The notes under the pieces: model-generated
The model's input: only the letters and a program-made list of their open reading frames with translations
What the model was told of the DNA's origin: nothing
Databases searched by the model: none
Shown: piece by piece, positions 1 to 64,000 of the stretch
Layout of the letters: every line of letters starts with the position of its first letter
How positions within the stretch are numbered: position 1 is the stretch's first letter
Program-made: the position numbers and the translations under genes
NCBI GenBank assembly: GCA_014239655.1
Contig: JAAZYM010000078.1
Coordinates: 1-64,000 of the forward strand
DNA: 64,000 bases
Direction of reading: 5' to 3'
Source: Flavobacteriales bacterium
GTDB taxonomy: Bacteria > Bacteroidota > Bacteroidia > Flavobacteriales > BACL11

Positions 1-3000
1 GAATATGTCATATCTGATTGAGCTAGAATACTAGAATCAGCTGATGAATGAGAGACAATATAAACATCATTTGCAGAAATGATTGCAGCAGAATCAAAAT
101 CTACCCAATACTCATAAACACCAACAGTTGTTGGTGCGTTTGATACTCTAGTAAGAGCATAAGAAGATAAATTAACTGGGTTAGATGTAGAATTATATAT
201 TTCTAGATATTTGTTATTTGAACTCCCTTCACCATATTCTGAGAAAAATAAATCTTCTTTATCAACAAGAAGAATACAACTTCCATCATCTGTATTTGCA
301 GTAGAGTCAAAATTCATTGCATTAGTATTCATACACCCAAAAACAGGATTTATACAAGTACCATCATCATAACATGCTGCAGAATTATAATTAAATGCCA
401 GTGAATCTGTACAACCTGAAACAAAACAACACGAACCATCATCTGTATTAGCGTTAGGATTATAATTAGCAGCAGATGAATCAGTACATCCATTTACAGA
501 TATTAAACATGAACCATCATCAATTGTTGCTAGTGGATTAAAATTAATTGCAGTTGAATCGGTACATCCATAAACAGGAGCAGATTGACATGGAGATGTA
601 TGTTGACCAATATCTGACCAATCATTTTGAGGTAAAACTACCCACTCTGAATTTAAAGCATCTGTTCCAGCCGAGATTGTCCAATTTGTATTCCCACCAG
701 TTACTGAACATTTTCTTACTAATGTATGATCTTTTGTTGCATTAGGAACACCTGCAACTTCCCATCCTGAACCCGGATCTCCATTCCAATCTCCTAACCA
801 ATCAATAACTTGATATGTTGTTTGATCTCCATAAACAAGACCAAAGCCATCATCTCCATTACTTAAATACGTAAATGTTTCATCTGCTTGAGCTAAAATT
901 GTTGAGTCAGCAGATGGGTGAGCAACTACATACACATCATTTGGTAAAATTACAGCTCCTACATCAAAATCGTTCCAATATTCATACATACCTGGAGTAG
1001 TTGGAGCATTACCTACATTAGGATATGCATATAATGATAAATCTACAGTATCTAATGTTGGATTATAAACTTCAAAATATTTATTATTTGAAGAACCTTC
1101 AGCATATTCAGAAAAGAATATTGGTGATGATGTATAAATACATGAACCATCATCAACTATAGCTAATGAATCATAATTAAGAGCCAAAGAATCTGTACAA
1201 CCAGCATAAACACATGAACCATCATCAGTATTTGCTATTGGATTAAAATTATATGCTAGAGGATCTGTACATCCACTAACAACACCAATATAAACAAAAC
1301 CACTCCAAGAATAAACACATCCATTGCAATCAGTTATTGTACAACTTACTGGTCCAGTCATTAAACCTGAAACATCTTCAGTTGTATCTCCAGTTGACCA
1401 TAAAAAAGAATAACTACTATCTGGTAAGCAAGTAGTTCCTCCTGAAACTGTTAAATCAACTGAACCATCGGTACTTGTAGAACTTGATGCATCAACAACA
1501 ATACTCTGAACAGAAATAGCATCTGGATCTTCCAAAACAATATTAATAGTATCAATACATCCAAAAGTATTTCCAGAAACTATACATGAATAGCTTCCCG
1601 AAGCTAAATTCACCGCTGTATCGCTGGTTTGACCATTAGACCATAAATAAGAATACGTGTCATTGTAAAGGGAATCATTTGTTGGAACTACGATTGCAGA
1701 ACCATCACTAAATTGATCACAAGTTGGATGTGTAATTATAGAGCTTAAACTAAAATACGAACATGGATTAACATTAAATACATTAAAATTATCAACTAAA
1801 ACAATATCATCAGTCCACTTACAAGCACTTTCTACAGTTATACTTATACTTGTATCTCCTGAATATTGTGATAAGTCATAAATCAAATTAGTTGGTGAAG
1901 ATAATGTTCCAACATTTCCAGTTATTGGAGTAGAATTTGAGTATTGGCGAGTATATGCAGTATTTCCATACACATCTGCAACGACAGTATCATTAACCTT
2001 TAATCGATACCAACTATAAGGGTATGTTGTAGAATTTCCAGTTGGATAAACTAAAACGTTAAGATTGACATTTGTACTCGCAGTAGAAAAATCCAGACAT
2101 ATTGTTGAAGCAGAAACATGAGTATTATTAATAAATGCACCAGATTCTGAGAAGGGTGATGTCCAGCCATTCCAATTAGGGTTCCCTCCAGAAAACTCAA
2201 GACTTACATTACCTGAAAGTGCGTTTGAAGAACTTAATACAACATTAGACTCAGAACCAGAAAATGTAATCCAACCATTAGTATTAAGATTATTTGATTC
2301 AAAATCTTCAATTAACCCTACAGCATTACAAGCAGGGTAAATACATGAAAGGCTATCGCTAACATTACATGAAGAGCAGTAATTCAAAGCAGTAGGATCC
2401 ATACATCCTGAATATAAACAAGAGCCGTCATTAAAAGTAGCAAGTGGATCATAATTAAGTGCAAAAGGATCATTGCATCCAGCGTTTGGAGGCAAAGGGC
2501 AAAGAGGATATGGACAATTAGATGAATAAGAAGTAGTAGAGCCATCTGTACAATCAACACCTCCAAAAATCCATCCTCCACCAGCACATGTATCAGTCAC
2601 TGAAGTGTCTTTATAAGCCCAGGAGTCTGTATATTGCCAGCATTGACCAAGACCACTAAAATTAATATATCCGAAAGTTTCAATAACATTTCCATTAAAA
2701 AACAATTCTATAGCATCATCTCCATTTTGAGAAATAGAACCGTTTGCCTGCAAAACATGATCGAATTCGGTAAAACAAGTATCAAAATAAGATGTCATAG
2801 AAGGTATTGAGCGTGCCACAAGAATATCTTCTCCAGGAAGTACTGAGATAGGGTCAAAAGTATACTCCTGACCATCTGTACCTCCTCCATTATTTGCAAC
2901 ACCAATACCATAAACACTTAAATCTGCAATGGTATCTGTAGCGGTTACATGTATTGCTTTACCGTTATTACCACCAGATGGGACTGTGAAATCCATTATA

Positions 3001-3092
3001 CCCGTCAAAACTAAATTACCACTTTGAGAAAATGATAAAAAAGGCAAAAAAGTAAATAGAATTATCGTAAATATTTTGTTTTTTATTGTCAT
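1..3092 (-). CDS. Large secreted repeat protein, 3' end truncated by window edge; lamin-tail-like modules plus cysteine 'GCTDxxAxNYxxxAxxDDGSC' repeats
   Basis: Open minus-strand frame from ATG (revcomp 3090-3092) to window start, not in ORF track. Begins MTIKNKIFTIILFTFLPFLSFSQSGNLVLTG (signal peptide-like); about 8 copies of the DDGSC-type motif; two FFSEY.EGSSNNKY.E.YN modules. Confidence 0.85.
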   Translation of the reverse strand, partial: MTIKNKIFTIILFTFLPFLSFSQSGNLVLTGIMDFTVPSGGNNGKAIHVTATDTIADLSVYGIGVANNGGGTDGQEYTFDPISVLPGEDILVARSIPSMTSYFDTCFTEFDHVLQANGSISQNGDDAIELFFNGNVIETFGYINFSGLGQCWQYTDSWAYKDTSVTDTCAGGGWIFGGVDCTDGSTTSYSSNCPYPLCPLPPNAGCNDPFALNYDPLATFNDGSCLYSGCMDPTALNYCSSCNVSDSLSCIYPACNAVGLIEDFESNNLNTNGWITFSGSESNVVLSSSNALSGNVSLEFSGGNPNWNGWTSPFSESGAFINNTHVSASTICLDFSTASTNVNLNVLVYPTGNSTTYPYSWYRLKVNDTVVADVYGNTAYTRQYSNSTPITGNVGTLSSPTNLIYDLSQYSGDTSISITVESACKWTDDIVLVDNFNVFNVNPCSYFSLSSIITHPTCDQFSDGSAIVVPTNDSLYNDTYSYLWSNGQTSDTAVNLASGSYSCIVSGNTFGCIDTINIVLEDPDAISVQSIVVDASSSTSTDGSVDLTVSGGTTCLPDSSYSFLWSTGDTTEDVSGLMTGPVSCTITDCNGCVYSWSGFVYIGVVSGCTDPLAYNFNPIANTDDGSCVYAGCTDSLALNYDSLAIVDDGSCIYTSSPIFFSEYAEGSSNNKYFEVYNPTLDTVDLSLYAYPNVGNAPTTPGMYEYWNDFDVGAVILPNDVYVVAHPSADSTILAQADETFTYLSNGDDGFGLVYGDQTTYQVIDWLGDWNGDPGSGWEVAGVPNATKDHTLVRKCSVTGGNTNWTISAGTDALNSEWVVLPQNDWSDIGQHTSPCQSAPVYGCTDSTAINFNPLATIDDGSCLISVNGCTDSSAANYNPNANTDDGSCCFVSGCTDSLAFNYNSAACYDDGTCINPVFGCMNTNAMNFDSTANTDDGSCILLVDKEDLFFSEYGEGSSNNKYLEIYNSTSNPVNLSSYALTRVSNAPTTVGVYEYWVDFDSAAIISANDVYIVSHSSADSSILAQSDMTY

Positions 3093-3227
3093 TTTTTGAA
3101 GATTTTAATAGGGTCCTAAAATTAGGATAAAATATCTAAATACTTTTAACTAATTCTGAATTATTTTACACAAAAAAATCTTTAGTAACATCATAATAAA
3201 GAAAACAAAATAACCACTAAACAAAAT

Positions 3228-3929
3228 CTAAGACCTATGCTGTATAATCTTCTCATATGCATCCTGTATTGAAAGAAACTTCTCGTTAGCTAACTTAATA
3301 ATATCATCACTTACCCCCTGCAGTTTATCTGGGTGATACTTCATGACTAGTTTCCTATATGCTTTCTTAACTTCTTCTATGCTAACCTCTTTTTCAATTT
3401 CAAGTATTTTATAATACTTATCAATCGAACTATCATTTTTAAGAAACATAGAATAAATAGACTGAAGATCATGATGATTAATATTTAAATAACCAGCAAT
3501 TTTATTAATCAAATTAATCTCTGCTGAATGTATTTCATTATCACTTGAAGCCACCCCAAATAAAAAATGAATTATCTGAAGTCTTGAGGCATGATTAATT
3601 GACTGAGTAAGCTGTATGCAAACTCCTCTTAATTGTGAGGATAAAGCTTGCTTATTAAGGGTATTAAAAATCTCGAAATACTTATTTGCCTTTGCTAGAC
3701 CAAATGTACTTGCAAAAAAAGATTTCACATAATTTAATTCCTCTCTTACAACTTTTCCATCTGCCTTTATAACTAAGGATGCTAAAATTAACAGTGATAT
3801 TTCATACGCTTTCTCCTGATCATTATTTCCATTAAAAAAGTTTTTACCAATATAATAACCAATTATAGCACCGATTGGCCCTCCAAAAAACCAACCTGCT
3901 CCAATACCAACCCACTTGCCTAAAGACAT
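3228..3929 (-). CDS. DjlA-like co-chaperone: glycine-rich N-terminal membrane segment, TerB-like domain, C-terminal J domain
   Basis: C-terminal YYKILEIEKEVSIEEVKKAYRKLVMKYHPDK (HPD motif); N-terminal GWFFGGPIGAIIGYYIG. Confidence 0.8.
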   Translation of the reverse strand: MSLGKWVGIGAGWFFGGPIGAIIGYYIGKNFFNGNNDQEKAYEISLLILASLVIKADGKVVREELNYVKSFFASTFGLAKANKYFEIFNTLNKQALSSQLRGVCIQLTQSINHASRLQIIHFLFGVASSDNEIHSAEINLINKIAGYLNINHHDLQSIYSMFLKNDSSIDKYYKILEIEKEVSIEEVKKAYRKLVMKYHPDKLQGVSDDIIKLANEKFLSIQDAYEKIIQHRS

Positions 3930-3931
3930 AA

Positions 3932-5209
3932 TTAAATAGATTTATCAGGCAAATTTAAAGTTAATTTTTCATCTATATTCTTTCTTTGATATGAAAGTAT
4001 TAAAAAATAATAACACAAAATACCTAAAGAGTAGAATGCTGCTGTTATATAAAAAATATAAGAATATGGGAATCCTAAATCAATTAAAAACCTAAAAATC
4101 TGAGAACTAAAATACCAACTACCACTCCAAATTGCAGCCATTATAGCGCTCAACATTTCTTGATTATTTTTTCCTACATAATTCATGGTTAATTGTGATG
4201 TCATAGGTGCGGCTAAATTCATTAATGGAGCTCTTAATAAATAACAAGATAACGCTAATGGAAAAGCAAACCAATAATCTTTAAAGAATTCAGTAGTAGC
4301 TAATATGATTAAGGCAACTACTGCAATCATCTGACTTACCGTAATTCCTTTTTTATAACCAAACCTACTCTTAACCTTAGGAACAAATAAAGAACTTGTC
4401 GCCACTAAAATACTTGTACATGATCCTATTAAAGCAAACTCAGAGGCTTCAATTAGAAAATTATGAAAGAAAAATAAATTAATAAAAGGAATAGTTAAAC
4501 CAGCGCCAATAGCAATAATTAATGTAGGAATAATAGCTTTAATAATCAAAAGCCAATCTAAATTATTTGAAAAAACAGAAATACTCTTACTACTCTCCTT
4601 AGATAAATTATCTGTATTAAGACTAATCAAATACCTTAGACCAAAAAAACCAATACAAGATATAATAATTAAAACCTGTCCGTTATTAATTGAAGTAAGA
4701 TTATCAAAAAGAAAGATTAATAATCCGCTAAAAATCATGCCAAAACTATTAGTTGCAAAACTTAATGAAATTGCATGTGATTGATTTTCTACTTCTGTAT
4801 TTCTCATTATATAAGGAAGAACGCTAACCTGAAAGAACGTATATAGTATTCCCCATAAAATAAATAATATTGGAAGAAATCCTCTAAAGCTATATTCAAT
4901 TACTAGCACAATAAGTATAGCAATAATGGGAACACCTAAGCTACCAAAAATAAGAAAAGGCCTTAGCACTCTCCCCTTTATAAAAAACCCTAATGGAAAA
5001 GCAAGTAGCATAACTGCTAAAAACCTAAAAGATATAAAATGTGCAATCTCTGAATCAGAATAACCATTCTTGGCTAAAAAGATATTTAGAATCAAAAAAA
5101 AAGCACCACCAACTATTTGAATAAAAAACTGAGCTTTAATAACATTCAGAATATGTAGCTCAAGAGTACTATATGAAGAGATTATTTTTTTTAAACTAGT
5201 AAACATCAT
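3932..5209 (-). CDS. MFS-type multi-pass transporter
   Basis: 425 aa with about 12 hydrophobic segments; overlaps start of downstream-strand neighbour mqnD by 14 nt. Confidence 0.65.
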   Translation of the reverse strand: MMFTSLKKIISSYSTLELHILNVIKAQFFIQIVGGAFFLILNIFLAKNGYSDSEIAHFISFRFLAVMLLAFPLGFFIKGRVLRPFLIFGSLGVPIIAILIVLVIEYSFRGFLPILFILWGILYTFFQVSVLPYIMRNTEVENQSHAISLSFATNSFGMIFSGLLIFLFDNLTSINNGQVLIIISCIGFFGLRYLISLNTDNLSKESSKSISVFSNNLDWLLIIKAIIPTLIIAIGAGLTIPFINLFFFHNFLIEASEFALIGSCTSILVATSSLFVPKVKSRFGYKKGITVSQMIAVVALIILATTEFFKDYWFAFPLALSCYLLRAPLMNLAAPMTSQLTMNYVGKNNQEMLSAIMAAIWSGSWYFSSQIFRFLIDLGFPYSYIFYITAAFYSLGILCYYFLILSYQRKNIDEKLTLNLPDKSI

Positions 5210-6008
5210 CTAAATAAATATCGTTATGCTTTATTCCAAGTTTCTCAAACACTTTATTAATTGCTGATTTTCCTATATCTCCAAGTGAAAGAGAGAATTC
5301 ATTAACATATAAATCGATATGAGATCTAATAATATCCTCATCTATCTCTTGTGCATTATTCTTAATATAATCTGAAAGAATATTATTATTAATTGAATAT
5401 TCTAGACTCCTCTTAATTATACGGTCAACCTGATGTTGTATTTTATTATCAAGATCTCTACTAATAGCAATCCCACCTAAAGGAATAGGAAGGCCTGTAT
5501 CTACACTCCAAACTTCACCTAGATCTTGTACTTTTTCAAGTCCTTTCTCTTTATAAGTAAACCTATTCTCATGTATTATTACTCCAGCATCATACTTTTC
5601 ATCTAAAACTAACTTCTCAATATCAGAAAACATAACAGAATACTTGTTTTTCAAGTTTGGGTATGCAACACTTAATAAAAAATTCGCTGTTGTATATTCA
5701 CCTGGTATTGCAATACGACTTTCATAAGTAATATTGGCACCTGGTTTTTTAACAAGTATTGGGCCACACCCCTGCCCTAAGGCTGAACCGCTATTTAAAA
5801 TCTTATAATTATTACAAGATTTTGTATAAGCAAAGTAACTTAACTTTGTAACATCATAAATATTCTGAAAAGACCACTTATTTAACTGCTCAATATCTGC
5901 AAGAATTATGTTGAAATCTAAACCTTCTATATCAATTTTCTTATTAACTATTGCATCAAAAATAAAGGTGTCATTTGGGCAAGGCGAAAAAGCAAGATTA
6001 ATTTTCAT
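5196..6008 (-). CDS. mqnD: 1,4-dihydroxy-6-naphthoate synthase (futalosine menaquinone pathway)
   Basis: [19 protein letters not shown] motif and overall MqnD-like sequence; next to mqnB. Confidence 0.85.
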   Translation of the reverse strand: MKINLAFSPCPNDTFIFDAIVNKKIDIEGLDFNIILADIEQLNKWSFQNIYDVTKLSYFAYTKSCNNYKILNSGSALGQGCGPILVKKPGANITYESRIAIPGEYTTANFLLSVAYPNLKNKYSVMFSDIEKLVLDEKYDAGVIIHENRFTYKEKGLEKVQDLGEVWSVDTGLPIPLGGIAISRDLDNKIQHQVDRIIKRSLEYSINNNILSDYIKNNAQEIDEDIIRSHIDLYVNEFSLSLGDIGKSAINKVFEKLGIKHNDIYLDDVY

Positions 6009-6589
6009 AAGTCATTAATAATCATTCTTACTGTATGATTTAGATTCTTGATTGCTAAATCTAAATTCCAATTATCTTTATTTCTTTCCTCCACAAAATT
6101 AGAGACTGATCTAACTTGAATAAAGTTAATATTAAATCTCTGACATATCATCATAAATACTGCTCCTTCCATAGATTCAAGATCAGGCCTTAATCTAGAC
6201 ATAACTTCTTGAATAGAATCATTATTGCCATGAATAGTATTTACAGTAATTCCTTGAGCTTGATTCAAACTTGTTTTTGGAACATAATCAAATGATGTTG
6301 TAATATCAAGTCCAATATCCTTAGCGCTTAAAAAACCTTCTCCGTTCTCAGCTCCAATTTCAGAAAAAGAATCTTTAGCAACCTCAAAAACATCACCAAC
6401 TAAATATTCTCTATTAAAAGAACCAGCAACCCCCATATTTATTATCAAATCAGGTTTATTCTCTTGAAGGTGATTTGTTAATGCATAACAGGCATTTGGT
6501 ATACCAACTCCAGATATAAGAATTTCACAATCATTAAATTCTTTTGAAAAAACCTCATTATATGTAGCTGCTAAAATTAGAATATTCAT
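6005..6589 (-). CDS. mqnB: Futalosine hydrolase
   Basis: Nucleoside phosphorylase-like [16 protein letters not shown]...INMGVAGSF and SMEGA motif; 4-nt overlap with mqnD. Confidence 0.85.
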
Positions 6590-6593
6590 TATG

Positions 6594-6601
6594 CAAAGAT
6601 A
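6594..6601 (-). promoter_or_regulatory. Bacteroidota -7-type element TATCTTTG for mqnB
   Basis: Matches TAnnTTTG; 4 nt upstream of mqnB ATG. Confidence 0.5.
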
Positions 6602-6616
6602 CCAAAGAAAAGGTAC

Positions 6617-6624
6617 TATATTTG
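6617..6624 (+). promoter_or_regulatory. Bacteroidota -7-type element TATATTTG for folE
   Basis: Matches TAnnTTTG, 25 nt upstream of GTG start. Confidence 0.5.
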
Positions 6625-6649
6625 CAAAAAGAACAAACTATTAAGGAAC

Positions 6650-7204
6650 GTGTATAATAAAAAACTAGCAGATAATATCAAATCAGTATTGAAAGAGATA
6701 GGTGAAAACCCTAATAGAGAAGGTCTTCTAAAAACTCCAGAAAGAGTAGCTAAATCAATGGGTTTCTTAACAAAAGGATACGACCTAGATCCTTCTGAAA
6801 TAATTAAGAAAGCAATGTTTAAAGAGGACTATAGTCAAATGGTTATTGTTAAAGATATTGAGATATATTCATTATGTGAACATCATATGCTTCCATTCTT
6901 TGGAAAAGCACATGTTGCATATATCCCTGATGGATATATTGTTGGACTAAGTAAAATCCCTAGAGTTCTTGATATCTTTTCAAGAAGACTACAGGTACAA
7001 GAAAGACTAACTGATCAAATAAAAGATTGCATACAAGAAACTCTAAAACCAAGAGGAGTAGCTGTAGTAATAGAAGCACAACATCTTTGCATGCAGATGA
7101 GAGGTGTACAGAAACAGCATTCTTCAACAACTACATCTGCTTTCTCAGGATTATTCTTAAAAGATGAAAAAACAAGAGCTGAATTTATGAATCTAATTTT
7201 ATAA
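6650..7204 (+). CDS. folE: GTP cyclohydrolase I (GTG start)
   Basis: [24 protein letters not shown] and QERLTDQI; canonical FolE. Confidence 0.95.
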
Positions 7205-8085
7205 TGAAAGGGTTCGTTTTTCCAGGACAAGGAACTCAATTCCCGGGAATGGGTAAGGATTTGTATGAGTCTTCTACAATTGCAAAAGAAATTTTCCTTC
7301 ATGCAAATTCAATTCTAAAATACAACATTACTGATATTATGTTCGGTGAAGATGCTGAAGCCCTAAAAGCAACCGAAGTAACACAACCAGCAATTTTTAT
7401 TCATTCAGTAATATTAGCAAAAGTACTAGCTGATAAGTTTAACCCTAACTTTGTTGGCGGCCATTCTTTAGGTGAATTTTCAGCCTTAGTAGCTGCTGAA
7501 TATATAGATTTTGAAGATGGATTAAACCTTGTTAAAAAAAGAGCAGATGCAATGCAAAAAGCATGTATAAAAAACCCATCTACAATGGCTGCTATCATTG
7601 GATTAGAGAATAATATTGTAGAAGATATATGTGATCAAATTAACAAAATTGTAGTTCCTGCTAATTATAATTGTCCTGGACAACTTGTTATATCTGGAAG
7701 TTTCGAAGGTGTAGATATTGCTTGTGAAAAATTAATAGACGCAGGAGCACGAAGAGCCTTAAAGCTTCAAGTCGGTGGAGCCTTCCATTCTCCTTTAATG
7801 GAGCCAGCAAAAAAAGAACTAGAAAAAGCCATAAATGAAACTAACATCAAAAAGGGCTTATGTCCTATCTTTCAAAACGTCACCGCAACTAGCACGACAT
7901 CTCCTGATCTAATTCAAGAAAATTTAATAAAACAACTTACCTCACCGGTTAAATGGACACATATTATGCAAAATATGATAAAAGCTGGGCTAACCGAAAT
8001 TATTGAAGTAGGACCAGGTAAAGTAATTCAAGGGTTATTTAGAAAAATAGATCGTAATATAACCACCTCAAGTGCAAGCCTATAA
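7204..8085 (+). CDS. fabD: Malonyl-CoA:ACP transacylase
   Basis: FPGQGTQFPGMGKDL, GHSLGEFSALVAA, GGAFHSPLM motifs. Confidence 0.95.
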   Translation: MKGFVFPGQGTQFPGMGKDLYESSTIAKEIFLHANSILKYNITDIMFGEDAEALKATEVTQPAIFIHSVILAKVLADKFNPNFVGGHSLGEFSALVAAEYIDFEDGLNLVKKRADAMQKACIKNPSTMAAIIGLENNIVEDICDQINKIVVPANYNCPGQLVISGSFEGVDIACEKLIDAGARRALKLQVGGAFHSPLMEPAKKELEKAINETNIKKGLCPIFQNVTATSTTSPDLIQENLIKQLTSPVKWTHIMQNMIKAGLTEIIEVGPGKVIQGLFRKIDRNITTSSASL

Positions 8086-8814
8086 ACTATTATTTAATAG
8101 CCTACCACTTTCTATCAACTGATGCCAAGAACTCATCGTCTCACATTTATCATATAATTTAACTTGATTCAAGTTATGACAATCTGTTCCAACAAAAGAG
8201 ACTAACTGATGTTTAATTAAGAGCTCTGCATTTATCTTAACCTCTCTTGAATAATATCCAACAAGTGATAACAGGTTCAGTTGAAATAAGACCCCTCTTT
8301 CTATTAATGCATTATAATCATCAAGACTAAAATATTGATATCTAGCAGGATGTGCTAAAACAACTACATATCCCTCTAATTGAAGTTTGAAAATTATATC
8401 ATACATATTTCTTGGTTCTTCTAAAAATGAGAACTCAATCAATATATATTTCTTACCAAAAGATAAAAATTCTTCTTTACCAATTCTTTGTTCAAAATCA
8501 TAATCCACATAATATTCAGCAGCAGCACTAATATCAATATCTATCTCTTGTTTGATTAACTCCTTCTTTAAGGCTTCTAATCCTTTATAAATAATAGTCG
8601 GAGTGTTCTGATAAAGATCACTCATAATATGTGGAGTAGTAATGATTTTATTAAATCCAAGATGTTTAAAATTTTTAATTAAAGAGATGCTGTCATCAAG
8701 ATCCTTCGCCCCATCATCAATTCCAGGAATCAAATGCGAATGAATATCTGTTCCGATATTTGAAAATCCAATTGGCTTTAATTTGGACTGTTTCTTTCTA
8801 AACCAGTTAAACAT
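8080..8814 (-). CDS. PHP-type tyrosine-protein phosphatase / capsular biosynthesis phosphatase (CpsB/YwqE-like)
   Basis: TDIHSHLIPGIDDGAKDLDDSI, TTPHI, LAHPARY, FVGTDCHN metal-binding motifs. Confidence 0.85.
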   Translation of the reverse strand: MFNWFRKKQSKLKPIGFSNIGTDIHSHLIPGIDDGAKDLDDSISLIKNFKHLGFNKIITTPHIMSDLYQNTPTIIYKGLEALKKELIKQEIDIDISAAAEYYVDYDFEQRIGKEEFLSFGKKYILIEFSFLEEPRNMYDIIFKLQLEGYVVVLAHPARYQYFSLDDYNALIERGVLFQLNLLSLVGYYSREVKINAELLIKHQLVSFVGTDCHNLNQVKLYDKCETMSSWHQLIESGRLLNNSL

Positions 8815-8841
8815 ATTTACTAATTAGTCATCTATTAAATA

Positions 8842-8849
8842 CAAATATA
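8842..8849 (-). promoter_or_regulatory. TAnnTTTG-type element (TATATTTG) for the CpsB/YwqE-like gene
   Basis: Consensus match 27 nt upstream of ATG. Confidence 0.45.
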
Positions 8850-8923
8850 TGCAATTAATAGATGATAAATTACGTTTAATTTTAGATGAAAATGTATCTT
8901 AGCAATTAATCCTAATATAACCT

Positions 8924-9655
8924 ATGAAAAGAAATATTATTATCATATTTCTATTTTTTTCACAATGTTTAATCGCTCAGAAAAATGAGTTTAATGCATT
9001 CTTAATTGACTACTCCTATCAATTTCCAACAGGGATTCTTTCTGAAAAATTTGGTAATAATTCAGCAATAGGGATAAACTATCTGAAAAAAGAAAAGAAT
9101 AATTTATTTTATGGAATAAAATTAAATTACATCTTTGGAGGAAAGATAAAAGACAGTACAATATTTAGTAACATCAGTACAGGGCAAGGGTATGTTATTG
9201 ATGGGAATGGCACCTATGCAAATATTATACTGCTCCAAGAAGGATTTAACCCTAATATATATATAGGATATGCGTATTTATTAAAAAAAAATAATCCCAG
9301 TGGACTTTATTTCTCTGTAGGACTAGGCTTTCTACAACATAGAATCATTATTGATACCAAAAACCAATATATTCCACAACTAAACAATGAATATAAAAAA
9401 GGATATGATCAGCTTACAAATGGAGTGAGCACACAATTTGTGCTTGATTATATTTTAATAGAGGACAAAAATCGATTCAAAATGTTTGCAGGAATCGATT
9501 ATACTATGGCATATACTAAAAATAGAAGGTCATATGATTTTAACAATATGGTTTCTTTAAATGACGAGTTAAGGATTGATCAGCTTCTAGGCTTACACAT
9601 TGGTTTAATTTTTCCTATCAACAGAAAGAACACTGAAGAATTTCATTATTACTAA
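8924..9655 (+). CDS. Hypothetical secreted/outer-membrane beta-barrel-like protein
   Basis: Signal peptide MKRNIIIIFLFFSQCLIAQ and alternating beta-strand-like sequence. Confidence 0.6.
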   Translation: MKRNIIIIFLFFSQCLIAQKNEFNAFLIDYSYQFPTGILSEKFGNNSAIGINYLKKEKNNLFYGIKLNYIFGGKIKDSTIFSNISTGQGYVIDGNGTYANIILLQEGFNPNIYIGYAYLLKKNNPSGLYFSVGLGFLQHRIIIDTKNQYIPQLNNEYKKGYDQLTNGVSTQFVLDYILIEDKNRFKMFAGIDYTMAYTKNRRSYDFNNMVSLNDELRIDQLLGLHIGLIFPINRKNTEEFHYY

Positions 9656-10852
9656 ATGTTAAGGATCTACAACGCAATTATCTATTTATATGTTCTTTTA
9701 ATAAGAATCCATTCATTAATAAATAAAAAATCTAGACAATGGATTAATGGAAGAAGAAACCTATTCACTAATTTAATTACCAATCTTTCAAATGAAAAAG
9801 ATATAATATGGTTTCATTGTGCGTCTCTTGGAGAATACGAGCAAGTAAAAGAATTAATAATAAGATATAGAGAAGCATATATAAAAGACAAGATACTTAT
9901 CACTTTCTTTTCTCCATCAGGATATGAAAATATTAAAAAGGATACTATGATTGACTGGGTCTTCTATATGCCAATTGACACTAGAATAAATGCTCGGAGA
10001 TTTATTAATCTTGTTAAACCAAAGAAAGTGTTTTTTGTCAAATCTGAATTTTGGTACAATTACATGAACATCCTAGCAAAAAAAAATATTCCATTATATC
10101 ATATATCATCCATCTTTAGAAAAGATGATTTTACTATAAAATCATCTTTTAGCACTAAAATTCTTTCTCAATCACAACATTTCTTTGTCCAAGACGAAGA
10201 ATCTAAATGCGCGTTACAAAGTATTAATATAAATCAAGTTACAATAGCTGGTGACACAAGAATTGATTCTATACTATCTGATATCAAAATAAGTCAAGAA
10301 GATGATGTAATCAAATATTTTTGCAAAGAAAAACCCATAATTATTTTCTCAAGTATCTGGCCTGAAGATGAGCATATCGCACTAAATTATATAAGATCAC
10401 ACAATAACTATAAATATATAATTGCTCCTCACGAGATGAGCTATTGTAAAGAGATTATCAAGAAATTAGACGTGTCTATATATTCAAAATTTAATAAACA
10501 AGAAGAAAAAAACATTCTATTAATAGATAATATTGGGATGCTTAAGCATATTTATAAATACTGCTCAATTGCTTATGTTGGTGGAGGGTTTGGACGTGGA
10601 ATACATAATATTATTGAAGCTTCTGCAAATGGAATTCCTGTAATCATCGGACCAAACTATTCAAAATTTCCTGAAGCTATTGAGCTAATATATATTAATA
10701 CAGTATTCTCTATACAAAATATTAATGAATTTAAAAATACTATAAATAATATCCATGACTTGTTCAACAGACAACAGGTGTTGGATTATATTTTGGAAAG
10801 ATCAGGTGGTGTCAAAAAAATAATAGAAAAAATCTCAGTAAAAGAATCCTAA
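9656..10852 (+). CDS. waaA: 3-deoxy-D-manno-octulosonic acid (Kdo) transferase
   Basis: WFHCASLGEYEQ, KPKKVFFVKSEFWYN, YVGGGFGRGIHNIIEASANGIPVIIGPNY. Confidence 0.9.
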   Translation: MLRIYNAIIYLYVLLIRIHSLINKKSRQWINGRRNLFTNLITNLSNEKDIIWFHCASLGEYEQVKELIIRYREAYIKDKILITFFSPSGYENIKKDTMIDWVFYMPIDTRINARRFINLVKPKKVFFVKSEFWYNYMNILAKKNIPLYHISSIFRKDDFTIKSSFSTKILSQSQHFFVQDEESKCALQSININQVTIAGDTRIDSILSDIKISQEDDVIKYFCKEKPIIIFSSIWPEDEHIALNYIRSHNNYKYIIAPHEMSYCKEIIKKLDVSIYSKFNKQEEKNILLIDNIGMLKHIYKYCSIAYVGGGFGRGIHNIIEASANGIPVIIGPNYSKFPEAIELIYINTVFSIQNINEFKNTINNIHDLFNRQQVLDYILERSGGVKKIIEKISVKES

Positions 10853-10859
10853 TTAGCAA

Positions 10860-11027
10860 CTAATCTTTCTTAAAAGTCTTATTACTTAATTTCTCTTTGA
10901 TTTTCTTTATTCTATTAATTCTTAAGATTGTCTTCAATGACAATTTATCTCCCTCATTCCTAATAGCTCTACTTACTCTCTTTTGAAGCTGATGCATCTT
11001 ATATGTCAAGTTCCACTTATCACTCAT
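10860..11027 (-). CDS. Small basic hypothetical protein (55 aa)
   Basis: Below ORF-track cutoff; MSDKWNLTYKMHQLQKRVSRAIRNEGDKLSLKTILRINRIKKIKEKLSNKTFKKD; its stop lies 7 nt from the waaA stop, like other convergent pairs here. Confidence 0.45.
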   Translation of the reverse strand: MSDKWNLTYKMHQLQKRVSRAIRNEGDKLSLKTILRINRIKKIKEKLSNKTFKKD

Positions 11028-11144
11028 ATTCTCATGTTGAATCTCGTTGTCTGAATCAATTCCTTGAAAAATTACAAATATAAATTGATAAAAAACAGTT
11101 ATTGTAAAAATAAATAAATAAACTTATCAAATAAAAATCAAAGA

Positions 11145-11176
11145 AACGGAAGAAAATCTTTCGATAATCTTCCGTT
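11145..11176 (-). terminator. Hairpin 3' of tRNA-Leu(TAA)
   Basis: 9-bp stem AACGGAAGA / TCTTCCGTT, T-rich tract following on minus strand. Confidence 0.6.
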
Positions 11177-11179
11177 CTG

Positions 11180-11265
11180 TACCCGGGACGGGACTTGAAC
11201 CCGTACGAACATTACTGCTCATTGGATTTTAAGTCCAACGTGTCTACCAATTCCACCACCCGGGC
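11180..11265 (-). tRNA. tRNA-Leu(TAA)
   Basis: Revcomp GCCCGGGTGGTGGAATTGGTAGACACGTTGGACTTAAAATCCAA...GGTTCAAGTCCCGTCCCGGGTA; acceptor pairing, long variable arm, anticodon TAA. Confidence 0.95.
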
Positions 11266-11301
11266 AAAAAATACACTTACTTTAAAAGAACTAACTCATT
11301 G

Positions 11302-11373
11302 AGCGAGTGATGGGATTCGAACCCACGACCCTCACCTTGGCAAGGTGATGCTCTACCCCTGAGCTACACTCGC
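11302..11373 (-). tRNA. tRNA-Gly(GCC)
   Basis: Revcomp GCGAGTGTAGCTCAGGGGTAGAGCATCACCTTGCCAAGGTGAGGGTCGTGGGTTCGAATCCCATCACTCGCT; anticodon GCC. Confidence 0.95.
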
Positions 11374-11412
11374 TTCAGGTCGGCAAATTTAGTTAAATAT
11401 TCAATATTTCAA

Positions 11413-14004
11413 CTAATCACTTATTGTTTTTTTAATTTCATTCAGCTTCATTAAAGCCTCTAAAGGAGTTAAAGAATTAATATCAATTCCAACTAGCACA
11501 TCTTTGATTTTTTTCATCACTGGATCCTCAATATCAAAAAAACTTAATTGTAATTTTTCACTATCCTTAGTACTTCCTTCTTTTCTATATGATTCTAATT
11601 TTTTTAATAATAGCTCAGCATTATTAACAACTTGAGCTGGCATACCAGCCATTTTAGCCACGTGAATTCCAAAACTATGATTACTTCCTCCTGATTGAAG
11701 TATTCTCATAAATAACATCTCTTTATCTTTCCTTTTTATAGATACATTATAATTTTTTATTCTTGAAAATTGATCTTTCATATCATTAAGCTCATGATAA
11801 TGTGTTGCAAATAATGTCTTAGCCTGAGTGCTATGGTTATGAATATATTCTGCGATTGACCAAGCGATAGAAACTCCATCATACGTGCTAGTTCCTCTCC
11901 CAATTTCATCGAGTAATATTAAACTATTATCACTAATATTATTTAAAATACTGGCTGTCTCATTCATCTCAACCATAAAGGTTGACTCCCCCATAGATAT
12001 ATTATCTGAAGCACCTACACGAGTAAAAATTTTATCAATTAAACCAATATCAGCCTCCTTTGCAGGAACAAAACTACCAATCTGTGCCATTAAGACAATT
12101 AATGCTGTTTGTCTTAAAATTGCAGATTTTCCAGACATATTTGGCCCCGTAATCATCATTATCTGTTGATCTAACTTATTTAAATGTAAACTATTAGGTA
12201 TGTATTTATTTAAACTCTCTAATTGTTGTTCAATAACGGGATGTCTTCCCTTAGTTATTTGAATATCAGTACCATCATTAATATTAGGTCTTGTATAATT
12301 ATAACGATCGGCAATCTTAGCAAATGATAATAAACAATCTAACTTTGAAATAAGCTGAGCATTTTTCTGCAAACTAGTAACTTGTAATGCAATAGCTTCC
12401 ATAAGCTTACTATAAAGATCGTATTCAATTATAGCTATTTTTTCTTGAGCAGATAATATCTTAATCTCATAATCCTTTAACTCTTGAGTAATATATCTCT
12501 CAGCATTTACTAATGTTTGTTTTCTTATCCAATTATCAGGAACCTTATCTTTGTGAGTGTTTCTAACCTCTAAATAATATCCAAATACATTGTTAAATGA
12601 AATCTTCAGTGAAGAAATTGAAGTTCTTTCAATCTCTTCTTGTAACATTTTTTCTAAAAATTCTTTACCCGATCTTTTAATTTCTCGAAGTTCATCCAAT
12701 TCATCATGAACTCCTTTATTAATTATATTACCCTTATTTAATAATGATGGTGGATTTTCAAATAATTCTTTCTCAATCTTTAAAACCAGATCTGCACAGC
12801 CATTCAGTTGCTTCCCTATCAATTTTAAAGAAGAAAGACCTGAATCTTGACATGCATTCTTAATCGGAAGAATAGAGATTAATGAGTGTTTTAATTTTTC
12901 AACTTCTTTTGGGCTTATTCTCTTTGTAGAAGCTTTAGAGACTAATCTTTCAAGATCACCTATACTACATATGTTATCCTTAATAATTTTTCGGAAATCT
13001 AAATCTTCTTTAAGAAAACTTACAATATCCAATCTTTCATCTATCTCTTTTTTTTCCTTTAAAGGAAGAGCAAGCCATCTAGTTAGTAACCTAGAACCCA
13101 TAGGGGTCTCCGTCTGATTAATAATATCGATCATTGTTTTAGCTCCCTTATTCGGAGAATAAAAGAGTTCTAGATTTCTAATAGTAAACCTATCCATCCA
13201 TAAATATTTTTCTTCATTTATTCTTGAAATAGATAAAATATGTGAAGTCTGATGATGTTTTGTTTCCTTAAGATAATACAGTATAACACCAGCACTAATT
13301 ATGGCTTCGGGTAGATCATTAATTCCAAAACCTTTTAATGAATTTGTTTCAAATTGATTAATTAATAACTCATTAGTGTAATCAAATTTATATTGCCAAT
13401 CATCAATAGGAAAACAAAAATTATCATAACCAAAATCTTCCTCAAAATTTTTCTTTAAGCTTCTTTGAAATAGAATCTCTGAAGGACTAAAAGACTGAAT
13501 AAGCTTATTAACATAATCTACATTCCCTCGAGAAACTAAAAACTCACCAGTAGATATATCTAAAAAGGAAACGCCTAACTGATCTTCTCCGTAATAAACA
13601 GATGCTAGAAAATTATTTTTCTTACTGTCTAATGTTAGATGGTTATATGAAACCCCAGGGGTTACTAATTCTGTCACTCCCCTTTTAACTATCTTCTTCG
13701 TTTTCTTTGGGTCCTCTAATTGATCACATATAGCAACCCTATATCCAGCTCTAACTAATTTTGGTAAATAATTATCTAAAGAATGGTGTGGAAATCCAGC
13801 AAGTTCAATTTTCGATGATCCATTTGCTCTATTTGTTAAAATAATATCTAAGATTTTAGAAGCAGTTATAGCATCCTGCCCAAAAGTCTCATAAAAATCT
13901 CCAACTCGAAATAATAATAAAGCATCTGGATATTTTCCTTTAATATCATTATACTGCCTCATCAATGGAGTAACTTTAGCTTCTCTATGTTTTTTTTGAC
14001 TCAA
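11413..14004 (-). CDS. mutS: DNA mismatch repair protein MutS
   Basis: TPLMRQYNDIKGKYPDALLLFRVGDFYETF; TGPNMSGKSAILRQ; LLDEIGRGTSTYDG. Confidence 0.97.
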   Translation of the reverse strand: MSQKKHREAKVTPLMRQYNDIKGKYPDALLLFRVGDFYETFGQDAITASKILDIILTNRANGSSKIELAGFPHHSLDNYLPKLVRAGYRVAICDQLEDPKKTKKIVKRGVTELVTPGVSYNHLTLDSKKNNFLASVYYGEDQLGVSFLDISTGEFLVSRGNVDYVNKLIQSFSPSEILFQRSLKKNFEEDFGYDNFCFPIDDWQYKFDYTNELLINQFETNSLKGFGINDLPEAIISAGVILYYLKETKHHQTSHILSISRINEEKYLWMDRFTIRNLELFYSPNKGAKTMIDIINQTETPMGSRLLTRWLALPLKEKKEIDERLDIVSFLKEDLDFRKIIKDNICSIGDLERLVSKASTKRISPKEVEKLKHSLISILPIKNACQDSGLSSLKLIGKQLNGCADLVLKIEKELFENPPSLLNKGNIINKGVHDELDELREIKRSGKEFLEKMLQEEIERTSISSLKISFNNVFGYYLEVRNTHKDKVPDNWIRKQTLVNAERYITQELKDYEIKILSAQEKIAIIEYDLYSKLMEAIALQVTSLQKNAQLISKLDCLLSFAKIADRYNYTRPNINDGTDIQITKGRHPVIEQQLESLNKYIPNSLHLNKLDQQIMMITGPNMSGKSAILRQTALIVLMAQIGSFVPAKEADIGLIDKIFTRVGASDNISMGESTFMVEMNETASILNNISDNSLILLDEIGRGTSTYDGVSIAWSIAEYIHNHSTQAKTLFATHYHELNDMKDQFSRIKNYNVSIKRKDKEMLFMRILQSGGSNHSFGIHVAKMAGMPAQVVNNAELLLKKLESYRKEGSTKDSEKLQLSFFDIEDPVMKKIKDVLVGIDINSLTPLEALMKLNEIKKTISD

Positions 14005-14027
14005 AGATTTATTAATTAATTTAGCAA

Positions 14028-14035
14028 CAAATATA
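14028..14035 (-). promoter_or_regulatory. TAnnTTTG-type element (TATATTTG) for mutS
   Basis: Consensus match 23 nt upstream of mutS ATG. Confidence 0.45.
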
Positions 14036-14039
14036 ATAG

Positions 14040-14558
14040 ATGAGGAAGTTAAAAAATAATGAATTAAAAAGAATCACAATTGATGAATTTAAATCATCTA
14101 AAAAAAAGCCAGTTGTTATAGTCTTAGATAACATACGGAGTGCTCATAATGTTGGATCTATTTTTAGAACATCCGATGCTTTCCTTATTACAAAACTTAT
14201 TCTTTGTGGTATTACCCCAACACCCCCAAGTAATGAAATTAGAAAATCTGCTCTAGGGTCAACAAATTCAGTAGAATGGGTAAAGGAAGAAGAGACTGGT
14301 ATCGCAATCAATCAACTAAAAAAAGAAGGATATTATATAGTTGGGGTAGAGCAAGTAGAAGAAGCTACAGAAATTCAAAAGTTTCAGAATAATAAACCTA
14401 TTGCGCTTATCTTTGGTCATGAAGTCAATGGTATTAGCCAAGAAATAATTGACACTTGCGATGAGATTATTGAGATACCTCAATATGGAACTAAACATTC
14501 TTTAAACATTTCTGTATGCGCAGGAATAGTAATGTGGAAGATAGCTGAAATGTATTAG
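14040..14558 (+). CDS. TrmH/SpoU-family RNA 2'-O-methyltransferase
   Basis: VLDNIRSAHNVGSIFRTSDAF; ALIFGHEVNGIS; SLNISVCAGIVMW. Confidence 0.88.
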   Translation: MRKLKNNELKRITIDEFKSSKKKPVVIVLDNIRSAHNVGSIFRTSDAFLITKLILCGITPTPPSNEIRKSALGSTNSVEWVKEEETGIAINQLKKEGYYIVGVEQVEEATEIQKFQNNKPIALIFGHEVNGISQEIIDTCDEIIEIPQYGTKHSLNISVCAGIVMWKIAEMY

Positions 14559-14611
14559 CTGGTTTCTTAAAAAAAGAAGAAACGATAAATAATTTCACAA
14601 CTTAATTTTAT

Positions 14612-14619
14612 TATTTTTG
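14612..14619 (+). promoter_or_regulatory. TAnnTTTG-type element (TATTTTTG)
   Basis: Consensus match upstream of the lipoprotein gene; implies ORF-track start 14619 is too far upstream. Confidence 0.45.
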
Positions 14620-14639
14620 TGTATATAAAAAAATATAAA

Positions 14640-16301
14640 ATGAAAATCTCAAAACTCATAACTTCAATTATAATAATATCATTTCTTTCTTCATGTGGAC
14701 TTTCAAATATGTCTAGTAAATTTGAAACTGTCTCTGTAAATGTTATGCCACCAACATTACAAGTTCATGCTGGGAAAGTAGGGGTTACGATTGATGCTAA
14801 CTTTCCAGAAAAATATTTTGCCAAATCATCAACAATTAAATTTATGCCTGTACTGATTAATGCAAATGGAGAACATCAATTTAAACCAATAACAGTACAA
14901 GGTGAAGAAGCGTCTGGGGGAGAAGCAACAATTTTCTATGCAACAGGTGGTAGATTTTCATATAAAGACGAAATAGACTATTCAAAAAGTATGATTGAAT
15001 CAACGCTTGAATTAAGAGCGGTAGGTAAATCTAAAGACAAAGAGATAGTTTTTGAATCAAGAAAAATTGCTACTGGTGTTTTAGCTACCTCTACAAGAGT
15101 GCAAAATACTGAAGATCTTGCATTTGCCAAAAGCAATTATGAAAAAGAAACTATTTTAGAAGAATCTGCAATTATCTATTTCCTAGTAAATCAAAGCAAC
15201 ATTAGACCAACAGAGAAAAGTGATGATGACATTAAAAGACTTGAAGAATTTGCAAGCAAAGGAAATAAAACACACTCAATTGAAGTGAAATCATTTGCTT
15301 CTCCAGAAGGATCTGTAGATTTAAATGATAATGTTTCTGACAAAAGAGCTGCAAGTACCCTACGATATGCCAAAAAAATTCTTAAAAAGGTGAAACTTGA
15401 TGGCGCAAACAATCATGAGTTATATACTGAAAAATCTGAAGGAGAAGACTGGGAAGGATTTAATAAATTAATGCGTAGCTCAGAAATTAAGGACAGACGA
15501 AGAATCACCAAAATTGTAAATTCTGTTGAAGATTTAGAAAAAAGAGAGCAAGCAATTAGAGATATGGCAGAAATATATGATGCCATTGAAAAAGACGTAT
15601 TACCTCAATTAAGAAAGGCTGAAATAACAGTTAGATCATTTGAACCTAAAAGGACAGATGCTGAAATTTCAGAACTTGCTCAAACAAATCCGGCTGAACT
15701 GGATATTAAAGAGCTATTATATTCTGCATCTCTTACAGATGATAATAATAGTAAAATAGTAATCTTTAACACTGCTAGTGAAATTCATAACGATTGGCGA
15801 GGATATAATAATGTAGCCTGTCTATTACTTAACTCTGGGGATATTAATGAAGCAAAAAAATATCTTGCAAAAGCAGAAAAATTAAATGCTCAATCAACAA
15901 ATATCCAAAACAACAAAGCTGTAATTGCTGTATGGGAAGGAAATTTCTCTCTAGCAAAAAAACTATACGGAAACTCTACAACACAAAAAAACAAAGCTCT
16001 CTTAGATCTTAGAACAGCAAATTACAAGAAAGCAAGTCGATTCTTTAAAAACAAGAAATCACATAATGCTGCACTAGCTAAAATATTAGATGGGAAAAAC
16101 AGCACATGTAATGAAAAAACAGCTGCATGTGATTATCTTAATGCTATCTCATCGGCAAGATCAGCAAATGAAGATATGCTTATAAAAGCATTGAAAAGCG
16201 CTATTAATAAGGACGGTAAATATAGAGAAGAAGCTAAAAGTGATCTAGAATTTATTAATTATAGAGATAACGAGAAATTCCGGAACTTAATTAACAACTA
16301 A
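14640..16301 (+). CDS. Lipoprotein with OmpA-like region and TPR-like repeats
   Basis: Lipobox-like MKISKLITSIIIISFLSSCG; IYFLVNQSNIRPTEKSDDDIKRL...KSFASPEGS...RAASTLRYAKK; TPR-like C-terminal half. Start trimmed from 14619. Confidence 0.65.
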   Translation: MKISKLITSIIIISFLSSCGLSNMSSKFETVSVNVMPPTLQVHAGKVGVTIDANFPEKYFAKSSTIKFMPVLINANGEHQFKPITVQGEEASGGEATIFYATGGRFSYKDEIDYSKSMIESTLELRAVGKSKDKEIVFESRKIATGVLATSTRVQNTEDLAFAKSNYEKETILEESAIIYFLVNQSNIRPTEKSDDDIKRLEEFASKGNKTHSIEVKSFASPEGSVDLNDNVSDKRAASTLRYAKKILKKVKLDGANNHELYTEKSEGEDWEGFNKLMRSSEIKDRRRITKIVNSVEDLEKREQAIRDMAEIYDAIEKDVLPQLRKAEITVRSFEPKRTDAEISELAQTNPAELDIKELLYSASLTDDNNSKIVIFNTASEIHNDWRGYNNVACLLLNSGDINEAKKYLAKAEKLNAQSTNIQNNKAVIAVWEGNFSLAKKLYGNSTTQKNKALLDLRTANYKKASRFFKNKKSHNAALAKILDGKNSTCNEKTAACDYLNAISSARSANEDMLIKALKSAINKDGKYREEAKSDLEFINYRDNEKFRNLINN

Positions 16302-16303
16302 AT

Positions 16304-16936
16304 TTAAAATATTATTTTCTCCTGCACTCCTATTTGATATTCATTGTCAATTAGTCCCTTGATTCTATTATATATATCATTATTATCAATAAAATCAACA
16401 TTTGTTATATCTAAAATTAAAACCGGTGATTTTCTCTGTTTTTTTAGATAATCTAAATAACTTTCTTGTATAGATTCTAGATACTCGTCTTTTATATCTA
16501 ATTCAAAAGCCCTACCTCTTTTCTTTATATTATACTGTAATCTTTTAACATCTGCATGTAAATATATTAGCAAATCAGGATAAGGTAATGATGAAAGCAT
16601 GATCTCAAATAATTTATTAAACAATAATAACTCATCGCTTTGAAGATTGTTCTGTGCAAATATTTTTGATTTCATAAAAAAATAATCAGCAACCTTAGTT
16701 GAAAAAAACAAATCATCAATCCACTTATTCTTAAGCTGATGATATCTTTCTGACATAAAAAACAACTCAAGTGAAAAGCCATGTTTTTCAGGGTCTTTAT
16801 AGAATTTGGGCAAAAAAGGATTCTCTGCAAATGATTCTAGAATTAATTCCGCATTATAATCGCTAGCTATTTTTCTAGATAGAGAAGTTTTTCCAGAGCC
16901 TATATTTCCCTCTATTGCTATAAACTTATGCTTCAT
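16304..16936 (-). CDS. Deoxynucleoside kinase family
   Basis: FIAIEGNIGSGKTSLSRKIA; DLLIYLHADVKRLQYNIKKRGRAFE. Confidence 0.88.
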   Translation of the reverse strand: MKHKFIAIEGNIGSGKTSLSRKIASDYNAELILESFAENPFLPKFYKDPEKHGFSLELFFMSERYHQLKNKWIDDLFFSTKVADYFFMKSKIFAQNNLQSDELLLFNKLFEIMLSSLPYPDLLIYLHADVKRLQYNIKKRGRAFELDIKDEYLESIQESYLDYLKKQRKSPVLILDITNVDFIDNNDIYNRIKGLIDNEYQIGVQEKIIF

Positions 16937-17411
16937 AAATTTCTACTTTCTCTGTATCAACACATTCCTCTAATAACTGCGAAATATTCTTGTTATATTT
17001 TGGATGATTTAAATTACCTGCTATCTCAAAAAGAGGTTCTAAAACAAATCTTCTCTTCGAAATATATCTATGTGGTATACATAAATCTGAACTTTCTATA
17101 ATCTCATCATTAAAAAAAAGGATATCAATGTCTATTATTCTTTCTCCCCATTTCTCAACTCTTACCCTACCCATATCTTTTTCAATAACAAGGATAGAAT
17201 CTAATAACCTAAATGGATCTAGTTTTGTATTTAATAAAAGAGCTTGATTAAGAAAAAAGCTCTGATTATCTACACCCCATGGTGAACTTTCATATATCTT
17301 AGATTTCTTCTCTATTACCCCTAAATCCTTAGAAATAGAAAATTCTGCTGCTTTTAAAAATTTTTTTCTATCACCAATATTACTTCCTAATTGCAAATAA
17401 ACAGTATTCAT
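16926..17411 (-). CDS. folK: 2-amino-4-hydroxy-6-hydroxymethyldihydropteridine pyrophosphokinase
   Basis: YLQLGSNIGDRKKFL; IDIDILFFND; IPHRYISKRRFVLEPL. Confidence 0.93.
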   Translation of the reverse strand: MNTVYLQLGSNIGDRKKFLKAAEFSISKDLGVIEKKSKIYESSPWGVDNQSFFLNQALLLNTKLDPFRLLDSILVIEKDMGRVRVEKWGERIIDIDILFFNDEIIESSDLCIPHRYISKRRFVLEPLFEIAGNLNHPKYNKNISQLLEECVDTEKVEIYEA

Positions 17412-17463
17412 ATATAATTAAAATTAAGACATTTAAATTTAAATAAAATATAGATTTTAGACT

Positions 17464-17471
17464 TATATTTG
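17464..17471 (+). promoter_or_regulatory. TAnnTTTG-type element (TATATTTG) for sppA
   Basis: Consensus match 25 nt upstream of ATG. Confidence 0.45.
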
Positions 17472-17496
17472 TGAAGATTAATTTAAGACATTCAAT

Positions 17497-19254
17497 ATGA
17501 AAAAATTTATAAAAAATGTGCTCTCAACATTAATAGGGATTATACTGTCTTTTGCTGTTATTGTGATTGTATTAATTGGGATCCTGTCAATCGCATCATC
17601 ACAAATGAATAATAATGAAAAACCCATTAAGGAAAACTCAATATTAAAAATTGATCTATCAAGTGAAGTAGTAGAAAGATCATCATCAAATCCCCTCTCA
17701 AATATCGACTTCACAAATCCTGAACCAAAAAAACAAATTGGACTTAAAAAAATATTAGATAATATAGAAAAAGCTAAGAGTGATAAGAATATCATTGCAA
17801 TATACATTTATAGTCCATTTGTCAATGCAGGTTTATCTAAGACTGAGGAAATTCGAAATAAACTACTTGAGTTTAAAAAATCAGGTAAACCAATTATTTC
17901 TTACAATGAAATATACTCAACTAAAGGTTATTATCTTTCTTCAGTAGCAGACAAAATTTATTTAAATCCAATGGGAATAATTGACCATAAAGGAGCTGCT
18001 GCAACAATTATGTTTTTTAAAGGTCTACTAGAAAAACTCAATATTGATATTCAAATTTTCAAAGTTGGTAAATTTAAAAGTGCAGTAGAGCCTTTTATAT
18101 TGGATAAGATGAGTTCAGAAAATAGAATACAATTAAAATTAATGTTAAATAGCTTGAATGACAATATAATGGATAGCATTGCAAGTCAGCGAAATTTATC
18201 GCTGGAAAAAGTACAGAGAGATGCTGATCAATTAACATTAACCTCAGCACAAATATGTCTAGAAGAAGGTTATATTGATGGATTAATATATGAAGATCAA
18301 ATTGAAGATACGCTAAAAGCAATGTCAGAAGAAAATAAACTAAACCTTATTTCACTAAAAAATTACTCATCTATCAAAACTAAGAAGAAAGATATAAGCA
18401 GAAATAAAATTGCTATTGTATATGCTAATGGTGAAATTAATTCTGGAGAAGGAGATCTCTCTAATATCGGATCAAAAACAACCTCAGCTGCTATCAAAAA
18501 AGCTAGAGAAGATAAGAATGTTAAAGCAATTGTTTTAAGAGTAAATTCTCCTGGGGGAAGTGCTCTTGCTTCAGATGTGATTTGGAGAGAAACAACTCTT
18601 GCAAAGAAAGTAAAGCCACTTGTTGTTTCTATGGGAGATTATGCTGCTTCTGGTGGTTATTATATTTCTTGTGCTGCAGACACAATTGTTGCGAACCCTA
18701 CTACTTTAACAGGTTCTATTGGAGTCTTTGGTATGATTCCTAATATGAAAGATTTTTATGAATCAAATTTTGGAATTACTATTGATACTGTCAAGACAAA
18801 CAAATACTCTGACATGGGAATAAATAGAAGACTAACAACTTATGAGAAAAATTCGATTCAAAAAGGTGTTGAAGATATCTACACTGATTTTATTACAAAA
18901 GTTGGAAAAGGAAGAAATATGTCAAATGATGCTGTAGATGAAATTGGTCAAGGAAGAATATGGTCTGGCTATGATGCTAAGGAAATAGGTCTTGTTGATG
19001 TATATGGGGGACTTGAAAAAGCAATATCTATTGCTGTAGAACTAGCTGAAATAGAAAACTACCGCGTTATATCCTTACCAAAGGAAGAAGACCCTCTAAC
19101 AAAAATAATTAATGATTTAAAACAAACCAAGCTCTCTAATTTATTAAATGATGAATTTGATTTTATTAATACACAGCATATAAAAACTATAAAAAACTTA
19201 ATAAAATCAGATAATATCCAAACTCGTATTCCTTACTTAATTGAATTAGAATAA
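17497..19254 (+). CDS. sppA: Signal peptide peptidase SppA (67K type)
   Basis: VLRVNSPGGSALASDVIWRE; MGDYAASGGYYISCAAD; GSIGVFG. Confidence 0.93.
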   Translation: MKKFIKNVLSTLIGIILSFAVIVIVLIGILSIASSQMNNNEKPIKENSILKIDLSSEVVERSSSNPLSNIDFTNPEPKKQIGLKKILDNIEKAKSDKNIIAIYIYSPFVNAGLSKTEEIRNKLLEFKKSGKPIISYNEIYSTKGYYLSSVADKIYLNPMGIIDHKGAAATIMFFKGLLEKLNIDIQIFKVGKFKSAVEPFILDKMSSENRIQLKLMLNSLNDNIMDSIASQRNLSLEKVQRDADQLTLTSAQICLEEGYIDGLIYEDQIEDTLKAMSEENKLNLISLKNYSSIKTKKKDISRNKIAIVYANGEINSGEGDLSNIGSKTTSAAIKKAREDKNVKAIVLRVNSPGGSALASDVIWRETTLAKKVKPLVVSMGDYAASGGYYISCAADTIVANPTTLTGSIGVFGMIPNMKDFYESNFGITIDTVKTNKYSDMGINRRLTTYEKNSIQKGVEDIYTDFITKVGKGRNMSNDAVDEIGQGRIWSGYDAKEIGLVDVYGGLEKAISIAVELAEIENYRVISLPKEEDPLTKIINDLKQTKLSNLLNDEFDFINTQHIKTIKNLIKSDNIQTRIPYLIELE

Positions 19255-20067
19255 TGATCCTTGAGATATTTCTTCTTCAAAAGAAATGTCAGCTATAAAA
19301 CCCTCATGCGCTCTTACATTAAAAACTTGATTATTATCAAGTAGAAGATATTGCCCTTTTATACCTTTTAAAATTCCTTCGACACAATCATTCTTCTCAA
19401 GCTTCAGGCTTTTAACTTTAGTAGGATATTATGAGACTGGATATTTAATCTCAGTAACCGTATTATCCTCTAGGATATATTTTTTAAAATCATCAGGAAC
19501 ATAATTAGAAAGCTCGGATTTAATCTTCACTAGATCAATATACTTAGGCTCTCCAGATAACATTTTCCTCCAATTTGTCTTGTCAGAAACATGCTTTTTA
19601 ATAGAAACCTCAATATCACCAGAAAATCTTCTATTTGGAACTTCGGCTAGAATTATTGCTTGACTAGCGCCTTGATCCATCCACCTAATTACTCCCTGAC
19701 TAGACCTAGTAATCCCTACTTTAATTCCACTTGAATTTGCTAAATAGACATAATGTGGTGCTAACTGAAATTCCTTTTCCCATTCTAAATCTCTTTCTTC
19801 AATATCTAGATGAGCAGTACAAAGTTCGGGTTTAAAAATACTTTGAGATGCAAGTGGAGAATTCCAGAAACAATTATAACAAAAACCTGATCTATAAAAC
19901 TTACTCATTATTTTGTTACATTGACAAATCACTTTTCCTCTCCAATTAATCTTAATTCTTTTACCAATCAGATTATTTAAAAAGTAATCTTGCTTATTAA
20001 TATTCAAAGAATAATGAACGGCATCATTTAATGATGTATTCATCTTTTTAATTATATTAGAATGCAT
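19246..20067 (-). CDS. DUF2797-family protein interrupted by in-frame TAA (19429-19431); ORF track shows only 19429..20130
   Basis: Cys-rich CQCN...CYNCFW region plus GIKVGITR; same frame resumes after TAA as YPTKVKSLKLEKNDCVEGILKGIKGQYLLLDNNQVFNVRAHEGFIADISFEEEISQGSLF*. Start likely MHSNIIKKMN at 20067. Confidence 0.75.
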
Positions 20068-20074
20068 ATTTTTG
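20067..20074 (+). promoter_or_regulatory. TAnnTTTG-type element (TATTTTTG) for GH3-family gene
   Basis: Consensus match 29 nt upstream of TTG start. Confidence 0.35.
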
Positions 20075-20103
20075 TAATCTTTAAAGTCTAAATATATTGT
20101 TTT

Positions 20104-21627
20104 TTGATAAAATTCCCTTTTAAAAATCACATTCTTTCAACTTTATTAAAAAGACGTATTAAGCAAATTAATATAATTAGCGAGAGTCCTTTCAAGACTC
20201 AAAAAAATACATTCCATAAGCTAATTAATCAAGGAAAAAAAACAAAATTTGGTTCTAATCACAATTTTAAAGATATTGATAACTATCATAGTTTCATGGA
20301 TAACATTCCTGTTAGGACATATGAAGAAATATTTCCTTACATAGAAGAAACAAGAACAGGAAAAGAGAATATTTTATGGCCTGGAAAGATAAATTTATTT
20401 GCAAAATCTTCGGGAACAACAAATGCTAAAAATAAATTTATCCCATTGAGTAATGAAACATTATATAATTGCCATTTTAAAGGAGGTAAAGATATGCTAG
20501 CATTATATCTAAACAATAATCCGGAAAGTAATTTTTTTAATGGAAAAGGAATCATTATTGGAGGTTCTACAACAAACCATAATAATCTCACAGATGGCGA
20601 CATATCTGCTATCCTATTAGATAATTTCCCATTCTGGGTAAATACACATCGAATCCCTGATCTTAAAACTTCAATAATGAAAGATTGGAATAAAAAATTA
20701 GATAAAATCACATCCCAAGCAATTAATCAAAACATTACAAATTTATCTGGAGTCCCATCATGGATGCTTATTCTACTAAATAATATAATAAAAAAAACAG
20801 GTGAAAATAACATATCTGAAATTTGGCCAAATATTGAACTTTACATACATGGAGGAATAAACTTTGTCCCATATAAAAATCAATTTAAAAAGCTAATCCC
20901 ATCTAAGAAAATGAAGTACCTTGAGACATATAATGCTTCAGAAGGTTTCTTTGCCATTCAAGATAAAAATGATAATAACGATATGCTATTAATGCTAGAC
21001 TATGGTATTTTTTATGAATTTATAGAAAAAAATAAGTTGTCCAGTGCTTCAAAAGATTCTATAACAATAGAAAATGTGAAAAAGAATACTGAATATGCAA
21101 TGATTATAACAACAAACTCAGGTTTATGGAGATATCTAATTGGAGATATTATTGAGTTTACATCAATAAATCCTTTTAGAATAATAATTAAAGGAAGAAC
21201 TAAAAACTGCATTAATACATTTGGAGAGGAGTTAATGGTTCATAATAGTGATTATGCATTAAGTGTGGCATGTAAAGAGACCAATAGTGAGCTAGTTGAT
21301 TATACTGTCGCTCCTATATATATAAATAAAAATGCTGGCGCACATGAATGGGCAATAGAATTTAAGAAACCACCTAAATCCATTACTAAATTTGAAAAAA
21401 TATTAGATCTTAAGATAAAAGAAGTCAATTCTGATTATGAAGCAAAAAGATTCAATAACTTAATCATAAAAGAACCCAAAATAAACATTATTAATACTGG
21501 AGTCTTCTTAAAATGGTTAGATAGTAGAAAAAAACTTGGGGGACAAAATAAAATCACAAGATTAAACGAAGACAGAATATTAATTGAAGAAATAAAAAGA
21601 ATAAACAATGGAAGTTTTCAACAATAA
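20104..21627 (+). CDS. GH3-family (auxin-responsive promoter family-like) acyl-adenylate enzyme, TTG start
   Basis: FAKSSGTTNAKNKFIPLSNE; YLETYNASEGFFAIQD; YLIGDIIEF; INTFGEELM. Confidence 0.85.
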   Translation: MIKFPFKNHILSTLLKRRIKQINIISESPFKTQKNTFHKLINQGKKTKFGSNHNFKDIDNYHSFMDNIPVRTYEEIFPYIEETRTGKENILWPGKINLFAKSSGTTNAKNKFIPLSNETLYNCHFKGGKDMLALYLNNNPESNFFNGKGIIIGGSTTNHNNLTDGDISAILLDNFPFWVNTHRIPDLKTSIMKDWNKKLDKITSQAINQNITNLSGVPSWMLILLNNIIKKTGENNISEIWPNIELYIHGGINFVPYKNQFKKLIPSKKMKYLETYNASEGFFAIQDKNDNNDMLLMLDYGIFYEFIEKNKLSSASKDSITIENVKKNTEYAMIITTNSGLWRYLIGDIIEFTSINPFRIIIKGRTKNCINTFGEELMVHNSDYALSVACKETNSELVDYTVAPIYINKNAGAHEWAIEFKKPPKSITKFEKILDLKIKEVNSDYEAKRFNNLIIKEPKINIINTGVFLKWLDSRKKLGGQNKITRLNEDRILIEEIKRINNGSFQQ

Positions 21628-21693
21628 TTTATCTGATTAATTTTTTAATTCTTCAATAAAAATTCTTTTTTATATTAGTAAAAAAATAACAAC

Positions 21694-22308
21694 ATGCATA
21701 TTGCTATAGCCGGAAATATTGGTTCAGGAAAAACAACATTAACAACCTTACTATCAAAACATTTTAAATGGAAAGCACATTATGAAGATGTTGAAAACAA
21801 TCCATACTTAAATGATTTTTATAAAGAAATGCAAAGATGGGCTTTTAATCTACAGGTGTATTTTCTAAATAGTAGGTTTAGGCAAATCATTGATATTAAA
21901 AATAGCGGAGACAAATATATTCAAGACAGAACAATTTATGAAGATGCTTATATATTTGCTCCGAACCTGCATTCTATGGGTCTTATGAGCTCTAGAGACT
22001 TTGAGAATTATAAGGAAATATTTAATCTAATGGATAGTTTTATTCAAGGACCTGATCTACTTATATACCTAAGAGCTTCAGTTCCAAAATTAGTAGAACA
22101 AATCCAAAAAAGAGGTAGAGACTATGAGAACAGTATCAGATTAGACTATCTAACTAGACTTAATGAAAGATATGAAGCATGGATTGATGAGTATACTAAA
22201 GGGGAATTACTTATAATTGAGGTAGATAATATTAACTTCTCAGAAAATCAAGACGAGCTTGAAGAAATAATAAATAAGATAGAAACTAAATTAAAGAAAT
22301 TAGCTTAA
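21694..22308 (+). CDS. Deoxynucleoside kinase family (second copy)
   Basis: IAIAGNIGSGKTTLTTLLSKHF; QDRTIYEDAYIFA; DLLIYLRASVPKLVEQIQKRGRDYE. Confidence 0.88.
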   Translation: MHIAIAGNIGSGKTTLTTLLSKHFKWKAHYEDVENNPYLNDFYKEMQRWAFNLQVYFLNSRFRQIIDIKNSGDKYIQDRTIYEDAYIFAPNLHSMGLMSSRDFENYKEIFNLMDSFIQGPDLLIYLRASVPKLVEQIQKRGRDYENSIRLDYLTRLNERYEAWIDEYTKGELLIIEVDNINFSENQDELEEIINKIETKLKKLA

Positions 22309-24855
22309 TTATTTCTTTCCTTTAAAATTAATCACCATCTCATTAACTAAGATCTCTCCTTTAAGATAAGTAACCTCATCTTTTCTAAGATCATAATATA
22401 TTTCTACTTCTCTGTCTTTCCCAACAATATTTAACATACCACCAATCTTATAAGGATAGAGATCTTTATCAGAATTCGTAAATGTAGAGCTCATTGCTGT
22501 AAATACAATAGGTTCTTTACAATTTGAAATAAACTGCTCACACTTTGCTCCACCAGAATTACATGTTAAATCATTACTTAATGTAATAGTTTGTAGCCTA
22601 TTCTCACTATATCCAAAATCATCAGCTATCGTCAATATTACAACGTTTTCACTGTCAACTACTTTGTACGCTTCTTCTATAGTCTGAATATTGTTATTTT
22701 CAATCTGAGTACTTGATACATTAGTCAATGATGGAGCAATTACTAATGCAACCACAGACATTAACTTTAAAAGAATATTTAGCGAAGGGCCTGATGTGTC
22801 TTTAAATGGATCTCCTACAGTGTCACCAACAACTGCAGCTTTGTGAGCCTCCGTTCCTTTTCTTCCCTGCTCTTCAATCATCTTTTTTGCATTATCCCAA
22901 GCTCCTCCAGCATTTGACTGAAATATAGCCATCAAGACTCCAGTTGTAGTAACTCCAGCTAATAATCCACCAAGCATTTCAGCTCCTCCAATATATCCTA
23001 CTAATACAGGAACTAAAATTGCTAATAAACCAGGAGCAACCATTTCTTTAATAGATGCCTTTGTTGAAATATCAACACACTTATCATATTCTGCAACACC
23101 ATTAGCTGCATCAAATATTTTCCTATCTGATTCTGATGCTTTTGACATATCTGAATCATATTTTCTCATAACCTCTAAGGCTGCTTTAAGAGCAGGAATA
23201 TCTCTAAACTGTCTTCTAACTTCCTCAATCATCGCCATTGCAGCTCTTCCTACAGCATTCATTGATAGAGCAGAAAACACAAATGGTAACATACCACCAA
23301 CTAATAATCCTGCCATAATTTTAGGTTGAGACACATCAATAGATTCAATACCTGCAGTCTTCATAAATGCAGCAAATAATGCTAGAGCCGTTAAAGCAGC
23401 AGATGCAATTGCAAATCCCTTCCCAATTGCAGCAGTTGTGTTACCTACTGCATCTAATTTATCTGTTCTTTCTCTTACTTCAGAAGGAAGCTCAGCCATC
23501 TCAGCTATTCCTCCAGCATTATCAGAAATAGGACCATATGCATCAACAGCTAATTGAATCCCTGTATTGGCTAACATTCCTACAGCAGCAATAGCAATAC
23601 CATATAATCCTGCAAAATGATTTGAAACAATAATAGCAGAAGCAATTAAAATAATTGGCATTGCTGTAGACATCATTCCAACACCTAAACCAGCAATAAT
23701 TGTTGTAGCTGAACCAGTTTCTGATTGCTCAACAATTGAATTGACAGGTTTAGTACCAGTACCTGTATAATATTCTGTTGCTTTTCCAACCATTAAACCA
23801 GCAACTAAACCAGCAATTGTTGCCCAAAATACACCCATTGATGTATATTCCATTCCATTACTTACCCATGTTTCAGGAAGCATGGTATCTATAATGAAAT
23901 AAGACGCAACTAACATTAGTGCTGCAGAACCAAATTCCCCTAAATTAAGTGCTTTATGTGGAGAACCACCATCCTTAACTTTAACAAGGAATGTTCCTAG
24001 AATTGACATTACAATACCAACAGCAGCTAAAACTAATGGTAAATAAACAGCTCCTAAACCATCAAAATTAGCTCCAAATTCAGGTAATGTAGCATATACA
24101 GCACCTAAAACCATTGTAGCTATTATTGACCCTACATATGATTCAAAAAGATCTGCTCCCATTCCAGCAACATCTCCTACATTGTCTCCTACATTATCAG
24201 CAATTGTTGCTGGATTTAAAGGATGGTCCTCAGGTATACCTGCTTCCACCTTTCCAACAAGATCTGCACCAACATCAGCAGCTTTTGTATATATTCCTCC
24301 TCCAACACGTGCAAAAAGAGCAATTGATGATGCTCCTAATGAAAAACCAGAAAGAACATTTAATACCATATCAAGATTATCACCCCACATACCTTGATAT
24401 ATAAAAAGTAAAGAACTTAAACCAAGAACTCCAAGACCAACTACGCCTAACCCCATCACTGCACCACCAGAAAAAGCTACTTCAAGCGCTTTACCTAATG
24501 ATGTTCTAGCTGCTTGAGTTGTTCTAACATTAGCCTTTGTAGCTACTTTCATTCCAATAAATCCTGCTAATGCAGAACATATTGCTCCTACTATAAAAGA
24601 AACTGCAACTAAACCATGAGATGTTTCTTCATTTGATCCTTTAAAAAATAGTAAAATTGCTACTGCAACTACAAATACAGACAATACTTTGTATTCTGCC
24701 TTTAAAAACGACATTGCTCCATCAGCAATATTCTTAGCAATTTTAGACATTTTTTCGTCACCTTCATCTTGTTTAGAGACCCATGCATTTTTCCAAAATA
24801 CAAATCCTAATGCTAAGACTCCAAAAAGTGGTAAATATGATACAATAATTTCCAT
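22309..24855 (-). CDS. hppA: Membrane-bound ion-translocating pyrophosphatase with C-terminal extension of about 138 aa
   Basis: [90 protein letters not shown] then non-canonical tail. Confidence 0.95.
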
Positions 24856-24888
24856 CGTGTTTTATTTTTATTTGTTTTTATTCGTGTG

Positions 24889-24896
24889 CAAAAATA
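24889..24896 (-). promoter_or_regulatory. TAnnTTTG-type element (TATTTTTG) for hppA
   Basis: Consensus match 33 nt upstream of ATG. Confidence 0.4.
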
Positions 24897-25012
24897 ATAT
24901 TTTTGTTTAAGTAAGGCATCCTTTATTAACTAATATAATATAATACATATTTATCACGAGTAAGCGTTGATATTTTTTATTAAAAAACTAAATTTAATTT
25001 AATGGATTTAGT

Positions 25013-25020
25013 TAGCTTTG
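25013..25020 (+). promoter_or_regulatory. TAnnTTTG-type element (TAGCTTTG) for etfB-etfA
   Basis: Consensus match 26 nt upstream of ATG. Confidence 0.45.
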
Positions 25021-25046
25021 TTTACTAAATTATTAAGACAAAAAAA

Positions 25047-25793
25047 ATGAAAATCTTAGTTTGTATAAGTAGCGTTCCTGACACCACATCAAAAATTAAT
25101 TTCACTGAAAATAATACTAGATTTGACACTAATAATATTCAATATGTAATTAACCCATATGATGAATTTGGATTAACAAAAGCAGTAATGCTAAAAGAGA
25201 AATTACAAGCAACTGTTACCGTTGTAACAGTTGGAGAATCATCTGTTGAGCCAGTTATGAGAAAATCCCTTGCTATAGGAGCAGATAATGCAATAAGGAT
25301 AAACTTTACTCCAGAAGACAGCTATTCAACTGCAAAAGAAATATCTAATTATGTAAAGAACAATCCTTATGATATTATAATTGCAGGTAAAGAATCTAGC
25401 GATTATAACGGTGGGGCAGTTCCAGGTATTATTGCTGAGATTTTAGATATTCCATTTATAAATGCATGTAATGGTTTAAATATCGATGGTGATAACGCAG
25501 AATTAAGCAGAGAAATTGATGGAGGTACTGAAAGGCTAAAAATCAAAACTCCTTTTATTATTGGTGGACAAAAAGGATTAGTTGAAGAACGTGAACTAAG
25601 AATTCCAAATATGAGAGGGATAATGACCGCAAGAACAAAACCATTAGAAGTTATTGATCCCTCTGAAAAGATAAGCCTTACAGAATCTGTATCATTTGAT
25701 AAACCAAGACCAAAAGGAGAATGCAAAATAATCTCTAAAGACAATATCAATGATCTGGTTAATGAGCTTCATAATGTTGCAAAAGTTATATAA
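25047..25793 (+). CDS. etfB: Electron transfer flavoprotein beta subunit
   Basis: MKILVCISSVPDTTSKI; NPYDEFGLTKAV; IIAGKESSDYNGGAVPGIIAE. Confidence 0.93.
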   Translation: MKILVCISSVPDTTSKINFTENNTRFDTNNIQYVINPYDEFGLTKAVMLKEKLQATVTVVTVGESSVEPVMRKSLAIGADNAIRINFTPEDSYSTAKEISNYVKNNPYDIIIAGKESSDYNGGAVPGIIAEILDIPFINACNGLNIDGDNAELSREIDGGTERLKIKTPFIIGGQKGLVEERELRIPNMRGIMTARTKPLEVIDPSEKISLTESVSFDKPRPKGECKIISKDNINDLVNELHNVAKVI

Positions 25794-25808
25794 TTTAAAA
25801 AATAAAAT

Positions 25809-26759
25809 ATGTCAATATTAGTATATGCAGAAAACTGGGATGGTAGATTTAGAAAAAGTGCTTTTGAAGCAATTTCATATGCAAAAAAAGCATCTATACT
25901 TTTCCAGACTAATGTAAAAACAATATCAATAGGTGCAGTTGATAATACTGAGTTGGAGAGATTGGGAGAGTTTGGTACAGATAAAATTATCTCCTATCCA
26001 AACATCAACAAAAGTAATGGAAAAGCTATAGCGCTAATTTTAGAGCAAGAGGCTAAGGATTGCAAACTAATTATCTTATCAAATACCTTTAATGCAAAAA
26101 CGATTGCTCCAAGGGTTTCAGCCAAATTAATGGCCGGATTAATAACAAATGTTATATCTCATATAGATAATACTGAAAATATCTGTATCAAAAGACAAGC
26201 CTTTTCATCCAAAGCTATTGAAAAAACTAAACTTAATTCAAATATTGGTGTTTTAACAATTGCACCAAATGCTTTTGAGATTAATCCAAATCCTGGAGAT
26301 TGTGAGATTGAAATTAATAACAAAGAAATAGAATCAGATGTAGTTGTATTAGGAAAAGATGTAAATAAAGGTAAAATATCTCTATCGGAAGCAGAAATTG
26401 TTGTTTCTGCAGGGAGAGGACTAAAAGCTGCTGAAAACTGGGGTATGATAGAAGAACTAGCTGACGTTTTAGGAGCTGCAACAGCATGCTCAAAACCTGT
26501 CTCTGATATTGGATGGAGGCCACATTCTGAACATGTTGGTCAAACAGGGAAAGCAATTGCGCCAAATCTATATATTGCAATTGGAATTTCTGGAGCCATA
26601 CAACACCTTGCTGGAGTAAACTCATCTAAAACCATGGTAGCCATTAACACAGATCCAGAAGCCCCTTTCTTCAAAGCTGCAGATTACGGGATTATAGGAG
26701 ATGCTTTTGAGGTAGTTCCTGAGTTAATTACAGAAATTAAAAATTTCAAAAACAATTAA
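25809..26759 (+). CDS. etfA: Electron transfer flavoprotein alpha subunit
   Basis: C-terminal [55 protein letters not shown]. Confidence 0.95.
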
Positions 26760-26761
26760 TC

Positions 26762-27337
26762 TTGGATCTAATTCAACTAAATATATCTGCAATAAGACAA
26801 AGTGACTCTCAGAATAATGCTTATGTTCTACTTCTTAATGAAACGGTTGGAAAGAGGCAATTACCTATTGTAATTGGATGGTGTGAAGCACGGGCTATTG
26901 CGGTTGCCTTAGATAATAAAGAACAAACTGAAAGGCCACTAACACATGATCTGTTTAAATCATTTGGAGATAGTTTTAATATAACCATTAATAAGATTGT
27001 TATTCACAAACTAGTTGAAGGGGTTTTTCACTCTACATTCTATTGTAAAAATATTGCTTCAAATGAAGAGACTGAAATTGATGCAAGAACTTCTGATGCG
27101 ATAGCAATAGCAATACGGTTTTCATGTCCAATATTTACATATGAAGAGATACTCTCTAGAGCAGCAATATTAATAAATGATCCCTCAAAACACACGAAAA
27201 AAGAAAAAGAAAAAGAAAAAGAAATAAGTATGTATAGCCTAAAGGAATTACAAGAATCTCTACAAGAAGCTATCAAGATTGAAAATTATGAAAAAGCATC
27301 TGTTATAAGAGACGAAATTAAAAGAAGGACATCATGA
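26762..27337 (+). CDS. Bifunctional nuclease domain (DUF151) protein with C-terminal UvrB/UvrC-type motif; TTG start
   Basis: LPIVIGWCEARAIAVAL; DARTSDAIAIAIR; C-terminal LQEAIKIENYEKASVIRDEIKRR. Confidence 0.85.
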   Translation: MDLIQLNISAIRQSDSQNNAYVLLLNETVGKRQLPIVIGWCEARAIAVALDNKEQTERPLTHDLFKSFGDSFNITINKIVIHKLVEGVFHSTFYCKNIASNEETEIDARTSDAIAIAIRFSCPIFTYEEILSRAAILINDPSKHTKKEKEKEKEISMYSLKELQESLQEAIKIENYEKASVIRDEIKRRTS

Positions 27338-29016
27338 GATACTTTTTGTTTTTTGTTATAAATCTTATATTTACTTTTTCTCTTTCAGCAGAAGAAGACA
27401 CATCAGATTGGTTAAACTATTCCTCAAAATGGTTTTTTTCAGAAATAAAATCTGAAAATTCTAGCAATACACAATTTAACAAAAGAGATTACCTGTTAAT
27501 TAATGACAACAATACATTTGAGTATAAAATTTCTAAAAAAAATTTATTTGCCAAAGGCACATGGACCCTTAATAACAATTTGATAGTTTTTAATTATTCT
27601 CTTCCTTCTGATACAACAAGAGAATATTTAATAGATTATACTGAAGATAAATTAATATTATTTGAGAATAATATTAATTATATTTTTTCAAAAAACCCAA
27701 TAATTACAAAAAGCAAGACATCTATACTTAACAAAATACTTCGAGGAATACTTGGCTTGATTTCTCTAATCTTTTTAGCATTCCTATTTAGTAGAGATAG
27801 AAAAAATATTAATTGGTCTTTAGTAATTAAAGGTTTATTAATTCAAGTACTATTAGCAATATTAATTCTAAAAGTACCAATCATACAAGATATTTTTGAA
27901 TGGATAAGCTCTTTATTTGTAACTGTTTTACAATTCTCTAAACAAGGAGCATTATTTTTGTTTGGAGATACATTAGTGAATAGTAATGAATTTGGAGCAA
28001 TCTTTGCTTTCCAAATCTTACCTACAATTCTATTCTTTTCAGCACTAACTAGTCTTCTTTTTTATTTAGGTATATTACAAAAAATAGTCTTTGCTTTTGC
28101 TTATATAATGAAGAAAACATTGAGACTATCAGGAGCTGAAAGTTTATCTGCTGCTGGAAATATCTTTCTAGGACAAACAGAATCACCACTTCTAATTAAA
28201 CCATATATTGAGAAGATGACAATGTCAGAATTATTATGCTTAATGTCTGGAGGAATGGCTACAATAGCTGGAGGTGTACTAGCAGCATATATAGGTTTCC
28301 TTGGGGGTAATGACCCAGTACAGCAACTTTTCTTTGCGAAACATCTTTTAACTGCCTCTGTTATGTCAGCTCCAGCAGCTGTTGTTTTAGCTAAAATATT
28401 ATTACCAGAAACTGAAGAAATTAATGAAGATATGACCATCTCAAATGAAAAACTTGGCTCTAATTCATTTGAAGCAATTAGTATCGGAACAGGCCAGGGT
28501 GTTAGATTAGCAATAAATGTTGGTGCTATGTTATTAGTTTTTATCGCATTTATAACTATGATTAATTATTTCTTAAAAGATTTTTTTGGTGATATTACAG
28601 GTTTAAATAATTCAATCATTTCATTAACTAATGGACAATATACAGGGCTAACTTTAGAATTTCTTTTAGGTTACATACTTGCTCCTTTAACTTGGTTAAT
28701 GGGAGTATGTAAAGAAGACATGATATTGGTAGGTCAACTTCTAGGCGAAAAGACAATACTTAATGAATTTGTAGCCTACATATCTCTATCTGATCTAAAA
28801 GAGAGTGGAAGATTCTTTGAAGAAAAATCAATAATTATTTCAACCTATATTCTATGCGGTTTCGCGAACTTCCTGTCAATTGGAATACAAATTGGAGGGA
28901 TTGGATCTTTAGCACCAAATCGAACCAGTGATCTGTCAAGACTTGGAATTTTAGCATTAATTGCAGGAACATTAGCATCATTATTAACAGCAGTTATAGT
29001 AGGAGCAATACTTTAG
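27334..29016 (+). CDS. NupC-type nucleoside transporter with signal peptide and N-terminal lipocalin-like extension
   Basis: Membrane core [55 protein letters not shown]-terminal ~120 aa beta-rich region. Confidence 0.85.
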
Positions 29017-29018
29017 TA

Positions 29019-29813
29019 ATGAAACAATATCTAGATCTAATGGAGCATGTGATGGAGAATGGAACTCTAAAAACTGACAGGACAGGAACAGGTACAAAAA
29101 GTGTTTTTGGACATCAAATGAGATTTGACTTATCTAAAGGGTTTCCTTGTATTACAACAAAGAAATTACACCTAAAATCTATTATCCATGAATTACTATG
29201 GTTCTTAAAAGGGGACACAAATATTAAATACCTAAATGATAATGGAGTTAGAATATGGGATGAATGGGCAGATAAGGAAGGTAATCTAGGACATGTATAT
29301 GGATATCAATGGCGAAGTTGGCCTACTCCTGATGGAAAACATATTGATCAAATAAAAAAAGTAATTGAGCAATTAAAACAACATCCAGATAGCAGACGGA
29401 TTATAGTAAGCGCATGGAATGTAGGTGAACTTGAAATAATGGCTCTACCTCCTTGTCATACTTTTTTTCAATTTTATGTAGCAGACAATAAATTATCATG
29501 TCAATTATATCAAAGAAGTGCTGATATTTTTCTAGGTGTCCCATTTAATATAGCTTCTTATGCATTATTAACAATGATGATGGCTCAAGTTTGCAACCTA
29601 GAATTAGGGGATTTTATTCATACCTTAGGAGATGCTCATATATATACAAATCATTTTGAACAGACTAAACTTCAATTAAGTAGAGCTCCTAAAAAACTAC
29701 CTAGAATGGAGATTAATGAGAAGATTAGAGATATCTTTGATTTTAAATTTGAAGATTTTGAACTAGTTGATTATGATTTTCACCCACATATCAAAGGGAA
29801 AGTTGCTATCTAA
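29019..29813 (+). CDS. thyA: Thymidylate synthase
   Basis: [56 protein letters not shown]. Confidence 0.97.
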
Positions 29814-29829
29814 TTAAATAGAAGATATT

Positions 29830-30942
29830 ATGAAAAAGATTATTGTCTTAGGAGCAGGATTAGTTGGTAGAGTAATGACTGAAGATTTAGCTAAAGACTA
29901 TGAGGTTACATCAATAGACATCTCTCAAGAAAATCTAGACAACATTAATGCAGAAAATATAAAAAAGATTTGTGCTGATATTTCAGATTCAGAATCTTTA
30001 AAAGAGTATATAAAAGATTGTGATTTAGTGATAGGAGCAGTACCTGGATTTATGGGTTATAAAATGATGAGAGATGTTATTGAAGCTAAAAAAAATATTG
30101 TGGACATATCATTTTATCCAGAAGACCCATTTGGACTTGATGAACTAGCTAAAAAAAACAATGTTATTGCAATTATGGATTGTGGAGTAGCTCCAGGAAT
30201 GGGTAATATAATCTTTGGTCATCATAATAATAGCATGCAAATATCAGATTACGAATGTCTTGTAGGGGGACTTCCTGTAAAGCGAGAATGGCCATATGAA
30301 TATCAAGCTGTTTTTTCACCGATTGATGTCATTGAAGAATATATAAGGCCTGCAAGATTTGTCCAAAACAAACAACTAATTGTTAAAGAAGCGCTATCTG
30401 AAACAGAATTAATAGAATTTGACGAGATTGGGACATTAGAAAGCTGGAATTCTGATGGACTTAGAAGTTTGATTAAAACTATGTCACACGTTCCAAATAT
30501 GATTGAGAAAACACTAAGATATCCAGGCTGTGTCGAATATCTAAAAGTATTACGAGAAAGCGGATTTTTCTCATATGATGAAATAAACATTAATGGCACT
30601 AACATTCGACCAATAGACGTAACTTCTAAACTCCTTTTCCCTAAATGGGAAATGAAAGAGGGAGATCAAGACTTTACTGTAATGAGAATAATTATTAAAG
30701 GAAAAGAAAATGAGAAAGAAGTAATCTACAGATATAATCTTCTAGATAGATATCAAGATAATACTATCTCAATGGCAAGAACAACTGGCTACACCTGTAC
30801 AGCGGTTGCTAATCTAGTATTAGAAAATAAATATACACGAATTGGAATCTCCCCCCCTGAATTTTTAGGAGACCATTTTAAAGAGGTACGAGGCTATCTG
30901 AAAAATAGAAATGTTCATTATAACTTTAGTAAAATAAAATGA
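29830..30942 (+). CDS. Saccharopine dehydrogenase-family protein
   Basis: N-terminal Rossmann motif MKKIIVLGAGLVGRVMTEDLA; CGVAPGMGN. Confidence 0.85.
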   Translation: MKKIIVLGAGLVGRVMTEDLAKDYEVTSIDISQENLDNINAENIKKICADISDSESLKEYIKDCDLVIGAVPGFMGYKMMRDVIEAKKNIVDISFYPEDPFGLDELAKKNNVIAIMDCGVAPGMGNIIFGHHNNSMQISDYECLVGGLPVKREWPYEYQAVFSPIDVIEEYIRPARFVQNKQLIVKEALSETELIEFDEIGTLESWNSDGLRSLIKTMSHVPNMIEKTLRYPGCVEYLKVLRESGFFSYDEININGTNIRPIDVTSKLLFPKWEMKEGDQDFTVMRIIIKGKENEKEVIYRYNLLDRYQDNTISMARTTGYTCTAVANLVLENKYTRIGISPPEFLGDHFKEVRGYLKNRNVHYNFSKIK

Positions 30943-31445
30943 TTACTTCAATCATTGTAGCTGTTTCTGCCAATAATGTTATTGGAAAAGAAAATAATTT
31001 AATTTGGCATCTGCCTATTGATATGAATTTCTTTAAAGACACAACTACAAATCACCATGTTATAATGGGAAGAAAAAATTTCGAATCAATCCCTCATAAA
31101 TACAGACCTCTTCCAAATAGAAAGAATATCATAATTACAAGGAATAAAAACTATATAGCGGAAAACTGTATAATAAAAAATAATCTAAAAGATGCCCTGA
31201 AAGAAGCAAGGGATAGTGATGAAGATGAAGCATTCATAATTGGTGGTGGGGAAATCTATAAATTAGCCCTCCAAAAAAATTTAGTTGACAGAATCTACCT
31301 AACAAGAATACACTATGAATTTGAAGGAGACACTTTTTTTCCTTCTCTTTCTTCAGAATGGAAGGAAATTAATAAAGAAGATTTCCTTAAAGATGAAAAA
31401 CATAAATATAACTTTACATTTTTTACATATGAGAAAACAATATAA
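30939..31445 (+). CDS. folA: Dihydrofolate reductase
   Basis: ITSIIVAVSANNVIGKENNLIWHLPIDMNFFKDTTTNHHVIMGRKNFESIP. Confidence 0.95.
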   Translation: MITSIIVAVSANNVIGKENNLIWHLPIDMNFFKDTTTNHHVIMGRKNFESIPHKYRPLPNRKNIIITRNKNYIAENCIIKNNLKDALKEARDSDEDEAFIIGGGEIYKLALQKNLVDRIYLTRIHYEFEGDTFFPSLSSEWKEINKEDFLKDEKHKYNFTFFTYEKTI

Positions 31446-32262
31446 CATTAAAAAACTATTAATAATATCATCTATAATTCTTACTGCAATTTATTCTTGT
31501 GAAGATGAAAATCTTATTAACCCTATTGACCAAAGAAATTTACACTCAAGTAACGATTATCTACTAATCCAAAAGACAATAATTGATATTGAAAGAGAAA
31601 TTGAAGTTGGATTTATAACTAGTGAGATAACAAAGAAATCACCCCCATACTATACAAAAATAGATGCAGATACAGCAAATCAAGATACATTAATTATTGA
31701 TTTTAGTGAAGAAAACTGTTTGCACCTAGGGCAATTAAAACGAGGAGAGATAGTAATTATATATAACGCTTTTATATATGATCCAGGTGCAACAACTAGA
31801 ATATCATTTAAAAACTTCTACATAAATAACAGATTAGTTGAAGGAAATATATCTTCAGAAAATATGGGGCCAAATATTATTGGAAATCAGGTGTTTAATT
31901 TAGATGTTGATAGTCTTAGTCTTAGTACCGAAAATGGAGTTATTAATCTAAATGCTAATTATAATAAAGAATTAATTAGTGGATACTCTACAAAGTATCA
32001 GTATCTTGATAATGTTTATTTAACTTCCGGATCTGGAACAGGAAATTCGGGTAATGGCAACAACTTTGAGATGACTATTACTGATTCTCTTACTGTTACC
32101 CATTCATGTTTTGAGAGTAGTGGCTGTATAATCACACAAGGGAAGGTTGTAATTACGCCAAATAGTTATCAAGATAGAATATTAGACTATGGAGATAGCT
32201 TATGCGATTGCAAAATAGATGTAGAGGCTAACAGCAATAATTACTTATTAATTGTAGACTAA
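31429..32262 (+). CDS. Hypothetical lipoprotein
   Basis: MRKQYNIKKLLIISSIILTAIYSCEDEN lipobox-like; trimmed from ORF-track start 31315, which lies inside folA. Confidence 0.65.
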   Translation: MRKQYNIKKLLIISSIILTAIYSCEDENLINPIDQRNLHSSNDYLLIQKTIIDIEREIEVGFITSEITKKSPPYYTKIDADTANQDTLIIDFSEENCLHLGQLKRGEIVIIYNAFIYDPGATTRISFKNFYINNRLVEGNISSENMGPNIIGNQVFNLDVDSLSLSTENGVINLNANYNKELISGYSTKYQYLDNVYLTSGSGTGNSGNGNNFEMTITDSLTVTHSCFESSGCIITQGKVVITPNSYQDRILDYGDSLCDCKIDVEANSNNYLLIVD

Positions 32263-33497
32263 GCTACCCTTAATTTATTTAGAACTAACTTACTAAGCTT
32301 TTTTGTAGTATAAGCACCTGAGATAACTAACTCATGTTTACTTTTCTGAGATGGTAATTCATACATAGCATCAAGCATTACAGCCTCACAAATTGAACGC
32401 AGTCCTCTTGCTCCTAGATCAAATTCTAGAGCTTTATCAACAATCAGGCCAATTGCCTTTCTATCAAAAACTAACTTTACACCATCAATCTCAAACAACT
32501 TAATATACTGTTTAGTAATTGCATTCTTTGGTTGGGTTAGAATTTGTACTAAAGCATTTCTGTCAAGAGGCTTAAGGTATGTGATGATTGGCATCCTCCC
32601 AATCAACTCCGGTATCAGACCAAAAGATTTCAAATCTTGAGGAGAAATGTACTCTAATAGATTTGTCTTGTCAAACTTATTTTCTTGATCTGTTTTAAAA
32701 CCAATAGAGCGAGTATTCATGCGAGTAGCAATATGTTTTTCTACCCCATCAAAAGCACCTCCACTAATAAATAGAATATCTTTTGTGTCTAGTGCAATCA
32801 TTTTCTGATCCGGATGTTTCCTTCCTCCTTGTGGCGGCACATTCACAACAGTACCTTCTAATAACTTTAGCATAGCCTGCTGAACTCCTTCTCCACTTAC
32901 ATCCCTTGTTATAGAAGGGTTATCTCTCTTCCTTGCTATCTTGTCAATCTCATCAATAAATACAATCCCTTTCTTTGCTTTTTCCACATCATAATCAGCT
33001 GCCTGTAATAATCTTGATAAAATACTCTCCACATCTTCACCAACATAACCTGCTTCGGTAAGAACAGTTGCATCAGCAATACAAAAAGGAACATTTAATA
33101 ATCTAGCGATAGATTTTGCTAATAATGTTTTTCCTGTACCAGTTCTTCCAACCATAATTATATTAGACTTCTCAATTTCAACATCATCATCTGAAATTTC
33201 TAACTGAGCTATTCTTTTATAATGATTGTAAACAGCTACTGACATCACCTTCTTAGCAAAATCTTGACCTATAACATAATCATCAAGATGAGATTTAATC
33301 TCAATAGGTTTTAAAAGCTTAAAATCATCTAATTCTGTAATATCAGAATTTATGGATTTTGAGTCTTGTTCAACAATATTAAATGCCTGTTCTATACATG
33401 AACTGCAAATATGCGCATCTGCTCCAGCAATAAGTATTTCTGTATCTTGTTTATTTCTACTACAAAATGAACATTTAACCTGATTATTATCCGACAT
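32259..33497 (-). CDS. clpX: ATP-dependent Clp protease ATP-binding subunit ClpX
   Basis: CSFCSRNKQDTEILIAG zinc-binding domain; GRTGTGKTLLAKSIAR; VFIDEIDKIA. Confidence 0.97.
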   Translation of the reverse strand: MSDNNQVKCSFCSRNKQDTEILIAGADAHICSSCIEQAFNIVEQDSKSINSDITELDDFKLLKPIEIKSHLDDYVIGQDFAKKVMSVAVYNHYKRIAQLEISDDDVEIEKSNIIMVGRTGTGKTLLAKSIARLLNVPFCIADATVLTEAGYVGEDVESILSRLLQAADYDVEKAKKGIVFIDEIDKIARKRDNPSITRDVSGEGVQQAMLKLLEGTVVNVPPQGGRKHPDQKMIALDTKDILFISGGAFDGVEKHIATRMNTRSIGFKTDQENKFDKTNLLEYISPQDLKSFGLIPELIGRMPIITYLKPLDRNALVQILTQPKNAITKQYIKLFEIDGVKLVFDRKAIGLIVDKALEFDLGARGLRSICEAVMLDAMYELPSQKSKHELVISGAYTTKKLSKLVLNKLRVA

Positions 33498-34168
33498 TAC
33501 TTTTTCTTTAACACCTCATCAATCATTCCGTAATCTTTTGCTTCTTTTGAAGTCATCCAAAAATCTCTGTCACTATCCTTCCATACTTCATCAAATGATT
33601 TACCTGAATGCTCTGAAATAATGGTATACAACTCATTCTTTAATTTCTTAATTTCATTAGCTGTTATTTCTATATCAGATGCTTGACCATGAGCCCCACC
33701 AATTGGTTGGTGAATCATAATTCTTGAGTGCTTTAATGCGGTTCTTTTACCTTTAGCTCCAGCACATAGTAAGACTGCCCCCATAGAAGCCGCCATACCA
33801 GTACAAATTGTTGAAACATCAGGGTTAATATATTGCATTGTGTCATAAATTCCTAAGCCAGCATACACTCCTCCTCCAGGAGAATTAAGGTAAATAAGAA
33901 TATCCTTTTTAGCATCAACGGATTCTAGAAAAAGTAACTGAGCCTGAATAATATTTGCAACATAATCATTAATAGGAACTCCTAAAAAGATAATCCTATC
34001 CATCATTAATCTAGAAAAAACATCCATACTAGCTACATTCATTTGACGCTCTTCTATAATTGTAGGTGAAATGTAATTTCCATGCATAGATGTAAATTGA
34101 TCCAGATAAAGACTATTAATTCCTTTATGTTTTGTAGCAAACTTCTTAAATTCTTGTCCGTAATCCAT
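33497..34168 (-). CDS. clpP: ATP-dependent Clp protease proteolytic subunit
   Basis: YLNSPGGGVYAGLGIYDTMQ; GMAASMGAVLLCAG; RIMIHQPIGG. Confidence 0.97.
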   Translation of the reverse strand: MDYGQEFKKFATKHKGINSLYLDQFTSMHGNYISPTIIEERQMNVASMDVFSRLMMDRIIFLGVPINDYVANIIQAQLLFLESVDAKKDILIYLNSPGGGVYAGLGIYDTMQYINPDVSTICTGMAASMGAVLLCAGAKGKRTALKHSRIMIHQPIGGAHGQASDIEITANEIKKLKNELYTIISEHSGKSFDEVWKDSDRDFWMTSKEAKDYGMIDEVLKKK

Positions 34169-34175
34169 AATTAAT

Positions 34176-35528
34176 TTATTTTTCTGTTGCTAATTTAACA
34201 AAATCATCATAAGAAATTGATTTTTGATTAAGTTTGAAAGATTCTTTATAAATAGAAAGTGTTTTCTCATCAAATAATTGATTCGATATCTTCTTTCTTT
34301 CTTCTTCATTTTTCAATATATTTTCTGAAATATCAATAATCTGCTTATCATCAGTTGAAGACTGTCCATATTGTTGCATTTGTTTCCTCACAAGTGAGTT
34401 TGTAAAATCTAGAAGATCCTCATTATTAACTTTGATTTTATTTTTCTCTAAAATTTTATTCTCAATCAACTGCCACTTTAAACTTTTAGCATACTGAGGA
34501 TAATCGGTCTCAACTTGCTCTATAGTTAATGGCTTATCAGAAGTTTTAACTAACCACTTCTTTAAAAACTCATCTGGCAAGTCTAATTTAATCTTCTCTA
34601 CTAAATATAATACAACATCATTTTTTAACATTCTATCACTCTCTACAACAAACGATTGCTCCGCCTCATCTGTTATCTTTTGCTTAAATTCCTTTAACTC
34701 TTTAACAACTCCTTCCCCATATACTTTATCGAATAAATTCTTATCAAACTCTGCTGGAGCTAATCTATTAATTCTTTGAACAGTAAACTCAAAAGAATCA
34801 GATGATAAATTATGTAATTGATCATGATTAATTTTTAACATCGCAGCAAGATCAGAATGATTAGTAAAGACTTTCATAACATCTAAGATTAATTTATCCC
34901 CCGATTTTAAACCAATAAATTTTTCTTTATGTTTTTTATCCTTAATTACATCCATCGAAACGGTCGCATCATTTGATATTCCATTATCCATAAGAGTTCC
35001 ATTAACATCAAGTTGATTAATTGAACAATAAACTAAATCTCCATCAATAGATATAGATGGATTACTCATCTTACCGTATCTTTTTGCTATATCATTACAA
35101 TACCCATCAACAAGTTTATTGTCAGCCTTAATATTATAATATGTCAGTTTATCTTTAGTTGTTATATTCACTTCAAAATCAGGAGCAAGACCAATCTCAT
35201 ATTCAAAGACAAAATCAATATTGTTTTCCCAATCTATATCTGGATCAGATATTGGTAATGGACTTCCTAATACTCTAATCTTATTATCAGTAATATGACT
35301 ATACAGATTATCCTGTAGGATTTTATTAACCTCATCTGCTATTATAGATTTTTTATATTGTTTTTCAATAATAGACATCGGTGTCTTTCCCTTCCTAAAG
35401 CCTGGAACTACAGCATCTCTTCTGTATTTTTTTAACACCTCTATTACTTTCTCTATATAATCACTCTCAGAAACCTCAACAGTTAAAGTAGCAATCATCT
35501 TCTTAGGTTTGCTTTGCTTAATTTTCAT
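34176..35528 (-). CDS. tig: Trigger factor
   Basis: VPGFRKGKTPMSIIEKQYKKSI; upstream of clpP-clpX. Confidence 0.9.
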   Translation of the reverse strand: MKIKQSKPKKMIATLTVEVSESDYIEKVIEVLKKYRRDAVVPGFRKGKTPMSIIEKQYKKSIIADEVNKILQDNLYSHITDNKIRVLGSPLPISDPDIDWENNIDFVFEYEIGLAPDFEVNITTKDKLTYYNIKADNKLVDGYCNDIAKRYGKMSNPSISIDGDLVYCSINQLDVNGTLMDNGISNDATVSMDVIKDKKHKEKFIGLKSGDKLILDVMKVFTNHSDLAAMLKINHDQLHNLSSDSFEFTVQRINRLAPAEFDKNLFDKVYGEGVVKELKEFKQKITDEAEQSFVVESDRMLKNDVVLYLVEKIKLDLPDEFLKKWLVKTSDKPLTIEQVETDYPQYAKSLKWQLIENKILEKNKIKVNNEDLLDFTNSLVRKQMQQYGQSSTDDKQIIDISENILKNEEERKKISNQLFDEKTLSIYKESFKLNQKSISYDDFVKLATEK

Positions 35529-35548
35529 TTCATATATTAATTGGTGGC

Positions 35549-35556
35549 CAAAAATA
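35549..35556 (-). promoter_or_regulatory. TAnnTTTG-type element (TATTTTTG) for tig-clpP-clpX
   Basis: Consensus match 20 nt upstream of tig ATG. Confidence 0.45.
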
Positions 35557-35606
35557 CACTTATTTATCTGATTATATTAAATATATTTCTTTATAAACAA
35601 CAACAA

Positions 35607-35629
35607 AACCTCAACAATATGTTGAGGTT
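35607..35629 (-). terminator. Intrinsic terminator 3' of tRNA-Leu(TAG)
   Basis: 9-bp stem AACCTCAAC / GTTGAGGTT with 5-nt loop; minus-strand 3' side runs TTTTGTTGTTG. Confidence 0.7.
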
Positions 35630-35635
35630 AAATTG

Positions 35636-35717
35636 TGCGGGTAAAGGGAGTCGAACCCCCACGCCTTGCGGCACTAGATCCTAAGTCTAGCGCGTCTACC
35701 AATTCCGCCATACCCGC
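35636..35717 (-). tRNA. tRNA-Leu(TAG)
   Basis: Revcomp GCGGGTATGGCGGAATTGGTAGACGCGCTAGACTTAGGATCTAGTGCCGCAAGGCGTGGGGGTTCGACTCCCTTTACCCGCA; anticodon TAG. Confidence 0.95.
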
Positions 35718-35797
35718 AGAAGGGGGACAAATATATTATTTTTTTAACATTCCATTATAAATGCCCTATTTAAAGATTCTTTATTTGAGTTTTTATT

Positions 35798-35805
35798 TAC
35801 ATTTG
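35798..35805 (+). promoter_or_regulatory. TAnnTTTG-type element (TACATTTG) for DUF3127 gene
   Basis: Consensus match 21 nt upstream of ATG. Confidence 0.45.
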
Positions 35806-35826
35806 TTTGAATAAAAAATATTTATA

Positions 35827-36186
35827 ATGAGTCTAACAATAAAAGGAAAATTAAGCAGAAAATTGAGTGTAGAAAATGGAACCTCAAAAGCCGGTAAAGA
35901 ATGGCAAAAACAATCATTCCTAGTTGATACTGGGGCACAGTATAATCCTGAAGTATGTTTTCAACTCTTTGGTGAAGAAAAAATACAAATGCTATCACAT
36001 CATAATGAAGGTGATCAAATAGAGGTGTCTTTTAATCTATCCTCAAGAGAATATAACGGAAGGTATTTCCATAATGTGGATGCCTGGAGAATAGAAAATC
36101 TTGGGACATCTAACCAAAATACAACAGAACCAGATATTCCATCATTTGAAGATAGTGAAAACTCCGATGACGATCTACCCTTCTAA
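35827..36186 (+). CDS. DUF3127-family protein with SSB-like acidic C-terminal tip
   Basis: MSLTIKGKLSRKLSVENGTSKAGKEWQKQSFLVDTG...; C-terminal SENSDDDLPF resembling SSB DDDIPF tip. Confidence 0.8.
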   Translation: MSLTIKGKLSRKLSVENGTSKAGKEWQKQSFLVDTGAQYNPEVCFQLFGEEKIQMLSHHNEGDQIEVSFNLSSREYNGRYFHNVDAWRIENLGTSNQNTTEPDIPSFEDSENSDDDLPF

Positions 36187-36189
36187 CTA

Positions 36190-37533
36190 ATGTCATTTTC
36201 TGATAAATTAGGAAAGACTCTAAAAAACATCCTGCCTGCACCATTTACAATTGCTGTATTATTATCGTTCTTAACTTTCTTTCTCGCTTATTTTATATCA
36301 GATAAGACTACTGAAGGATCCTACTTCTTTGAAATCCTTTCTTACTGGGAAAAAGGACTTTGGGATAATCAACTTATGGTGTTTGCTATGCAAATGATGT
36401 TAATGCTTGTTCTAGGACACAGTTTAGCACTAACAGAAACATTTAAAAAACTAATTAAAAAAGCCACTTTATTTTGCAATAACACCTCAAAAGCTGCAGC
36501 AATAGTAACTTTCTCTACCTTAATTGTATCTTTTTTTAATTGGGGCCTGGGATTAATCTTTGGAGCAATATTTGCTAGAAAAGTAGGAGAAAAAAAAAAA
36601 AAAAATAAAATAAAAATAAACTATCCCTTAATTGGTGCAGCTGGATATTCTGGCTTAATGATATGGCATGGCGGTATTTCTGGATCTGCGCCGATTAAAA
36701 TTGCAGAGAAAGGTCACTTTCTTGAAGAAAAGATTGGAGTAATATCTCAAGCAGAAACTATCTTCTCTACTATGAACATATTTATATCTATAACTCTAAT
36801 CATAATTCTTCCCGTAATAATGTACCTAATCGGAAAGAGAAGTAAATCCACTATAATAAATATTAATGAAGAAGATCAAATTATTCATAAAGAAATAACG
36901 GGAGCCGAGAAACTAGACCATTCTCATTTACTTGCTTATCTATTTGGCGGAATAATTTTGACATATTGTTTTTATAAAGCAATAATATTACCTGATTATA
37001 TCTCTTTAAAATTTATAACACCCAACTTTATTAATCTCTCGCTTCTAGGATTATGCATTATACTACATAGAAAATTCTTCAATTTCCTAACCTCTATTAA
37101 TGAAGCAATCAAAGGAGCTTCAGGAATATTGATCCAGTTTCCATTATATTTTGGAATCATGGGAATTATGAAACATGCTGGAATGATTGAAATTATATCT
37201 GATTTATTTATTAGAATATCTACTGAACAGACATTCCCTGTTTTTACTTTTCTAAGTGCTGGTATAGTAAACATCTTTGTCCCAAGTGGTGGTGGGCAAT
37301 GGGCTATCCAAGGGCCAATTATAGTAGAATCTGCACTGAAAATTGGTGTTTCGATACCTAAATCTATTATGTCCCTTGCCTATGGAGATCAAATAACAAA
37401 TATGCTTCAGCCATTCTGGGCACTACCTCTTTTAGGAATAACTGGATTAAAGGCTAAAGAAATCTTACCTTATACATTAATCTTAATGATTATTGGGAGT
37501 GTTATTTTTATTAGTGGATTGCTGCTTTTCTAA
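36190..37533 (+). CDS. Short-chain fatty acid transporter-like (AtoE-type) membrane protein
   Basis: LPAPFTIAVLLSFLTFFLAY; GAAGYSGLMIWHGGISGSAPI; FVPSGGGQWAIQGPI. Confidence 0.82.
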   Translation: MSFSDKLGKTLKNILPAPFTIAVLLSFLTFFLAYFISDKTTEGSYFFEILSYWEKGLWDNQLMVFAMQMMLMLVLGHSLALTETFKKLIKKATLFCNNTSKAAAIVTFSTLIVSFFNWGLGLIFGAIFARKVGEKKKKNKIKINYPLIGAAGYSGLMIWHGGISGSAPIKIAEKGHFLEEKIGVISQAETIFSTMNIFISITLIIILPVIMYLIGKRSKSTIININEEDQIIHKEITGAEKLDHSHLLAYLFGGIILTYCFYKAIILPDYISLKFITPNFINLSLLGLCIILHRKFFNFLTSINEAIKGASGILIQFPLYFGIMGIMKHAGMIEIISDLFIRISTEQTFPVFTFLSAGIVNIFVPSGGGQWAIQGPIIVESALKIGVSIPKSIMSLAYGDQITNMLQPFWALPLLGITGLKAKEILPYTLILMIIGSVIFISGLLLF

Positions 37534-38582
37534 TTTCTTACATCAAATGCATCCCTTAGTCCATTACCTAATATCATAAATGACAGAACCAGACTCATAA
37601 TAGCAAGTCCAGGAATTATAGCCAAATATGCTTTATCCATTATTATATATGAATAGTGATCTTTTATAATACCACCCCAAGAAGGTGTCGGGGGTTGTGC
37701 TCCAATACCTAGAAAAGAAAGACCAGCCTCAATTAATATAGCTGCAGCAAAATTTGCAGCAGATACTACAATTACTGGTCCTATAACATTAGGTAAAATA
37801 TGCTTAGTTAAAATTCTATATGATGAATATGCTAAAACCTTACTTGCTTCAACATATTCTAATTCTCGAATTGCCATGACTTGACCTCTAACAATTCTGG
37901 CTACCTCTACCCACATTGTAAGACCAACAGCAACAAATACTTGCCAGAACCCTTTACCAAGAGCTAAAGTAATTGCAATAACCATTAATAAAGTTGGTAT
38001 TGACCAAACAACATTAACAAACCACATAATAAGATCATCAATCCTTCCTCTATAAAAACCAGCTAACAACCCTAATGATATGCCAATTAATAATGATATA
38101 AAAACAGCAATCAAACCAACCGCCATAGAAACCCTTACTCCATATATAATTCTACTTAAAAGATCTCGTCCAAATCTATCAGTACCAAACCAGAAAGTTT
38201 GATCTTCAATAGTATACTCTCCTTGATAACTCAAATAATCATCTGAAGAAAATGGAAGATAATCTAATCCATCAGGAGTTTTCTTATGGCTAGAAATTGG
38301 TATCCTAATTACAGAAAGCTTCTTGCCTATCAATGAAAAATCAACAAGCATCTTAGTTTCGGCTTCTTTCTTGGGTATTACAAGAAATTGCGTCTTAGTC
38401 ATAGGCGGCAAAGTGGCTAACTCTAAATACATTTGATTTGCATATGGTGTCTTATCTGGAATAAATAAATATGAAAAGAAGCTTGTGAAAAAACAGAATG
38501 CTATAAATATTAAAGCAAATAATGATGACTTATTAGCAACTAACTTTTTCCATGCAATTTTATTTAAAGAATAACTACTCAT
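37530..38582 (-). CDS. ABC transporter permease, OppC/DppC-like
   Basis: FGTDRFGRDLLSRIIYGVRVSMAVGL; EAGLSFLGIGAQPPTPSWGGII. Confidence 0.88.
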   Translation of the reverse strand: MSSYSLNKIAWKKLVANKSSLFALIFIAFCFFTSFFSYLFIPDKTPYANQMYLELATLPPMTKTQFLVIPKKEAETKMLVDFSLIGKKLSVIRIPISSHKKTPDGLDYLPFSSDDYLSYQGEYTIEDQTFWFGTDRFGRDLLSRIIYGVRVSMAVGLIAVFISLLIGISLGLLAGFYRGRIDDLIMWFVNVVWSIPTLLMVIAITLALGKGFWQVFVAVGLTMWVEVARIVRGQVMAIRELEYVEASKVLAYSSYRILTKHILPNVIGPVIVVSAANFAAAILIEAGLSFLGIGAQPPTPSWGGIIKDHYSYIIMDKAYLAIIPGLAIMSLVLSFMILGNGLRDAFDVRN

Positions 38583-39685
38583 TTGTTTTTTACTCTACCC
38601 TTCCAACTAAAGGAAAATATATTTGATGTTAATACAATCAAAGTTATATAAAAAGGATATAAAATCTGAACGGGAAGAACCCATTTAATTAACCCCTGCT
38701 TTTTAAAAAAATTCAAAACTGGTAAAAAGAAGAGAAAATCTATCATTAATTTAACACAAAACAATACTATAAAGACATTTAGACATGTCTCATCAAAACA
38801 AGAAAAAACTAATAATAGAAGCAATGATATATTAACAAAAAGAACTAATAATGAAACCACTATTGCATCAAAATCTTTATAATCAATAGATTTTGAAGCC
38901 CAACGAATTCTCTGATTTAGAAACTGTTTAAATCTCAACAGAGGTTTGGTAAAAACTATAGCCTTGTATTTTCTAAGAAAAACTATAGATCCTGGATAAA
39001 ATTTCTTGACCATATGCAATAAAAAAACATCATCTCCAGAGGATATATTATTCTTACTATAATCATTAACCTGCATAAAAACCTTTTTTCTATATGCCAT
39101 ATTTGCTCCATTACAAAAAATTGGCCTGTTAATACCTATTGCTCCTGCTCCAGAAGCAACTAACGAAAGGAACTCTAAATCCTGTATCTTACTAAAGATG
39201 GTTGAAGATTCTTTAAAAGATACTGGTCCTGAAACAAAATTTATCTTCTTATCTGAAAAGGATGAACTCATTAATGTAATCCAATTTGAAGAGAAAAAAC
39301 AATCAGCATCTGTAGTTATAATTATTTCACTATCAGAAAACTTCACTCCTTTCAAGATGGCTCTTTTTTTTCCGTACTCATCATCATTCATTGATAATAA
39401 CTTAAGTTTTGGCCAATCTAATTTTTCATTATACAATAAATCCCAACTATTATCCTCTGAATGATCATCAATAATGATAACATCATATAGGTCTCTATCA
39501 TAATCCTGGCTCTTAAGGTTTTTAATTAATCTTTTAATATTATCTTGTTCATTCCGTATAGCAATAACAACACTTACTCTATATATAGAAGGAGAGAGTT
39601 CAATCTTGTTTTTTTGCCATCCTATCATAAAAAGAAAAATCATTAAAACATAAAAGACAAAAATAACTTCTATAAATAATATCAT
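38579..39685 (-). CDS. Family 2-like glycosyltransferase
   Basis: VSVVIAIRNEQDNIKRLIKNLKSQDY; TDADC; QRIRWASKS; C-terminal TM helices. Confidence 0.82.
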   Translation of the reverse strand: MILFIEVIFVFYVLMIFLFMIGWQKNKIELSPSIYRVSVVIAIRNEQDNIKRLIKNLKSQDYDRDLYDVIIIDDHSEDNSWDLLYNEKLDWPKLKLLSMNDDEYGKKRAILKGVKFSDSEIIITTDADCFFSSNWITLMSSSFSDKKINFVSGPVSFKESSTIFSKIQDLEFLSLVASGAGAIGINRPIFCNGANMAYRKKVFMQVNDYSKNNISSGDDVFLLHMVKKFYPGSIVFLRKYKAIVFTKPLLRFKQFLNQRIRWASKSIDYKDFDAIVVSLLVLFVNISLLLLLVFSCFDETCLNVFIVLFCVKLMIDFLFFLPVLNFFKKQGLIKWVLPVQILYPFYITLIVLTSNIFSFSWKGRVKNK

Positions 39686-40665
39686 GATTTTCTAAAAAAC
39701 TTTAAACTAAATATAAAGAATGACCCTATAATGGCAGGAATAATTAAATTAACAACCCATAAAATAAAGGTAGATGACAAAATCCCAATCACATTACTCG
39801 AAAACTTCATAAATACTAAAAGAGCAACTGAACCTCTAACACCAATCTCAGCAATTGTTATGGTTGGTGTTAATGTGATAAAGAAGAAGACTAGCATTAC
39901 TGAAAGAATAGATTCAAAAAAATTAATATCTACTTCAAAAACATGTAATAAAATCAAAAATTGAGAAGAAAAAATAAGATATCTCAAAACAGAATATAAT
40001 AACACAATCATTAATTCTTTATGTGTATATAAGGATATTACATTTATATATTTATCTAGAAACTTAAAATATCTATAATTACTAATATATTTGACTAATA
40101 AAGATGCATTAAAATAAAAAAACAGAAAAAGAAAATTAAAAAAGAATAATAAAATAAAAGAAAAGGACGAAATCTCTATATTAAAAAACGATAACATTGA
40201 ATTGTCCTGTAAAAAATTTTCATGTAAAATAAAGAAAGATATTGATCCAAATAATATTGTAGTTAACAGTTGAGCCATACTACAAAGAACAGTTATAAAG
40301 ACAGCCTGTATTCTGTCGCTTTTCTCTAAACAGAAAACTCTCCCGCCATATTCACCAATTCTGTTAGGTGTAAAGGAAGAAACTGTTATCCCCGAAAAGA
40401 TTGCTCTTAGGGATGTGAAAATAGATATATCTTCAATCTTACTAATCATAAACCTCCATTTTAATGCCTCAACTAACCAATTAATAAACATCATACACAC
40501 AACAATACTAATTGTTAAATATTTCTCTTTTAGGATAGCGAGTATTGAATCAAATCTAATATTACCTAGATTATCATTGTAAAGCAATTCGTTGTAAATA
40601 AAAAAGAATGAAAAAAATACAATTACAATTTTAATTAAAATGCTAAGTGTTTTTTTAATAGGCAT
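39682..40665 (-). CDS. UPF0104 / lysylphosphatidylglycerol synthase TM-region-like integral membrane protein
   Basis: Multi-pass, SFTPNRIGEYGGRVFCL; EIGVRGSVALLVF. Confidence 0.7.
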   Translation of the reverse strand: MPIKKTLSILIKIVIVFFSFFFIYNELLYNDNLGNIRFDSILAILKEKYLTISIVVCMMFINWLVEALKWRFMISKIEDISIFTSLRAIFSGITVSSFTPNRIGEYGGRVFCLEKSDRIQAVFITVLCSMAQLLTTILFGSISFFILHENFLQDNSMLSFFNIEISSFSFILLFFFNFLFLFFYFNASLLVKYISNYRYFKFLDKYINVISLYTHKELMIVLLYSVLRYLIFSSQFLILLHVFEVDINFFESILSVMLVFFFITLTPTITIAEIGVRGSVALLVFMKFSSNVIGILSSTFILWVVNLIIPAIIGSFFIFSLKFFRKS

Positions 40666-40669
40666 TGTT

Positions 40670-40677
40670 TAGATTTG
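40670..40677 (+). promoter_or_regulatory. TAnnTTTG-type element (TAGATTTG) for ruvC
   Basis: Overlaps ORF-track ruvC start (TTG 40675), so true start is likely TTG 40702. Confidence 0.45.
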
Positions 40678-40701
40678 TATTACAATAATACAAGAAACCA
40701 A

Positions 40702-41253
40702 TTGATTAACGATAAAATAATATTAGGAATAGACCCAGGAACAACAATTATGGGTTATGGATTAATCAAGGTTCAAGGAAAAGATATTGAACTAATTAAT
40801 ATGGGAGTATTACATCTCTCAAAATTAAAATCACATGAATTAAAACTGAAAAGAATCTTTGAAAGAACATTACAAATAGTAGAAGAATATAAACCAGATG
40901 AGTTTGCTGTTGAAGCTCCTTTCTATGGAAAGAATGTACAGTCCATGTTAAAATTAGGAAGAGCCCAAGGAGTTGCAATGTCAGCAGCTCTTTATAGAGA
41001 TGTCCCTATATTTGAATATAGTCCTAAAAAAATAAAAATGGCTATAACAGGTAATGGTAATTCTAGTAAAGAACAAGTTGCATCAATGCTAAAATCTCTA
41101 TTAAATATTAAAGAATTACCAAAACATCTAGATGCTACTGATGGTCTAGCAGCAGCAGTATGCCATTACTTTCAAAGAAACACTTCTTCGATTTCTAAAA
41201 ATTATTCAGGATGGAAATCATATATAACAGAAAATCCTAAAAAGATCAAATAG
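40702..41253 (+). CDS. ruvC: Crossover junction endodeoxyribonuclease RuvC (ORF track start 40675)
   Basis: ILGIDPGTTIMGYGLI; FAVEAPFYGKNVQSMLKLGRAQGV; DATDGLAAAVCHY. Confidence 0.92.
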   Translation: MINDKIILGIDPGTTIMGYGLIKVQGKDIELINMGVLHLSKLKSHELKLKRIFERTLQIVEEYKPDEFAVEAPFYGKNVQSMLKLGRAQGVAMSAALYRDVPIFEYSPKKIKMAITGNGNSSKEQVASMLKSLLNIKELPKHLDATDGLAAAVCHYFQRNTSSISKNYSGWKSYITENPKKIK

Positions 41254-41638
41254 CACTACTAATTTGATTGGCGATTTCATTCATTTCTTCATTAGACAAA
41301 GAAATTTTTGGTGAATTAAAATTTATCTCACCAACATCATCTATAGGAATTAGATGAATATGTGCATGAGGAACATCTAACCCAATAACTACTATAGAAA
41401 TCCTTTTACAACTTATTGCTTTCTTCATTGCCTTTGAAATAACTTGTGTAAATTCCCATAACTGTAAATACTCTTCTGTTGCTATATCAAAAATATAATC
41501 CACCTCTTTTTTTGGTATAACTAATGTATGGCCTCTCTTTAATGGATTAATATCAAGGAAAGCTAAAAAATTATCATTCTCATGAATTTTAAATGAAGAA
41601 ATCTCATTTCTAACAATCTTAGAAAAGATACTAGACAT
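41246..41638 (-). CDS. HIT-family protein
   Basis: FLDINPLKRGHTLVIPKKEVDY; HAHIHLIPI. Confidence 0.92.
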   Translation of the reverse strand: MSSIFSKIVRNEISSFKIHENDNFLAFLDINPLKRGHTLVIPKKEVDYIFDIATEEYLQLWEFTQVISKAMKKAISCKRISIVVIGLDVPHAHIHLIPIDDVGEINFNSPKISLSNEEMNEIANQISSAI

Positions 41639-41640
41639 CT

Positions 41641-42114
41641 TTAGAAAGTAATATTTAAAATCTCAAACTTTATTGTCCCATTAGGAATAGTAATATCAAC
41701 AATATCACCAACCTCCTTACTTATTAACCCTTTTCCAATTGGTGAACTTGCAGAGATCTTCTTTTGTGAGAAATCAGCCTCAGATTCTGATACAATAGTA
41801 TAAGTCATCTCACTTTCATTCGCTATATTTTTAATTGTAACCTTTGACAATAATGAAACTCTAGAATCATCTAATTTACTCTCATCAATAATCCTAGCAT
41901 TACTTATTTCTATCTCTAACTTAGCAATTCTAGCCTCTAGTAAACCTTGGGCTTCTTTAGCTGCATCATATTCAGCATTCTCAGATAGATCGCCTTTATC
42001 TCTAGCCTCAGCAATTTGACTTATTACATTAGGTCGGTCTATACTTTTAAGCTTATTTAGCTCATCTTTTAAATCGTTAAAACCTTGTTTAGAAAGATAG
42101 ATTATATCACCCAT
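41641..42114 (-). CDS. greA: Transcription elongation factor GreA
   Basis: ARDKGDLSENAEYDAAKEAQGLLEARI; SSPIGKGLISKEVGD. Confidence 0.95.
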   Translation of the reverse strand: MGDIIYLSKQGFNDLKDELNKLKSIDRPNVISQIAEARDKGDLSENAEYDAAKEAQGLLEARIAKLEIEISNARIIDESKLDDSRVSLLSKVTIKNIANESEMTYTIVSESEADFSQKKISASSPIGKGLISKEVGDIVDITIPNGTIKFEILNITF

Positions 42115-42157
42115 AAAAATGTAAAATAAGAAATCTGGTTAAACCTTAATTAATATC

Positions 42158-43228
42158 CTATAGATTAATACGTGCACCTATAGCATGAGATCCTTGGAAT
42201 GGATCAGTATGTCTATAAGAATAATCTAAACCAAAAGTACTTCCATTACCCATAGGTAGTTCGATAGTGAATCCAGCAGAAGGCCCTCTCAATGCAGTAG
42301 TTCTAAGTTCGTCATCATTTAAACCCTCTTCATACGTATATCCAGCACGAACCATGAAATACTCTTTATATGAATATTCTGCACCTAATCTATATTGATC
42401 TTTTTGAAATGAATTAGATGTAAATGCTCCAGCACCAGTTAATCGATGTGTATTAATATTCACGTCATATGAAAGCCCTATATTTAGTAATGCCGGAAGC
42501 TCAAATTCTGATGATCTTTGCTCTACTGTCATTTCATAATCTGGATTTAAGTAATTTCTAAACGATATACCATCACCCGCAAACGACATTCTAGGGCCAA
42601 CATTTTTTAATGAAATCCCGAATTTCAAATTGTCTTTTGCACCTGTTACATATTGGATACCAGCGTCCAAAGCAATTCCATTTGCCCCTACATTTGAAAT
42701 CTGTTCAGAAATCATCTTTACTGTCATCCCTCCATAAATACTATTTGAAAATATCTTAGCATATGAAAGAGCTATATTCATATATTTTGGAGAAAATGTC
42801 CCTATACCACCATCAGGAAGATCAACTGTTGTTATCTCAATATCTCCAAAATTCATATTCATAACTGCAAAACCTAACACACCTGATTCTCCCATTTTTT
42901 GAGAAAATCCAAATGTACTTATACTACTAACAGAATTATTTGCATCAAACATCTTACTTCCATACTGTAACCATGAAGTTTGAGCGAATATTAATTCTGT
43001 TTTTGATGTAAATGCTAGACCAGCTACGTTAGAGTAGATTCCTTCTAATCCTCTAACTCCAGCTACATTTGCTCCGCCCCATCCAGATGTTCTTGCCCAT
43101 GGATTAATCAATAATTCAGAGGCTCCAGCTTGACCTGCCCTTTGCTCATTACCAGCAAAAGTATTAATACTGTAAAAGCATAAAATAAAAACTAAAAGCA
43201 GTCTTATTAATCTGTTAATTTCTTTCAT
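42158..43228 (-). CDS. PorV/PorQ-family (T9SS-associated) outer-membrane protein
   Basis: RAGQAGASELLINPWARTSGWGGANVAGVRGLEGIYSNVAGLAF; barrel-like C-terminus. Start trimmed to MKEINRLIR. Confidence 0.75.
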   Translation of the reverse strand: MKEINRLIRLLLVFILCFYSINTFAGNEQRAGQAGASELLINPWARTSGWGGANVAGVRGLEGIYSNVAGLAFTSKTELIFAQTSWLQYGSKMFDANNSVSSISTFGFSQKMGESGVLGFAVMNMNFGDIEITTVDLPDGGIGTFSPKYMNIALSYAKIFSNSIYGGMTVKMISEQISNVGANGIALDAGIQYVTGAKDNLKFGISLKNVGPRMSFAGDGISFRNYLNPDYEMTVEQRSSEFELPALLNIGLSYDVNINTHRLTGAGAFTSNSFQKDQYRLGAEYSYKEYFMVRAGYTYEEGLNDDELRTTALRGPSAGFTIELPMGNGSTFGLDYSYRHTDPFQGSHAIGARINL

Positions 43229-43260
43229 ATTCTTAATATTTATTTTCTCTATTATCATAA

Positions 43261-46200
43261 TTAGAATGTATCTAAATCTATTGGCCTTAATGTTCCAAAC
43301 CACTTAATCACCTTCTCTCTCTTTTCACCATCTATCTCTGTAGCAACATGTATAATATAAAGACCACTAGCAATCGGAATTCCAAAGCTATTCTTTAAAT
43401 CCCAATCTATACTAGTCATAGCATCATCCTTCTTTAGCTTTCTGACCAAAGTACCATTAACGGTAAATATTGAAACTGTAGCAATAGGAGGTAAATTTGT
43501 AATCTTAATTCTATTGTCTAACTGATTCTGTTCATACTCTGAATAACCATAGTATGGATTTGGAACAACATTAATTAATTCCATAGCATCCTTAGCAACC
43601 TCAGAATCTCCTTTTGTAGCTACAAGATCGTTAGTGCTAAATTCATATATAGGGTTAAACGAATTCTCTGGATTATATAATATTACACGTGCCTTACTAC
43701 TTCCAGTAAATGAAACTGTTGTAGCTTGAAAAACATCTCCAGGAGAAAAAGTATTGCCATCATGTGTTATTGTCTTTCCGCCCCATGTAGTAGCAGAATT
43801 CTCATATGCTACAACATACGTTTCTCCAATAACTAAATCGTCATTCTTAGTATAAAAATTTAATCCACTAACTGTCTCATATTGTTTATATGGCTTACTA
43901 ACACGAAGCTTGACTGTTGCTTCATTAGTTAATAATGATCTTCCTGGTGCTAATAAAGGAACACCTACCCAGGATGAATTCTTAAACACCTTCCATTTAC
44001 CAACTCCTGTTGCATCATCCTTTAATTGATGATAAATCCATTCACATCCATCATAATTAGGACTATTATCAACATCAGAATAAGCTCCATTAACATAATC
44101 CTCTGTTCCTTTTACCCATGATTGTCCATTTATAACATAGATAAAATGCTTCCCTCCTAAAAGATAATTTCCTCCAGAAATCTCTTGTGTTTGATTACTA
44201 TAAAATGGAAATTGTTTTGTAACAATATTTGATGTTGGATTCCATTCCATATCATTACCGTTATCACTTGTTAACCATGAATCCTCGGCAAAAACAATAT
44301 TTAAACGCTCTCCAGTCTCTACATCTATAGCGTATCCAGGGAACCATCCCATCCCATTTCTACCACTTCCATCTGGCGCACCAGTTTCATCAACTGATGG
44401 GCTTTCTCTTAATCCCATTTTCAGAGCACCACCAATAGCAAGATCAGGATTTTCTTGAGCTTCTACAATAACACATCTACTCCATTTTGCTACACTATCG
44501 GTAAATACAATATTGACAGAGTTAAGATTCTCCATCCTATTCTGCGAAGTAATAGAACTATTTAGTCCAGGACCATCATTATAATAAGAAACAAAACGAT
44601 ATGGAGCCCATGTTCCTCCTGTTGTTTCAAAAGTAAGATCTCCTATACCAAAAGGCACCTCTGAGAACGTCGTAGTAATTGTTTGCTCAATTACACTCTC
44701 AAAAACACTAGCTGGATCATCAGCCTGATTGTAATCACTATACAATCCATTATTATCATCAGTATATGTCCCTGATCTTATCCAATTTAATCCCCAAAAT
44801 TTTAAAAAGCCACCCTCATCATCACGATCTGGAACTCCACTTAACCATCTATCGTTAATATTTTCATATTCAATTGATGAAGAAACTAAACCATTATTAT
44901 CAATATTTGTAGGGTCAGCACCAGGATTTAATGATTGCTTAACTTTTACATTTAATCCAAGGTCTGATATATATTGTTCAGAACCAACAGTAATTGATTG
45001 ATTTGATGATCCTAAAACTGAACCATCTGAATTATTAATTAATTCCCAGCTATTATAAGAGGAGATAGCACTCCCGCTAAATTCAGGATCAAATAATTTA
45101 AATGTATAATTTCCCTGCGGAATTTTTACTGGATCAACAACAGTAATATTTATAGGGCCATTACCAGCAACATATGTAGGATTATATACTCTATGATCAT
45201 CACTATTTAAAATCTTCTTAATACTAGCCGCTGTTAATTCTAAATTATTACCTCCATTTCCAGTACCTTCAATTCTAGTAATAGAGACCCCATCTCCATA
45301 TGAAGCGTTTAATGTAGTTCCGCCTTCATCAGGCTCTGTATAATGAGGTATTGCGCTATACACTTTTATATTCCTTCTACCTCCAATATAGGGTTGATTT
45401 CTCCCATCATATTCTGTGCTATTTACATCATATGGGTCAGCATTCTCTTCAGCTCTATTATAACCATAAGCTAACGACATAAAATAATATGTTTTATGAT
45501 TTACTAATCTAGTATTACCAAGTGCAAACTTATCATCTGTAACTTGGAAAGAATATTCTGTACCCTCATCTACAGAACCCAAAACACCATCACTTAATAC
45601 AGAAGAAACCTCTTCAATTGGGGTATATACTCCAAGTAATGGATCTAAATATTGATTTACTATTCCTGTTACTGTATCATTCACATCAGAACGAAAAACT
45701 AATCTTGCTAAATCAGGATCGTCTAAATCTGTTACAGAAACTGTGTTGTTTTTTAATTGATATACTAAATATCCCTGAAATGTATATGCTGAATCAGTAA
45801 GTAAATTTGCAGGCTTTGTTATATAAGGATCTTTTTCTCTATAACTCTCATCTATATTATTGGAAGTTGGTCCATTAGACAATGTAAAGATAAGTTCTTT
45901 GTCCAACTCTCGGACTTCTACGTCTGGAGCATCAGGACCATTTAAAATATTAAAATTATTATCAAATAATGCCTGTGCTTCTCTGTCATAAATTTTTACT
46001 AAAGCAATGGAAGCAGTTTGCCCTCCTGATTTTGCTCTTGCCCAAACTACACCAGTTGTAATCTCATTAACCGCTCCTGGTTGTAATGTAAAAGGTCCTG
46101 CTGATTGAAGAAATCTTCTGTCTGCAGGAATATTACCAGCTGTTTGTTCAGTCCACTCAGTACCAGCAAAAGCATCATCTGATGTTCCTGGGAACATAAA

Positions 46201-47469
46201 ATTACATAAATCAGTCGTTGTACCCTGACCAGAACCATGGCCATCACCACCATATGTCATAGGAACATTATCTTTCCAGATTCCTCTTAAATAGTTGTAA
46301 AAATGAGTCCCCTCTGAAGGATTACCTATTACAGTAAAGTCATTGTTATAATAAACAAACTTAGACATAATAATTTGCTCATTAAGCTCATCTATAGTTC
46401 CATCTCTATCGTTATCAATACCATCATTAGGATCTGCTAAAGGTCCTTGGAAAAAATCTACTCCAATTGCTGGGGGATTAAACCCATATCCTGCTGCTCC
46501 TTCATCCTCAGCATCCCCATTATAACAAAAACCTAAACCTAGATTAACATCACACCCTACATAATCATCCAAATAATAACCTAAATCAGGATCTACCCAT
46601 TGTCCAAAATATGTGTCATTCAGTGGTAATGTTGATCTATTAATAATTTTATAATTGTAAAAAGTCATGTCATTCACCTCATTATCAGCAGTAAAACCAA
46701 ATGCTTGAGCATGAATTTCCAAACCTAAAGGAGAAGCCTCTGTCTCACTATGAATATTTCCTTGATCATTAAAGACCCACCATAATGTTTGATCTCCATA
46801 TAATTTTGCATAATCATTTGATCCAGTAATATTATAATCTGGATAATCCCCATCATATGGATTGTAAACACCTCCATCTTGACCTGCGTCATAAAAAGGA
46901 GCTAAATTAAAATCTTGACCTAATGCAGGATTCCCATGTGCTGGCCAATTTTCAATAATATCTGGCATTACATACGTAGGGTCTAGATAGTTTGCTACAT
47001 GCTCCTCAACTTCAGTTCTGGTAATTTTAAAATGTTTATCCCAAACATTACATTGCTCAGGAGATATTGTTGCAGTTGTTGTATTTAATGGTCCCGTCCA
47101 AAAATCACTACCACCTTGTCTATATGTCATTGCTGCAACTTTTAATTGTCCTCCAGCATCTACACCTCCAATCCATAGGGCTCCGGCAAACATAGAATGC
47201 TTGTTTCCATCCTTTGGGATCTCATACCTAGCATCATCTAAATTCCACCACATATCACCTGCAGCCATGATAGTTGTTCTTACATTATTAACATCTAAAT
47301 CTGTTTTTGATATAGATGGAGAACATCCTGAAGCAATCTTTGTATAAACAACATTACCTATATTAGGATTAGGTATATTTTCTTTTGCAAAAACATTAAT
47401 ACATGCGAATGCTAATGTGAAAAGAATAATTCTCTTTGGGTTATTAATCATATATGCTATTTTTTTCAT
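43261..47469 (-). CDS. Giant secreted protein (1402 aa) with T9SS-type sorting-like C-terminal domain
   Basis: Signal peptide; C-terminal VVPNPYYGYSEYE...VSIFTVNGTLVRKLKK...WDLKNSFGIPIASGLYIIHV. Confidence 0.8.
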   Translation of the reverse strand: MKKIAYMINNPKRIILFTLAFACINVFAKENIPNPNIGNVVYTKIASGCSPSISKTDLDVNNVRTTIMAAGDMWWNLDDARYEIPKDGNKHSMFAGALWIGGVDAGGQLKVAAMTYRQGGSDFWTGPLNTTTATISPEQCNVWDKHFKITRTEVEEHVANYLDPTYVMPDIIENWPAHGNPALGQDFNLAPFYDAGQDGGVYNPYDGDYPDYNITGSNDYAKLYGDQTLWWVFNDQGNIHSETEASPLGLEIHAQAFGFTADNEVNDMTFYNYKIINRSTLPLNDTYFGQWVDPDLGYYLDDYVGCDVNLGLGFCYNGDAEDEGAAGYGFNPPAIGVDFFQGPLADPNDGIDNDRDGTIDELNEQIIMSKFVYYNNDFTVIGNPSEGTHFYNYLRGIWKDNVPMTYGGDGHGSGQGTTTDLCNFMFPGTSDDAFAGTEWTEQTAGNIPADRRFLQSAGPFTLQPGAVNEITTGVVWARAKSGGQTASIALVKIYDREAQALFDNNFNILNGPDAPDVEVRELDKELIFTLSNGPTSNNIDESYREKDPYITKPANLLTDSAYTFQGYLVYQLKNNTVSVTDLDDPDLARLVFRSDVNDTVTGIVNQYLDPLLGVYTPIEEVSSVLSDGVLGSVDEGTEYSFQVTDDKFALGNTRLVNHKTYYFMSLAYGYNRAEENADPYDVNSTEYDGRNQPYIGGRRNIKVYSAIPHYTEPDEGGTTLNASYGDGVSITRIEGTGNGGNNLELTAASIKKILNSDDHRVYNPTYVAGNGPINITVVDPVKIPQGNYTFKLFDPEFSGSAISSYNSWELINNSDGSVLGSSNQSITVGSEQYISDLGLNVKVKQSLNPGADPTNIDNNGLVSSSIEYENINDRWLSGVPDRDDEGGFLKFWGLNWIRSGTYTDDNNGLYSDYNQADDPASVFESVIEQTITTTFSEVPFGIGDLTFETTGGTWAPYRFVSYYNDGPGLNSSITSQNRMENLNSVNIVFTDSVAKWSRCVIVEAQENPDLAIGGALKMGLRESPSVDETGAPDGSGRNGMGWFPGYAIDVETGERLNIVFAEDSWLTSDNGNDMEWNPTSNIVTKQFPFYSNQTQEISGGNYLLGGKHFIYVINGQSWVKGTEDYVNGAYSDVDNSPNYDGCEWIYHQLKDDATGVGKWKVFKNSSWVGVPLLAPGRSLLTNEATVKLRVSKPYKQYETVSGLNFYTKNDDLVIGETYVVAYENSATTWGGKTITHDGNTFSPGDVFQATTVSFTGSSKARVILYNPENSFNPIYEFSTNDLVATKGDSEVAKDAMELINVVPNPYYGYSEYEQNQLDNRIKITNLPPIATVSIFTVNGTLVRKLKKDDAMTSIDWDLKNSFGIPIASGLYIIHVATEIDGEKREKVIKWFGTLRPIDLDTF

Positions 47470-47488
47470 ATTACTAATTTCTTCTTAT

Positions 47489-50400
47489 TTAAAATTGAAA
47501 ACTTAAACCAGCTCTGATCATTCTAGGTAAGCTATAATTACTAGGATTATTTACTGCTAATGAATAAAGATATCTAAATGCGTCAGGACTATTCTGTGCA
47601 TTAATAGCATTCTGAGCAGCAGAAGAAGTTAAATAACCATCATCATCTGGATTTCCAGTTGCTCTATAAACACTAATAATATTTCTTGCATCCAATAAAT
47701 TCTGAATTTGAACATACACATTTACATTAGAACTTTTCTTATCAGACCATTTAATTTCAAATTCTTTATTAATCTTAGCGCTTATTCTAAACTGCCATGG
47801 CAGACGAGATCCATTCAAACTTCCTTCTAAAGTTGATCTATCATTAATTCCAGAAGCAGCTTCTTGTGTAATATTAGATTGCTTACTATAAGGGGTTCCA
47901 GAACCAGCTGAAAGAACCATATTAGCTCCTGCATTAGCAAAAATATTCTTACCAAACCAAACAGGACCATCATAATCTTTTCCTGAGCCATAATGATAAT
48001 CAACAGAAGCAGATAATGCATGTCTTTGGTCATATGCTAATGGAATAGTTGATCTTAAATTTGGCTGACCCGTGTTAACTAAACTCTGTCCAGATGAAGC
48101 ACTAGATCCAGTTCCATCGGCAAACTGTAATGTATAATTAGCTGTCATACTAATATTATTAGTTCTTCTAAGATCAAAATTAACAGACATTCCTTTTACA
48201 GTTCCAAAATCAATATTTCCATAAGTCAGATACTGCGCTGGATAAGCCCCTAAAACATTCACAACTTGAATCATATCTCTTAATTCTTTATAGAATGCAG
48301 AAATTTTTAAAGCAGAACGTAATGATAATGTTTTAGCAAATCCCAACTCATAATCAACAGTCTTTTCAGATTTAAGATCAGGATTATTTAATAACGCACC
48401 AACTCTATCAGCCATAAATAAATAATCCACAGGCTCTAATCGATTTGATTGTGGCGGACGTTGTGTTAGAACATCATAATGAGCAAAAAATTGAGCCTCA
48501 TCAGAAATTGGAAAAGAGAAAGCTATTCTTGGCATAAAGACTGTCTCTGGCGTATAATCTTCAAATGCATTATCAACATTAACCTCTCCTTTTAATGCTG
48601 CCACTGGATCTTGAAGATACGGTTGTATCTGCCCTCCTGCAGCCTCTGCTAATAAATTAGGATCAGAAATTTGCAATCCTTCTGCATTATACCAAGTCTC
48701 ATTATCTCTATAACCAACTATTGTTGAAGGATTAGATACATCATCTACATAGACAACATAATCATCACCAATAGTTGTAGGATGACCATTTGGCGCTAAA
48801 TCCTCCCAGAATAAATCTTGACTCATAAAACCAGTGATTGGATCGATGATCGCCGCTCCTGCTGTATAGGATTGGTGTAATAGATACTTATCAGATAAAA
48901 CTTTTTGGTTTGCATCATATCTGTCAATTCTTAACCCAATATTGAAAATTAGATCTTCAATAGCAAATTTATCTTGAATATAACCAGCCGTATAGATAGG
49001 CTGAAAAGATGCAATCTCTCTAGTATAATTTCCATTTTCATCTTGTTTTTCAAAGAACTCTTTTAACGTTGGATTAGTAGTTAATTTATTACCATAGATA
49101 TCATATCCAAAATAATACGCTAAACTTGAACCACTATTAAGAAGCTCATCTTGACTAAACATTCCAACATCAAATTGATTAGGTAATAAGGAATCAATAT
49201 CAATAAATAAAGTTGAGGTAGCCTCTAAACCTAATGATGCTCTTAAACTTCTATCAAACCATGATTGCTCAGTACCAACATATAATCTATCATAGTTGAC
49301 GGTATCTTGGTAAACACCATTCATGTCATATACAGGATTTGGCTCAGCTAGATTACGCTGTAAAATATGCTTATTCGTTTGTTGCCTCATAAGACCCCAC
49401 ATTCCCATTGGGCCAATACCCCAATATGAATCATCTCTCTGTTCAAATTCAAAACCAAATGAGAATTCATGATCTTTAATATCTGCAGAACCAGAAGCTT
49501 TGAAAGTATATTGTGTGTTCTCTTGCTTAGCAGCCCCATTATACATACTACCATGATTACCATATAATGAATAAACTGAAGCTGGTAAGTCTCCATTTCT
49601 TAACCCCTGTCCTCTTAAATCAGCAGCTGTTCTAATAACACCATCATTCTCTGTCCCAACATATGAAGCAAGACCATAATCGCTAAACATCCGATAATAT
49701 GCATTTGTATAGTTAGCTAAATCAATATTTGTATACTCATTCTCATTGAATCTATATAGCGTGTCTCCCCAACCAGAATGAATCTGACCTGTATATATTA
49801 TTCCAGTAGAGGAATCAATAGCAGAACCTCCATTATAAATATTCTTATTAAAAGTATGAAACTCTCCTACATATCCATATTTAAACAAGTCAAACTGATG
49901 ATCCGCATCAACATAAGTATACTTGTTATTTGTATAGTCTCCCTGGATAGTAAAGAATGCATTCTTAATTGTTGCCGAACTATTCTCTTCATTAGACTCC
50001 TCGGAACCAAACTTCTGAGTTAATTTTCCAAAAAGACGATATGTTGTTTGAGATGACTCTCTATTATTCGCAGAAGAAAACATTGAACGCCATCCAGAAA
50101 AATCTCTACTTGTTCTACTATAAAAAACCCCTCCCAATGAAAGAAATGTAGTATTTGTAGGTTTAAAGTCTAATTTTCCAGAAACATTAAATCTCTGTTC
50201 ATTAGAATTAAGTTTTGCCTGAACATTTTCAAAATTCTCTTCAGTTAAAAAATCAGATTCGCTTAGAAAACCTGCAGCTGCGTTAGGTGCAATCCGAAAT
50301 GGATTTTCTTGAAGACCCTTAAGTACATCATCTTTCACTTTCCATCTTCCTATAGCTGATGGATCTGTATCGTCTACATTTCTATATTCTCCAGAAAGAA

Positions 50401-51220
50401 AATACCCAAGTATAGAGCTCCCTTTAGTTCCATCAGAATTTCTTTTCTTTAAGATAGGGCCGGACAAACCAAATCCTAGTAAATTATAATTATACTTATC
50501 AAATAATGAAGAAGACTCTAACTCAATACCACCAAAAAACTTATTTGATGGGCCTTTAGTAGTTACAGCAATAATACCTCCAGTTGCATCACCATATTGA
50601 GCAGGAAGTCCTCCAGTAACAACAGTAATCTGTTCTATACCAGAAGTTGGCACACCAAGTGCACCCCTTACTTTAATTCCATCTACATAATAAGCAGTTG
50701 CATTTTCTCTTGAACCACGCATATTTACCGCATCACCTTCATCTTTTTGATAGATCCCAGCTGTTGTAGAAGCCACAGAAGCTACACTTCTAGTTGGTAA
50801 AGCAACAATCTCTTCAGCTGTTTTAGTTTCACCAGATAAATTATCTTGATCTAATAACGGTTTTTTATATTCTATAATCTTAATCTCTCCTAGAGCAACC
50901 CCTTCTTGTAATTGAACATCTTGAAATGTTATCTTATTTGCTGAGATAATAACTCCCGTAATCTCAACCGTCTGATACCCAACAAATGTCGCTTTTACTG
51001 AATAGTTTCCTGGCTCAATTGGTTTGATTGTATATTTTCCGTCAAAATCAGTTGTTGTTCCTGCATACTGATCACCACCTTTCTCAATAACAACATTAGC
51101 AAAAGGAATTGGTTCTCCTGTCATTACATCATTTACAATCCCCTTAAGTGTCCCTGTTTGTGCAAAAGCGAAAGAAGCAAAAAAGACTAATGCAACTATT
51201 GAATAAATTTTTCTCAACAT
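47489..51220 (-). CDS. TonB-dependent receptor with N-terminal carboxypeptidase-regulatory-like domain
   Basis: GTLKGIVNDVMTGEPIPFANVVIEKGGDQYAGTTTDFDGKYTI; plug VVTGGLPAQYGDATGGIIAVTTKGP; aromatic C-terminus ending F. Confidence 0.9.
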   Translation of the reverse strand: MLRKIYSIVALVFFASFAFAQTGTLKGIVNDVMTGEPIPFANVVIEKGGDQYAGTTTDFDGKYTIKPIEPGNYSVKATFVGYQTVEITGVIISANKITFQDVQLQEGVALGEIKIIEYKKPLLDQDNLSGETKTAEEIVALPTRSVASVASTTAGIYQKDEGDAVNMRGSRENATAYYVDGIKVRGALGVPTSGIEQITVVTGGLPAQYGDATGGIIAVTTKGPSNKFFGGIELESSSLFDKYNYNLLGFGLSGPILKKRNSDGTKGSSILGYFLSGEYRNVDDTDPSAIGRWKVKDDVLKGLQENPFRIAPNAAAGFLSESDFLTEENFENVQAKLNSNEQRFNVSGKLDFKPTNTTFLSLGGVFYSRTSRDFSGWRSMFSSANNRESSQTTYRLFGKLTQKFGSEESNEENSSATIKNAFFTIQGDYTNNKYTYVDADHQFDLFKYGYVGEFHTFNKNIYNGGSAIDSSTGIIYTGQIHSGWGDTLYRFNENEYTNIDLANYTNAYYRMFSDYGLASYVGTENDGVIRTAADLRGQGLRNGDLPASVYSLYGNHGSMYNGAAKQENTQYTFKASGSADIKDHEFSFGFEFEQRDDSYWGIGPMGMWGLMRQQTNKHILQRNLAEPNPVYDMNGVYQDTVNYDRLYVGTEQSWFDRSLRASLGLEATSTLFIDIDSLLPNQFDVGMFSQDELLNSGSSLAYYFGYDIYGNKLTTNPTLKEFFEKQDENGNYTREIASFQPIYTAGYIQDKFAIEDLIFNIGLRIDRYDANQKVLSDKYLLHQSYTAGAAIIDPITGFMSQDLFWEDLAPNGHPTTIGDDYVVYVDDVSNPSTIVGYRDNETWYNAEGLQISDPNLLAEAAGGQIQPYLQDPVAALKGEVNVDNAFEDYTPETVFMPRIAFSFPISDEAQFFAHYDVLTQRPPQSNRLEPVDYLFMADRVGALLNNPDLKSEKTVDYELGFAKTLSLRSALKISAFYKELRDMIQVVNVLGAYPAQYLTYGNIDFGTVKGMSVNFDLRRTNNISMTANYTLQFADGTGSSASSGQSLVNTGQPNLRSTIPLAYDQRHALSASVDYHYGSGKDYDGPVWFGKNIFANAGANMVLSAGSGTPYSKQSNITQEAASGINDRSTLEGSLNGSRLPWQFRISAKINKEFEIKWSDKKSSNVNVYVQIQNLLDARNIISVYRATGNPDDDGYLTSSAAQNAINAQNSPDAFRYLYSLAVNNPSNYSLPRMIRAGLSFQF

Positions 51221-51323
51221 AGTATAATGTTTCGTTTAAGTATAATTTTAAAGTTCGTAAAGATATTAAAAAACATTAAAGATTTATTAAAAAAAACCAT
51301 TTCTTTTTCTTAAAATTGCACTC

Positions 51324-51737
51324 ATGAAAACCACAAAATTATTATGTTATTTTATGCTCATTCTAATGTCCTGTAGCGATAGTAATGATTACATTAGAAA
51401 TGTATATGTAAATATTGATATTGATCTTAGTTTACCTCAATATAGTGAAATTAATACCATTGGAAATAGTATGTTTATTGAAGGAGGAAATAAGGGTATA
51501 ATAATCTATCATTATTCAAACTATGAATACAAAATATATGATAGAAATTGCAGTTATGAACCTTCTCTAAACTGCTCCTATATAGATTCAATTAATTCAA
51601 GTATTGCTCTTTGCAACTGTTGCTCCTCAGCCTTTTTACTTGATCAAGAAGGTAGTGCTGCTAATAGCCCCGCATTATTACCTTTAAAGCAATACAATTC
51701 CAGTCTCAACAACACTTTACTGCATATCTTTAATTAA
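51324..51737 (+). CDS. Small lipoprotein with degenerate Rieske-like Cys pattern
   Basis: Lipobox [58 protein letters not shown]...LLPLKQY. Confidence 0.6.
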
Positions 51738-53026
51738 TACCTATAGTAATCTGGCTTATAAGGACCTTCAATTTTAACGCCAATATAATCAGCCTGATCT
51801 TGACGTAACTCTTCTAACTCAACCCCAATCTTTGACAAATGTAATCTAGCCACCTTTTCATCAAGATGTTTTGGAAGCATATAAACCTTATTTTCATAAT
51901 TATCAGAGTTTTCCCAAAGTTCTAATTGAGCTAACACCTGATTAGTAAATGAATTTGACATTACAAATGAAGGATGGCCAGTTGCACAACCAAGGTTTAC
52001 TAATCTTCCCTCAGCAAGTAGAATAATATCTTTCTTATTAATAGTATACATATCAACTTGAGGCTTAATAGTATTTTTAGTGTGGCCCCAATTATCATTA
52101 AGCCAAGCAACATCGATTTCATTATCAAAATGACCAATATTACATACGATAACTTTATCTTTCATAGCTTCGAAATGATGTCCCTGGATAATATCTTTAT
52201 TTCCAGTAGTTGTAACAACAATATCAGCATCACCAACTACAGTACCCATTCTTTTTACAGCAAAACCATCCATAGCAGCTTGCAGTGCACAAATAGGGTC
52301 TATTTCTGTCACTATCACTCTTGCTCCAGCTCCTTTTAAAGATGCTGCAGATCCTTTTCCAACATCCCCATATCCAGCAACTACAGCAACTTTTCCAGCC
52401 ATCATAATATCCGTAGCCCTTCTAATTGCATCTACTAACGACTCCTTACAGCCATACTTATTATCAAACTTAGATTTTGTAACCGAATCATTAATATTAA
52501 TTGCAGGAAGCAATAAAGTTCCTTTCTCTACTCTTTCATACAATCTATGAACTCCTGTAGTTGTTTCTTCAGATAATCCTTTTATTTCCTCGCATAATTG
52601 CGGAAATCTATCTAGAACCATATTAGTAAGATCACCTCCATCATCAAGAATCATGTTTAATGGCTTAGAATCATTAAATGCATGTAACGTTTGTTCTATA
52701 CACCAATCAAATTCATCTTCATTCATTCCCTTCCAAGCAAATACAGGCACCCCAGTAGCAGCAATAGCTGCAGCAGCTTGATCTTGTGTTGAAAAAATAT
52801 TACAAGAAGACCAGCTTACCTCAGCCCCAAGATGAACTAATGTTTCAATTAATACTGCCGTCTGTATTGTCATATGAAGACAACCTGCTATTCGTGCTCC
52901 TTTTAAAGGCTTACTATCTCCATACTCCTCTCTAATGGACATTAAACCAGGCATTTCAGCCTCAGCTAAAACAATCTCTTTTCTACCCCATTCTGCTAAA
53001 CTTATATCCTTAACTTTATAATTCAT
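51734..53026 (-). CDS. ahcY: Adenosylhomocysteinase
   Basis: [61 protein letters not shown]. Confidence 0.97.
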
Positions 53027-53047
53027 TAATTCTAATTTTTAGAAATG

Positions 53048-53055
53048 CAAATATA
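53048..53055 (-). promoter_or_regulatory. TAnnTTTG-type element (TATATTTG) for ahcY
   Basis: Consensus match 21 nt upstream of ATG. Confidence 0.45.
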
Positions 53056-53065
53056 CTAATATTAT

Positions 53066-53073
53066 TATATTTG
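53066..53073 (+). promoter_or_regulatory. TAnnTTTG-type element (TATATTTG) for phosphopantetheinyl transferase gene
   Basis: Consensus match only 4 nt upstream of ATG. Confidence 0.5.
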
Positions 53074-53077
53074 CCAC

Positions 53078-53659
53078 ATGGGTTTAATACTAAAAAAAGA
53101 AGAAAACAACTCACTAATTTCTGTTTGGGAAATCAATGAATCATTAGATGAAATTAAACACCATTTTAGAAACCGGGAAGCACATAATTTTAAGAGTAAA
53201 AAAAGACAACTAGAATTTCTTTGTAGCAGACTCCTTTTAAGAGAAATTAATCCAGATCTAGAAATTAAATACAACAAATTTGGTGCTCCAGAACTAAACA
53301 ATCATAATTACGTGTCAATATCACATACAAGTAAACTAACCTGTGCTATTATAAGCAATAATAAGACTGGGATTGACATTGAATTAATATCTGGGAAAGC
53401 ATTTAATATAAAAGATCGTTTTCTCTCCAAAAAGGACAATGTAGAGCTAAATAACAAAGAAGTAACTTTAGCATGGTCGGCAAAAGAATGTATGTTTAAG
53501 TGGTTCCAAAAAGGCGACGTAAACTTTAAAAAAGATATTGAAATAATATCAATTAAATACGCTCCAAAACAAGAAATAAATATTAAATTTAGAGACACTT
53601 CATATGTTTTAAAATTTCTGGAAATACAGAATCACTTTTTAGTGTATTTTTGCAAATAG
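53078..53659 (+). CDS. 4'-phosphopantetheinyl transferase superfamily protein
   Basis: VSISHTSKLTCAIISNNKTGIDIELIS; LAWSAKECMFKWF. Confidence 0.85.
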   Translation: MGLILKKEENNSLISVWEINESLDEIKHHFRNREAHNFKSKKRQLEFLCSRLLLREINPDLEIKYNKFGAPELNNHNYVSISHTSKLTCAIISNNKTGIDIELISGKAFNIKDRFLSKKDNVELNNKEVTLAWSAKECMFKWFQKGDVNFKKDIEIISIKYAPKQEINIKFRDTSYVLKFLEIQNHFLVYFCK

Positions 53660-53670
53660 AATTGTAGCCT

Positions 53671-54408
53671 ATGGGGATTTATCATAACATCTTAAAAAAC
53701 AAAAAAGAAGGAAAGAAAATATTCGCTATTCTTATTGATCCTGACAAACAAAGTAACGAAGAGCTATTGTTTAGCATAGAAAATGCTAATCAATCTAATG
53801 TAGACTATTTTTTTGTTGGCGGCAGCTTATTAATTTATGATGCTCTTGAGAAATGCATACAAACAATTAAAGAAAATAGCAGCATACCTGTTGTTCTTTT
53901 CCCAGGGAATACAATGCAAGTTAGTCAAAGTGCAGATGCAATATTATTTCTATCATTAATTTCAGGGAGAAATCCTGATATGCTAATTGGAAACCAAGTT
54001 ATAACTGCACCTATACTAAAACAAACTTCTCTTGAAATTATCTCTACCGGATATATACTTGTTGATAGCGGAAAACCAACCACTGTCTCATATATAAGCA
54101 ATACAAACCCGATACCATATGAGAAGAACGATATAGCTGCATGTACAGCCATGGCTGGTGAATTGTTAGGGCTAAAACTGATATACGCAGATGGTGGAAG
54201 TGGAGCCTTAAATCCTATCTCAGCGAAAATGATTCAAGAGATTAGCGAAAATATTAATACTCCATTAATAGTTGGTGGCGGTATCTGTAGTGCAGAAAAA
54301 GCAATTGAAAATTGTAATGCCGGTGCTGATATAATCGTTGTGGGTAATGCCATTGAAAAAGACCCTAAATTAATTAAAGAGATCTCAGAAGCAATCCATT
54401 CTATTTAA
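53671..54408 (+). CDS. Geranylgeranylglyceryl/heptaprenylglyceryl phosphate synthase family
   Basis: FAILIDPDKQSNEELLFSIE; FVGGSLLIYDALEKCI; LIYADGGSGALNPISAKMIQEI; LIVGGGICSAEKA. Confidence 0.88.
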   Translation: MGIYHNILKNKKEGKKIFAILIDPDKQSNEELLFSIENANQSNVDYFFVGGSLLIYDALEKCIQTIKENSSIPVVLFPGNTMQVSQSADAILFLSLISGRNPDMLIGNQVITAPILKQTSLEIISTGYILVDSGKPTTVSYISNTNPIPYEKNDIAACTAMAGELLGLKLIYADGGSGALNPISAKMIQEISENINTPLIVGGGICSAEKAIENCNAGADIIVVGNAIEKDPKLIKEISEAIHSI

Positions 54409-54417
54409 TTTTCCAAA

Positions 54418-55014
54418 ATGAATGAGGCAATTCAAATTCTACATACAATAACATCTCAAGTCAGTTTAATTGAATTTTTAGCAGTTTCTTTTAGTATTAT
54501 ATATGTTATACTAGCTGCTAATGGAAATATTTGGTGCTGGCTAGCTGCTATTATTAGCGTTAGTTTATATGTCTATATATGCTATAATGCAAAATTATAT
54601 GCAGAAACTATACTTCAAGTATTTTATTTGCTTATGGCGTTTTGGGGTTATTTCTCTTGGAAGAGCATGAATACAAAGAATACTATACAAGAAATAACAT
54701 TATCAAGCCATATTCTATTTATATGTTTTGGCGTTGTTTTCACATTCATCAGTGGATATTTATTCAGTATTTACTCAGATGCAAAGATGCCTCTAGTTGA
54801 TTCTTTTACGACAATTTTTAGTCTTATCGCAACCTATATGGTGGTTAAAAGAATACTTTCAACCTGGCTTTATTTTATTGTAATTGATATAGTATCGATT
54901 TATCTTTATTACTCAAGAGACCTGTATTTTTCTTCGATTTTATTTATAATCTATAGCATAATTGCTGTTATTGGATATTATAATTGGACTAAAATTCTAG
55001 TTAACAATGATTAA
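54418..55014 (+). CDS. PnuC-family vitamin transporter (nicotinamide riboside or thiamine)
   Basis: ANGNIWCWLAAIISVSLYVYICYNAKLYAETILQVFYLLMAFWGYFSW. Confidence 0.85.
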   Translation: MNEAIQILHTITSQVSLIEFLAVSFSIIYVILAANGNIWCWLAAIISVSLYVYICYNAKLYAETILQVFYLLMAFWGYFSWKSMNTKNTIQEITLSSHILFICFGVVFTFISGYLFSIYSDAKMPLVDSFTTIFSLIATYMVVKRILSTWLYFIVIDIVSIYLYYSRDLYFSSILFIIYSIIAVIGYYNWTKILVNND

Positions 55015-55510
55015 AGTAATAATAACAGGCCCTGAATGCTCTGGAAAAACCACATTATGTGATAATCTATCAAAACACTTTAATGCAAAAAAAGTGGATG
55101 AATATGCAAGAGAATTTCTCAATAAATCTAATAACAATTACAAATACAATGATTTAATTACTATTGCTAAAAATCAATATAAAAATGAAAAAAATAATTA
55201 TCTCGGGAAAATGATTTTTTGTGATACCGATTTAATAACGATTAAAATCTGGTCTGACTATAAGTACCAGAAATGTGATGATTGGATTACACAAAAAATT
55301 AATTCTCAAAAAAAAGAGAAGAGAATCTATATTTTATGTAAACCTGATTTGCCATGGGAATATGATCCTCAAAGAAAAAACAAAGATAGTCGTGATGAGC
55401 TTTTCAATACTTATAAAAAAGAACTAATAAAAAATCAATATGAATTCTTTGTAATTCAAGGAAAAAACAGATTTAACAACACTATAAATTATCTGAAAAA
55501 CATTATATAA
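55007..55510 (+). CDS. NadR-like AAA/P-loop kinase
   Basis: VIITGPECSGKTTLCDNLSKHFNAKKVDEYAREFL; PDLPWEYDPQRKN. Confidence 0.82.
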   Translation: MIKVIITGPECSGKTTLCDNLSKHFNAKKVDEYAREFLNKSNNNYKYNDLITIAKNQYKNEKNNYLGKMIFCDTDLITIKIWSDYKYQKCDDWITQKINSQKKEKRIYILCKPDLPWEYDPQRKNKDSRDELFNTYKKELIKNQYEFFVIQGKNRFNNTINYLKNII

Positions 55511-55546
55511 GAAGATTAAATTATCTACTTTTACGCAATCTTTTTT

Positions 55547-55625
55547 TAGGGGTGCCTTCAAAACACGGGCTGAGAACATACCCATTGAACCTGGCTAGGT
55601 AATTCTAGTAAGGAAAATGCATAAG
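55547..55625 (+). ncRNA. TPP riboswitch (THI element)
   Basis: AGGGGTGCCTTC...CGGGCTGAGAACATACCCATTGAACCTGGCTAGGTAATTCTAGTAAGGAAAATGC; canonical CTGAGA, ACCC.TTGAACCTG and GGTAAT blocks upstream of TonB receptor. Confidence 0.93.
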
Positions 55626-55679
55626 TAGAAGCCGCTATAACCCTAGAAAAGTTTTATTTAAAAATTAAAATGATACGTT

Positions 55680-57875
55680 ATGAAAATATCTAATTTCATT
55701 CTATTTATAATATGTCTTCCTAGTTTTTCTTTGGCACAAACAACTGATTCTGTAAATATAAAAAGAACCCTAAACGAAATAAATATAAATGCCATTCGAG
55801 CAGATTATACAACTCCAGTTGCATATACAAACTTATCAAAAACTGAAATCGAAAAATCAAACCTAGGACAAGATTTACCATTCCTTATTTCTCTCTCTCC
55901 ATCCATAGTAACAACATCTGATGCGGGTGCAGGAATTGGATATACAGGTTTTAGAATAAGAGGAACGGATCCTTCAAGAATAAATGTTACTATTAATGGA
56001 ATACCTATTAATGATTCTGAGAGCCAAGGTGTATGGTGGGTAAATATGCCCGATTTTGCATCTTCTCTTGAAAATATCCAAATACAAAGAGGCGTTGGAA
56101 CTTCTACAAATGGAGCTGCAGCATTTGGAGCAAGCATAAACTTAAAAACAATGAATATAAATAATGATGCTTATGTAGAAACCAATAATAGTATTGGCTC
56201 TTTTAACACATTAAAAAACAATATTAAATTTGGATCAGGAGTAATTAGTGATAAGTTTACATTTGATGCAAGGCTATCAAAAATTATCTCTAATGGATAT
56301 ATTGATCGTGCTTCATCAGATTTAAAATCACTATATCTTCAAGGAACATATTTTAATAAAACATCAATACTGAAAGGGATAATTTTCTCAGGGAATGAAA
56401 GAACCTATCAAGCCTGGAATGGCGTTCCTCTCCAATATTTAGATACTAATCGGACATTTAACAGCTATACTTATGAGAATGAAGTTGACAATTATTTTCA
56501 GACACATTATCAACTTCACTACAAAAGAAACTTAAACTTAAATACAAATTTGAATGTTGCAGGTCATTTTACTCATGGTGAAGGATATTATGAACAAGAA
56601 AAATTAGATCAGAATCTTTCCAATTACAGTCTCTCAGATATAATTTTTGAAAATGACACAATAACATCAACAAACTTAATTAGAAGAAAATGGCTTAACA
56701 ACGATTTTTGGGGCATCACCTATTCTATAAATCATAAACAAGAAAGAATTAATCTAATTCTTGGAGGTGCATATAACAGGTATAGTGGGCAACATTATGG
56801 AAATATAATATGGTCAGAATTTGCAAGTGACAGTCATTATAATCATGAATACTACAGAAATATTTCTACAAAATTTAACAATAATATCTTTATAAAATCT
56901 GATTATCGGGCATCAAGAAAGACATCTGTTTTTATTGATCTACAATTAAGAAACATAGACTACAAATTTAATGGGAATGATATTGATGGGAATTTAGACG
57001 GACAAAATGTAGAATTAGAATTCTTCAATCCAAAATTTGGAATAACACACAAAGTAGATAAGCATCAAGCTTTTTATGGATCATACTCGGTTGCAAATAA
57101 AGAACCCAATAGGAGTGATTATGTTGAGAGCAGTCCAAATTCAAGACCGTTGCATGAAACCCTTTATGACACAGAAATTGGCTACAAGTACAAAAATAAG
57201 AGGCTAATGTTTAATGCAAATCTATATTATATGGATTATGACAATCAACTTATAAAAACTGGAGAAATTAATGATGTTGGCTATTTTACAAGTAAAAATG
57301 TTAAAAAATCATTTAGACGAGGGATTGAACTAGAGGCGGCTTATTTAATAAGCTCAAGAATACATATCAGTGGAAATCTAACTCTAAGTGAAAATAAATT
57401 GGATATTTTAAGACAATTTATTGATAATTGGGATACAGGAATTCAAAACGAAATAGTTCATCAAAACACTGATCTTGCATTTTCACCAAAAATAATATGG
57501 GCAACAAATGTTAACTTTAAACTTAATAACAACACAGATATTAACTTTAATTCAAAATATGTAGGAGAGCAATTTATTGACAATACATCTTCTACGGAGA
57601 GAATGCTTAATGATTATCTAATAAATAATCTGCAGATTAATTATAGCATTAAGAATCCTGTTTTTAAAATAGCTAAAATCAGTTTGCTAATAAATAATAT
57701 CTTTAACAACGAATATATCAGTAATGCCTGGCTATATAGGTTCATATCTAATCATTCAGATCCTAGAGAAAATGATCATTATGTTACTAAGGGTTCAGAT
57801 AATATTTATAATATGGCTGGTTACTTTCCACAAGCTAAAAGAAACTATCTATTTGGATTAACATTAGGATTCTAA
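55680..57875 (+). CDS. TonB-dependent receptor, probably for thiamine or a precursor (riboswitch-controlled)
   Basis: Plug motifs GYTGFRIRGTDPSRINVTINGIPINDSESQGVWWVNMPDFASSLENIQIQRGVGTSTNGAAAFGASINL; C-terminal F. Confidence 0.88.
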   Translation: MKISNFILFIICLPSFSLAQTTDSVNIKRTLNEININAIRADYTTPVAYTNLSKTEIEKSNLGQDLPFLISLSPSIVTTSDAGAGIGYTGFRIRGTDPSRINVTINGIPINDSESQGVWWVNMPDFASSLENIQIQRGVGTSTNGAAAFGASINLKTMNINNDAYVETNNSIGSFNTLKNNIKFGSGVISDKFTFDARLSKIISNGYIDRASSDLKSLYLQGTYFNKTSILKGIIFSGNERTYQAWNGVPLQYLDTNRTFNSYTYENEVDNYFQTHYQLHYKRNLNLNTNLNVAGHFTHGEGYYEQEKLDQNLSNYSLSDIIFENDTITSTNLIRRKWLNNDFWGITYSINHKQERINLILGGAYNRYSGQHYGNIIWSEFASDSHYNHEYYRNISTKFNNNIFIKSDYRASRKTSVFIDLQLRNIDYKFNGNDIDGNLDGQNVELEFFNPKFGITHKVDKHQAFYGSYSVANKEPNRSDYVESSPNSRPLHETLYDTEIGYKYKNKRLMFNANLYYMDYDNQLIKTGEINDVGYFTSKNVKKSFRRGIELEAAYLISSRIHISGNLTLSENKLDILRQFIDNWDTGIQNEIVHQNTDLAFSPKIIWATNVNFKLNNNTDINFNSKYVGEQFIDNTSSTERMLNDYLINNLQINYSIKNPVFKIAKISLLINNIFNNEYISNAWLYRFISNHSDPRENDHYVTKGSDNIYNMAGYFPQAKRNYLFGLTLGF

Positions 57876-57916
57876 ACTATATGTTAAACACTAATGTATA
57901 GGCTGGTTTTTTTTCG

Positions 57917-57924
57917 TAATTTTG
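57917..57924 (+). promoter_or_regulatory. TAnnTTTG-type element (TAATTTTG) for DUF4290 gene
   Basis: Consensus match 18 nt upstream of ATG. Confidence 0.45.
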
Positions 57925-57942
57925 TAAGAAATTAACACACCT

Positions 57943-58539
57943 ATGGAGTACAATACCGCAAGAAATCAATTAATCCTTCCAGAATACGGAAGGCATGTTC
58001 AAAAAATGGTTGAATATGCAACTACACTAAACGATAAAAAGGAAAGAACTAAATGTGTTAATGCTATAATTGATTTTATGGGCCAAATGAACCCTCATCT
58101 TAGAGATATTAAAGAATTCACTCATAAATTATGGGATCATCTTTACATTATGTCTAAATTCAAGATTGATGCTGAATCTCCATATCCAATACCTGAGATT
58201 GAAAAACTACAAGAGAAGCCAAAAAAAATGCCATATCCTAACAACAAGATTAAATTCCCTTTTTATGGAGCAGCATTAGAAAATATGATAAGATTTACTG
58301 TAGCTATGGATGAAGGTAGGCAAAAAGAAATAATGACTGGGATGGTTGCAAACCATATGAAAAAATCATACCTGCTATTTAACAAGCATTCTGTTAATAA
58401 TGATACAATCAAGCTACATCTTGATCAACTCTCAAATAACAAACTAAAGATTCCGGCAGATTTTGAATTTATACGATCTGAAAGTGTTGTTACAAGAAAC
58501 CCTAAGGTCTACAAGAAAAAATTCAAGAAAAGACGATAA
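57943..58539 (+). CDS. DUF4290-family protein
   Basis: MEYNTARNQLILPEYGRHVQKMVEYA, Bacteroidota family usually next to murA. Confidence 0.8.
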   Translation: MEYNTARNQLILPEYGRHVQKMVEYATTLNDKKERTKCVNAIIDFMGQMNPHLRDIKEFTHKLWDHLYIMSKFKIDAESPYPIPEIEKLQEKPKKMPYPNNKIKFPFYGAALENMIRFTVAMDEGRQKEIMTGMVANHMKKSYLLFNKHSVNNDTIKLHLDQLSNNKLKIPADFEFIRSESVVTRNPKVYKKKFKKRR

Positions 58540-59847
58540 ATGACTACTTTTAAAGTTAAAGGAGGACACAAGCTTAATGGTGAAATTTATCCACAAGGAG
58601 CAAAAAATGAGGCTCTCCAAGTCTTATGTGCCGTTCTTTTAACATCTGAAGAAGTTACTATTGATAATGTTCCAAATATTAGGGATGTAAATGTCTTAAT
58701 TGATCTTCTAAGAGATCTACAAGTTGAAGTAAAGGAAATCTCCAAAAACAAATACAGCTTCCAATCTAACAATATAAACGTAGATTATCTATCTAGTGAA
58801 GAATATAAAAAGAAAAGTAGTTCAATTAGAGGTTCTATTATGATGATTGGACCTCTATTAGCTAGATATGGAAGAGGTTTTATTCCAAGACCTGGTGGAG
58901 ATAAAATTGGGAGAAGAAGACTAGATACTCATTTTAATGGATTCGAAAAGCTTGGCGCTCATTTTGAGTATGATAGTAAAGAAGAATATTATAGAGTTTC
59001 TGCCAAAGAATTAAAAGGGACATATATGCTCTTAGATGAAGCATCTGTAACAGGAACAGCAAATATTATTATGACTGCTGTTCTGGCTTCTGGAAAAACA
59101 ACTATTTATAATGCTGCATGTGAGCCTTATTTGCAACAATTATGCAAAATGCTTAATAGTATGGGGGCTAAGATTACTGGAGTGGGGTCTAATCTAATTA
59201 ATATTGAAGGGGTAGAGAATTTATCAGGATGTACTCATAAAATACTTCCCGATATGATTGAAATTGGAAGTTTCATTGGTTTAGCTGCAATCACAAAATC
59301 TGAGATTACAATTAAAAATGTGTCTTACGAGAACCTTGGCATCATTCCTTCAGTTTTTAAAAAACTAGGGATTAAACTTGAAAGAAAAGGTGACGACATC
59401 TATATTCCTTCTCAGGAAAATTATACTGTTGAAAATTTTATTGATGGCTCAATCCTTACTATTTCTGATGCTCCTTGGCCAGGTTTTACCCCTGATTTGT
59501 TAAGTATAATATTAGTTGTTGCCTCACAAGCTAATGGCAGTGTACTCATTCATCAAAAAATGTTTGAATCAAGACTATTTTTTGTTGATAAACTAATTGA
59601 TATGGGAGCGCAAATCATCTTATGTGACCCTCATAGAGCTACAGTTATTGGATTAAATCAAAATTCAAAATTCAAGGCAACAACAATGGTTTCTCCAGAT
59701 ATTAGAGCTGGAGTATCTCTATTAATTGCAGCTCTAGCAGCAGATGGAGAAAGTACAATTCATAATGTTGAACAAATTGATAGAGGATATCAAAATATTG
59801 ACTCTAGATTAAATGCTTTAGGAGCAAAAATTACAAGAACAAACTAA
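58540..59847 (+). CDS. murA: UDP-N-acetylglucosamine 1-carboxyvinyltransferase
   Basis: FKVKGGHKLNGEIYPQGAKNEALQVL; RPGGDKIGRRRLDTH; DIRAGVSLLIAALAADGES. Confidence 0.96.
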   Translation: MTTFKVKGGHKLNGEIYPQGAKNEALQVLCAVLLTSEEVTIDNVPNIRDVNVLIDLLRDLQVEVKEISKNKYSFQSNNINVDYLSSEEYKKKSSSIRGSIMMIGPLLARYGRGFIPRPGGDKIGRRRLDTHFNGFEKLGAHFEYDSKEEYYRVSAKELKGTYMLLDEASVTGTANIIMTAVLASGKTTIYNAACEPYLQQLCKMLNSMGAKITGVGSNLINIEGVENLSGCTHKILPDMIEIGSFIGLAAITKSEITIKNVSYENLGIIPSVFKKLGIKLERKGDDIYIPSQENYTVENFIDGSILTISDAPWPGFTPDLLSIILVVASQANGSVLIHQKMFESRLFFVDKLIDMGAQIILCDPHRATVIGLNQNSKFKATTMVSPDIRAGVSLLIAALAADGESTIHNVEQIDRGYQNIDSRLNALGAKITRTN

Positions 59848-59854
59848 ATCAGAA

Positions 59855-60367
59855 ATGACCAGATTAAATACTCTTGTTATAATTAGTCTCCTTTTTTCTA
59901 ATATAATTTTCTCTCAAGAGCCAGGAATAGAGATTGGAGATAAAGCTATTGAGCTATCATATAACAACCCAAATGGTGAAGAAATGAATTTATCTGATAT
60001 TAAAAATAAATTAGTCCTTATTGACTTCTGGGCATCTTGGTGTGGTCCGTGTAGAAGAGAAAACCCTAATCTAGTAGATGCATATAAAAAATATCATAAA
60101 ACTAAATTTAAAGATGGAAAAGGATTTGAAATCTATAGCTTGTCGCTTGATAAGAGTGAAACTGCCTGGATTAAAGCTATCGGTCAAGATCAATTATTCT
60201 GGGAATATCATGTTTCAGATCTTGGAGGATGGCAATCGGAAGGCTCTCAAAAATATAATATTAGAAGCATTCCCTCAAATGTCTTAATTAATGGAAAAGG
60301 AATAATAATTGCTAAGAACCTAAAAGGCCAAGCTCTACATAGGTTTTTAGATTCTCAAAAAAAATAA
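59855..60367 (+). CDS. TlpA-like secreted thioredoxin-fold protein
   Basis: Signal peptide; LVLIDFWASWCGPCRRENPNLV. Confidence 0.9.
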   Translation: MTRLNTLVIISLLFSNIIFSQEPGIEIGDKAIELSYNNPNGEEMNLSDIKNKLVLIDFWASWCGPCRRENPNLVDAYKKYHKTKFKDGKGFEIYSLSLDKSETAWIKAIGQDQLFWEYHVSDLGGWQSEGSQKYNIRSIPSNVLINGKGIIIAKNLKGQALHRFLDSQKK

Positions 60368-60394
60368 CTGCCAAATTGTCTCTAAATCATTCTC

Positions 60395-60410
60395 TGGCAA
60401 AGTTTTTGCA
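60395..60410 (+). promoter_or_regulatory. Candidate sigma-54 (-24/-12) promoter of grpE-dnaJ
   Basis: TGGCAA-N5-TTGCA with exact GG/GC spacing; lies between tlpA-like stop and grpE start. Confidence 0.6.
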
Positions 60411-60439
60411 TTAATATGTTTTATAAATTATAAACTGAT

Positions 60440-60928
60440 ATGACTGCTAAAAAAAATTCTACAAAAAAGAAGACTACAAAAAATCAAAAAGAGAAAACTG
60501 TTAGTATAAAAGAACAGTTACTAATAGAGAAAGATAAAAATCTAAGATTATTTGCTGAATTTGACAATTTTAGAAAAAGAACAGCTAAAGAAAGAATTGA
60601 ACTTTTTAGCACAGCTAGTCAAGACATTATGACTTCTTTACTGCCAATACTTGATAATTTTGAAAGATCTTTCAAAGTGAACCAACCGAAAGAAGATGAT
60701 GGTATATTATTAATATATAATCAATTTAAAGCAGAACTAGAAAAAAAAGGACTAAAAGAGATTGAAAATCCTATTGGAAAAACATTAGATACAGATTTTC
60801 ATGAAGCGATAACAAATATACCAACTGAAAATGAAGAAGATAAGGGAAAAATTGTTGATGTAATTGAAAAAGGATACCTACTTTCTAGTAAGGTTCTAAG
60901 ATATACAAAAGTAGTTGTAGCAAATTAA
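60440..60928 (+). CDS. grpE: Nucleotide exchange factor GrpE
   Basis: RLFAEFDNFRKRTAKERIELF; LLPILDNFERS; next to dnaJ. Confidence 0.93.
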   Translation: MTAKKNSTKKKTTKNQKEKTVSIKEQLLIEKDKNLRLFAEFDNFRKRTAKERIELFSTASQDIMTSLLPILDNFERSFKVNQPKEDDGILLIYNQFKAELEKKGLKEIENPIGKTLDTDFHEAITNIPTENEEDKGKIVDVIEKGYLLSSKVLRYTKVVVAN

Positions 60929-60941
60929 ATTAACTAATTAA

Positions 60942-62048
60942 ATGGCAAAGAGAGATTATTATGATGTTTTAGGGGTTAGTAAGAGTGCTGACAATAAAGA
61001 TATTAAGAAAGCATATAGAAAAATTGCTATTAAATATCATCCTGATAAAAATCCTGGAGATAAACAAGCAGAAGATAAATTTAAAGAAGCGGCTGAAGCT
61101 TACGAGGTATTAAGTAATAGTGAAAAAAGACAACAATATGATCAATTTGGTCATGCCGGAATGAGAGGTTCTGCAGGTGGATTTGGAGGCGGAATGAATA
61201 TGGATGACATATTTAGCCAATTCGGTGATATCTTTGGTGGAGGATTTGGAGGATTTGGTGGAGGAAGAGGAGGAAGAAGAGTAATAAAAGGATCTAACCT
61301 AAGAATTAGACTCTCACTAAATCTAAAAGAAATTCTTGAGGGAGTAGATAAAAAAATTAAGGTTACTAGATTAGTTAATGCTGAAGGAGTAACATATGAT
61401 ACTTGCTCTACTTGTCAAGGTACAGGTCAAGTTACCCGGATCAGCAATACTATTCTAGGACAAATGCAAACATCCAGCACATGTCAATCCTGTAATGGAG
61501 CCGGAAAATCAATTAAAGATCGCCCTAGTGGTAGTGATCCAAATGGTATGATTAAAGAGCAAGAAACCGTTAAAATTACCATCCCTGAAGGAGTTGAAGA
61601 TGAAATGCAACTAAAAGTAAGCGGTAAAGGAAATGCTGCTCCTTTTGATGGTATAAATGGTGATTTACTAGTTCTGATTAATGTTGAAGAACATGAATCG
61701 TTGATTAGAGATGGGAAAAATCTTCATTATGATCATTATATCAGCTTTGCTGATGCTGCACTAGGAGCATCTACTCAAATCCCTACAATAACAGGAAAAG
61801 TAAAAATTAAAATAGAAAAAGGAATCCAAAGTGGTAAAATCTTAAGATTAAAATCTCAAGGGTTACCATCATTAAATAGTTATGGAAAAGGAGATTTACT
61901 TGTACATATAAATGTATGGACACCTCAAAAAATCAGCCCAAAAGAAAAAAAGTTCTTTGAAGAAGCTCAATCGTCCAAGAACTTCCAACCACAACCTTCA
62001 GAAAATGATAAATCTTTCTTTGATCGTGTTAAAGAGATGTTTGGCTAA
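60942..62048 (+). CDS. dnaJ: Chaperone DnaJ
   Basis: [39 protein letters not shown]-rich region; two CxxCxGxG-type motifs. Confidence 0.96.
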
Positions 62049-62945
62049 ATGAAAGATATTTTGCTTTCTGTAGAAGATGTTGTAAAAAATTACGGTGATT
62101 ATACGGCACTGGACAAAGTAAATATATCTGTACCTAAATCAAGTATCTATGGCCTTCTAGGGCCAAATGGAGCCGGAAAAACAACATTAATGAGGATTAT
62201 TAATCAGATAACTGCTCCTGATCAAGGGAGAATAGTATTTCATAATGAATTGTTAAATAAAAAACATATTAAAGACATTGGTTACCTTCCAGAAGAGAGA
62301 GGGCTATATAAAAAGATGAAAGTCGGTGAACAAGCTCTTTATTTAGCACAATTAAAAGGAATGCCATATAAGCAAGCAATAGAAAAACTTAAGTTTTGGT
62401 TTGAGAAACTAGAGATAACCCACTGGTGGTCAAAAAGAGTTGAAGAATTATCAAAAGGAATGGCTCAAAAAATTCAATTTGTCGTTACAGTAATTCATCA
62501 GCCAAAATTATTAATATTTGATGAGCCTTTTAGTGGCTTTGATCCTATTAATGCAGCTATAATTAGAGAAGAAATCCTACAATTAAGAGAAAATGGGACT
62601 ACAATAATATTTTCTACACACAGAATGGAATCAGTAGAAGAGATTTGTGATCACATAGCTCTCATTAATAATGCTAAAACTATTCTAGAGGGCCCGATAG
62701 ATAAAATAAAAAATGACTTTCAAACCGAAACATATGAAGTTGTTTTATCTAGAGGTAAGTTAACAGGAAATAATCAATTCTCAATAATCTCAGAAAATAA
62801 TAATATTTATAAGATTAAACTAAATACGGGATGCTCATCAAGTCATCTTTTAGAATCTATAACTAAAGAACATGAAATAATTTCATTTAAAAAAGATTTT
62901 CCAAGTGTGGAAGATATTTTTATTAAATCTATTAATAATGAATAA
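62049..62945 (+). CDS. ABC transporter ATP-binding protein (NatA-like)
   Basis: Walker A GPNGAGKTTLM; ELSKGMAQKIQFVVTVIHQPKLLIFDEPFSGFDP. Confidence 0.92.
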   Translation: MKDILLSVEDVVKNYGDYTALDKVNISVPKSSIYGLLGPNGAGKTTLMRIINQITAPDQGRIVFHNELLNKKHIKDIGYLPEERGLYKKMKVGEQALYLAQLKGMPYKQAIEKLKFWFEKLEITHWWSKRVEELSKGMAQKIQFVVTVIHQPKLLIFDEPFSGFDPINAAIIREEILQLRENGTTIIFSTHRMESVEEICDHIALINNAKTILEGPIDKIKNDFQTETYEVVLSRGKLTGNNQFSIISENNNIYKIKLNTGCSSSHLLESITKEHEIISFKKDFPSVEDIFIKSINNE

Positions 62946-64000
62946 GATTTTTCTAATTATTAGAAGAGAATACCTTGTTAGGGTAAAAAAGAAATCGTTC
63001 ATTGTAATGACAATTTTAGCACCGATTTTAATGGTTGGATTAATCTTAGCTCCAGTATTTCTCGCGAATCAAGATCAAGAAAAAAAATTAATTGCTATTG
63101 TTAGTGATGATGAAAAATTTACTGATGGTATTATTGATGAAGAATTATTACATTTTACTTCAATTGATCAAAGTGAGTCAAAAAACTACAAGTTAAACCT
63201 TTCTGATTCACCTTATTATGCACTCTTAGAAATAGAAGAAGATACAATATCTCTTTATTCATTTCAACAAATCAGTATAACTGTTAGAAATTCTATTGAA
63301 AATCAAATAGAAAAAATAATTGAAACCGATAATTTAAAGCAAGCGGGCATAGATATTGAAGTAATTGAAAATGCGAAAACTATAATCAATATTGAAACAA
63401 AAATAATTGATAATGAAGGCCTAGAAACTTCAGCAAATACTGAAGCAAGTATTGGTATAGGGTTTCTAACCGGACTATTAATCTACATGTTTATTTTTAT
63501 GTATGGAACAATGGTTATGAGAGGTGTTATTGAAGAAAAAACAAACCGAATAGTAGAAATAATAATCTCTTCTGTAAAGCCTTTTCAATTAATGATGGGA
63601 AAAATTATTGGGATTGCTCTTGTAGGATTAACTCAATTTATTTTATGGATTATATTAACACTTTTAATTTCAACATTTGCGGAATTATTTATAATCAGTC
63701 CTCAAGAATTAACAGAAGCAACAAATACAACAAATCATTCTGTGCTCTTAAGTGAGTTAAATAGATTAACTGGAGGAATAAATTTACTTAGAATTTTTGT
63801 TTCTTTTCTGTTTTTCTTTCTTTTTGGATACCTCATGTATAGTTCATTATTTGCAGCAGTTGGATCTGCAGTTGATGCTGAAGCTGACACACAACAGTTT
63901 ATGCTACCAATAACCATACCTTTAATCTTATCATTTATCTTAATTCAACCAGTAATGGATAATCCTGATGGAGCATTAGCCTTTTGGCTTTCAATTATTC
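62938..64000 (+). CDS. ABC-2 type transporter permease (NatB-like), 3' truncated by window edge
   Basis: Open frame from ATG 62938: MNKIFLIIRREYLVRVKKKSFIVMTILAPILMVGLILAPVFL...TMVMRGVIEEKTNRIVEIIISSVKPFQLMMGKIIG; absent from ORF track because no stop in window. Confidence 0.9.
   Translation, partial: MNKIFLIIRREYLVRVKKKSFIVMTILAPILMVGLILAPVFLANQDQEKKLIAIVSDDEKFTDGIIDEELLHFTSIDQSESKNYKLNLSDSPYYALLEIEEDTISLYSFQQISITVRNSIENQIEKIIETDNLKQAGIDIEVIENAKTIINIETKIIDNEGLETSANTEASIGIGFLTGLLIYMFIFMYGTMVMRGVIEEKTNRIVEIIISSVKPFQLMMGKIIGIALVGLTQFILWIILTLLISTFAELFIISPQELTEATNTTNHSVLLSELNRLTGGINLLRIFVSFLFFFLFGYLMYSSLFAAVGSAVDAEADTQQFMLPITIPLILSFILIQPVMDNPDGALAFWLSII

Follow-up and report, generated by a model that had tools for sequence, protein, structure and literature searches.

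An in-frame TAA interrupts an otherwise intact gene of the DUF2797 family (PF10977) in the 64,000-nucleotide stretch of DNA analysed here (the window). Is this stop a mutation carried by the organism, a codon that is read through, or an error of the draft assembly?

The gene lies on the minus strand. When the stop is read through, the ancestral frame covers 19246..20070, i.e. 274 residues followed by a TAA stop at 19248-19246, and it was analysed as the 274 codons from 20070 to 19249. Candidate start codons are an in-frame ATG (20067) and a GTG (20130). The interrupting TAA occupies 19431-19429 and is followed by T, so the frame reads ...TVTEIKYPVS-stop-YPTKVKSLKLEKNDCVEGILKGIKGQYLLLDNNQVFNVRAHEGFIADISFEEEISQGSLF-stop, with the next stop being the one at 19248-19246. 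The 60 codons between the two stops (19249..19428, minus strand) form the C-terminal tail. We found no lesion in the gene besides the TAA, and within the window it is the sole gene interrupted by such a stop.

Membership of PF10977 was assigned to sequences scoring above the gathering score of 25 bits across most of the Pfam model. The read-through protein belongs to the family by this measure, with 281.8 bits over model positions 1-225 of 227, while the portion up to the TAA obtains 213.9 bits and covers positions 1-180 only. Because reading through the stop extends the match from 1-180 to 1-225, the tail is real family sequence, far beyond chance. The gene thus resembles other family members in spanning almost all of the profile and in keeping the conserved C-terminal GIKGQYL...VFNVR stretch, and differs from them in being interrupted by one TAA about 60 codons from its end. 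A preliminary description of the window had claimed that the TAA splits an otherwise intact DUF2797 gene, which the frame and the Pfam match confirm, and that the 60 codons past it are the normal C-terminus of the family, which agrees with the extent of the read-through match and with the homologue alignment below.

The convergent neighbour on the plus strand is sppA (17497..19254), a signal peptide peptidase according to its Pfam match (Peptidase_S49). Its 3' end overlaps the read-through end of the DUF2797 gene by 9 bp (19246-19254) when both stop codons are counted; the overlap had been described before, with a length of 8 nt that has to be corrected. In most relatives the two ends overlap by exactly 9 bp, and in a few by 4 bp. 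This conservation of the 9-bp overlap identifies 19246 as the ancestral end of the DUF2797 gene, as had been proposed. Elsewhere in the window, the membrane pyrophosphatase gene hppA (22309-24855) encodes a C-terminal extension of about 90 residues past the pyrophosphatase family match; relatives of this extension, about 40-47% identical, occur in congeners, and no clear match was found in the stretches of the relative G015.

A DUF2797 match is present in 55 of the 60 genomes searched as relatives, and homologues of the same length as the read-through frame are found among them. About 100 homologues, six congeners included, could be aligned across the TAA site, and all have a sense codon there: Glu, Gln or Lys within the genus, and a more variable residue elsewhere. 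No stop was found at this position in any relative, so the conservation expected of a programmed read-through is not seen. Both comparisons proposed in the preliminary description point the same way, as no aligned homologue ends at YPVS and the TAA is absent from the sister genomes. An internal stop listed for the match in G029, the case that was checked, is no more than the place where a shorter protein normally ends; similar stops listed for other relatives also belong to matches that end at about residue 266. In the nearest congener, G001, the gene spans two contig ends (G001:C75:3975-4522 and G001:C192:8957-9337) that overlap within the gene, where that assembly breaks.

The tail is still under constraint. 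An alignment of 26 intact homologues has 45 invariant columns, nine of them in the tail. Compared with G001, which is 87% identical over the stretch that it covers, the tail has a dN of 0.066 and a dS of 1.09. On the branch leading to the window, with changes polarised by five other congeners, the tail has gained 5 nonsynonymous against 10 synonymous changes, and the body next to it 5 against 8. Relaxed selection past the stop is therefore not seen, although a very young pseudogene would look identical. It follows that the stop is recent, erroneous or read through. We roughly estimate that, had it arisen earlier than the last fifth or so of the branch, the tail would hold more nonsynonymous changes. 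The AlphaFold2 model of an intact congener protein has a mean pLDDT of 89.7, and the tail is predicted confidently as a mostly beta-stranded C-terminal part, so loss of these 60 residues should damage the protein. A fold search of the PDB with this model found no significantly similar structure, and therefore no function is claimed.

Further evidence comes from other genes of the same assembly. The window belongs to a draft genome (G000) of 1.46 Mb in 78 contigs, 88.5% complete. Using one genome per species, we compared 678 kb of it, less than half of its length, with 1.33 Mb from G015, a near-complete relative. Among the 321 genes compared, seven carry a genuine internal stop: those for DUF2797, hemW, a prolyl oligopeptidase, rpoN, a NifS-like desulfurase, a DPP IV-like peptidase and an MFS transporter. 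A codon-usage screen of 290 kb of the draft genome flagged in-frame stops in nrdB, in mreB and in the same prolyl oligopeptidase gene. With nrdB and mreB the interrupted conserved genes number nine, that is, at least eight besides DUF2797, and each has one TAA or TAG. The sites are L165:3362 (nrdB, on G000:C46), L162:2858 (mreB, on G000:C43), L183:11822 (NifS-like desulfurase), L190:14481 (hemW), L168:4063 (rpoN), L166:5829 (prolyl oligopeptidase), L184:11493 (DPP IV-like peptidase) and L176:11122 (MFS transporter). Family profiles support the names of these genes. A tenth candidate, on L164, is a partial gene at a contig end and rests on one alignment only.

These counts depend partly on judgement, by which genuine internal stops were told from antisense shadow ORFs. 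Many internal stops of the first pass were such shadows and were dropped. In the second pass two stops on L182, three on L181 and one on L172 were left uncounted, as they lie in poorly aligned ends or a short ORF, and a codon-usage candidate on L155 proved to be two adjacent genes rather than a split one.

The reciprocal test, which covered 317 genes, found no broken gene; one apparent internal TGA in G015 (L215) precedes the probable start of a leucyl aminopeptidase gene (Peptidase_M17). We searched the sampled part of the draft genome for frameshifts and found none, and none of the stops checked is common to any relative. The stops sit anywhere along the genes, not merely close to their ends. 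The interrupted mreB is the only MreB-type copy in the draft genome, as much as 97% identical to its congeners, and is intact in the relatives. The interrupted nrdB is the only small-subunit match found in this genome, and the adjoining large subunit scores below the class II (NrdJ) cut-off. As a separate observation, nrdB is unmatched in several near-complete relatives of the family, e.g. G014, G015 and G017, and the type of ribonucleotide reductase seems to vary within the family.

The residues replaced differ between the genes. At the TAG of nrdB the relatives have Glu, which, from what is known of R2 proteins, is probably an iron ligand. At the TAA of mreB and of hemW they have Ser, at that of the NifS-like gene Ser and in one case Cys, and the prolyl oligopeptidase of G015 has Glu at the TAA site. 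Where the ancestral codon is reasonably clear, i.e. in DUF2797, nrdB, mreB, the NifS-like gene, hemW and the prolyl oligopeptidase gene, the stop is accounted for by a G-to-T or C-to-A substitution; in some of these cases the nearest relatives have a codon with another third base as well, which makes more than one difference between the sequences. For the DPP IV-like peptidase, rpoN and the MFS transporter the class of change is ambiguous. At the codon usage of the draft genome G-to-T and C-to-A changes account for about 26% of the possible nonsense paths. The pattern, seen in a small sample whose clear cases were picked by the residues of the relatives, would fit damaged (oxidised) or thinly covered DNA, but mutation biased towards AT would also favour such changes. 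An excess of G-to-T or C-to-A, the signature of oxidation, is not specifically seen among missense changes, which counts against errors of this kind, although at the error rate that the stops imply none would be visible there. A mutator state through loss of mutY was considered and rejected, as mutY is present and uninterrupted.

We infer from the assembled sequence that the TAA in the DUF2797 gene is a base-substitution error of the draft assembly, with a probability of roughly three in four. It would be one of about ten in-frame TAA or TAG codons in otherwise intact conserved genes in the sampled part of the genome, and the living organism would most likely encode the full-length protein ending at 19246. 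An error is favoured because single stops are scattered over the assembly, frameshifts are absent, core genes are affected and none of the stops is common to the relatives: lesions of one kind are found repeatedly in unrelated conserved genes of this assembly and are missing from the relatives. A comparable situation is known from Mycobacterium smegmatis, where otherwise intact conserved genes are interrupted in the deposited genome, and 28 of the 73 interrupted genes investigated turned out on resequencing to be sequencing errors (PMC1852416). In contrast to those cases, the present genome shows substitutions to stops only, without frameshifts.

A genuine and very recent nonsense mutation, leaving a young pseudogene whose product lacks 60 residues and is probably inactive, is unlikely, though it is the main alternative. 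A single substitution from a congener codon is enough to produce the TAA, and a tail still under constraint is what a young lesion predicts. The gene may also be dispensable, since 5 of the 60 relatives lack a match, two of them with genomes 97-99% complete. However, such a mutation would have to coincide with equally young ones in mreB, nrdB, hemW, rpoN and others, without a single frameshift; the absence of frameshifts makes the set unlike ordinary gene decay.

Functional read-through or recoding of the TAA, whether through a suppressor tRNA, codon reassignment or leaky termination, would also yield the full-length protein. The low dN/dS past the stop and the many interrupted conserved genes in the draft genome are both in line with it, as is a survey which argues that in-frame stops followed by constrained sequence are widespread in prokaryotes and that many are read through (PMC7918605). 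The present case resembles those of the survey in the low dN/dS past the stop, but here the stop occurs in no relative and the affected residue varies between genes. As TAA stands at Ser in mreB and hemW and at Glu in the prolyl oligopeptidase gene, no single reassigned codon or suppressor tRNA would restore all of them, and the replaced residues do not point to one amino acid as reassignment or suppression would require. None of the 25 tRNAs found in this 88.5% complete genome has a stop-reading anticodon. In the 290 kb of the codon-usage screen TAA and TAG terminate most long ORFs. Moreover, the TAA of the DUF2797 gene stands before a T, a context argued to terminate most strongly in bacteria (PMC5289835). 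We therefore regard read-through as very improbable. The same low credence applies to the wider idea that the TAA and TAG codons of this lineage are real and read through at useful levels with a site-dependent residue, by which mreB, nrdB and DUF2797 would be expressed.

It is extremely improbable that the gene normally consists of the truncated ORF of 233 codons, with a tail that is non-coding or belongs to a gene of its own. The only point in favour is the 233-aa ORF, ending at 19429, in the output of an ORF finder. Against it, the tail contains invariant family residues and lacks any in-frame ATG, GTG or TTG, so that it cannot be an independent gene with a standard start; nor does any homologue end or split at the TAA site.

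The preliminary description had left nonsense mutation, read-through and sequencing error open. Of these, error in the assembly is now favoured by the stops in at least eight other genes, the lack of frameshifts and the residues that exclude a single recoding rule. As a finding on DUF2797 the interruption matters little. Its value is as a warning: in this assembly such stops affect 7 of the 321 conserved genes compared, about 2%, and truncated genes or odd single residues taken from it should be checked against the reads before any biological meaning is given to them. Were the stops genuine, they would mark a remarkable lineage that tolerates stops in core genes.
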